The notes beneath the pieces are model-generated. The model did no database searches. It worked only from the letters and a program-made list of their open reading frames with translations, and was not told where the DNA came from. From the NCBI GenBank assembly GCA_914767715.1, contig OU612068.1:4898001-4962000 (forward strand): a stretch of 64,000 bases of DNA, in the 5' to 3' direction. Position 1 is the stretch's first letter. Each line of letters begins with the position of its first letter. This DNA is from Membranipora membranacea. Taxonomy: Eukaryota; Bryozoa; Gymnolaemata; Cheilostomatida; Membraniporidae. The translations under genes were made by a program, and so were the position numbers. This document shows positions 1 through 64,000 of this stretch, piece after piece.

Positions 1-7
1 TTGTTAA

Positions 8-440
8 CAATCATACCTCCAAAACTCAAGTTGACACTAACCTTTTTTCCGACTGAGTAGTGACAGACTATGTAATTTCTGAGTTGTATTCTCTTGGCTA
101 CAAAATTCGAAACTAGCCGAGCTGCGCCACATGTAAATTACATGTAGCCGAGCTGCGCCATCCCAATTTATTTTTCTCCCCTGGCACAGCTCGTCTGCCA
201 TAGACTGTGTAGTATCTACGGCAGACGAGCTGCGCCATGTGGTAAAAATAATTCGGAATGGCGCAGCTCGGCTACATGCAATTTACATGTGGCGCAGCTC
301 GGCTAGAGGCAATTTATGTGTGGCGCAGCTCGGCTAGTTTCAAATTTTGAAGCCATGAGAACACAACTCATGAATTTGATAGTCTGTCACTACTCAGTCG
401 GAAAAAGTTAGAGTCAACTTGGGTTTTGGAGGTATGATTG
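8..440. mobile_element. Foldback MITE flanked by TTAA
   Basis: The whole segment is close to one long inverted repeat. The left end (CAATCATACCTCC) matches the right end (GGAGGTATGATTG), and the arms stay complementary towards the centre near 205. A 16-base box, TAGCCGAGCTGCGCCA, recurs several times in each arm in opposite orientations. TTAA stands directly outside both ends (4-7 and 441-444), as expected for an element that targets TTAA, such as piggyBac or Kolobok derivatives. No protein is encoded, so it would depend on another element's transposase. It lies in an intron, or upstream, of the gene ending at 1253. Confidence 0.8.
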
Positions 441-562
441 TTAACAACTAAGTCTGCACCATCTTGATAGCTGAGTCTGATAATAGGCCTGACTTTGAGG
501 TTAGAGCATCACTCACTGGCCTGAGCACTGAAAGGTGACCTTTTTAATGTTATCACTACCAG

Positions 563-1253
563 ACATTCGAAACATAGAGCCACCTTAGAAAAGATATATG
601 CAGAGGAGAGGAGTCTGTCAGGTGAACTGTTCTGATTGTCACCAACCAATCTATCTTACCAAGGACCAGCAGGGACTAGCTAGGAGCACTCCTTGATCTT
701 TCACTACCTACAGACAGTTCCTGGACCAATCTGTAGAATCTATGTATGTATTTAATTTATGTCATTGAATCACTCATTGTTACAGTGAATGGGAGTCAAA
801 GAATTGGTGGAATGTTGATGATGATGCAGCACCCTCACTGGCAGACTACTATCTTATCTATCTATGACCCAATGGTCCTACTCCAAAATCTGTCTGGCCC
901 TGGGTATGTAGCAATGTTTGACTTTCATATTACATTCAATTTTTTCATTCAATGACCTCTTAGTTCTATCTCTAACCCAGGAATATGAACTTTTTTTCAC
1001 AGTTGAGCATCTCATTTGGTTTCTGCATTAATTGATCCTATTATAATTTTCCCTTTTCAGAACGGTTGAAGACAAGGTGATGACAGCAACATTAAAACTA
1101 GCCTATGGCCCAGTGGTCTATCATAATAATGTTGGAAATAAAGTCATCTGGATGATCAATATGCCGATACGCAACTTGCCGATCAACTATGAGATACGAG
1201 TATGCAACGTAGTGCCACAAAGAAGCCCAGATGACCTCTTTACAGAAGTCTAA
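563..1253 (+). CDS. 3' end of an unrecognised multi-exon gene
   Basis: Three exons join with matching phases: 563-621, 786-903 and 1061-1253, ending at TAA. Acceptors (CTACCAG, TTACAG, TTTTCAG) and donors (G|GTGAAC, GG|GTATGT) are good. Together they encode about 122 residues with no internal stop. The piece includes HRATLEKIYAEERSL, HPHWQTTILSIYDP and a C-terminal stretch VYHNNVGNKVIWMINMP, ending DDLFTEV. No signal or membrane segment is seen. I do not recognise the family. Earlier exons lie to the left, beyond the foldback element or outside the window. The agreement of three phases makes a real gene likely, but the 5' part is missing and the product is unknown. Confidence 0.6.
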
Positions 1254-3629
1254 CTCCTCGGTCTTAGTATCTATTGATTTTTTTTATTGCTTGTGGGTCA
1301 GGTTTTCAGTTTAGGAACTCAAGCAGTCAAGCACATTTGAATTGTAAATGCCCAAAGTGCCACTGATAAGCTGATTCAAATCAATCGTGAGTTCTAATAG
1401 ACAACAAATACATCGGTGAACTGACTTGACAACTGTAATCTGTAAGTGGGTACCAAATTATTATCAAAGTTTTCTCTCTGGTCGGATTTTTATTTTTTCT
1501 TCTTACATACCATGTTTGTTTGTTGTTGAGGAGCTGACATAACTGGTCCCTTTATTTCTTTTTTCGTTATTTGTTTTGTGTAACGTAATTTAAGCACAAT
1601 AATAATTATACTATGCCTAAGAAAGTTCACTTGACGCATTTTTGTGACAGCTGTATTACCATCTATATTCATGCAGGGATGATATGACTTGGCTGTTTAG
1701 TCTACAGAATAACGCATAGATAGATGATAATTTTGTCAACAGTGACTGAAAGTTCTTTGAATAAAAAACAGCTTAGGTGCCCTACTTAGGTCTCGTTCCC
1801 AAATCACTCTCTCATAGATAGAACTATACCTATGCATTCTGAATAAACGATTTGTGCACGAATTGTCTAATTGAGCTAAATGACCAGACTACCTTGGGAG
1901 GAAGATTGATTTTAGTTGAGAGGACAACTCATATGTCTGATACAATCATACCAGGGAGTTAGGGACAAATGTTATATTTTGTCCCCAACTCCTTGATCAT
2001 ACATACTCCCTGATATCTTTTGTTCACCCAAGGACTTACTATCACTCTCCAATGTTGGAGTAAGGATATGCGTTTGGTTTGACCCAAAAAAGTTGGATCA
2101 ATGTGACTACGAGCCAGAATACCTGTGGCCGTTATACATATTATATTCAATGTACCTAAAAATAAAAATGATCAGCACAAAACACTGTGAATCATTTGAT
2201 CTGGTTATTATTGATAGATTTAAGCAGAGTATAGCAGGGTGCGAGGACTGCCTTACGCAATGAACCTTCTTCTCAGTTCTCTGGGGCCTGCACCCAGTGA
2301 CCAAGCACCCTGATGAAGTTTGTTCATCTAATTGATACCGCAAAAACTCCCTAGGTATCACTATCAACAGCATTGGATACTAACTGAAGTTGCATGCTTG
2401 ACATTGATTTATCATCTACAACTTACAGTTAGATGTTGCAAGACTAGGAGATGAGCTGTGCTACGGCATTATTATTGTGTATAAATTCTCATGGATCTCT
2501 AGTTGTTCATTGGAAAATACTTTTACTTGGCGAAGTCTCAGCATCTTAAATCCGGCTAAGTGAACCAGCCACTGTCTTAACAAGGAGTTCCCTCTGACTC
2601 CTTTGTCTTACCAATGTAATCCTGATACATGTTGAGGTTTATATGGGATCAAAGATTAAGTCGGTCTAGTGATGGTTGCATATGATTCCTATGGCTTATC
2701 TCTGGTTAATCTCTAAAATGCTCCTTCATAATCATACAGGCTGTAAAATAAAACATGTAAACATACAAAAATGTTATTTGGACAGATTACTGACGCATCA
2801 ATCACAGTCAAACTTTAAACAAAGTAACTTGATGAGCTCTAAAGCCCTCTCTACGCTTGCAGTATATGCCCTACATCTAGCAGACATGACTATACACCTT
2901 ACACTGTATACACGAGTTACTCCAAAGCCTGGGTTGGTCTCTGGCAACGTCTGCCCCCCTCCCCCCCCCCCTGGTTGGGTTTCAAACAACAAAAAACCCA
3001 AAAGGGCAGTCAAATACTCACTGCCATTGACCCAGATGTTGGAGTAGGCCTGTGACCATTCCTCACTCAGTAGCAGCCTTTAGTACTAGTACTAGGTAGC
3101 CTGTGAGTGTGAGTAGTCACTCTTGATTGATACATATTTCATCAACATCATTACCAACTATCAAAACATTGGGCAGCTCATTGCTTTGTTTGTGCAACTA
3201 ACCAAAATAAGAAAATGCAATGACGTGAGTGGTAGAAGCAAGGAGCAACCAGGGAAGCTGATACTCCTTGGACTTGGTAGAAGAGAGAAGTAGGTAGTAC
3301 AAGTAGTAAGTAGCCCTATTTAAATGATCAACACATCCAATCCAATCATTCCTTCACATGATGATAATGATATAACTTTCATACCTTATTGTGGAGAATA
3401 CTATACTATACTTACAGCCATATCATCGGTAGGGAAAGTCAAGCAACTTCTCAAACACTGACTGTGACTCCCTGCTGTGACTGCCACTCCTAGTTCAACT
3501 TTTGTAAAATAGTCCTCTTGCTTTTTCAGCTAGATGTTGAACAATAGAGCTGTGATAAATTCCCGCTCCTTTATCAGTTCCGACAGATGAGCAAGTTTTT
3601 ACAAGTCTATCAATATTGGGAATCATGTG
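1254..3629. other. Non-coding stretch, no gene recognised
   Basis: Both strands are broken by stops. The longest open stretch (2676-3047) is cut by a C-rich run near 2954-2972 and has no protein-like pattern. No RNA gene was seen. Confidence 0.5.
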
Positions 3630-3772
3630 CTCTTGGTAACAATTTTTGAAACTAGCCGAGCTGCGCCACACATAAATCGCCTCTAGCCGAGCTGCGCCAC
3701 ATGTAAATTGCCTCTAGCCGAGCTGCGCCATCTGAAATTATTTTCTCCCCTGGCGCAGCTCGTCTGCCGTAG
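3630..3772. mobile_element. Truncated copy of the GAGCTGCGCC foldback element
   Basis: This contains three copies of the TAGCCGAGCTGCGCCA box spaced by CATGTAAATTGCCTC-like linkers, then CTCCCCTGGCGCAGCTCGTCTGCCGTAG. The order matches the left arm and centre of the element at 8-440. The second arm is missing, so this is half an element. Confidence 0.75.
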
Positions 3773-4505
3773 TAGTATCACAACCTGAATAACAGGAAAA
3801 GAGAAGACCACTCTCAATTAACATTAATCAAGCAGGAGTTTGCAATAAGAGAGGGTGTCCCAGTCCCACCCTCAAGCCTGATAGTCGGCAGGCTTTCGCT
3901 GGTGGGGGGGGGGTACCATTGACCTTCCCTGCTCAAATTTGATTGTCCCCCTAGGTCTTGGTCAGGTCGAACCTGGCAGTAAACCTTACGGCTAGACTAT
4001 TAAAAGTCGGCGGTTGCTTTGACTTTACACATTCATTATAATCAGCTGGTTATGACCGTATAGCAGAGCCCATGCTGGTTATCCAGGAAAGAAGTCATTT
4101 TATGATATATACTCGCTCTACAGTGGAAGCCACTTTGTGAGTAGTTGTGGTAATGAACTTGGCATGAACAATTCTGCAATAGAGATTATCAGCAGTGGTA
4201 GTAGTCTTCTCATGTTACAAGAGATGACTACTTACATATTTAGACAAAACAAAGATTACGTTTCGACAAGAGAGTTAGTTCAAATATTGTTGTGATGTTA
4301 TTAGCTTACCTTGTCTAAGATATATATATGTTAACGACCCCCAGGTTGGACAGCACAATTGCAGGTTCAGTTAGGCTCTTTGCTCTTTTTTGCGTATTAC
4401 AGAAAAGACTGTTAAGACTATAGTCATAAAGTTCCACTGTGAACCTCAAGATGATCACTTGTTATAATTTGATAAATTCCTATGTCTTGTAGGAATCATC
4501 TTAGC

Positions 4506-4553
4506 CTGTCTTGACAAGCTTTGTTCGGTGGGGGACAAAGCTTGTCAAGACAG
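4506..4553. repeat. Short perfect foldback (CTGTCTTGACAAGCTTTGT arms)
   Basis: Two 19-base arms at 4506-4524 and 4535-4553 are perfect reverse complements around a 10-base loop. Related foldbacks occur near 21541 and 25967, so this is a dispersed small family. Confidence 0.75.
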
Positions 4554-4609
4554 AATCATCTCAGCAGGCTTGACAATATCAGATTTCTGAGATTGACATG
4601 AGGCTGTAG

Positions 4610-4963
4610 CATGGGCGTCCGAAGGGGTGCTCAGGGTGCTCAAGTGAGCACCCCATGGGAGGTTGAAATTTTTTTTTTTAACAATTGGAACTCAATGTTT
4701 TCATTTATCGCTCGAACTTTCAATCGGAGCCCAGGCAAGAGGCTGTTGCTGTTGATTATTTTTGGTATCACGCTTGGTAATGCTCATCCATAAAAGTTGG
4801 CTGGTATGTACCAGAATGTCTCTTTTTGGGTCTCGAATTTCAAAAAATTTCCGTAAGCGGGAGGGTGCTTGGGCGCCCCTCCCGCACCCTCCCCGCTTAC
4901 ACATGACACTAACTACTCCCCAGCAAAAGGAGCACCTCTTGGTTAATCCTTCTGACGCCCATG
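4610..4963. mobile_element. hAT-like MITE with 8-bp target duplication
   Basis: The terminal inverted repeats are CATGGGCGTCCGAAG and, at the right end, CTTCTGACGCCCATG (one mismatch). The 8-base direct repeat GGCTGTAG flanks both ends (4602-4609 and 4964-4971). The subterminal GGGGTGCTCAGGGTGCTC and GTGAGCACCCC pattern is typical of non-autonomous hAT elements. The interior carries another foldback around 4853-4899 and no transposase. Confidence 0.85.
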
Positions 4964-5074
4964 GGCTGTAGTTAGGACTTTAGGTGGTGGTGGTGGTGGT
5001 CGTTTGTGCAATTATTTAGGCTACAAGTTACTTTTGAACCAATTAATAATCATAATATATTATATATAATATAT

Positions 5075-5100
5075 TCATTGTCAGCAACAATTAATTCATT
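5075..5100 (-). mobile_element. LINE 3'-tail remnant
   Basis: On the minus strand this reads TTAATTGTTGCTGACAATGA followed by an AT-rich tail. The same tail ends the LINE fragments at 5352-5985 and 34640-35275. Only the tail survives here. Confidence 0.5.
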
Positions 5101-5351
5101 ACTTCTAATGTGTCCCATGATTTAACAAAAACCTTGGCTGTGACAAAAATATTGGCATATTGGATGTGACAAAGAATTTACAAAATATATTAGCTTTGAC
5201 TAACTTAGATAAAGTATATCAATTGAGTGCTTACCTAAAATGTTGCTGTGAGGATATGAAAGTTTGTTGGAGCCGGAAAGTATTTTTATCTTTTATGTCT
5301 TGAAATCCCGAGATACACTTGCGTCTATTCAACCAAATTTAAGCACCAAAT

Positions 5352-5985
5352 TCATTATTAATAATAATACCAATACATTTATTGTCAGCAACAAATCACA
5401 ACAACAGCAACAAAAAAACTGTTAAAAATAAAATGACTTGATTGACTAGAAAAAGATATCGTTTAGCACTTTAGCAGCAACATTTCGGAAACAAAGCTTG
5501 CGTAAGTTGGTCCTGTGCTTAAGTGTTCGGTACCATCTTGACGGAAGAGTGTCTAGAGTTAGCACTGGACTTTGACTGCTCGCGACCATTCTGAGCACTT
5601 TGGTTTTTACTCGCACTGTCACAGTGGTTTTTATAGATGGTAATGTTGTGTTGACGAGTTTGCTAGCGGTTGTTGTGATATACATGAGGTCACCTTTCTC
5701 TTTCTCTGAGAGATGTGAGTAGATGGCGGTTAGATGGTGTAACATCCCGCTCTCGATGAATGTTCGATAACATGTTAAGGCTAGCTGGTCTGAAGAGCCC
5801 AGAAATCTTAGCTTCCGCATGATGAGTTTTTTGCGGGCATTCTTGATCAGGAGGTCTGTGTTTCTATGAAACTTTAGCTTGTTGGTTATGGTAGTGCTGA
5901 GATATTTATAGGCTTCCACGCGTTCTAGAGGAGTGTCATTGATAGTAACTTCTGGTGGATCGGGATTGTATTTTACATTAGTGAA
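5352..5985 (-). mobile_element. 5'-truncated LINE (reverse-transcriptase C-terminus)
   Basis: The minus strand encodes the end of a non-LTR reverse transcriptase. Recognisable parts are TINDTPLERVEAYKYLSTTI, NTDLLIKNARKKL and YRTFIESGMLHHL, the usual connector after the polymerase domain. After the TAG at 5446 come TTGTTGCTGACAATAAATG and an ATT-rich tail. It is open and in frame with the last exon of the caspase-like gene. The 5' junction is estimated from where LINE-like sequence begins, near 5985. Confidence 0.8.
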
Positions 5986-8900
5986 TAGGTTGGGTGGATT
6001 TGACAACAAAACTTGCTGAATTTTTTGACCATCAGGAGCATCTGGATTTTGTGTTGACCTTGGACACCTTTCGGTATTGTATTCATCCAATATTTCATAA
6101 TACATTATTCCATCAACTATATCGAATACGTCACTTAGAGTCCCATCCTGTTGTGTATTTATTTCATAATCTACATACGCCTCATAGGTCCGATTTATCA
6201 TCTCCAATTCTGATACAAACGGGCCCAGCGGTTCAGGCCAGTTACCAACATAGAAGCTACACACTGTGACCATATATTTGCCATCTACCAAGTAATGCTG
6301 AAAGATAAGATAAATATATGCGCTATAATACTCATTCTGGTCAAAATCAAGCTTAGTTATTTCAAGATTATACTGTTGTCATGTCATGTTTATCCTATGC
6401 ACTGTTCACCGATGGGTTATCAATGGGTTATCATTTTGACTAGGGAGTAAGTCCTTGCTTTGACATTAGGTTCCTTTTTATAGTTGATAAAATATTCAGC
6501 TGTAAGAAAGATGCGAAACCTTTCTCTATTTTTGGACTGTGGAGACTAAAACAATCAGCCCTGAATGCCAAAATGTGAAAAACCAGAATGGTATTCATTT
6601 CTGAATTAAGTATTTCAAAAGTTTTTGAGGCTAATATGATTGCCATGTTGTACGCTTACTGTAGGTTCGGTGTATCCTTTGTCTGTCTGAATTTGCCCCA
6701 ACTCATCCTCCAGGTCCTCCAGGTCAGTTAGGTCTGTATACTTGTAATGGAACTCAACATCGGTGGTCTTCATCTGAACTCCGACCACCATCAGTTTTGT
6801 GCAATCTTTTGGAACGGAACTCAATTCCTCTGTTAGAGCATTCAACATCGGTTGGTATCTATTCTCAGTGAACAGCCTAATTTTGTCATTTTGGCTACAT
6901 GTGCGTAAAGGCCTTAGAATAGCTTCAACCTTGGCACAGAAGTCACCGATGTCTGTGCCTTTGAGCCCTAAAATAATACTTGCAAATCTATCGGTCAAAT
7001 TTGAGACTTTGGTTCTAACTGTTTCCAGAACTTGTATTAGGTTGATCGGTTGCTCATTTGTGGCGTTTCTCTTTGCTTTCTTTAACTCCTGGTCGAGTTG
7101 GTTGATAAATGAGCCACCCCAGTCACCATGAGCAACCTCGCCTACTGAACATGTTCGGTAAGTGATAACACTCTGCGTCTCGTCTCGTCTCTCATCTTCG
7201 TCAGCGTCATCGACTGTCAGGTTTTCTGGACAATCGTCAGGTTCAACCACTCTGCAGGCATCCAATATGAATATCTGTAATATAAGCCAATAGATAAAGC
7301 ATTGGCGACTGATCATTCTCGGTTGAAATGATTACATAACATACATGAATGAAGTAGGTGTTCAATCATCAGATGTTATTCTCTAGCTAACTTTCGTGAT
7401 TAGCCTGAGAACAGTTTGATGTGGGTATTCTGTCGCATATATAATCCAAACATCACACTTTGAAAATCCCAGTTGTTGCTCTATTGCAGTAATTATTAGG
7501 AATTCCCGATTACGAATATCACAATAAAGGTTTGTCCGAAAAGTGGTAAGGCTTATTGGTATGCTACTCAAAAAATTCGACCAAGTCTGAAAAAAGATTG
7601 ATCATGCACGATCTAGCCATTATCTGAATTGCCGAGCAAGTATTAATTCATTTGTTACACGCCTTTGCACTTACATCTCAAGTCATGTCAGGTTACCAAG
7701 CAGAGGTGTTTTTAAAATAACTTGAATCACGATTCACACAGACAAAAGTGGTATGAAATGAGCACCACCTGGTCAAATTGAACTACTGCAAAGGAATCAT
7801 AGTTCAGCACACTTCAAGCTGTGGTCATGTCCTACTTACCTTAGGCACATGAGAAGATCTAGTCTTAATTTCTCGCTGAATTGATTCAATCTTGACCTGT
7901 TCCTTTTTGTCATCCAATAAATGACCTTCTACTCCATGTGTCAGCCCAATTACGAGTAGAATCGTGCATGTTGACGAAATTTCTCTTGATATTTCGCTCG
8001 GTAGTGTCGAGCTATTCCATAGATCTGGGTCAAGATTCCGCACCTTGAAGTGTAGTTGAGTTAGCGTTTTCTCTATTTTGGCTGCATCATTTTCACTATT
8101 GGATTCAAAATCCCAGAATATGATGGCTTCCATTAAACCTTTAACTGATGTACGTGGTGGTATTTGACCAGCTACTTCATGCCGATGTTCCACGGGAATA
8201 ACTTCTAAGATGCAATCTCGCATGCGATTACTGTAAGTCTGTCTTCTCAACCAAACCAAAAAATTTGTCTGAACTAGTTTCCTTCTCAGATTATCAGGAT
8301 ACATCTTCACAAGGTATTCCATGACTTGACATACATCATTGTTGATAACCAGCCCAAGAGCAGGTGAGTCTGGTTGGTCTAAGAATTGCCTTTCAACATA
8401 TTCATCTGGTAGACTTTTCACGACGGCTAGTAGATATTCGGCACCTGCACGATTTGCTATCGGTAGAAAGTGTGGCTCGTCCATGCCCTTCCAAAGAACT
8501 GTACTAGGAATACGCAAAAGCATCATATCTTCTGGTTCAATACTTTTCTTTTCCAGAGCTATCATCAACGGTGTCATTGAATCGGTGTTTGCTATCATGA
8601 GCGGGTGGTCGACATTGGGCTCTTTTTTTTGCTCTGCTTGAACGAGGAACAAGAATAGAGAGCCTGTTCTTTCATCACCAGCTGCAATGTGCAAAGCTGT
8701 ATTGTTTTTGTTGTCTTTGTGGTTTATGAAACTCGTGGCAATCTCTGGACCTAGATCACTCAGACAACCATATACTTTTTTCTGCAGACTATCGGAGTTG
8801 ACACTTCCGTGCATTTGTTTGATTTCTACACATCTTCGTAATATATTAGCACCTTTCGAATCTTCACACTCCGTCAACAGGTTTAGAAATTCTGTTTTAG

Positions 8901-10177
8901 TAAAAGTGATGTTGTATCTTCTTTTTACACCATTGTAACTGTCTCCAATAAACTCTTTACAAAATATCAGCACAGTACGTATACCATCTCTATCACATTT
9001 ATCCAGGGCAACGGCGAGAGCGGTTTTGTTGTTGTTTTGGTGCATTATAAAGTCATGCTTCTGATTGCTTTCTGAAATGTTATTCACCAGTTCTGCCAAG
9101 TCCAGCTGTTTGTCGTCATTGTCGTAACTGATTCTCTTTCTTTTCCTAAAAATGGATGCGAAAGTAATTTGTTTACATTGACAACAATATCTGTTTACAA
9201 TGTAACTGGTTCAGGCGAAAAACATAATGTGACATTTGAAGTTGAAGCTGCCATGGGCCTCTGAGATCCTCTTTTACTCAGATGCAGATTCGAAAGGAAA
9301 AACTTTAACATACCGAAGCTGAAGGGGTCAAGAGCTCTAATAGGTTGAATGCTTCCTTAAGTGTTAAACCAATATTCAAAGCATACAATATGCTGTCACA
9401 AGCAGGCCTGTAAGAGGGGGAAGCACCTTAGACGAACTCAAATTTTATAACCACCGAAAAACTCCACTCATTAGTTGGGTTGCATAACTGAAAAGTGAAT
9501 GAAGTTTGTTTCACTAATAAACTAACAGTCAAGAAAAAAGGTGGTTACTCCAAAATCCCTATAGTATTTGGACTGAAATGCCGTCAGATTGCCTTCTTGG
9601 CCTTTGGCCACCAAAACCGACAGATACATTGCCTTCAGCTAGATCCACATCAAAATCAACAAACAATCCAACAACAGCAAACAACATCGGACTCTAAACT
9701 TAAACAATCATTCAGCTAACGGGCTGCACATATGGCTAAAAGATGTAACATGCAAACTAAAAATGTAACAACATTGGTCAGCCAAAATAGAGAAAGTCAT
9801 ACTCTACAAGTTCGAATCCGATTTCAAATACAATACAAAACTTCCTTATTTTCTCTTCATCTAGTGAAAATTAGTGCTAGCTAACAAGTCAATAAGATCT
9901 CGTGGCGTAGTACTATTGCACATGTCTGGTATCAAGGTGCAACGCCATGACGCTCTAGAGTAACCCTGAAGCAAACATACTAAAAATAAACAGCATTTAA
10001 AACATTCTTATGTGGAGGAGGGTAGTGGTATGAAACCGTACAATTACAAAATTCATTACTCTGGAGTTTCTGATAGGGAAACCTCAGTTCTCACTGTGAT
10101 TGTTTCATCACGGATAGAATAAAACATGTAAGTAAACGCATTACTCACAATTCTCCAGTCAGCTCCGGGTTTGCCAT
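5446..10177 (-). CDS. Ankyrin-repeat caspase-like protein with LINE-derived C-terminus
   Basis: Four exons agree in phase: 10149-10177 (ATG at 10177), 7840-9145, 6660-7274 and 5446-6297, giving 933 residues. Ankyrin-like repeats occupy about residues 39-75 and 150-220 (NNTALHIAAG, DSMTPLMIALE). A peptidase C14 domain spans about 345-560. It has the conserved N-terminal strand and helix (AIIFWDFESNSENDAAKIEK), the catalytic histidine in GLTHGVEG (His413), the catalytic cysteine in FILDACR (Cys452) and a p10-like GGSFINQL near 498-505. An intron separates the histidine and cysteine exons. Caspases cleave proteins after aspartate in cell death or immune signalling; that activity is inferred. The last ~175 residues come from a LINE, whose tail also supplies AATAAA (5378-5383). 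An alternative is a separate transcript starting at an ATG at 7316 with a leader-like hydrophobic start, but the shared phase favours one gene. Confidence 0.75.
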
Positions 10178-12185
10178 CTTGTTTGTATTTGTCCTGTAAA
10201 CCACAATCAGAAGAAACTGTGGAATCAGGTCTATCTCTACAGTTATAACTCCTCAAGTTTATTTCAATCACTGCATCAACGATTCTGTTGCCGATGGGAT
10301 GTATCTAGTCTGTGTAAAAATTGTTATCTTAAAATAGCGTTACAGAAAACCGACAACTAAGTAAGATGGTAATGGCATGGCACAGCACAGTGACAATAGC
10401 AAGGAGAGGGATTATATAAGTGTTTGGGCTCTCTTCCACTCCCTGCCAATCAGGTGATGCCTTGATAAAAAACCAACAGTTACATTTTAATAGATCAAAT
10501 TTCTAAACTTCTCCATTTTCTAGGCAGGTATTTTATAGGCAGAGCAGAGGCAGGACCCTTCCACTACTCCCCCCTCCTTAAGAACCATTAATTGGATACT
10601 TACAACACAGAGAGTTTAGATTCAACATTTAAGCTCATTCTATTATTATAATTATTCAAGACAATAGAATACTTCATTCATTCTTAACATACTACTGACT
10701 GTCATAGCAGTTGTATATCAAGCTTTGAACAGACACACATTATATTGCTTTGTTTTGCTGAGAATTTGAGAGGCTTGATACATGTAGATACTTGAGTCTT
10801 GAGTAAAAACTAAAACACAAACCTGATAACTCAGACCACTGTCTTGGATCAATCTGAGGACTCTTTTACAGGCTGCAGTCTCAGCGTTTGGTTGTTCACT
10901 CTATTGTCACAGTCTTAACTCTCATGCAGATTGCTATTGTGATATCTCAGGGGTTCGACGATAACTTATAGTTACTATAAGATTTATCTTCTGTGGTCCA
11001 CCTTGGATGCGGTAGCTATCAGTATCAGAAGTTAAACTGATTACCCGGCCGTAGCTTAGTCTACCCTTTGAGCCAATAAGAAAGAACTTCTGTATTGATT
11101 AGTTATGGGTGTAGCGCGTGTGTTTTTTCGGTGTCTGATCAAATACAATGGAATTTTTGAAAATTGATCCTGTCTTTGAATAACTTGCTGCTTTAAAACA
11201 TAGACATTGTAGTACGAGCCTGAAGTATAATATATAATAGTGCAGAGCCAACAAGCAAAAAGCGTCACCTTAGTTGGCTCAGTACACAAGCAAATGGCAC
11301 TTTAATTTGGGCAATTCATAGCAGTGAGTTTGGGATAAATTACCTGCTCTTGAGTTGCAACTAAAAGCTTTTTTGTATCTGAGATAGACCTAATCATATA
11401 CAAGAAAATGAGATTTCAAATTAAGTTAACATATACAAAAAATATGAACTTTTTTACAAAACCAAATCACATCCAGAACCAGAAAAAGACAGAATAGCAG
11501 ACACATAATATTATGTATAAAGACTCTCATGTCTGTATGTGATAGGAATTGATCAAACGAGGGGGACCAACTGCAAGCGAGTATGGATCAAGCTTCCAGG
11601 AGTTCAACAGGCACTTTTCACTATCTGTTATGGGTTGAGAATAACGTTTAGTCCCGGCGATGATGTAATGGTAACTCTTTATTATCATGTAAAATAAAAA
11701 CAACGGAATGGTAAACAGTGACTATGTTAAAACTTGATCCATAAACAATATGACCATAATGATGAATAGAAGTATATATCAGATGAAGTATTTCAAGATC
11801 TAAAACAGCACAGGTATCTTATGTGGTAAGTTAAGTTTGGCCCGACTCATGCAAGGTCTCCTCCAGGCGTTAAAGGTCTCTCATACTGAACCGATGAGCA
11901 TAGACATAAAACTGCACAGTAAATATTTATGTTTATCTGTATGACAGAGCATGCACAGTGGGTTAAAAATTTAACTATTGACTAAGCTGTAATAGATAGT
12001 GTACTAAGTGAAACTTTGTATTAGCATTCAATAATAAGGTAAGGCTCGTTGGTAGCCTAATATTTACAAAAATTTCCTATATCTGTAGAGTGTTTGTATA
12101 TATGTATAATGTCAAATTTCCTACAAGTGTACATTAAACCAAGAGATTGTCAGGCACCTATAAATCAAGTTCAGTCAGGTAAGTA
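10178..12185. other. Intergenic region, nothing recognised
   Basis: This lies between the start of the caspase-like gene and the stop of SMC5. It is AT-rich, with short unconvincing open frames only. It must hold the promoter of the caspase-like gene and the SMC5 3' UTR, but I see no distinct motif. Confidence 0.5.
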
Positions 12186-24946
<12,761 letters not shown>

Positions 24947-25089
24947 TGTTGCTTCCTATAGCAGTCTTCTCATGATATCTGGTGACTTATCATTTGGTAA
25001 ATTCTATAAAAAAGCCCATAGTAGTGGAAGTTTCCCTCACAATATATTATACCTGTGCAAACTTTCCCGCAATAGTTTTTCACTTATGA

Positions 25090-25099
25090 GATAAAATAT
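25090..25099. repeat. Left target-site duplication GATAAAATAT
   Basis: GATAAAATAT occurs here and again at 32285-32294, directly outside the two termini of the large inverted-repeat element. Confidence 0.75.
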
Positions 25100-25592
25100 G
25101 GGGTTCACTAAAACGCGGAAATGCGGAATTTCTCTTGAAAGTACGCGTTAGCACGCGTGTTTCTCAGTTTTACGATGAATTGACTAAAATGCGGAAATTT
25201 GGAAAACACATTCTAATTGGTTAATTGAATCCCACCAAGCCAATCAGGGGTAGTCATCTCATTTTCTGCCTAATCCAAAACATGGTCAGGATTTTGGTTG
25301 ATGCCTGGTGTTGTTCTTCGTGAAGAAGCTCTGTAAAGCTGCATACTCTACTCTGCTAATGAAGACTATACTGCATTAGTGTTTTCCTTTCCAGTCTCAG
25401 CAAGTTTCAGGTAACAGTTTCCATCCTTGTATAGTAGTAGCACTCACTAATTCAGCTAAATATTTCCAACGTTTGTAATGTATGTATGTATGTATAGATA
25501 ATAATAATCATCATCATTACTTCACTAACTAATCACTTCTTTTTCTACTTTACTCATGGGTCCCAGGGGCCCATGCCTTTACCATAGGCCCT

Positions 25593-25663
25593 ATAGGCAT
25601 CTGGAGTTACAAGCATGTCCAGTATGGTTGATACTGGACATGCTTGTAACTCCAGATGCCTAT
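25593..25663. repeat. Perfect 33-bp hairpin, 5-base loop
   Basis: The arms 25593-25625 and 25631-25663 (ATAGGCATCTGGAGTTACAA and onward) are exact reverse complements around GGTTG. A further AACTCCAGATGCCTATG copy lies at 25752-25768, so the arm is part of a local repeat. Confidence 0.85.
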
Positions 25664-25966
25664 GGCCTATACCTTGCTTGGAAAGGACTAGGATGGGTGA
25701 CCAATGTCCATGATCATGATCATGGACATTGGCAAAGTATACATGCTCTTAACTCCAGATGCCTATGACTTTACTGTAGGTAGTACTATTACTACTACTT
25801 ACTCAGCTTACTAGTTACAAGTCTAGTAGCCTTCCCACTCGCTGATCTAAACCAATACTCTGCTGTTATATACCAACACATTACACTTACTCAAGTCAGT
25901 GCTGTATTGTGTGATGATCAGTGACTGTGTGGAGGTTATAAGCATGTATACATTGCCATAGCCTAT

Positions 25967-26029
25967 CTTGACAAGCTTTTTTCGGCGCCCACCCTCAAAC
26001 AAAGCTTTTCAAGACAGGCTAACTTTGCC
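25967..26029. repeat. Foldback related to 4506-4553
   Basis: GCCTATCTTGACAAGCTTTT and CAAAGCTTTTCAAGACAGGC are imperfect inverted copies of the same arm as at 4506-4553, inside the 7.2-kb element. Confidence 0.65.
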
Positions 26030-28835
26030 GATGGACATTGGATTGGCGAAGTATACAATTGCATGCTTGTAAGTTCTCCAGATGCCGATAGTCCCATGGT
26101 GCCCCTGGCCTGGGACTTACTTGCAAGCCTTATTTTACATTATATATATAAGCCTAGGTAGGAACTCAAGTCCATAATCTTGTCAAGGTCTTGGTTGGTT
26201 TGGTGCGCTCAAACTAAACTTTTAACTTCAACTTGATCCAACCCCCTGCGTCACATGGCGCACAACACATTAACCCTGGGTTGTGATGAGTTGTGTGTGG
26301 ATGTTACGGCCCTTGGGACATGGGACCTGCGTGTGGTTGCATTATACTCACTCACCGTACAACAGCACAACAATGAGTGACTTTAATTAATATTAATTCG
26401 ATATAAAATTGCCATTTATTTGTACTCATTTGAAACAACATGTGCTGTGCTTCAAAGGCTTCCTTGGTCAGTAGATCGCCTAACGCTCAGTTAATTCCTC
26501 TCTCATTGGTTGTTGGGGAATCAATGGGGACATATCCTTAAGCATTGTCAGTGTCTTAATTGATTTTGTACTCGACCACAGAAATATCAATGGTCGATGG
26601 AATTCTCAAAATTCGTTTGCTCCTGTAATTGCTATAGCTATGTATGGGCATAATAACACTACACTACTGTTGCCAGCTACAAAATACCGATGTTTTTCCC
26701 CTAGCTTACTTGCTGGTTTGATCAAGCACAGTTGCTGTAGCCTACATTAGAATGTGTGATAAAAAAGTTTTTGTTATGATATGCATACAAATACACTTCA
26801 TATCACACCAAAATTGAGCTTTGATTTGTTTATGCCATATGGCTAAATGAAAAAAAAAGATTTTTCAAGCTAACTTAATCATATACTATACACCCCTCCT
26901 TCTTATGATCTCCACTTTAGAAAGCTGAAAGTAGTGAGGCTTGGTGGTTCTTAGAAATGTACATGTAGTTGTATTCAGATTACTAGAAATTTGTCAATTT
27001 ATCCATAGTATTGCTTCTGAATGTATTACTTCTGAAGATCATAACCCACATTGCATTGAAAGAATATGCAGAAAAAACAATGTACAGTATGGATATTACC
27101 TGGGCCTGTAAGTGCATGATATTTGCTTGTTGCAGGAAAAAAGGTTTTTTCTCTTACTGGCGATGGTTTTACTGGGAGAAGAGCGATTGGTGGTCTTCAT
27201 ACTCATTTCTATTCATTGAGAACTGCGACTGAGACAAAGATCAGTGTGAGTAGGCTACCTCTAGTCTTTTAGGAAAATCAAGTCTAGATGACAAAGATGT
27301 CTGTGGGCTTTTTATTTTTCCCATAAGATTACTTCATCATATTTCAGACCCTGTGTAGAAATATGCTTTAGATGATTTGTTTGCTGAGTTGTCTGCTCAC
27401 ACTTATTGAGTAGGTAACTTTTAACGGAATTTAACGCTAGCTATGTGTGAGCAGTGAGAGTGCAGGCAGGGTGAGGGTGGTGCGAGCCCTTTCGCCTATA
27501 GATAGGTCATGAGGTTGTAAGCACACCCATTTAGACCTGACTTAATTGTGCTCCACATCATTCAGATGCTATTACTAAGTTTCATAGACCAGCACGCTAG
27601 ACAGTGCACTGTTTGGAATATAAATGACACTTGGGCCATATGCCTACACTGAACAGCTTAGTGTTAATGTACTTACCGCCTCTTTCATCATTAAAGCTGA
27701 TGAATTTGTCATGGAGATCCTAGGTCTCTGGTTTTGGCTCACAGAATTATTTATTAGACAGCTTATAGTGCATTAATCCCAATAGTCTTTTTTTTTAAAT
27801 GGATAACCATTAAGTGAAATACTTGCACTACAAAAAAAAGCGGCATCCTCGCTGCTCTTTGCCTTGAAAATATAAAATTATCTCTAAACATATTGCTGCG
27901 AAGTAGCATATTTAGTTGCACTGCTTGTCCATGTACAATCGAATTTGGCATCAGTAATTAAGTGAAATGAAGGTGAAGACCACTTGCCATTTTAGATGTG
28001 CGGTAGCGAAGATGTTAGATGTTCACTGGTTACTCACAGGCAATGCCACTGTTTCGTCTGCAGTACTCAACACTATACAGTGTGCCTGTCTAACCAATGA
28101 GGGAGTTCATTGGTCTAACAAGCAAAAGCCATTGTAAGTTGACCTAGTCATAAAACTTAAAAAATTGCCGAATAATGTGAAGAAAGCTTGAGTTGCTTGG
28201 TGGTAAGGTAATTAGTGTCATATTATGTGAAAAATCAGCAGTTTTTCATTTTTTTCCCCATTGAGCTCCCTTAATTCAATTTGATCCATCAATTGCGAAA
28301 CAACTAATATATCTGTATCCTCATCATTGATCAGTTTGTCCAACGATGTTTAATTGTTTGTATCTTGCCTCAAAAATCCATCGCAGGCGTTTTTTGAAGT
28401 AGCTTGGCACTGATTTTGTTTGTTATTGGTACTTGTAGAACTGAGTGTCACTAAAAGTTAATTCAATCTGTGAGTGAATACAGGTCGATTACTCTCATCA
28501 TACCATGCAAGGACAATCCTGCATGCGTGATCATGACTATCCAAAGAGTGGGAAACATGGGAAACAGACTTTATGTTGAGGTAATTTTGATAATTTTTGG
28601 CATTACGTGCTGCGAGTGATATGTTCTAGACCTATCTCAGTTGCCTCATAATCCCTGAATGATCACATGGTGGGAGTAGGTGTTCATCATCGCTCTTGCC
28701 CCATGATCAAGACTTTTCTGACAACATAATTAGTCTGACAGCAGGTAGTTTATAACAGCAATTGTCCAAAATACCTCAAATAAGTGAGTGCCCTACCCAC
28801 CGGTCCATGACTTCTGAAAATCTGTTGTGTCGATT

Positions 28836-30115
28836 GCATGGCCTGAAATACGGAGCACATCACATAGTGTGCTATTATGAAAAGGATTGATACTGGTAAT
28901 TAGCAAGTTTGATAAGCCCCACACACAGTTGTATGTGGAGTAATTTTACAGACTACTTACAGTAAATCCATCTGATTTATACCCTCCCCACCCACACAAG
29001 TCCCTTACATTGTTTGGTTGGCGTAAACAAACCACTAACGGTAACAATGGTTCCTACATATTTTTATTTCAGGTTGTTCCCAGATTTCCAGTTCAGGTTG
29101 AAGTTATAAGTGTGCTGATGTTATGATGCATGTTTATGTGTTATGGCGATGAATAACATTCAGGTAAGAAATACCCGTCAGAAATAAGTATAATGTGAAA
29201 CTTAACTTATCCCGTGGCCGCATGTGTGAAATCCAACCATCGTTCAGTACTTCAAACTCAAACTACCTTATAACCCATATAATATTAGCTTTTGAAGACA
29301 AGCTAAAAAAACAGTACGATCTCATAATGTCACTTCGCGCAACGCCTAAGTTTTGAAAATTGATTTGTGTACATCCTTCATAAATAACCCAAGAGAAGTA
29401 AATAAAAATGCTAGTTAGGAGGTGACTTTATGTTAGCACACCCCAATTTCCACAAAGCCATTTTATTAAAACTCCTCTTGGGTAGTTCAAAAGAAGCTAT
29501 CCTCTTCAAACACGGTTTTTTTGTGCTCTTGGGTAGAGAGGATATACACCCCTAAGAAGTAAGGTGCTAGAAATGCTCTTCAATGTGACTAAAAATCCAG
29601 CTTCAGTAGTACTCATTGCATGGCCTGAAAATTTGTTTTGAGTAACGTAACGGACTATCACATGTACCCTCCCTGCTGCCACAAAATTACCCTTCCTTAC
29701 ATTCTAGGGTTTGAGTAAACAAACTATTAATGTGTTTAACAGGCAGTAACAATGGTTCCCCATATTATAGAAGAGGTATACACCCGAGGGTGCTGGGGGC
29801 TGGAATAATCAACCTTGAAAGCTCCCCCAACGGGATTTGAACTCACAAATCCTGCGGCACCAATCACCTGGCAGTGAATAGCAAGCGCGCTGACCGATCG
29901 CACCATCTCACCGTCCCCACAAATTTTATATTTCTTTTTTTTTCAGATGATTTCCAGACTCCTTGGTCACGTTTGCAGTATTTAGTATACTGATGTTATG
30001 CAGCATGTTTATTTATAATGGTGAAGAACTGTGTACAATAAGGTCAGTGATATATATATATTGAGACATATGTTGAATCAAACCACATCATTGTTCAATA
30101 CTTCAGAATCCCACT
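28836..30115. repeat. Diverged tandem duplication inside the large element
   Basis: Segment 28836-29270 resembles 29618-30115. Shared blocks are GCATGGCCTGAAA, CCTTACATT followed by AGTAAACAAAC-like text, GGTAACAATGGTTCC, and GTGCTGATGTTATG then CATGTTTAT. The second copy is longer because it carries the tRNA-like insertion at 29821-29928. Confidence 0.65.
29821..29928 (-). repeat. tRNA-derived SINE head
   Basis: On the minus strand, GGTGCGATCGGTCAGCGCGC matches the A-box pattern common in tRNA-derived SINEs, and GTGAGTTCAAATCCC is a B box about 60 bases later. It interrupts one copy of a duplicated segment and is absent from the other, so it is a later insertion. Confidence 0.55.
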
Positions 30116-32284
30116 TTCAAATTTTTTGTCATACTACTGCTGGTCAGGGACTTGCATTATACAGGCCTGCTGCAGCAAATATTATTTTACAAATAACCTG
30201 TCTTAATTTCAGTTTTATAACTGCGAGACCCTTGGGCTTGATGAGATATAATGTGCATAAAAAACATGTTTCAATACCTCCAAAATCGCTAGGCATCTCA
30301 CAACTGAGTGGGAAGATATACATGTGGTGCGGAACCAAAAGTGACTAGGAAGCTAGCATGTCAAACAAACATTTCTAATATTGGAAGCTGATCTTGAGAA
30401 AAGACTGCCAATCTTGCCATGACATGCTAGAAGTTGATCGCTCTTGTCCAAAAGACTTACCTACTGTGCAGTTAGCAGTTAGATTTAATACCAAGGATGG
30501 TCTGTGTGTATCTAAAGCATAACCTTATGTCATATGATACTGTGACAGGATGATTTGTCCGATTGGAGGCATATGCCCTAGTTGTAGGTAAAAGATATGA
30601 AATAAATTCTGAAACATTAGACCTTTAGAGACCCGCACAATGATCAACCATCAGCTTTTAGCTAGGGGGTGGTCAAAGCATTTTCAATATCATTAGGGAA
30701 GAAGCTGCGGTCTGTTTGTTTCTGTCTCATCATGGAGTCTCCTTTTCGGCAGGGAGGACGGATGGGATACCCTCCCTGTTCCCTGCTTTTTTCACTTCAA
30801 ATTGAGACAAATCATAGAGTTGTTCTCTCTTTGACATGTATGTTCAATGAGGGGACAACCGGTGATAAGTTGCCCCCAGAATGCTCAGCTGACAGTTGGC
30901 ATTTTTATATATTCTTCTAGGGATGCATCTACGGAGTTCTGTGATTGCTGAGAATAACTCTTGCTATGGACTGAAGCTGCCTCATGATCGATAGATTCTA
31001 GTCCATCTTGTTCAGAAGGTCACAAAAGACTCTCCAATCAACATAAATTGTGTCTTTGAGCCGAAAGACACAGCCATCAAAGCTGGTACCTTCGTAGAAA
31101 CGATAGAGAGCTTTTCAAAGGAAATGTAGTCTATCGATAAAGTTCAGATTGTGAAATGTCAAACTTTTCCTCCTGCCAAAATTCAACTCATCTAATGTAG
31201 GTCAGTTTTATTTCATAAACACCACAGTGAATCAAGGTTTAATCTTGCTAAATACAAAGTTACAGATGTATGTATGCTTATAAACTACCCCTGGTTTTAG
31301 TAAAACATTGGCTGATATTACGCGTCTACACTATCAATACCTGAAACAGTGAATTGTTTTATAAATATCTACCAACTACATTGTTGGACTCACTTGTGCT
31401 TTTATACAGGCTGATCAATATGATTATTGTGTGGCTTATGAAAATAAATATTATAATTACTCAGTCTCATCACGTAATCTTGACTATGTGCTTAGATATT
31501 ATAAGTTATAATTAGTTCATTTGCACTTCAATAGAGCAGAAAGAAAAACCAAAAACACTCCTATGAATGAATTGTTGTGACAAGGACCACCCTGCCTTTC
31601 CCGAAAAATGATCTTTGGTGTCAAAGTGGGTGGCTATGCTCTATTGTATACGGTTCCGCTACGAAGGACTTGATCACCAATAGACTGATCTACATGTTTT
31701 CACAGATGTCTTCCTATGTTCTCCGATGACTTTTTTGCTACTACAATGATAATCACCTAACGTCACCACTTGTAAGATATCAGGTTAACTATCGATGTGT
31801 AAACACCCGGGTTGCTAATTGCATATATTATCTAGCTTCACTCTCAATGTATACTAGTGTCCTATAGCTTCACTCTCAATGTATAATATGCCCATAAAAG
31901 CATTTCTGCTCAATAAAACTTGCCTCTATCAAAATCTGCATTTCAGAAATAGTAACTATCATGACAAATCATCATATTAGAGTTATCTTCCCCTGAATAC
32001 TCATGTACATATTTCACTGGGAATTCCGCTTTACATAAATAGTGCTACAGCTGTACTATAACACATAATTTCTAACCCAGATTGCCCATACACATGGCCT
32101 ATGAGATGTTTTCATAGAACACATATCAATTTTATACTTATAGGCCACATTCAGTGGTAAAAAAAGCTAAATATGAAATTTCCGCATTTTAGTCAATTTT
32201 GACTAAAATGCGGAAATACGCACTAATTCCCGCAACACGCACGTGAATTTGCGTGATCATGGATTTCCGCATTTTAGTGAACCC

Positions 32285-34435
32285 GATAAAATATCGCATA
32301 TTTAAATAATAATCGAAATCACACAGGACTTTCTTTGTCTATCACAGCTGATCCATTAGTTAACGCCTATTGCATTTCCGGTTAAAAAGTGCAGAGCATT
32401 CAATTATTACTTTATTATGCAGCAGTATTAGTTGTCAGTCAAATTTAGAATATCCTCTGGGAATGACATGTTATGTTAGACAAATCAACTACAACAATAT
32501 CTTGGTGAGTACAGTGTAATACATCTTTGGAGGGTTGTGAGGCTGTCTTGAGGGTTTCAGACATGGCCCCTGGGACTTACATGTCTTTACTTTGCCAATG
32601 TATGTCCACTATCATTTTGCGTGGTTGATAGTGGACATTGGCAAAGTAAAGACATGTAAGTCCCATGGTTTCAGACACCAGGATGGGAAAAGTTTAGAAA
32701 AGTATTAGAGTGGGAGAAAGACTCAATCAATGTCATTGAAATTAAAGTTAGTAGTACTAGTAGTTAGTTCAACTCAGAGTACCTCCCAGCCTTGATGGTG
32801 GAGTGGGCCTGTTATCTTTGCACAATAATATTCTAAGAAATCTCAATAAATCAGTGAGATTAGCTTTGAGTGTCTTATATGCATCTTTACCTCCGTCAAA
32901 GGTAGCCTACTAACTAAAGATAGGCCAAGTAAGAAATTAGTACTAGTGTAGTGTGGCCAAGGTAGACACCAACCCTGCTACATGCCTATTTGGCTATCAC
33001 CGGTTGTCCGCATGTCATCCGGTGGTTACAAACAGGCATCCGGCAGGCACTCGGACAACCACTGGATGCAAATAGACATGCGGTTGCATCGACATTCATT
33101 TGATAGACTAGGGTCGGAAGGTTTCGTAATATGGAGGAACGGGTGGGTTTTATAGAAACACATTATCGGGTTGACAAATATTACTGCTCCAAGACCTGTT
33201 TGAAGATGCATATAGACATTAGCCTGGGCAGGCTGTCGTGTCGGGGGTGGGTGGGTGGGGAGGGGGGACAGCCTGGGTAAGTCTGTCGTGACCTCTTCAA
33301 GGCCACGACACAGACCTGTCTATTTTCATAAATTCGGATTCACGGTCAAGAGCCAACCAACACAAACACCTTTGTTAGTTTGACCAAGGAGTAGTCCTTG
33401 GTTTTACATTTGATTCTTCTTCTTATCCCATATGATTTCCTGTTCATTTGTCATGTCATACTGTTTGTAAAACTTCTACTTACTTAGGCTTAGCTAGTAG
33501 AGACTGGCTGGAGTGAAGAAAATTTATTTACTAACATCGGCATTGTGATCAATAGACATAGACAATAGACAATAGGCATCGATACACAGACATCAACTTA
33601 GTCTATTTCTTTATTGTGCTCACATGATCAAAAGACCATATAATTAAATCGGACAACTCTTATTCTATTCTGAATTCACAACTATTGCAATTCATTTATG
33701 AGTTGTCCTCTCTTACCAAATGGATTTAACGTTTTCAAAACCATGGTATAAGAAACCACTGAGAGATGGACACAAGAGTGGACTATGAGGCAGAATTATG
33801 ATTGTAATTATTCACATTACCAAAACTCCAGACCATTTTCAATAAAAAGCGTTCGTCCTTGCCTGCTTCTAAGATTTGTGCAGAGACAGATAACTTTTTT
33901 GTTGCTCTTATTCGAAGTGATTACTTCTGTTGTCACTTCTGATAACCAGTATTGTAGATGCATCCCATTCAGTGATGTATGTGACCTTTTCAAGAAAGGA
34001 TAGCAATCCATATCCACATTTGGCAGACCAGATAATTTGATCTATAGTAATTTAATAAAGGGAAATGTATTGGTGTTACCAGAATTTGTTTCTGATAAAA
34101 AAAGTTCTGGATAAAATCTAAGTAATAATTTAAATTCAAGTTACGTAACTTGTACTGGTTTTATTTTGATGGTTTAATATCTCTATATTAAATTTAATGT
34201 AGAATTTTTATTCTTACATGTTTTAAGTGCTTTATGTGTGATATGCTCACATTGAAACGTGTACTTATTTGTGGTCCAAGTGATTCGGCGCTCCCTACAA
34301 TGAGGGAAAATTCCTTGTAACCTCATTATTATATTTTGAAAAAAACATTTTCATCGAATGAAAATTATGCCAAAAGAATTCAAAATTGAAGTCACAAGAT
34401 ATCATTATGCCATTTGTTTAACTATAGGTGTCAAC
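32285..34435. other. Intergenic region upstream of PEX12
   Basis: No gene is seen. It holds the right-hand target duplication, a long hairpin, a foldback-like C/G-rich element near 33224-33310 (AGCCTGGGCAGGCTGTCGTG with an inverted partner) and, at its right end, the likely PEX12 promoter and 5' UTR. Confidence 0.5.
32572..32664. repeat. Long hairpin with ~40-bp arms
   Basis: GGGACTTACATGTCTTTACT and onward at 32572-32614 pairs with 32626-32664 ending ACATGTAAGTCCC, nearly perfectly (two extra bases in the left arm). The loop is about 11 bases. Confidence 0.8.
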
Positions 34436-37400
34436 ATGCCCGGAGAGCAGGGTGCATTCCATCACTCACTCACAGCATCGGATACAACTTCTGACACAAC
34501 ATCAGCTGTACCTGATGTGTTCTCCGTAGTAGCACAGGAAAGTTTGTTAGATGCTCTCCAGCCGGCTTTTTCACATCTTATTAAGGTATTTTCCTCACTA
34601 TCTATAGATATATTGATAACCTAACTGTTAAAACTTTTTTTTAGGGTCATACATCTTTACCATTGCCACAATGCTATCTGGCTCATTAAGATATCTGACT
34701 CATTTTCATTGAATGGTCATTGTGAGACTGTTTTGGATAAGGTGTCAAAAAATACAAACTTACTTAAGCTATGCAGACCCTACCTGACCACGCATTCTGC
34801 TAAACAATTTTATTTTCAATTTATTCACTGTTATCTCATTTATGGTATCCATATATATTACAACTTATGTGCATCAAATATCACAAACCCAATTTTCACT
34901 CAGCAAAAAAGAGCCTTGAGAATTGTGGCCAATGTTCAACATATACCTTTTTATTTGTCACCTACTAATGACCTATGTACATCACTTAAAATTTTACCCC
35001 TTCCAATACTGAGCAATTATTTTACTCGCATTACGGGATTTAAGGCTCTGAATAATTTATCACCTCCATACATCTCTGATTTTTTTGTTACCACACCACA
35101 CCGATTTCCAAGAAGAGATACACACTTACTTAAACCTCCATTTGACAACTTAAACCACAAAATAGCAACAAACTTTAATATTTTACCCTCTTCATTGAGA
35201 AGCACTCTTACTTTTTATGTCACATCATGAAAAAGATTTGAAATAATGAATTGTTGCTGACAATAAAAGTATATATATAATGCTGTGTGATGATATAAAA
35301 TTTAAATTTAGTTTTTATTGTGAAAATGCATTTATTTTGTTTCAGGTCACAGTGAGCCGTTTCCCTGCACAGTTGGGCTGGGTGTATAAGTACAGTGATG
35401 AACTATATCTTTTATTAGATTCATTTATTCAGTACAACAGTATCTGGAAGCATGGTAGGCATCCATGACCCTCTCTATTGTCTTCATATTCTTCAATGAT
35501 ATCAATCATTATTATTACTCATCAATCTTGCTCTCAACTTTGTCTCCTTTTTTTTACCCTCAATTTTTGCCGTAATTTCTTTGGCACGTTATGAAAAACA
35601 TTCGAACAGTATGATATTGTCGGCCAAATTAAAAGTGCATAAATAATAAATTTTCATTGACATCTTTGATCATTTAATTACAGGCAGTACATTTGCTGAG
35701 TATTTTTATGGCATGAAGCGTGTAACTGCAGCTGGCACCAAACCATCAGGGAAATTAGCCATCTTAAATCTACTCACAGTAGTGGGATATTCTTACATAA
35801 AAAAAAAGCTGGAGTATCTCTATGACCATCTCTCAGTGAAGGCGGCTGATGGTCAGATTTCTTCAAATGTAAGAATGTTATACTTTCCTGAACACTCATA
35901 GCTTCTGGACTGCTTTACATGATTCAAGGGATGGCTTAGTTGAAATCATCATCAACCACCTGCTGCAGAAGTGCGATTCTATCTGCCAATGTTTGAGTTG
36001 CTCCCTCTTCTGCCATTAGTAGAGAGGGCAACTCAGATACAAGCAAATTATCCTTGCTCCCTGATCTAACCTTTCTTAGAAGGTCATTGATTATGGTTAT
36101 TGTTATTGCTAAGCTATTGTCTGTCTGTCATCCTTTGCGCTAAGCGCAACGCATTTTCTGAACTCATCATTTTGAAAGGATTATTGCAGGCGGTTATGAA
36201 AGCCAAATTCTGTTCATATTGACCAACTGACTGCCTGTTTCTTTCCCTAAAGAATGTTCAAGGGAGACTACAGAGGGCATTTGTGGCTGCCTATCCATAT
36301 ATACATTCGGTGTGGACTGGAGTGGTCTACTCATACTTCATCAGGTTTCTACTAGGTTACACAAACATACATTCTCCACTTCTTAGGCTGTGTAAAGTTA
36401 GACTTACCCCACATACTCTAGCTGATGTGATGGAAGAACCGCCTACCCCATGGACAGAGATGTTCATTCATAGGTATGTCTGACATGCAATAATATTAAT
36501 ATTCATAATCTACATTGTTTTTTTAATATTCTGTCAGAGTTTATTGATGAACTGAAATCTTACTATCTATACATAATACATGTATGTATATAGGTATTGT
36601 TTGGTTTTATGTTTATTATAAAGTCTGATGCAAGCTAGATTAGATCATGTTGTGTTGTTGTCCATCCATAATTTGGTGTGTTGCAGTGGTTGGAGAGCAA
36701 AGCTACAGTTCCTTCTCACACAATCTCTCAGCTCAGTACCACACCTGGCTTACCAGATGTTCTCTATGGCTGTGTTCTTCCTCCAGTTCTTACAGTGGTA
36801 CAGTACATATAGAGAGACAGAAGGAGAAACCCATAGTATTACAGAAGCTCAATCTATACCAGCACCAAAGTTACCTAATGTAAGTGCATCTGATAACCTT
36901 AGCCTAGATCAAGTTCATACCAATTTGTCTACATTTTGGGTCGGCTTGAACAGGGAGCACCACTTGCGCAATCGATAAAACTTGATTTACTGTTAGCCAG
37001 CATTCCAATGCTACTGCTCTCCACAATTAAATCATTTGGAGGCAAATATTTTCACAGATAGTCTTGAGACAGTGTATGCATGTTGTAGTTGGTATTAATT
37101 AGGTCACAGTTTAGCCAGAACTTAAAATAAATGTTAAATTCGGATTCAGCATGGCTCGCTCATACCTACTGTGGTCAATTTTCAGCATTCATTTTTCATC
37201 TGCATGGGTGCACAAACTTTCCTCTATCCGTGACATGACAGCGTAACCATGCATTAGCTGGCGGTGATCATTTTTCTATAAAAGTTTGTTATATGTAGAC
37301 GTTCAATGGTATTAGGCGACAGGGCATTATGCAGATTCCAAGTTCAAAGTCATCATTGGGATCAGGCTGTGGCCTTTCAAATTTGAGAAAAACAAAATTG

Positions 37401-37740
37401 TCGACATGCAAATAATTGGTCGCTGGCTAAAAAATAGTTATCAAAATCACATTCTAAAAGTTACATAAATCAAGGCCCGAATTTCGAGCCTCATCAACAC
37501 AGGCCAACAATTCATTCATTAGATATACATAAAATAATTTTCCATTGGTAGGATAACGTCAGCAAGCTTTTATGCCCTCTGTGTACGAAGACCAGGACTA
37601 ACTCTACTGTCGTCTCTACAAGCGGGTATGTCTTCTGTTATCCATGTATATACAGATACTTACAGCAACATAACAAATGTCCTGTCACTGGATTCAAGGC
37701 CTCCATTGAGAACTTAGTCAAACTGTACATGCCAGACTGA
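34436..37740 (+). CDS. PEX12: PEX12, peroxisome assembly protein 12
   Basis: Six exons agree in phase: 34436-34585, 35346-35454, 35684-35868, 36253-36473, 36687-36879 and 37552-37740, giving 348 residues (human 359). The N-terminus has VPDVFSVVAQESLLDALQPA, typical of the family. Membrane-embedded parts include AFVAAYPYIHSVWTG and MAVFFLQFLQWY. The C-terminal RING has LCPLC (Cys294, Cys297), GYVFCYPC (Cys315, Cys318) and NKCPVTG (Cys329), the reduced one-zinc form expected for PEX12. PEX12 works with PEX2 and PEX10 as the peroxisomal-membrane ubiquitin ligase that recycles the import receptor PEX5. The ATG at 34436 is chosen because the conserved region follows directly; an upstream in-frame ATG at 34358 adds 26 unlike residues and lies before a possible TATAG acceptor. 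Confidence 0.97.
34640..35275 (+). mobile_element. 5'-truncated LINE in PEX12 intron 1
   Basis: The plus strand encodes about 173 residues of reverse-transcriptase C-terminal region (QKRALRIVANVQHIPFYL, ITGFKALNNLSPPYISDFF, PSSLRSTL) ending TGA at 35230. GAATTGTTGCTGACAATAAA follows, the same tail as the LINE at 5352-5985. It is inserted in sense orientation in the host intron. Confidence 0.85.
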
Positions 37741-38656
37741 TGTGTAGAAGGTGAAGTACCATTCAGTCTTTGTATCATGTAAATTTATCGATGGTATAGA
37801 ATTTTTTTAACACTCAAAGCTTGCAAAGCATGACATGAATATTGCCAATCACGATTGAGTGAATATCATAGTAGAAGCTTTGGTGTGGTTGGAAGAACAC
37901 TTCAGTCATCCGTATCATTGGTGCTAACAATTTGCTATATTTTTCTTACGATGACAATCACAAACATCGCATATCCTTGCTTCAATTCTAATACTGTGTT
38001 GAGTGGGTAAGGAAAGCGCTCTAGCTTCACGTTTTGTGATGTCTTTTGATCCCATTTTTTGTATCATAAATTCCATTTTTTTTCTTTTGAAATGTGAACG
38101 AGTTCAGGTCAAGTGATTTTCAAGCTCTTGTATTAATGATCGATAGTTGATGTTTTTTTATTTACCTGATATGCCATGGTAATGAGCCTGGTGACTCTTT
38201 TCACTATCATCGTGCAGGTCGTAGATCTTGATTGGTCAAATAAGATAATTTTATTATGGAGTAACATGAGACCCCAGTCCCCAGTTGGTTATTCTACAAT
38301 TGGTTATACTGAAACTAGCTCATTAGGTAGAAGCATTTTCGATACTCCTAATATTGGGTATGAAACTCTGATATTATTATCATTCTATCATTCATCGAAG
38401 AGAAACTATAGCTATCAACATTATCATCAGCCACATGTTTGGTTATTTTGAATGTTTGATTGTTTGGAAGGAATGTGAGTCATTTGACTTGATTTTTGGA
38501 ATCAGCAAGATGAAAACAAACTTATGACTGTTGTGGCATCGGCTTCGACCTTTTACATGACAACGCGTAGTTACGTTCTTCCTGAGTGTTTCTCTGTGGT
38601 CATTATTCTAATAACAGAAGAAAAAAGTGGACTAGCCTAATACCTTAATGCAGTCT
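37741..38656. other. PEX12 3' flank, no gene recognised
   Basis: An open frame at 38176-38451 (+) has no recognisable protein pattern. No clear AATAAA stands close behind the PEX12 stop. Confidence 0.4.
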
Positions 38657-40415
38657 CTATAAAACAGCCACTATATATATAATTATATCCTGAACGTAGA
38701 ATTCAGACTTAAGAAATCTCATATCTGAGCTCAGCGGAGGGCCACAGAAGCGACACATAATTCTGTACATGAGCGGGCATGGGTTAGTTACAGTAGAAAA
38801 GAGCCTAAGACATTTCATTATCAAGAAATATAATTTCATTATAATAACCATCATAATATTATATTCAACATAATTTATATTAGGTTGAGTTTTTGATGCA
38901 ATTATGGTAGTTTTCGTTCAACACAAACATGAAAACTTTCTACTAAAATAACAGGGACATTCTGTGAGGCCGGAGGCCGCATTTAAATGATTATGTTTAT
39001 TGCTGCAGGCTTCACATTCTTATATTTGTATCAGTAGGCATGGGAAACTGCACATAAATACAATATAAGGTTACAGAACTGTCAAACAATCTCTCCCACA
39101 GCACAATTGCCATACTACTCCAAAGCCTCACAGGTGAGCATATAGCTAGGTAAAAAAAGCTTTCTGGTTAAACAAACCAACCGGTTATGAGAAACTATTA
39201 TTTGATGAGGTGGTTGCTGGTCAAATCTGGGACAGACAAAGATACTATGAACCGAAGTTACTGATGAACTTACGGTGGATGTAGTGGGAGAAAAGTCCTC
39301 AAAGTAGTCATCAGTTACAGCAGGGAGAATACCTGGGCCTGTCTGCCTAGTTAAAGCTCTAGTTCCTTTCTCCTGAAAGTAGAATTCAGACTTATATTAC
39401 GATTTAATTACCATATATCTGAGCTTTGGACAGGGTAACAGAAGCAACACAAAATTTTGTACAGGAATGGGCCTGGGTAAGTTGCAATAGAAAATAGCCA
39501 CAGTCGTTATCAAGAAACAAAATATTATCATATAACAATTATTATAATATATTAATCGTAATTCATATTAGTTGGAGTACTTAACCAATTATGGAGTTTT
39601 ATTTCACCATAAACAGAAAACTGTCTACCTAAAAAACAGGAACACTAACATTAAGTTGCTATAATGGTTCCTACCAAGAAATTCAAACTTTGATGACCAA
39701 ATTCAGTCACAACATATCGAGATGGGTTTCATGATGCAACATCGATCAGATTTTTACTTCATATCAAAATAGTAAGACAGTCTGCTACAATGTGCGGCAT
39801 GCAGCTCAGGAAACATGAAGAAAAATCTCTGCAAACTACACAAAAGCTTGTTTGAGGCTACACTGAGTCATAAATTGCAAGAACCCAGATTATTTGAGTA
39901 TGAAATATCTGCTAATAATGAACAGAAGCATTATCTCAATGCATAAGGGATTAGAAACGCATACATTACGACTGAAGGTAAATCTATCTTATGTAAAATA
40001 CAATGAAAAGTGATACACCCATGGGTGTTGGTAGTAGCATTACATAATCGATAATTTTGGGAGGGGAAACTGGTTGATGATGGAATGCTACTATATAATA
40101 AAATATTAATCATCTTAATTTCAAACCATTGGTATGCTACCTTAAGAATAGTGGCCACCCTTACAGGTTTTGGTACAAGAGAGAAACAAAAAATGATGAA
40201 ATGCATAAAACTTGTTTGTTGGCATCTCGGATTAAAAAGGAAATAATTAACATAAAAATTAATGACCCCTGGGTGACATTGGCTCTTTTTTCGTGAGTAG
40301 GCAAATGAAACCGGGAAGTCAAGGCTTTAGAACAGAAACAAGAGAAGAAAATTAAAAACCTCAAATACTTACATCTCTAGCTTCTTGCATCTTCATCAGT
40401 AGGTAAAGGAGTACC
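38657..40415 (-). CDS. Small unrecognised gene or gene end, three exons
   Basis: Three exons agree in phase: 40373-40415 (ends GAT|GTAAGT), 39274-39372 (TTTCAG|GAG to ACC|GTAAGT) and 38657-38689 (GTTCAG|GAT to TAG). They encode VLLYLLMKMQEARD, then EKGTRALTRQTGPGILP and TDDYFEDFSPTTST, then a hydrophobic end, DIIIYIVAVL. An ATG in the first of these could start a 51-residue protein, or earlier exons may lie beyond the LINE repeats. The hydrophobic C-terminus suggests a tail anchor, which is inference. The acceptor of the last exon lies in a duplicated copy of the intron end that precedes exon 39274-39372. I do not recognise the family. Confidence 0.4.
38691..39650. repeat. Tandem duplication of ~280-bp intron segment
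   Basis: Segment 38691-38975 resembles 39373-39650. Shared blocks include GTAGAATTCAGACTTA, ATATCTGAGCT, ACAGAAGC and TTATCAAGAAA followed by an AT-rich part. Divergence is substantial, so the duplication is old. Confidence 0.75.
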
Positions 40416-40447
40416 CTATGTAGAACTCGGTGATACAGTGATTATTA

Positions 40448-41644
40448 TTAGTTCACACGCATTATCAACAATGCATTGAACCATTTTTACAAATCAACTG
40501 TTGCAAGAATGACGGATTTAGCAGCGAGTTGAGTCACAGCCGGCAGACAGCTCGATGCTCTAGCAATGAAAATATAATAATAATGATAATAAAGTTTATT
40601 CATAAAACGCTTAATAAAATCGTTTAGAAACAAATGATTTCTAAGCGGTGTTCATGTGATAAAATGTTAAAATCGAAACACATATTATGAAACAAGCCTA
40701 TAGCTGATAAATAAATAAAATGTATTAAAATTTTATCATAGAGTACTAATGAGATGAAAAATATGATGATAAGATAATTAAAGCCTAAAAGTGACAACTG
40801 CCCAGCACCTTAAAATTCACTATAAAACCTTCAGATATGGGGTATATTAGTTCACACGCATTATCAACAATGCATTGAACCATTTTTACAAATCAACTGT
40901 TGCAAGAATGGCAGATTTAGCAGCGAGTTGAGTCACAGCCGGCAGACAGCTCGATGCTCTAGCAATGAAAATATAATAATAATGATAATAAAGTTTATTC
41001 ATAAAACGCTTAATAAAATCGTTTAGAAACAAATGATTTCTAAGCGGTGTTCATGTGATAAAATGTTAAAATCGAAACACATATTATGAAACAAGCCTAT
41101 AGCTGATAAATAAATAAAATGTATTAAAATTTTATCATAGAGTACTAATGAGATGAAAAATATGATGATAAGATAATTAAAGCCTAAAAGTGACAACTGC
41201 CCAGCACCTTAAAATTCACTATAAGACCTTCAGATATGGGGTATATTAGTTCACACGCATTATCAACAATGCATTGAACCATTTTTACCAATCAACTTTT
41301 GCAAGAATGGCAGATTTAGCAGCGAGTTGAGTCACAGCCGGCAGACAGCTCGATGCTCTAGCAATGAAAATATAATAATGATAATGATAATAAAGTTTAT
41401 TCATAAAACGCTTAATAAAATCGTTTAGAAACAATTATTTCTAAGCGGTGTTCATGTGGTAAAATGTTAAATTCGAAACATATTATGAAACAAGCCGGTA
41501 GCTGATAAATAAATAAAATGGATTAAAATTTTATCATAAAGTATTGATGAGATGAAAAAATATGATGATAAGATAATTAAAACCTAAAAGTGGCAACTGC
41601 CCAGCACCTAAAAATTCACTATAAAACCTTCAGATACGGAGTAT
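40448..41644. repeat. Three tandem copies of a 399-bp LINE 3'-end segment
   Basis: TTAGTTCACACGCATTATCA starts copies at 40448, 40847 and 41246, period 399. Copies 1 and 2 are almost identical and copy 3 is more diverged. Each contains AATAATGATAATAAAGTTTA, in the style of a LINE 3' UTR. The array directly adjoins the coding end of the LINE relic at 41645-42125, so it looks like a multiplied 3' UTR. Confidence 0.9.
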
Positions 41645-42125
41645 AGACCTCACGGAACAGAAGGGTTTTCAAATGTGGTATAAAAGAGGGAGTAGAAGAG
41701 AGATCGTGAAGGTAGGATGGATGGGAGTTTCACACAAATGGTAAAAGTAGAATTAAAAGATCGACCACCCACTGTAACTAATCTGCATTTTAAAATTGCT
41801 CACCAGTGTGTTGGCTAAGTTAAAACGAGTGGATCGAGCATGCTTAAAAATTGACAAAGATTTAGAAATGTATGAAGCGATGAGATGGGGATGATGGACA
41901 ATTTTATGGGCCAAGATTGACAACTTGAATCTAGATCGGATCCAGTGCAGTCCAATCCTGGCTTCAGTGGCTGTTGAAATGTGGTTTGTGCCTGTAATAC
42001 ATTTGGGACAGGAATTCTGAATCACATGGAGAAGTGAGAATGAGACTGTCGAGTAATGCGAAGAAGAAAGAGTTACATAAATCAAGCCTACTTGTTATGA
42101 AGGCACGGATGAGTGTGTTCTAATT
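41645..42125 (-). mobile_element. LINE relic (reverse-transcriptase C-terminus, frameshifted)
   Basis: The minus strand reads NTLIRAFITSRLDLCNS, a classic reverse-transcriptase motif, then shifts frame to ARIGLHWIRSRFKLSILAHK and SYISKSLSIF, and shifts again to PSFIPHLKTLLFREVYT. At least two frame breaks make it a dead copy. Confidence 0.85.
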
Positions 42126-44865
42126 GATTTTTGACATATTAATTAAATGAAACATGATTTTCAAACATCACTGACATGAGCATAAAAATCTAACTAAGAG
42201 TCCATGATCACACCAAGATTTCGAACATGGGAATCTACGGGCTCTGGTTCTTCTTGGATTTGTGGTGTTCCGGTAGCTTTGCATGCGGATGATCGCTCAG
42301 TTTGGACAGATATCTTCTTTTTTTTCCTATTGTGCGGTACATTATCACTGGCCTGTTTTTGATTTTTTCTGTTCTGAGTTTTTTTCGATTTTAAATCTGG
42401 TTGACTGGTTTTTCATTCACAGTAACTATAGTTGATCCATGATTCAGACGTGAATCACTCTTCAGCCAGCTGTAAGATTCGTCTATTTGCATCAATTTTT
42501 TTTTATCAAATGGAACTTCCACTTTGTTTCCTGTACAACGAAGGTGAGTTTGGAAAAAGATGGCGGGTCAGTCTCTTTTAACTAGACACTCAAAAATCAC
42601 TCACATTGTTAGACCAAACATAACAAATCTTATGCTGCTTTGTTGCTTTTTCGTTAGTGTCATCATTGCTTACTGATTATACTCTTACTCCTGTATATTG
42701 CTAGTCTTTACTCAAGCTTTGTGAGGAAAGGATATACAGCCTGCGCTTCACATAAAATTGAGAAGGCACCTTCTGAGCACTCCATTTCTCACTTGGTCTT
42801 ATAATATAACCATCCAATAAGGGACCCCCTAAACGGTCTGTTGACTTGTGTGTGTGGTGACCCTATACCTTGCCTTCCAGCTACTCTATTTATCTTCTAG
42901 AATTAGTGAGGTGGCCGATGACTGCTGCTGCCGAAGCGTGATGTTCTATGTGTCTGTATCGGTTCGTTCAGCAACAGTCAGAGCAACTTGGTTGAGTATA
43001 TCTGTGGCTGGCCAGCCTTGGTTCCTTTTTGTAAGAAGGACTCAATAATGAAAAACTATATATGTACATATGTGTACATTACTTGATCACGCAATTTCAA
43101 ATCTGACTATTGTCTTTGATTCTTTCTATGGACTCGATCCCAATTGTAGGATAATATCGACATATTTGTCATTTGATCGGAAATTATCCCGAATATATAA
43201 GTGCAACCTATTTTAGTAACTGCTTCGATGGCTTAATCCCTATACAATTTCAGCTATGGACGTCTCAAGTGAGGTGTTCGGTTGTTTCTATTGGGGCTTC
43301 ACAAAAATAACCTATTCTTGCTCCAAGGGTGTTATATATTTCCTAATAAAGGCACCTGACTTGAGCCGCCAAAGTGCTGCGCGCCACATCAGGTACTTAT
43401 CTGTATCTATTTCAAAAAAATTTTTACACATCTTTCACTCAAGGTAAAATCCAGTTGTATTTTTCCTTCAACTATGCTAAAGATGTAATGAGCAACAATG
43501 TATGCCCCTTTTAGTTTTAGTGAATGTAGGTACACCTATTTCCATACCAATACCCCTTTTTTAAATAGTGATAATCAGCTTTAAAAAACTTACTAATGTT
43601 AAGTTGCCATAAACTTGTAATCCATATCATGTCATAGAACTATAATGAACTGAAAATAAAACATTTCAAGTAACTGAAATGACAAAATTGTTGACAGTTG
43701 ATGTTCTAGAAAACAAGCCTGTCTCCGCTCTTTTGTATGCATGTATAGTAATGACGAATGCAGTTGTGATCACATAGGAACTTAATGTACCAGTATTTTG
43801 TAATGCATCGCGTCCTGTGTCATTAGTTCGTTTGGACTTTCTGTTCATTCTTTATAGACCCTTACGAAAGATAAAATTACTCATCATAGTTCTGGAGAGC
43901 AAGTCATGCAACCCTTATTTACGCATGTATGATCATGGTGAATGTGGTAAGAGTGTTAAAAAAGCAATTGTTCTTAGACAAAAATCAATTTAAGTGCGGG
44001 TGGTCAGAGTATTAGAAAAAATAGAATGTTATAATAATAGTAATAAGTCATTAATAATTAAATTGTTCTCCAACACACAAATTGTCATATTGATATTACG
44101 TGATCGTTACACAAGCATGTTGCACCCACAAATGGTGTCGCAATGATGAAAGTGCCCAGTTTATGAAATCGGGGTTCAAAAAGGGTGGATATTTAAGTTG
44201 TATATGTGAAGAAAGGGGGCAAGCCAATTCTCGTTGTGCATGAGATTGGTTAAAAAAAAATTTGAAATTTTCTATCCTGATTGGTGCTGGCTCATTGAGA
44301 TGGCTTCACTGCTATACTGGGTCTTAGTGTATGATGATTTCAGTTGGCCTGGTCATATTATATAGCTTGAGCTAGCGAACAAAGTTGGGGCATGTGTGAT
44401 CTGAAATTGATCATGATAATGCTTTATATCGTTTAAAACTGATTGCAATGAACTTACTTCCACTCAAAATAACACACAGTTGCATGGTTATCAAAACAAG
44501 AACGATCGGAAATTTTGAAACTTTGAAAATAAAGTAAAAAAATCACACAAATCTTAAAATATGCTTTTCTTTACCTTTCCATTCCATTACAAGTGGCACT
44601 ACCTATTTGTGAATACCTGTATTAATTTGTTCTAGAGTAAATGTCTAGAAGCGCCGCATTTTATCATGTTGTTACTTACTATCTTATCACTATCCCAACA
44701 ATATGAGATACTTTGCACTGATTTGATGCAGTGATAAAGATAGCTGTGAAATATTTTTATCTGCCTATGCATGAAGAAGTATTGCTATCTCAATCACATG
44801 ATAGTTGAGCGAGTGTTGAATGCTAGGTCGGTAGATTTTAAGTCACGGCAGTAAAATTTCAACAC
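42126..44865. other. Region without a convincing gene
   Basis: One exon-like segment at 43255-43391 (+) has a good acceptor (CAATTTCAG) and donor (CAG|GTACTT) and is open in one frame, but no neighbouring exons in phase were found. The rest is AT-rich and unremarkable. Confidence 0.35.
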
Positions 44866-47800
44866 ATGATAATGAGAAAGGGATTTCTCGGCTTACTGCA
44901 GTCTCCAAGGCTCTCAAATGGGCTGCAAAGAGGGAGGCCAGCAAGCAGTTTGGTAAGTATCAATTATTATGTTTGTTCAAGTAATGAACACAGGTTCATC
45001 AATGAGATCCCCTCCCAAATTCATTTAGTTTACAAGGTGGTGCAGACTGCTGTCAAATTTGATATATAGTCGTAAAAGAATGAGTGGCAGTCAGGCAGTA
45101 GGGCACTGGCTTTTCAGATGTCACTATCATTGTTTTAATTGTCAAAGCTGTTTCTCCAGCTAATCAGCTTCAAATCAAGCCCAACTCTGACCCTTCAGGA
45201 CCAACAAAAGCTGTGATATGAGTAATTGAAATGGACCCTTTCAATATTCGCTCGTAAGATCGGAAAGCCTGGTTGTGAGGTCACATCAGGGTTTTCGACC
45301 AATATTTGACATTTTTTGCGTAATGAACTGTTAAAGTGAAACCAACATTTTTCCACCTCGAAATCTGCAATAATCTCCTAAAAAAAATTTTGTTTTTGAT
45401 TAATCTCTATGATGGCAAGAGCCATGTTGGATTACAACTCGTTTCATCCAATTTTGATGAAATTACATGAGTCCGAAGTTTGTAATGGTAGATATATTAC
45501 GTAAAATGTTTGTTTATGGCATCAAATCCCCTAAGCAAGGCTCGCGAGCGAGCCTCAGCAAGGCCTTACTTAGATAAGATGTAACTTCAGTCCTAGTTGC
45601 CCATTTGAGCTGTTCTTGGGCTCATTTTGAAGCTTATAAACTGGAGCAGTTCCTCTGATTATTTTAAGTTTTATTTCACTTGCTAGAAAAACTACTTAAT
45701 TTTGCAATCTGTTTTTTTATTCTTTCAGCCTCACGGGTTCAAACCCCAGGGCAGCATTGCGGCTCCATTCACACCTTTCAAGGCTAATGGGTGAGTTATA
45801 TATTCTCTTCTCTGTGCAGATAGTGGGATATAGCCACCATGAATTCCAAATACAAGTTTGGTAAATCAATAAAATAAATATTCACTTACTTTATGCTGGA
45901 GGGCCAGTTTGCAAGATATTCCAGCCTCTGCAGTCTTTGACACAAACTTTTGTTTATTTCAGAGATGTAGATACCGGTAGAATATCTGCATATTGTGATC
46001 ATCTAAAACAATTTGAAGTACCCAGCACCTTCGGTAAGGATTATTCTAGTGTGAGAGCCTTTCGTCACTTGTGTTGCAGCATAAATTTGGTATGTTCCTG
46101 TTTTAAACCAATGCCACTGCGTGAAATTCGGAATCCAATGGGTAGGATGGTTAAACATATGTGGCTGATTTTGTGAGTCGCTCAGTGATCAGCTCAACCG
46201 TTACAAGCAAAATTGTAGTTAAATTATGATGCAAGGTATATCTGTTGGCCAATCACATCATAATGGATCGACTTTGAATTGAACCAAATCTTGGTTTGGC
46301 AGCAATAAAATGGGATTGAGGAGTCCAACAAACTTCTTTCTCTCTTCACACTCTAAATTTATCTAAATCATTCCATGACTTGTGGTATTTGTAGTGACTG
46401 GAACCACAGGTGAGGGCCTGTCTATGACAGTGACAGAGAGGAAACAACTTACCGAAGCCTGGATGGATAACAAACATAAATTTGAACATCAGATATTCCA
46501 TATTGGGGCACCAAATCTAAGAGACTCCCAGGAGCTGGTGAGAATATTTATAATTCAGACTGAGCAGCCTATCATATTTTGAAAAATTGTTTTGAATAAT
46601 ATGCAACATCAATCGTTAAGAAGGTATCAAGACAACAATAGTAAAATTGTCTGCGTTATGCAAAAATGGCAGTTGATTGCTGGCCAAGTGACTGAGGAGT
46701 GGTAGCAGCCAGCATTTGTAGTTATCTATACTTCACATGAGAACATTTATCTTCCACAAAATCAAATGCAGATAGTCCATATTTTATGGTAAGAATCCCA
46801 CAGATTGAAACATGATTGATTTCCAAAGCCCTTCATGCAACAACATGGCAGATGAATCAATTTTTATCATTCCTCATTTAATTCTAAGATCCTGGAGTTG
46901 TGGCAGAAACACAGATTAACAAAATTTCAATTTTGACCTACTTCGCAAGTGCTGCTACTGTTGCTTCCATCGGTTGGTCATACTCATACCAGGACACAAT
47001 TTGGGAATTCACTGAAAGCAGTGAAAGTGGATCTACTCACTCTAGACAGTTCAACCCTGTTGACGAGGTAAACATGTGAATTGCATGCACTATATGCATT
47101 ATATCTGACCATAGGCAAGGCATGCGGAGTCGATAGGAGTTGATGCTATAGCATGTATCACACCAAGTTACTTCAAGCCTCAGAGAGTAGAGGATATGGT
47201 TGAATATATGAGACTAGTGGCTGCGGAGGCTCCTAATACCCCCTTTTATCTGTATGATATCAACTTTATGACCCAGGTCTATTGTAAGTACATTTGCTTT
47301 ATCACTCTCTTCATAGTTCATGATGTGGGGCATCAAAGTTTTTTCTGAGCCTAGTCTAAACAATGTTGCCCACACTGACTTGAATTGGATACCTAAGCTT
47401 GAAATCTGTAAATGTAAAAAATGTTTTGTTTGAATATCCTGTCTTTGACAGAAGGGTGGTGGGCACCTTTGCATGCAGAGCATATGCCACTTATCATCCG
47501 GATCTGCCCAAATGTGCATTCCTGCGTCAACTATGCAATGTTCATTGAATAGGGCCAATAAAATTCAGAAATGTTCCAAGATCCGTCAGGGATGGGAATA
47601 AAGTGCTTTTGATGTTAATCCAGATGACCAAAACAGTATGACCTCTCTTCCTTGTGTATGTTATAGTGGATAATGTACGATTTCTGGAGCTGGCAGAGGG
47701 AGTTATACCCACACTAGTCGGAATTAAACATTCATCACCGGAGCTCAACAGCCTGATGAGATGTCACAAATATGGGGGAGAGAAATATCACATTTTACTC

Positions 47801-48627
47801 GGTAGTGATGATGTGAGTATATGATGAGTCTGTGCTTCACTCAGTGTATGGCAGCAATCACACTGAAAGGTAAAAAAATTAGCTCGTCTTGAGTATGGTA
47901 GTGCTGTTAGAGAAGCCTACAGACTGTTGTCGTGTTAAGTAAGACTTAGATTTCATAAAAAAATCCCATTACAGGTGTAACCTAATATTACGATATTTCA
48001 CTCACACATTGACTTAGTTCTCATCTGGCCCACTCACTGAATTTACGTGCTATTCAGCTATGATTACCTAAACCCCGTACTTTACAGACAATGTTACCAG
48101 CTCTAGCTATGGGTGTGAGCGATTCTGTACCTGGTAGCTTTTTGTCTCCTCTACATAACAAGATACGAGAGACATACAACACGGGAGATATACAGTCAGC
48201 TCAGCAAGCACAGGTATGCACTATGCATATAATAGAAGGTGATGTTTTAAATGTGGTTGCTAGCGCAGTAATCCACCACGATGATCTAGTTTCGCTGAAA
48301 TCAAACACCGAGTGGGACCCTGGTTTGTGAATGGTTATTTGAGTTTTGTTGGGGTTATCCACCCATTTCTGTACAAACTAAACCATCAATAATGCCAACA
48401 CATATTTTTTGGTTCCACAGTTGAGATGTATGGAGATAGCAGCCATCAGATCGAAGTATGCTACGGGTGCTGGTTTATTTGCTGCCTCCAGGGCTATGAT
48501 GAGTATGATAGGCTTTGATCTTGGACCACCCAGGTTGCCACTTACTCCACTGTCAGTGGATAAATATACAGCTTTGGAAAGAGAGCTTCAGCAATACGGC
48601 TTCTTTGATATGCTGCCAAAAGCATAG
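44866..48627 (+). CDS. NPL: N-acetylneuraminate lyase (sialic-acid aldolase)
   Basis: Eight exons agree in phase: 44866-44952, 45729-45790, 45963-46033, 46395-46537, 47115-47283, 47667-47812, 48088-48213 and 48421-48627, giving 336 residues (human 320). The enzyme splits N-acetylneuraminate into N-acetylmannosamine and pyruvate. It has the DHDPS-family barrel: GSIAAPFTPFKANG strand, GTTGEG carboxylate-binding loop (76-81), YLYDI with the catalytic Tyr near 168, and the Schiff-base lysine in VGIKHSS (Lys198). LGPPRLPL near the end is typical of animal NPL and argues against the related HOGA1. The first exon gives a 29-residue extension that is basic, has no acidic residue and could be a mitochondrial presequence; this is inferred and depends on that splice. 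ATTAAA and AATAAA lie in the following 200 bases. Confidence 0.95.
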
Positions 48628-51500
48628 GTTTATTGAGTTGATCCCACAGGTTTCTTTTTATTAAACACTGAAGCTGCCATACGTATGTGCGGTTCAAATA
48701 TTTTCTCCGTTTTTCAATACATTTTATTGACCGCAGTAATCATTGCGAAGAATGTTTTTCATTAGAAGTAAAAAGCAAAAGAAAAATCATAGACATTTGT
48801 AACTAATGATGAACAAAATAAAATATATGTGTATGCCGGTGATATGCTGACATAGAGAATGATAATAATAACATTGACTTTTTCTAACACTTGAACCGGT
48901 TTGTTTTAGTTTGTGGATATGAAATTTCCAAGAAGTGTATTTGAGCAATGTAGTAGAAAAAGAACTTGAAAAGAAAATCTGTGATCAGATGACCTGTATT
49001 TACTGTGCATAAAATTAGTAATGCAGTAAGTTTGTGAAGTAGCAAGCAGTCTGGGAGGCATCATTAAAGCAAACCACAACTCAACTGGTCTGTCCCAAGA
49101 ACAGTGAACTCTGTGAAAGTCTGCAACTATCCTGTAAGCTAAGTTGAAAAACAAAGGATTTGTGTTACATATTATGACAGTGAGAGACTGTAATATAGAT
49201 GAAGCCCATTTATTATATAGCAGTTAGATCTGTTAGAAGTAGAAGGTGCCAGCATGTTTAATATCAACAAAAGGTATAGATAAACTTAGAAGGTTTATGT
49301 TTGTCACATCAAAAAACTAAGTCATATCTATGTAGTTTAGATTTTCAAATTTGGAGAGTTGTGCATACTATAATGATTTTAACCTTCGGTCTGTAAATTA
49401 GTGAGTAGTGGTTATGAGGTGCTGCAGAGTATGTACATGCTTGCCTGTATAATCGGATCTATTCTTTCAAACTATATGCAGCTACACCCCCTGGCTCTCT
49501 GCAAATATTTTCTATAAAAAAAAGTTCAATACATTGTGCGCTTGATTTTCTTACTGATATACTTAACCTGATCTAGCCATCTAAGGTAATGATAAAAATG
49601 CTGTTAAAATGATGTTTGAGCGTTAATAAAATGGAATATTGTTTAAAGTAGATGCTATATTGGTTCCCAAAAAATATGTTTAAAAGTTAAAGCTGCTCCT
49701 CGGTCCTCACGTTGTATTCAGGTAAAAATTATCACTATATCCATCACAAAGAAATGTCTCGATCAGATATTTAATTTTAACAAATTTGAAAATTAAGGCT
49801 TGAACATTCTAAGGACAAAGCCCGGTATAGTTTTGTCCGTGCATTGCGAGGGTTGAGTGATTTAAATCTAGCGTAAAGTCAAAGCAGGATTCTAGACACA
49901 ACTGGTTGCATAGATTGGGGCGATAATTTGATGAGTTGTCTTTATCCCCCTCTTTGCATATCGGTGAAACCCTGGTATTTTGCTATTCTTTTTGGAATAT
50001 GCCTTGTTCTAAAATTTTGTTAAATATGTACGTTATAATATTGATGATGAAGGGCATTGTACACTTAGGCATTCCTGCCCTGATTACATCACAACATGTA
50101 GCTTTTAAACTTGGCATATTTTTCAGGAAACATAATAATGATATCCCAATGGAGAAAATTCTGGAGTTGTTTGTAGTGATTTTACAGTACTAAGTCTACC
50201 AGTTAGTAAGACTGGTCACTCATAATTATTAAGGAGTTTGACCAGCTTTTCTGCTATGTAAACAAGTTGCTCGGTCATGATTCCAAGGTTGTGGGGATGG
50301 TTGCTGCTGTAATGAATTCTTCACAGAATCGCAGAGATACTGTTTTTGATCTAAGATAGAAACTCGACTTTGATATTGCTACTGTTATCCAGATTTATTT
50401 AATACTATTTCCCATAGATTCCACTCATTTTCACTCGCAGATTGATTTCTTTTTTTTTCAACACAAATCATGCCATCATCTTGTAGTTTTCACTTGGCCG
50501 CATGATGATATTGTTTTGCTAGCCACTCATCATAACATTCTACATATGGCAACATAACCCTGACGCATAATTTTAGTGGCCCTTCAAGCACCTCCTTGTC
50601 CATTTTTGAAGTATGGGAACCAAATGGAGCTGCGTAGAAGATCACTGACAGAATCCTCGATCTATAGAATATGATCAGACTAGATAAATTTTGTGAGATG
50701 GACATGTCATTTATAGGATCAAAAATTTTTTTATAAGAGTAAGAGTCAGTGATAATCAGCTGCAGATTGTAAAGATTTGCCATAAAATACAAGAGATGCT
50801 TTATATGGGATGTTGAGTCTTCTATGCATACTTCCAAGCTGTCGACTACATTAAAAAATAGTAGTCTCATCTACGTATTTGATATTTGATGAAGAGGCTG
50901 TTCCTCGCTTTCACCGTTCACAGTTTAGATTGAAGCTGCTGGCAGGAGTTTGTTGTAGATATCGAGGTTAGAGTAGATTTTTTTTAGCGCGAGTTGAGCC
51001 TTTGAGGTCTTTCCTACATTTATTTCATGTGAAGTATAACCTAACTGGTGCTGCATATCACACTGTTGGAAGAGTGTTTGATCTGTAGGCTTCAAGAAGG
51101 CTGTCTTTTAACGCCATATATTTTGAGTTTGGATAGGCCATGGCAAGTTGGCCTACAGCTGCTAGTGATGTTGTCCAGCATCTGAGCATCTGGTTGTTTC
51201 TTGAGGCTGATATCCTTGGATTTTGTTTTGTTGGTGTTGAGGGTGAGAAAGTTTTCGCTACTACTAATATTCCAATAGTAATAAATGATTTTTTTAGATT
51301 AGATCAATTTAGGAGAGAGCTCCTCTTTTTGGCTTGTTTACCTAGCTATGCCCTTCGATCAATGATTGAATCAACAATCAATGATACATTCCAACAGTAT
51401 GATGATTTTTTTTTGCAGTCTTGTACTGTGCATGCCTCCACATTAAAAAAGGCTGAAATGGTCTAACATATCATCCAGTATGTAAATCAGTCCAAATCGG
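48628..51500. other. Region without a convincing gene
   Basis: The first part is the NPL 3' flank. Open frames at 50490-50870 (-) and 51140-51466 (+) lack clear family patterns; the former weakly resembles a reverse-transcriptase C-terminal connector (FYAAPFGSHTSKMDKEVLE). Confidence 0.35.
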
Positions 51501-51539
51501 TTCAAAATGAAAAAACATTAATTACAAAGCACAGTGCCC

Positions 51540-53760
51540 AATTTTACATGATGAACTGATGATCCTTAGAGGGAGAGAGAGGGGAGGTCAGTCTGCCAGA
51601 TGAGCCGCTGGTACCTCCGCCCATGCAACAATTTTTCATAGTTCATAGTTTTAGTTTATTTGTTTATTTGTTTATAGATTATATATATAATTTATAATTT
51701 AAATTTGGACATTATTGTGGTATCATTGTGTGAAGAGTCCTCCAACTTTTAAAAGTGGACTCACTATGCATTCAGCATTATTCAGTTGAGAAACGGTTTA
51801 AAGTGTTCTAATTACAAAATCTAGCGAAACTGAGTTCTATGATAAATCTCACAATATGAGTTGGTATTACTCAGGACTGAGCTACGGACTACTCCATTTG
51901 AAGTTTACAGATCGGAGTGCACGCATACTTGATCACAAAAATTAGTTCAGTTTATTGAAGCAATCAATATCAAATATTGATGAAAACGAATGCGCAAAAT
52001 GTTAAAATTATGTAGAACCTACTAATAAAAATAAAGCATAGGAAAAAAGATCAGAGGTTATTAAAATACTTCATAAAAAACTGGATAAAGGATATGGCAC
52101 ATTTAGCAGTTCTACACATTAATTGATAATAAATGATAATAATAAAGGATTGTCGGGTTGTTATTAATTGAGCTATTGAGCTCCACTACCGATCACGCCT
52201 CCCCTTCTCCCCCTCTCTCTTATAGTGTACAATTTAATGGGTTATAAAGGCTCTGAGCATCATCATGGTATGGTATAATTTACGATTTACAAATTACGAT
52301 TTACAAATTACGATTTTACGAATTACGATTTACAAATTATGAATCGTGATGAGGTATTATAGAGAGCATCATAGCACATGCACTTGGTTATCCGGCAGGC
52401 AACTGAAGTGCCGAGCCCTTATCAGTACATTTCAATAAAATAAAGTTAAATACTTGTTTACAAAAATTAATTGATAATGTAATAATACCATAAATAACCA
52501 TAACAAAAAAACTCATCTTCAATCCCCAATTTTCCGAAATAATATTATGAGACAACTGGAACAAAAACAAAATTTCTAATAAAAATTAATTAAATTATTC
52601 GCAATCATAAATAATCATAATCGTAATCATAATAAAAGTACATGGGAAGCACTCAATTTTTTTGGGTCAGTTTTATACATTATGTGTGATCGACCTTAAA
52701 AAGCTAACATGGTCATTGATCGGTCCAATTGAGTTCGAGATCAATAATATCAACAAAAAGAAACATGTCAAGCAGTGACACATAGTGGCAAAAGTGTCCT
52801 TATTTATATGATGCTTAGAGGGAGAGAGAGTGGAGGTGAGACCACCAGATGAGCCGCTGGTACCTCGGCCAATGAGACAGGTAGTACTGGGTTACACGGT
52901 TACCAGTAGAAGAACCAAACTCCTGACCTGACCACACTAGATTATAATTTACTGGTTTATATGTAAGAAGTTAAACCTAATATGGTAACAATGAAATATC
53001 AGGACCTCAATTTTTTATAGTTTTTAATTTAATGGTTTACAGATTAAAATATGTAATTTAAATTTTAACATTATTATGGTATCACTGAAATGAGGAGCTG
53101 AACCTACAAAAAGCTAGTGAAACTGACTTTAAAGGTGTTGTGGAAAGGAACTTTGAGTGGAGGTTGTTAGGCTTGAGGACAGCACACAAAACCTGAGGGA
53201 GGCATAAAAGCTGCATTATATCAACTTTATTTAGACTTCTAAGACTCCCTAACTGGATTCTTCACTTAAAACCAACACCGTCTCAGAAACAATGTCATCA
53301 TATTGGTTATACTTCTATTAGTTGCAGTGTGATAGATTATTAGAAAGGATATTAAATTACAGTTTCCATCCACTATGATAAGCAGATAGCGCTATTATAA
53401 CCAAGGAGTTTGCGCATTTTTCTCACCTAAAATCTCAATTACTTTAATTGCCCTTTATGTTGGTCATGGGACGAATTCCGAAAATTGAATCATAATGAAC
53501 ACCCGACCCATATTACCCGACCTAGAATTCCCATACACATACCATGGACTCTGAGCATCATTATGCATGGTGTGGTACAGTTTACCAATTATAATTTAAG
53601 ATTTAGGAATTTACGAATTGTGATGATACTATAGAGTAGAGGATCCACACATCGAGGATGCACATGGTTATTTATGAGGTAGCTGCAGCGCCTTGCCCCT
53701 CCCAATACATTTCATAAAATAAGGTTAAATACTTTGTCCACAAAACTTAAATGATAAACT
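51540..53760. repeat. Diverged 1.3-kb tandem duplication
   Basis: Matching landmarks recur about 1.25-1.3 kb apart. CTTAGAGGGAGAGAGA then AGATGAGCCGCTGGTACCTC is at 51566 and 52811. CTCTGAGCATCAT followed by TGGTATGGTA-like text is at 52250 and 53550. ATACATTTC-ATAAAATAA followed by GTTAAATACTT is at 52425 and 53705. A small TTACGATTTACAAA minisatellite lies at 52275-52340. Confidence 0.65.
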
Positions 53761-53944
53761 AACGTTGCCTATCACCATGGGATATTAAGAATAGGACTAG
53801 GAATATTAGGTTAGTATCACTTCATCAATCTGCAGAATAACTTGCTGACATTCAGTTTGCTGACAACCGATCTGCTGATGATTAATTCCTGAAAAAAAAC
53901 GTAATTGTTTATTACACAGTTCATACACAATCACACCCTAGCTT

Positions 53945-55671
53945 TCATCTAGATAAATACCTGGCAGCCTGTCTAATTTGTTTGCCAGCTCGGCTGAAAC
54001 ACCTCCATACGCCCCTCCTACCTCGTCGCCTGCGCTGAATTGGCTCTGCCCTAAAATATAAATCAGATACAATGAAGATTATTTGGGTGTAGGCTCTGGT
54101 GGAAAACTCCATGGATTAAAGTAAAATAATGTAATTAGTATCAAACTTAATTGTGCAGCGCTCACCAACACTAAAAAAACTCATGGTGAATTGATTTCTT
54201 ATCAGCACTGCTTTCGTCAATTCTCCTATCAGTAAATTCACTGCACAGATTATGATTAAAACTGATAATAGAACTCACTCCTCAACAAATGAAGGGACGG
54301 TCTCATTGGAATATGATGTCTGTAAATGAGAAAAGAAATTAAGAGATTGGAAAAGATCACACTTAATTAGCAAACAACAATGACGATAATAAAGCTTTGT
54401 CTTCTTATCTAACAAGTGGGAACAACTCTTGATCTATAATCACATCGATATATAAATGCGCCCTGCAGTACAGCAGAAGTCTTTGTCTCATAGTCATTAC
54501 TCTATGCTCCAAATTGTGTAGCAAAGACTTGTGGACTGCAGGGCTAATCATCAGATTGAACAGATCAGTGACTGTGTAGCTTTTTAAGATATTGGGTAAG
54601 ATTCATGTATAAATGATTTTACTGCGATATGTACTCGAGACTCTTTTCAGCTTACCTCATAAAAAGAAATGTCTGATAAACTGCCTGTCTGGCTGTCCTC
54701 AGGTGTAGGTACACAAAGTTCTGTTATTAGACTGTATAAAAACGTCAGCGAGATAAGTTTTCTGAAGGATATCAGACATTAGAAGCTAAAGAACATATTC
54801 CTAGTGGTAAGAGCATGAGACCCCATAACAATCGTAATCCTAGGTATTACTGACCATTTGTTGGATTATTCTGAAATAATAGTGGGGTGTAAGCAACTCT
54901 AAAACTTCCAATATTGGGTATTTTATTCCATCATTCAATTGGCATTTAACTGTGGCAACCAAAAGAGACTCATGGATCAAGCACATGGTTTGTTATTGCG
55001 TCTGTTGGATGGTTTGGGAGAGAAAGAAATTTGCCTTGATTTCGGAATCGTTAGAACAACAAATTGCATGAATGCTGTATCATATGACAGTGTATAGTTG
55101 CATTAAGATAATCAGATTGGACATGAAGACAATTATTTATCTGATAAGACTTACCTCTGGATCGTCTTTCTGTTGTTTGCAATATAGTGAATAATGGTTC
55201 TTAAGCGCTCTCGCTGTAAATATATGATAATGATATGATATATTACACACACAATATATAAATATATATACATACATAATATGATCTAAGATTTGTATCA
55301 TTGGTACTGATTTTACCTTAGCTGAACGAGTAATGTGGCCAGGGGGGGGGGGTCTGTATGGCGGGGGGGGGGGAGAGTTTGGGAGGCTCAAACTATTAGT
55401 GTGATAGTTAAGAGGTTTACATTGTACATATTCTCCTTAATATAAGAAACTCCCACCATACTCAAATGAAAGAATTGAAACAATATAAGAAATTGCCACG
55501 ATTGTGGGTGCTGTATCTCGTAGAATTGTCAATAGATGAGGTCAAAACGTCACTTACTGACATAAATCAGATAGATACACCAACAATACCAGCGTCGTCT
55601 GCAGAGAGCAGTAGGGTGACTTTAACCAATGAGTAGATTAATGTTATCGCTGTTTCAGCTGGGCATATCAT
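53945..55671 (-). CDS. Putative secreted cationic-peptide precursor, copy 1
   Basis: Six exons: 55590-55671 (ATG at 55671), 55155-55213, a 16-base microexon 54855-54870, 54656-54720, 54279-54319 and 53945-54050, about 122 residues. The order is a hydrophobic leader (MICPAETAITLIYSLVKV, ending LLLSA before DD), a short RALKNHYSLY segment, an acidic part (PTPEDSQTGSLSDISFYE, TSYSNETVPSFVEE), a run of arginines (QRRRRGRR) resembling a furin site, and a cationic end (GVWRCFSRAGK, IRQAARYLSR). AATAAA follows the stop by about 30 bases (53908-53913). This is the layout of antimicrobial-peptide precursors; activity is inferred. The exon-1 donor is the weak point: G|GTATTG and G|GTGTAT both keep phase. 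This copy differs most from the others, with Trp and Cys in the terminal peptide. Confidence 0.55.
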
Positions 55672-55985
55672 GCCAAATAAACTAAAAATTATCAACAGAA
55701 AGTTTGTGATAGGGGATATCAGATTTCAGTTGCTATTGAACATGGTGTTAGTGGTAGAAGCAGTGAAGGGAGTTCATCAGTATAGAAGCATGAGACCCGA
55801 GAAAATTTTGTTATGTTATGTTGGAATTTGTTATAATTTTATGAAGTGTCTCGGACTGTAGCAGCATTTTTAATATTACTAAACATTGTAATTTGTAATC
55901 CCATTTCAAAATGATTCCTACAGCAACTCTTGCGCAGTCCCAATAATTTATTGCACAGCTCAAAGCAATCACACCGAAGCTTTCA

Positions 55986-57694
55986 TCAAGATAAATACCT
56001 GGTGGCCTGTCTTATACCTTTTCCAGCTCCATGGAAACGCCCCAGTACTCCCCTCCTCCTTCGTGTCCTGGGCTGAACTGGCTCCGCCCTAAAATATGAT
56101 TCAGATACAATGTGAATTATTGGGGTTTAAGTATTGGTGGAAAGCTCCGTTGATAAAAGTAAAATAATGTAATTAGTAACAAACTTAATTGTGCAGCGCT
56201 CACCGACACTAAAAAAACTCATGGTGAATTGATTTCTTATCAGCACTGCTTTCATCAATTCTCCTATCAGTAAATATACTGCACAGATTATAATTAAACT
56301 GATACTATAAGTCATTCCTCAACAAATGAAGAGACGGTCTCAGTGGAATATAACAACAACAATAACGATAATAAAGCTTTGTCTTCTTATCTAACAAGTG
56401 GGAACAACTCTTGATCTATAATCACATCGATATATAAATGCGCCCTGCAGTACAGCAGAAGTCTTTGTCTCATAGTCATTACTCTATGCTCCAAATTGTG
56501 TAGCAAAGACTTGTGGACTGCAGGGCTAATCATCAGATTGAACAGATCAGTGACTGTGTAGCTTTTTAAGATATTGGGTAAGATTCATGTATAAATGATT
56601 TTACTGCAATATGTACTCGAGACTCTTTCCAGCTTACCTCATCAAAAAAAAAGTCTGATAAACTGCCTGTCTGGCTGTCCTCAGGTGTAGGTACACAAAA
56701 TTCTGTAATTAGACTATATAAAAACGTCAGCGAGATAAATATTCTGAAGGATATCAGACATAGAAGCTAAAAAACATATTCCTAGTGGTATGAGCAAGAG
56801 ACCCCATAAAAAATCGTAATACTAGGTTTTGCTGACCATTTGTTGGATTGTTCTGAAATAATAGTGGAGTGTAAGCAACTCTAAAACTTCCAATATTGGG
56901 TATTGAAACTCTAAAAGAATTTTATTCCATCATTCAGTTGACATTTAACTGTGGCAACCAAAAAAGACTCATGGATCAAGCACATGGTTTGTTATTGCGT
57001 CTGTCGGATGGTTCGGGAGAGAAAGAAATTTGCCTTGATTTCGGAATCGGTAGAACAGCAAATTGCATGAATGCTGTATCATATGACAGTGTATAGTTGC
57101 ATTAAGATAATCAGATTGGAATGAAGACAATTATTTATCTGATAAAACTTACCTCTGAATCAGTTCTCTGTTGTTTGCTATATAGTGAATAATGGTTCTT
57201 AAGCGCTCTCGCTGTAAACAATGAACTAAAGGTTTAGTTCATTGCTGTAAATATATGATAATGATATAATATATTGCACACACACACATATATATATACA
57301 TACATAATATGATCTAAGATTTGTATCATTGGTACTGATTTTACCTTAGCTGAGCGAGTAATGTGGCCAGGGGGGTCTGTATGGCGGGGGGGGGGGAGAG
57401 TTTGGGAGGCTCAAACTATTAGTGTGATAGTTAAGAGGTTTACATTGTACATATTCTCCTTAATATAAGAAACTCCCACCATACTCAAATGAAAGAATTG
57501 AAACAATATAAGAAATTGCCACGATTGTGGGTGCTGTATCTCGTAGAATTGTCAATAGATGAGGTCAAAACGTCACTTACTGACAAAAATCAGATAGATA
57601 CACCAAAAATACCAGCGTCGTCTGCAGAGAGCAGTAGGGTGACTTTAACCAATGAGTAGATTAATGTTATCGCTGTTTCAGCTGGGCATATCAT
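55986..57694 (-). pseudogene. Cationic-peptide precursor, copy 2, middle exon lost
   Basis: The exons are 57613-57694, 57153-57211, 56837-56852, 56638-56702 and 55986-56088, all with good splice sites. The exon matching 54279-54319 is broken: a deletion near 56355 removes its acceptor, and its donor GTGAGT reads ATGACT. Skipping this 41-base exon shifts frame and would lose the cationic end, though the last exon itself is still open in the cationic frame (PRTRRRRGVLGRF, RQATRYLS). AATAAA is at 55947-55952. It is probably non-functional, or makes a different C-terminus. Confidence 0.5.
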
Positions 57695-58022
57695 GCCAAA
57701 TAAACTAAAAAATATCGACAGAAAGTTTGTGATAGGGGATATCAGATTTCAATTTCTATCGAACATGGTGTTAGTGGTAGAAGCAGTGAAGGGAGTTCAT
57801 CAGTATAGAAGCATGACACCCGAGAAAATTTTGTTATGTTATGTTGGAATTTGTTATAATTTTACGAAGTGTCTCGGACTGTAGCAGCATTTTTAATATT
57901 ACTAATATAGGGTACAGACACATTGTAATTTGTAATCCTATTCCAAAATGATTCCTACAGCAACTCTTGCGCAGTCCAAATATTTTATTGCACAGCTCAA
58001 AGCAATCACACCGAAGCTTTCA

Positions 58023-59746
58023 TCAAGATAAATACCTGGCGGCCTGTCTTCTACGTTTTCCAGCTCTATGGAAACGCCCCAGTACTCCCCTCCTCCTTCG
58101 TGTCCTGGGCTGAACTGGCTCCGCCCTAAAATATGATTCAGATACAATGTGAATTATTGGTGGAAAGCTCCGTGGATAAAAGTAAAATAATGTAATTAGT
58201 ATCAAACTTAATTGTGCAGTGGTCTCCAACACTCAAAAAACCATGGTGAATTGATTGCTCATCAGCACAGCCTTCATCAATTCTCCTATCAGTAAATTCA
58301 CTGCACAGATCATAATTAAAACTGATAGAAGTCAACTCACTCTTCAACGAATGAAGAGACGGTCTCAGTGGAATATGATGTCTGTAAATGAGAAAAGAAA
58401 TTAAGAGGTTGGAAAAGATAACACTTAATTAGCAAACAACAATGACGATAATAAAGCTTTGTCATCATATCTAACAAGTGGGAACAACTCTTGATCTATA
58501 ATCACATCGATATATAAATGCGCCCTGCAGTACAGCAGAAGTCTTTGTCTCATAGTCATTACTCTATGCTCCAAATTGTGTAGCAAAGACTTGTGGACTG
58601 CAGGGCTAATCATCAGATTGAACAGATCAGTGACTGTGTAGCTTTTTAAGATATTGGGTAAGATTCATGTATAAATGATTTTACTGCAATATGTACTCGA
58701 GACTCTTTCCAGCTTACCTCATCAAAAGAAATGTCTGATAAGCTGCCTCTCTGGCTGTCCGTAGGTACACAAAATTCTGTTATTAGACTATATAAAAACG
58801 TCAGCGAGATAAATATTCTGAAGGATATCAGACATAGAAGCTAAAAAACATATTCCTAGTGGTATGAGCATGAGACCCCATAAGGAATCGTAATACTAGG
58901 TTTTGCTGACCATTTGTTTGATTGTTCTGAAATAATAGTGGAGTGTAAGCAACTCTAAAACTTCCAATATTGGGTATTGAAACTCTAAAAGAATTTTATT
59001 CCATCATTCAGTTGACATTTAACTGTGGCAACCAAAAAAGACTCATGGATCAAGCACATGGTTTGTTATTGGGTCTGTCGGATGGTTCGGGAGAGAAAGA
59101 AATTTGCCTTGATTTCGGAATCGTTAGAACAACAAATTGCATGAATGCTGTATCATATGACAGTGTATAGTTGCATTAAGATAATCAGATTGGACATGAA
59201 GACAATTATTTATCTGATAAGACTTACCTCTGGATCGTCTTTCTGTTGTTTGCTATATAGTGAATAATGGTTCTTAAGCGCTCTCGCTGTAAATATATGA
59301 TAATGATATAATATATTGCACACACACATATATATATATATATATACATACATAATATGATCTAAGATTTGTATCATTGGTACTGATTTTACCTTAGCTG
59401 AACGAGTAATGTGGCCAGGGGGGGGGTCTGTATGGCGGGGGGGGGGGGAGAGTTTGGGAGGCTCAAACTATTAGTGTGATAGTTAAGAGGTTTACATTGT
59501 ACATATTCTCCTTAATATAAGAAACTCCCACCATACTCAAATGAAAGAATTGAAACAATATAAGAAATTGCCACGATTGTGGGTGCTGTATCTCGTAGAA
59601 TTATCAATAGATGAGGTCAAAACGTCACTTACTGACATAAATCAGATAGATACACCAACAATACCAGCGTCGTCTGCAGAGAGCAGTAGGGTGACTTTAA
59701 CCAATGAGTAGATTAATGTTATCGCTGTTTCAGCTGGGCATATCAT
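58023..59746 (-). CDS. Putative secreted cationic-peptide precursor, copy 3 (intact)
   Basis: Six exons: 59665-59746, 59228-59286, 58911-58926, 58718-58776, 58341-58381 and 58023-58125, about 119 residues. Exon 4 has lost six bases compared with the other copies, exactly two codons, so the frame is kept. Exon 5 differs from copy 1 by two third-position silent changes and two replacements. The end has PRTRRRR followed by GVLGRFHRAGK and RQAARYLS: strongly basic, glycine and alanine spaced, likely an amphipathic helix. All splice sites and AATAAA (57984-57989) are present. With copy 1 this is the best candidate for a working gene. Confidence 0.6.
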
Positions 59747-60060
59747 GCCAAATAAACTAAAAATTATCAACAGAAAGTTTGTGATAGGGGATATCAGATT
59801 TCAATTGCTATCGAACATGGTGTTAGTGGTAGAAGCAGTGAAGGGAGTTCATCAGTATAGAAGCATGACACCCGAGAAAATTTTGTTATGTTATGTTGGA
59901 ATTTGTTACAATTTTATGAAGTGTCTCGGACTGTAGCAGCATTTTTAATATTACTAAACATTGTAATTTGTAATCCCATTTCAAAATGATTCCTACAGCA
60001 ACTCTTGCGCAGTCCCAATAATTTATTGCACAGCTCAAAGCAATCACACCGAAGCTTTCA

Positions 60061-61772
60061 TCAAGATAAATACCTGGTGGCCTGTCTTATACCTTTTCCA
60101 GCTCTATGGAAACGCCCCAGTACTCCCCTCCTCCTTCGTGTCCTGGGCTGAACTGGCTCCGCCCTAAAATATGATTCAGATACAATGTGTATTATTGGGG
60201 TTTAAGTATTGGTGGAAAGCTCCGTTGATAAAAGTAAAATAATGTAATTAGTAACAAACTTAATTGTGCAGCGCTCACCGACACTAAAAAAACTCATGGT
60301 GAATTGATTTCTTATCAGCACTGCTTTCATCAATTCTCCTATCAGTAAATATACTGCACAGATTATAATTAAACTGATACTATAAGTCATTCCTCAACAA
60401 ATGAAGAGACGGTCTCAGTGGAATATAACAACAACAATAACGATAATAAAGCTTTGTCTTCTTATCTAACAAGTGGGAACAACTCTTGATCTATAATCAC
60501 ATCGATATATAAATGCGCCCTGCAGTACAGCAGAAGTCTTTGTCTCATAGTCATTACTCTATGCTCCAAATTGTGTAGCAAAGACTTGTGGACTGCAGGG
60601 CTAATCATCAGATTGAACAGATCAGTGACTGTGTAGCTTTTTAAGATATTGGGTAAGATTCATGTATAAATGATTTTACTGCAATATGTACTCGAGACTC
60701 TTTCCAGCTTACCTCATCAAAAAAAAAGTCTGATAAACTGTCTGTCTGGCTGTCCTCAGGTGTAGGTACACAAAATTCTGTAATTAGACTATATAAAAAC
60801 GTCAGCGAGATAAATATTCTGAAGGATATCAGACATAGAAGCTAAAAAACATATTCCTAGTGGTATGAGCAAGAGACCCCATAAAAAATCGTAATACTAG
60901 GTTTTGCTGACCATTTGTTGGATTGTTCTGAAATAATAGTGGAGTGTAAGCAACTCTAAAACTTCCAATATTGGGTATTGAAACTCTAAAAGAATTATAT
61001 TCCATCATTCAGTTGACATTTAACTGTGGCAACCAAAAAAGACTCATGGATCAAGCACATGGTTTGTTATTGGGTCTGTCGGATGGTTCGGGAGAGAAAG
61101 AAATTTGCCTTGATTTCGGAATCGGTAGAACAGCAAATTGCATGAATGCTGTATCATATGACAGTGTATAGTTGCATTAAGATAATCAGATTGGACATGA
61201 AGACAATTATTTATCTGATAAAACTTACCTCTGAATCAGTTCTCTGTTGTTTGCTATATAGTGAATAATGGTTCTTAAGCGCTCTCGCTGTAAACAATGA
61301 ACTAAAGGTTTAGTTCATTGCTGTAAATATATGATAATGATATAATATATTGCACACACACACATATATATATACATACATAATATGATCTAAGATTTGT
61401 ATCATTGGTACTGATTTTACCTTAGCTGAGCGAGTAATGTGGCCAGGGGGGTCTGTATGGCGGGGGGGGGGGGGGAGAGTTTGGGAGGCTCAAACTATTA
61501 GTGTGATAGTTAAGAGGTTTACATTGTACATATTCCCTTAATATAAGAAACTCCCACCATACTCAAATGAAAGAATTGAAACAATATAAGAAATTGCCAC
61601 GATTGTGGGTGCTGTATCTCGTAGAATTGTCAATAGATGAGGTCAAAACGTCACTTACTGACAAAAATCAGATAGATACACCAAAAATACCAGCGTCGTC
61701 TGCAGAGAGCAGTAGGGTGACTTTAACCAATGAGTAGATTAATGTTATCGCTGTTTCAGCTGGGCATATCAT
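60061..61772 (-). pseudogene. Cationic-peptide precursor, copy 4, middle exon lost
   Basis: The exons are 61691-61772, 61229-61287, 60912-60927, 60713-60777 and 60061-60163. It is nearly identical to copy 2, including the deleted acceptor and mutated donor of the 41-base exon (60378-60425). The last exon stays open in the cationic frame (GVLGRFHRAGK). AATAAA is at 60022-60027. The shared lesion shows copies 2 and 4 arose by duplication of a two-unit block. Confidence 0.5.
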
Positions 61773-62100
61773 GCCAAATAATCTAAAAAATATCAACAGA
61801 AAGTTTGTGATAGGGGATATCAGATTTCAATTGCTATTGAACATGGTGCTAGTGGTAGAAGCAATGAAGGGAGTTCATCAGTATAGAAGCATGACACCCG
61901 AGAAAATGTTGTTATGTTATGTTAGAATTTGTTATAATATTATGAAGTGTCTCGGACTGTAGCAGCAATTTTAATATTACTAATATAGGGTACAGAAACA
62001 TTGTAATTTGTAATCCCATTTCAAAATGATTCCTACAGCAACTCTTGTGCAGTCCAAATAATTCATTGCACAGCTCAAAGCAATCACACCGAAGCTTTCA

Positions 62101-63783
62101 TCAAGATAAATACCTGGCGGCCTGTCTTATACGTTTTCCAGCTCTACGGAAACGCCCCAGTACTCCCCTCCTCCTTCGTGTCCTGGGCTGGTATGGCTCC
62201 ACCCTAAAATATAATTCAGATACAATGTGTATTATTGGGGTTTAAGTATTGGTGGAAAGCTCCGTGGATGAAAGTAAAATATTGTAATTAGTAATAAACT
62301 TAATTGTGCAGCGCTCTCCAACACTCAAAAAACTCATGGTGAATTGATTTCTTATCAGCACTGCTTTCATCAATTCTCCTATCAGTAAATTTACTGCACA
62401 GATTATAATTAAACTGATAATAGTCAACTCACTCCTCAATGTATGAAGGGACGGACTCAGTGGAATACGATATCCAACAATAACGATAATAAAGCGTTGT
62501 CTTCTCATCTAACAAGTGGGAACAACTCTTGACATATAATCACATCCGCATTTAAATGCACCCTGCAGTACAGCGGAAGTCTTTGCCTCATAGTCATAAC
62601 TCAATGCTCCAAGTTATGTAGCAAAGAATGGTGGACTGCAGGTCAATTCATCAGGTCGAACAGATCAGTGACCGTGTAGGTTTTTAAGATATTGGGTGAG
62701 ATACATGTATAAGTGATTTTACTGCAATATGTACTCGAGACTCTTTCCAGCTTACCTCATCAAAAGAAATGTCTGATAAACTTCCTGTCTGGCTGTCCTC
62801 AGGTGTAGGTACACAAAATTCTGTTATTAGACTGTATAAAAAACGTCAGCGAGATAAGTATTCTGAAGGATATCAGACATTAGAAGCTAAAGAACATATT
62901 CCTAGTGGTAAGAGCATGAGACCCCATAAAAAACCGTAATCCTAGGTATTACTGACCATTTGTTGGATTATTCTGAAATAATAGTGGGGTGCGAGCAACT
63001 CTAAAACTTCCAATATTGGGTATTGAAACTCTAAAAGAAATTTAATTCCATCATTCATTTAACTGTGGCAACCAAAAAAGACTCATGGATCAAGCACATG
63101 GTTTGTTATTGGGTCTATCGGATGGTTCGGGAGAGAAAGAAATTTGCCTTGATTTCGGAATCGGTAGAACAGCAAATTGCATGAATGCTGTATCATATAA
63201 CATTGTATAGTTGCATTAAGATAATCAGATTGGACATGAAGACAATTATTTATCTGATAAAACTTACCTCTGGATCGTCTCTCTGTTGTTTGCTAGATAG
63301 TGAATAATGGTTCTTAAGCGCTCTCGCTGTAAATATATGATAATGATATAATATATTACACACACATATATATATATATATATATACATACATAATATGA
63401 TCTAAGATTTGTATCATTGGTACTGATTTGACCTTAGCTGAACGAGTAATGTGGCCAGGGGGGGTCTGTATGGGGGGGGGGGGGAGAGTTTGGGAGGCTC
63501 AAACTATTAGTGTGATAATTAAGAGGTTTACATTGTACATATTCTCCTTAATATAAGAAACTCCCACTATACTCAAATGAAAGAATTGAAACAAGATAAG
63601 AAATTGCCACGATTGTGGATGCTCTATCTCAAAGAAATTGTCAATAGATGAGGTCAAAACGTCACTTACTGACATAAATCAGATAGAAACACCAATAATA
63701 CCAGTGTCGTCTGCAGAGAGCAGTAGGATGACTTTAACCAATGAGTAGATTAATGTTATCGCTGTTTCAACTGGGCATATCAT
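62101..63783 (-). pseudogene. Cationic-peptide precursor, copy 5, middle exon acceptor lost
   Basis: The exons are 63702-63783, 63268-63326, 62957-62972, 62756-62820 and 62101-62203. The 41-base exon keeps its GTGAGT donor but its acceptor region is deleted (near 62475). The last exon is open in the cationic frame (VEPYQPRTRRRR, GVLGRFRRAGK, RQAARYLS). The polyadenylation motif is changed to AATGAA (62022-62027). Exon 4 differs from copy 1 by a silent GGC to GGA change. It is the most diverged of the right-hand copies. Confidence 0.45.
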
Positions 63784-64000
63784 GCCAAATAATCTAAAAA
63801 ATATCAACAGAAAGTTTGTGATAGGGGATATCAGATTTCAATTGCTATTGAACATGGTGCTAGTGGTAGAAGCAATGAAGGGAGTTCATCAGTATAGAAG
63901 CATGAGACCCGAGAAAATGTTGTTATGTTATGTTAGAATTTGTTATAATTTTATGAAGTGTCTCGGACTGTAGCAGCAATTTTAATATTACTAATATAGG

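Follow-up and report, generated by a model that had tools for sequence, protein, structure and literature searches.

A tandem array in the Membranipora membranacea genome as a probable amplification of the 3' end of an orphan-family gene

Do adjacent repeats that look like small peptide genes represent genes in their own right, or are they pieces of something larger? The question is raised by a locus in a 64-kb window (the whole stretch of 64,000 nucleotides that was analysed, from contig OU612068.1), in which a sequence-only reading had proposed five precursor genes, each with a hydrophobic leader, an acidic propiece, an RRRR processing site and a basic C-terminal peptide. Our preferred answer, to which we give a probability of roughly 0.6, is that a single member of an orphan gene family had its 3' third, comprising exons e2 to e7 and the poly(A) signal, recently amplified in tandem to give the array.

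The repeats themselves are as they had been described: five adjacent direct repeats of about 2 kb, 92–99% identical to one another and read on the minus strand. The array extends further, to seven units of about 2 kb (u1 to u7) over C4:4,951.9-4,965.2 kb, five of them inside the window and the remainder outside. Rfam and tRNA scans of the 64-kb window gave no matches. The units contain 3' exons and a poly(A) signal only, each starting in the e1–e2 intron, and the alignment of array units with their relatives spans this intron through to the 3' flank.

Unit 1 can serve as the reference. On the minus strand, as for all exons given here, e2 occupies 55579..55681, e3 55155..55213 and the acidic e4 54656..54731, followed by the frame-keeping e56 (54279..54319, both splice sites intact) and the last exon e7 (53945..54050), which has the acceptor TATTTTAG, encodes AEPIQRRRRGRRGVWRCFSRAGKQIRQAARYLSR and is followed by AATAAA behind the stop. 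A stretch at 54171..54225, RIDESSADKKSIHHEFF, is a possible alternative terminal exon, and relatives have a similar stretch. Unit 3 has the same set, with e2 at 59654..59756, e3 at 59228..59286, e4 at 58718..58787, e56 at 58341..58381 (again with both splice sites intact) and e7 at 58020..58125; its e4 carries the in-frame six-base deletion that had been pointed out. The order e2, e3, e4, e7 is found at 57602..57704, 57153..57211, 56638..56713 and 55983..56088 in unit 2, at 61680..61782, 61229..61287, 60713..60788 and 60058..60163 in unit 4, and at 63691..63793, 63268..63326, 62756..62831 and 62098..62203 in unit 5. In units 2 and 4 the next exon after e4, e56, has lost acceptor and donor, and in unit 5 it has lost the acceptor.

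Several details of the original description are borne out. All five window copies, and indeed all seven units, have e7 open in the basic frame, while the competing frame 2 has early stops in u2, u4 and u5 and stays open in u1 and u3. RRRR is present in each of the five window copies (the seventh unit has RRRK), and AATAAA stands behind the stop in four of them, being replaced by AATGAA in u5. The acidic-then-basic order and the cationic tail are likewise there, but most units do not have the e56 splice path that joins the two parts. Within the array, e56, the exon linking acidic part and basic frame, has both splice sites intact only in u1 and u3, where GT-AG is kept at all e2-to-e7 junctions; the acceptor at its own site is lost in u2, u4, u5, u6 and u7. 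Acidic propiece and basic peptide can thus be joined in frame via e56 in u1 and u3 only. Skipping from e3 to e7 would preserve the frame and omit the acidic exon.

The identity of the exons became clear from the relatives. Intact paralogs lie at C4 7.73, 11.22, 11.96 and 12.02 Mb, with 11–16 exons in consistent phase and products of 268–493 amino acids. In four of the five assembled copies the gene runs complete from head to tail, with GT-AG ends and a phase that stays consistent throughout, encoding 268 (g013), 493 (g014), 428 (g015) and 391 (g017) residues; the fifth, g016, is frame-shifted in e3. The genes open with a hydrophobic exon that lies far upstream. Their proteins have a short N-terminal hydrophobic segment, then small symmetric (phase 0) linker exons, then e2–e6, a fast-diverging middle, and finally e7, which in intact members is a constrained arginine-rich C-terminal tail. 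Linker exons are tandemly duplicated in some members: g014 has a 63-bp exon five times at a spacing of about 318 bp, and g015 has an exon twice (63 and 57 bp). The protein of each of these four intact relatives carries an N-terminal anchor-like segment and ends in the basic tail, and we consider the intact protein likely to be membrane-anchored.

This undescribed orphan multi-exon family is real. The earlier reader knew of no family with exactly such a sequence. Pfam-A (hmmscan with three joined family proteins, E up to 10, HMMER filters dropping most very weak matches) and the PDB (E up to 10) gave nothing significant, and searches of a protein collection with E up to 0.01 and 0.1, by a method limited to relatives with short exact words in common, gave no match. 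Hits in the Pfam and PDB searches to PF00517 (E = 0.065) and an acyl-CoA-binding protein (E = 0.27) were dismissed as chance.

Against this background the idea of a complete gene in each unit is not supported: first exons are missing and the supposed leader is the homolog of an internal exon. We set aside e2 as a signal peptide because it matched an internal exon in L011, L013 and L014-L017, where a splice acceptor leads into it, leaving one base over, and no ATG stands at that place. It might still be argued that each unit is a small independent gene, starting at an ATG inside e2 (MICPAETAITLIYSLVKVTLLLSADDAG...) and giving a secreted product from which an antimicrobial peptide of about 21 residues is cut at RRRR. 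That ATG is common to all six e2 copies of the array and absent there from the same relatives, and the best 19-residue Kyte–Doolittle value in e2 is higher in u1 (1.63) than in g013 (1.11) or g014 (0.34). The end peptide behind RRRR in u1, u3 and u5 has a charge of +7 to +8 and a helical hydrophobic moment of 0.40–0.76 and is cationic and amphipathic in character, its cleavage being putative. A lysine within the hydrophobic stretch and a glutamate before it would, however, make a poor signal sequence; e2 is internal in relatives, five of the seven units cannot join acidic and basic parts in frame through e56, and constraint on the units was not detected. We therefore regard five independent secreted-peptide precursor genes as very unlikely.

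The coding claim itself divides. The units do hold a genuine remnant of coding sequence, their exon frames having counterparts in the phase-consistent exons of the intact paralogs, but substitutions within the array look unconstrained. Silent changes had been said to concentrate at third positions; the polymorphic columns of e2, e3, e4 and e7 fall at codon positions 1, 2 and 3 in the numbers 18/14/16 when the five window copies are counted and 19/15/16 with all seven units, an even spread, and the claimed excess is therefore absent. Of 35 polymorphic codons in the array, 28 proved nonsynonymous against a neutral expectation of 72% (binomial p = 0.35), and dN/dS within the array was 0.79 for e7. 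The frames of e2, e3, e4 and e7 are nevertheless open in every unit having them, with no stop in 50 polymorphic columns where about two would be expected (P about 0.1).

Beyond the array the picture is different for the tail. The e7 dN/dS is 0.06 between g014/15 and g016/17, 0.24 between the array and L011/L013, and 0.32 between both B groups and A; the value of 0.44 for the pair g016–g017 comes from a single nonsynonymous and a single synonymous change. When diverged groups are compared, no other part of the family is as well conserved as the basic C-terminus. For the variable exons dN/dS is 0.61–0.69 (e2–e4, array versus L011/L013) and 0.26–0.80 (e2–e6, g014/15 versus g016/17), so that values above 1 were not reached in these group comparisons. 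The young pair g014–g015 has nine nonsynonymous and no synonymous changes in e2 and e4, too few to test.

These figures bear on the suggestion that the units are noncoding satellite-like repeats with frames open by chance. It is true that the array consists of repeats and that constraint is not seen within it, yet the 97 exon mismatches between u1 and g013 (e56 excluded) include no stop (P about 0.01–0.03), e7 is constrained between g014/15 and g016/17, and the phase-consistent intact genes of 11–16 exons largely refute the suggestion, which we find hardly credible.

A further feature of the family is where its differences lie. Three array units differ from the gene at C4:7.73 Mb by 25–29% in exons and 8–16% in introns. 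Between u1 and g013 the mismatches are 107/376 in exons and 73/937 in introns when BLAST blocks are counted with exons masked (p = 9e-21), and 107/376 and 112/953 in a segment alignment (p = 1e-12); between g011 and g013 they are 17/376 and 25/1596. Counted segment-wise, the exon excess appears in all six pairs run within the array/L011/L013 lineage (p from 1e-2 to 1e-12), more weakly for u5 (p = 1e-4) and u6 (p = 1e-2), and in none of four pairs of the A lineage, two of which show it in BLAST blocks. One-pass global alignment gave a significant excess in none of ten array-to-L011/L013 pairs and none of six A pairs. In our view its absence from the former is due to misalignment around a length difference of about 260 bases in the e3–e4 intron, and as this stretch was misaligned in the array-to-L011/L013 comparisons, segment-wise and BLAST-block counts replaced the one-pass alignment. 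Between u1 and g013 the 3' flanks disagree in 104 of 392 columns, and the low intron divergence may therefore partly reflect intron conservation. Judged from these alignments, the coding parts of the family appear to diverge at least as fast as its introns.

Could the array be served by a head elsewhere? The units might be alternative 3' cassettes, a single head far away, made up of e1 near C4:4,966.4 kb and exons beyond it, splicing to any of the six e2-bearing units to give isoforms that differ in the C-terminal third and mostly have a poly(A) signal of their own. The e2 acceptors are intact in all six units having e2, the frames are open, and the family duplicates cassettes elsewhere, as in the repeated exons of g014 and g015. 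One e1 exon with an open frame does lie upstream of the array at that position, together with intron pieces and adjoining transposon-like sequence, and splicing from a head that is distant or was missed is thus conceivable. Its donor, however, is weak (GTGTAA). Over C4:4,962-5,002 kb neither tblastn with seven head-exon queries nor blastn with the L013 gene found a clear first or linker exon, and the same was true of C4:4,968.7-5,022 kb, where 11 exon queries were used in tblastn (best E 0.08); altogether these searches recognized no first exon in about 57 kb upstream. With the e56 splice sites broken in five of seven units and constraint not apparent among the array exons, we think cassettes of this kind unlikely. 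Were the array joined by splicing to a head far away, the result would be a germline cassette system in which a membrane-anchored protein with an arginine tail exchanges its C-terminal third. A broader scheme, with variety at three levels (tandem first exons, tandem symmetric linkers and interchangeable 3' cassettes) and a two- to fourfold greater divergence of exons than of introns in the array lineage, is distinctly unlikely.

Other family remnants occur in the window. An h2-like exon, EKGTRALTRQTGPGILPAVTDDYFEDFSPTTST, lies at 39274..39372 on the minus strand, and a search of the window for tail exons to go with it found none. Three tandem copies of about 399 bp (40446-41645), each with a decayed family first exon, form a minus-strand feature at 40367..41645, the first exon of the third copy extending to about 40367. 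Separately, an ankyrin/caspase-like frame is present at 7825-9210; a protein search with it gave no scored match.

We return to tandem amplification of a 3' fragment. The duplicated block begins in the intron before e2, so that the units lack a start exon, an N-terminal hydrophobic anchor and upstream linker exons belonging to them. The identity between copies suggests that the amplification was recent. As in tandem 3'-fragment pseudogenes, the 5' end is missing and constraint is relaxed, with frames still open; the array is probably decaying, and its units would yield no functional protein today.

How the intact proteins are used is a separate matter. BRICHOS-type precursors are long, with an acidic proregion and a C-terminal cationic peptide, and the present family resembles them in all three respects. 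Its members might thus be membrane-anchored pro-proteins from which the basic peptide is freed at RRRR in the same style. The N-terminal anchor-like segment, the long middle and, in the A lineage, RRRR followed by a constrained cationic tail agree with this; seven computed tails (four from relatives) have charges of +5 to +8 and helical hydrophobic moments of 0.40–0.76. Yet no BRICHOS or other significant Pfam match was obtained, the RRRR equivalent is RRQGRR in L011/L013 and is lost in the L021 copy, and the tail would be cytosolic, beyond furin, if a B-type charge-based topology guess holds. We consider such release possible but doubtful. Amphibian skin peptide precursors are short, with their own signal peptide, an acidic stretch, a basic processing site and a cationic end peptide; the array units share the last three features but are without a first exon. 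For nicomicins, which are BRICHOS-type antimicrobial precursors, a signal sequence is reported (PMC6265681), where the present family has an anchor-like N-terminus.

A parallel is provided by the snake three-finger toxin genes, for which two reports on exon segment switching (ASSET) describe paralogs with similar introns and strongly different exon segments (PMC2474615; PMC2711939). Both are multigene families, the present one too appearing to combine similar intron segments with divergent exons, and we suggest that the diversity of the bryozoan family is likewise exon-limited divergence. The toxin genes have three exons against 11–16 in the intact genes here; no sequence or domain relation was found, venom or secretion is not known for the present family, and outside the array and L011/L013 lineage its exon-divergence excess is not clear. 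The sea urchin Sp185/333 immune genes also form a large, diverse, clustered family, and are set apart by having two exons (PMC1988830; PMC3091723) in place of 11–16 and an anchor-like first exon. A putative role in recognition, defence or offence is the most likely cause of the exon-limited diversity.

The locus shows that what reads in raw sequence as a plausible 'peptide gene array' can prove to be the tail end of a longer gene in amplified form. What is new is an undescribed gene family with an unusual, measurable pattern, in which exons appear to diverge at least as fast as introns and cassette exons are duplicated in place. Its intact members, if expressed, would be a good test case for the origin of exon-limited diversity outside venoms.

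We infer that the protein encoded by intact members of this family is anchored by a single membrane pass, varies in its middle part and ends in an arginine-rich tail. The genome (339 Mb in 18 contigs) was searched by DNA similarity, giving 31 matches, and 13 stretches, comprising matches and the remainder of the array with flanks added, were examined. Alignment of four of them, L014-L017, brought out exons beyond those in the array, and full gene models were built from exon-by-exon tblastn and splice-site scans and then translated. Four of the five assembled copies are intact as predicted models, namely g013 (11 exons, 268 aa), g014 (16 exons, 493 aa), g015 (13 exons, 428 aa) and g017 (11 exons, 391 aa). 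In the remaining copy, g016, a shortened exon e3 disrupts the gene. The related stretch L011 was compared exon by exon only, outside these five. Each intact model begins with a first exon of 38-42 residues that includes a hydrophobic segment, whose best 19-residue Kyte-Doolittle mean is 2.15-2.53 in g013, g014 and g017, and is closed by the common basic exon e7. What the sequence-only reading had taken for the leader of a putative antimicrobial-peptide precursor is exon e2, and the reading frame of e2 is fixed by a preceding exon. Flank charges of +2 vs -1 favour a cytosolic C-terminus for g013; in g014 and g017 the charge is -2 on both sides and neither orientation is favoured. At L014 (C4:12.02 Mb, on the contig that holds the window) a 63-bp phase-0 exon, ERETAVRTDRDIGALCVTTTT, occurs five times at a spacing of about 318 bp (gene-oriented 20042-21379), and the sister gene at L015 has two copies of this type of exon.

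The joined proteins gave no significant match in protein, Pfam or PDB searches. A whole-genome search with the last exon (E up to 0.01) found at least ten places; those listed are the four genes g014-g017 (the A lineage), two places on contig C9 and four array copies, with L011 and L013, which group with the array, absent among the matches listed. The two C9 copies lie at 1,865,505 and 1,873,416 (L021); for the copy in L021, the upstream sequence is presumably reverse-transcriptase-like. Three further relatives at L018 and L019 (C6:27.78 Mb) have e6 and a possible alternative terminal exon; e7 was not recognized in these three copies.

The five direct repeats described from the sequence (units u1-u5) are present in the window, which spans C4:4,898,001-4,962,000, and are 92-99% identical when aligned in transcript orientation. 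They belong to an array that continues beyond it for two more units (u6 and u7); searches of the outermost unit recovered neither e2 nor e3. The units align with their relatives from the e1-e2 intron through the 3' side of the stop. Since u2 and u4 are 99.1% alike and the intervening u3 is 96.6-96.9% identical to each, duplication of two-unit blocks probably accounts for part of the array's growth. Common to u2 and u4 is a 33-bp insertion before e3 (about 57215-57250 and 61291-61326), which holds a near-perfect palindrome, CAATGAACTAAA/TTTAGTTCATTG, and also duplicates the TTTACAG acceptor.

An e1 exon, RNGISICIFYIVNDIQQQVFALIQ, with a weak donor lies upstream of the array at about C4:4,966.4 kb, adjoining an open frame that we take to belong to a mobile element. 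Between the array and C4:5,022 kb, tblastn and blastn revealed no recognizable first or linker exon. Downstream of the array are three decayed first exons in copies of about 399 bp (40367-41645) and one linker-like exon (39274-39372), as if part of a neighbouring copy had been left over; tail exons of this remnant were not found within the window. Elsewhere in the window, minus-strand exons at 18660-19442 are SMC5-like (PDB 9lwi, E=2.6e-5), and we assume that the adjoining minus-strand frames at 13.6-23.4 kb belong to the same gene. Minus-strand frames at 6615-9210 gave weak matches, one to ankyrin and two to caspase domains; the former and one of the latter fall below Pfam's cut-off, and a protein search with a 461-aa frame there found no relative. 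The SMC5, caspase and ankyrin matches mark the window as eukaryotic DNA.

Joining of the acidic exon e4 to e7 in one frame depends on the phase shift provided by e56, an exon of 41 bases. L011 and L013 retain both of its splice sites, as do, among the array units, only u1 and u3; u2, u4, u5, u6 and u7 have lost the acceptor, and u2 and u4 the donor as well. Joint skipping of e4 and e56 would keep the basic frame and lose the acidic part. A small conserved stretch, RIDESSADKKSIHHEFF, found in all units some 120-175 bases upstream of e7 (for example at 54171-54225), follows an AG, shares the frame of e56 and could provide an alternative end; it is closed by a stop in u1, u2, u4 and u7, whereas u3, u5 and u6 lack a stop at this position.

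Between the array and L011/L013, dN/dS is 0.62 for e2, 0.61 for e3, 0.69 for e4 and 0.24 for e7. For g014/g015 vs g016/g017 the e7 value is 0.06, with 0.26-0.80 for e2-e6, and across the two lineages e7 gives 0.32. Between diverged groups, constraint in this family therefore falls on the basic tail. Within the array no constraint was seen by codon position (19/15/16 polymorphic columns), by the residue-changing share of variable codons (28 of 35 vs 72% expected without constraint, p=0.35) or by the dN/dS of e7 (0.79).

In the lineage of the array and L011/L013, exons appear to have diverged more than introns. In u1 vs g013, 107 of 376 aligned exon bases mismatch, vs 112 of 953 intron bases segment-wise or 73 of 937 in BLAST blocks with exons masked; over the e4-to-e7 stretch the mismatches are concentrated in exons and, within e7, in its core. 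The direction is the same for u3 and u5 vs g013 and for u1 and u6 vs g011, the other array pairs compared (segment-wise p=1.1e-2 to 2.5e-10), and the young pair g011 vs g013 shows it too (exons 17/376; introns 24/1537 or 25/1596; p=0.001). In the A lineage an exon excess appears in none of four pairs segment-wise and in two of four in BLAST blocks, and a one-pass alignment gave none in the array-to-L011/L013 pairs. Synonymous divergence is also high (dS 0.36-0.72 per exon), and the excess is therefore not simply amino-acid selection. Homogenization of introns or segment switching would fit. Because the 3' flank of u1 differs from that of g013 at 104 of 392 columns, intron conservation is allowed as part of the excess. 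In snake three-finger toxin genes, two studies report, intron segments are over 85% alike and the exon segments next to them share 12.5-50% identity, through a mechanism that these studies give as unknown (PMC2474615, PMC2711939). From the divergence pattern alone, our guess would be a role for the family in defence, recognition or offence.
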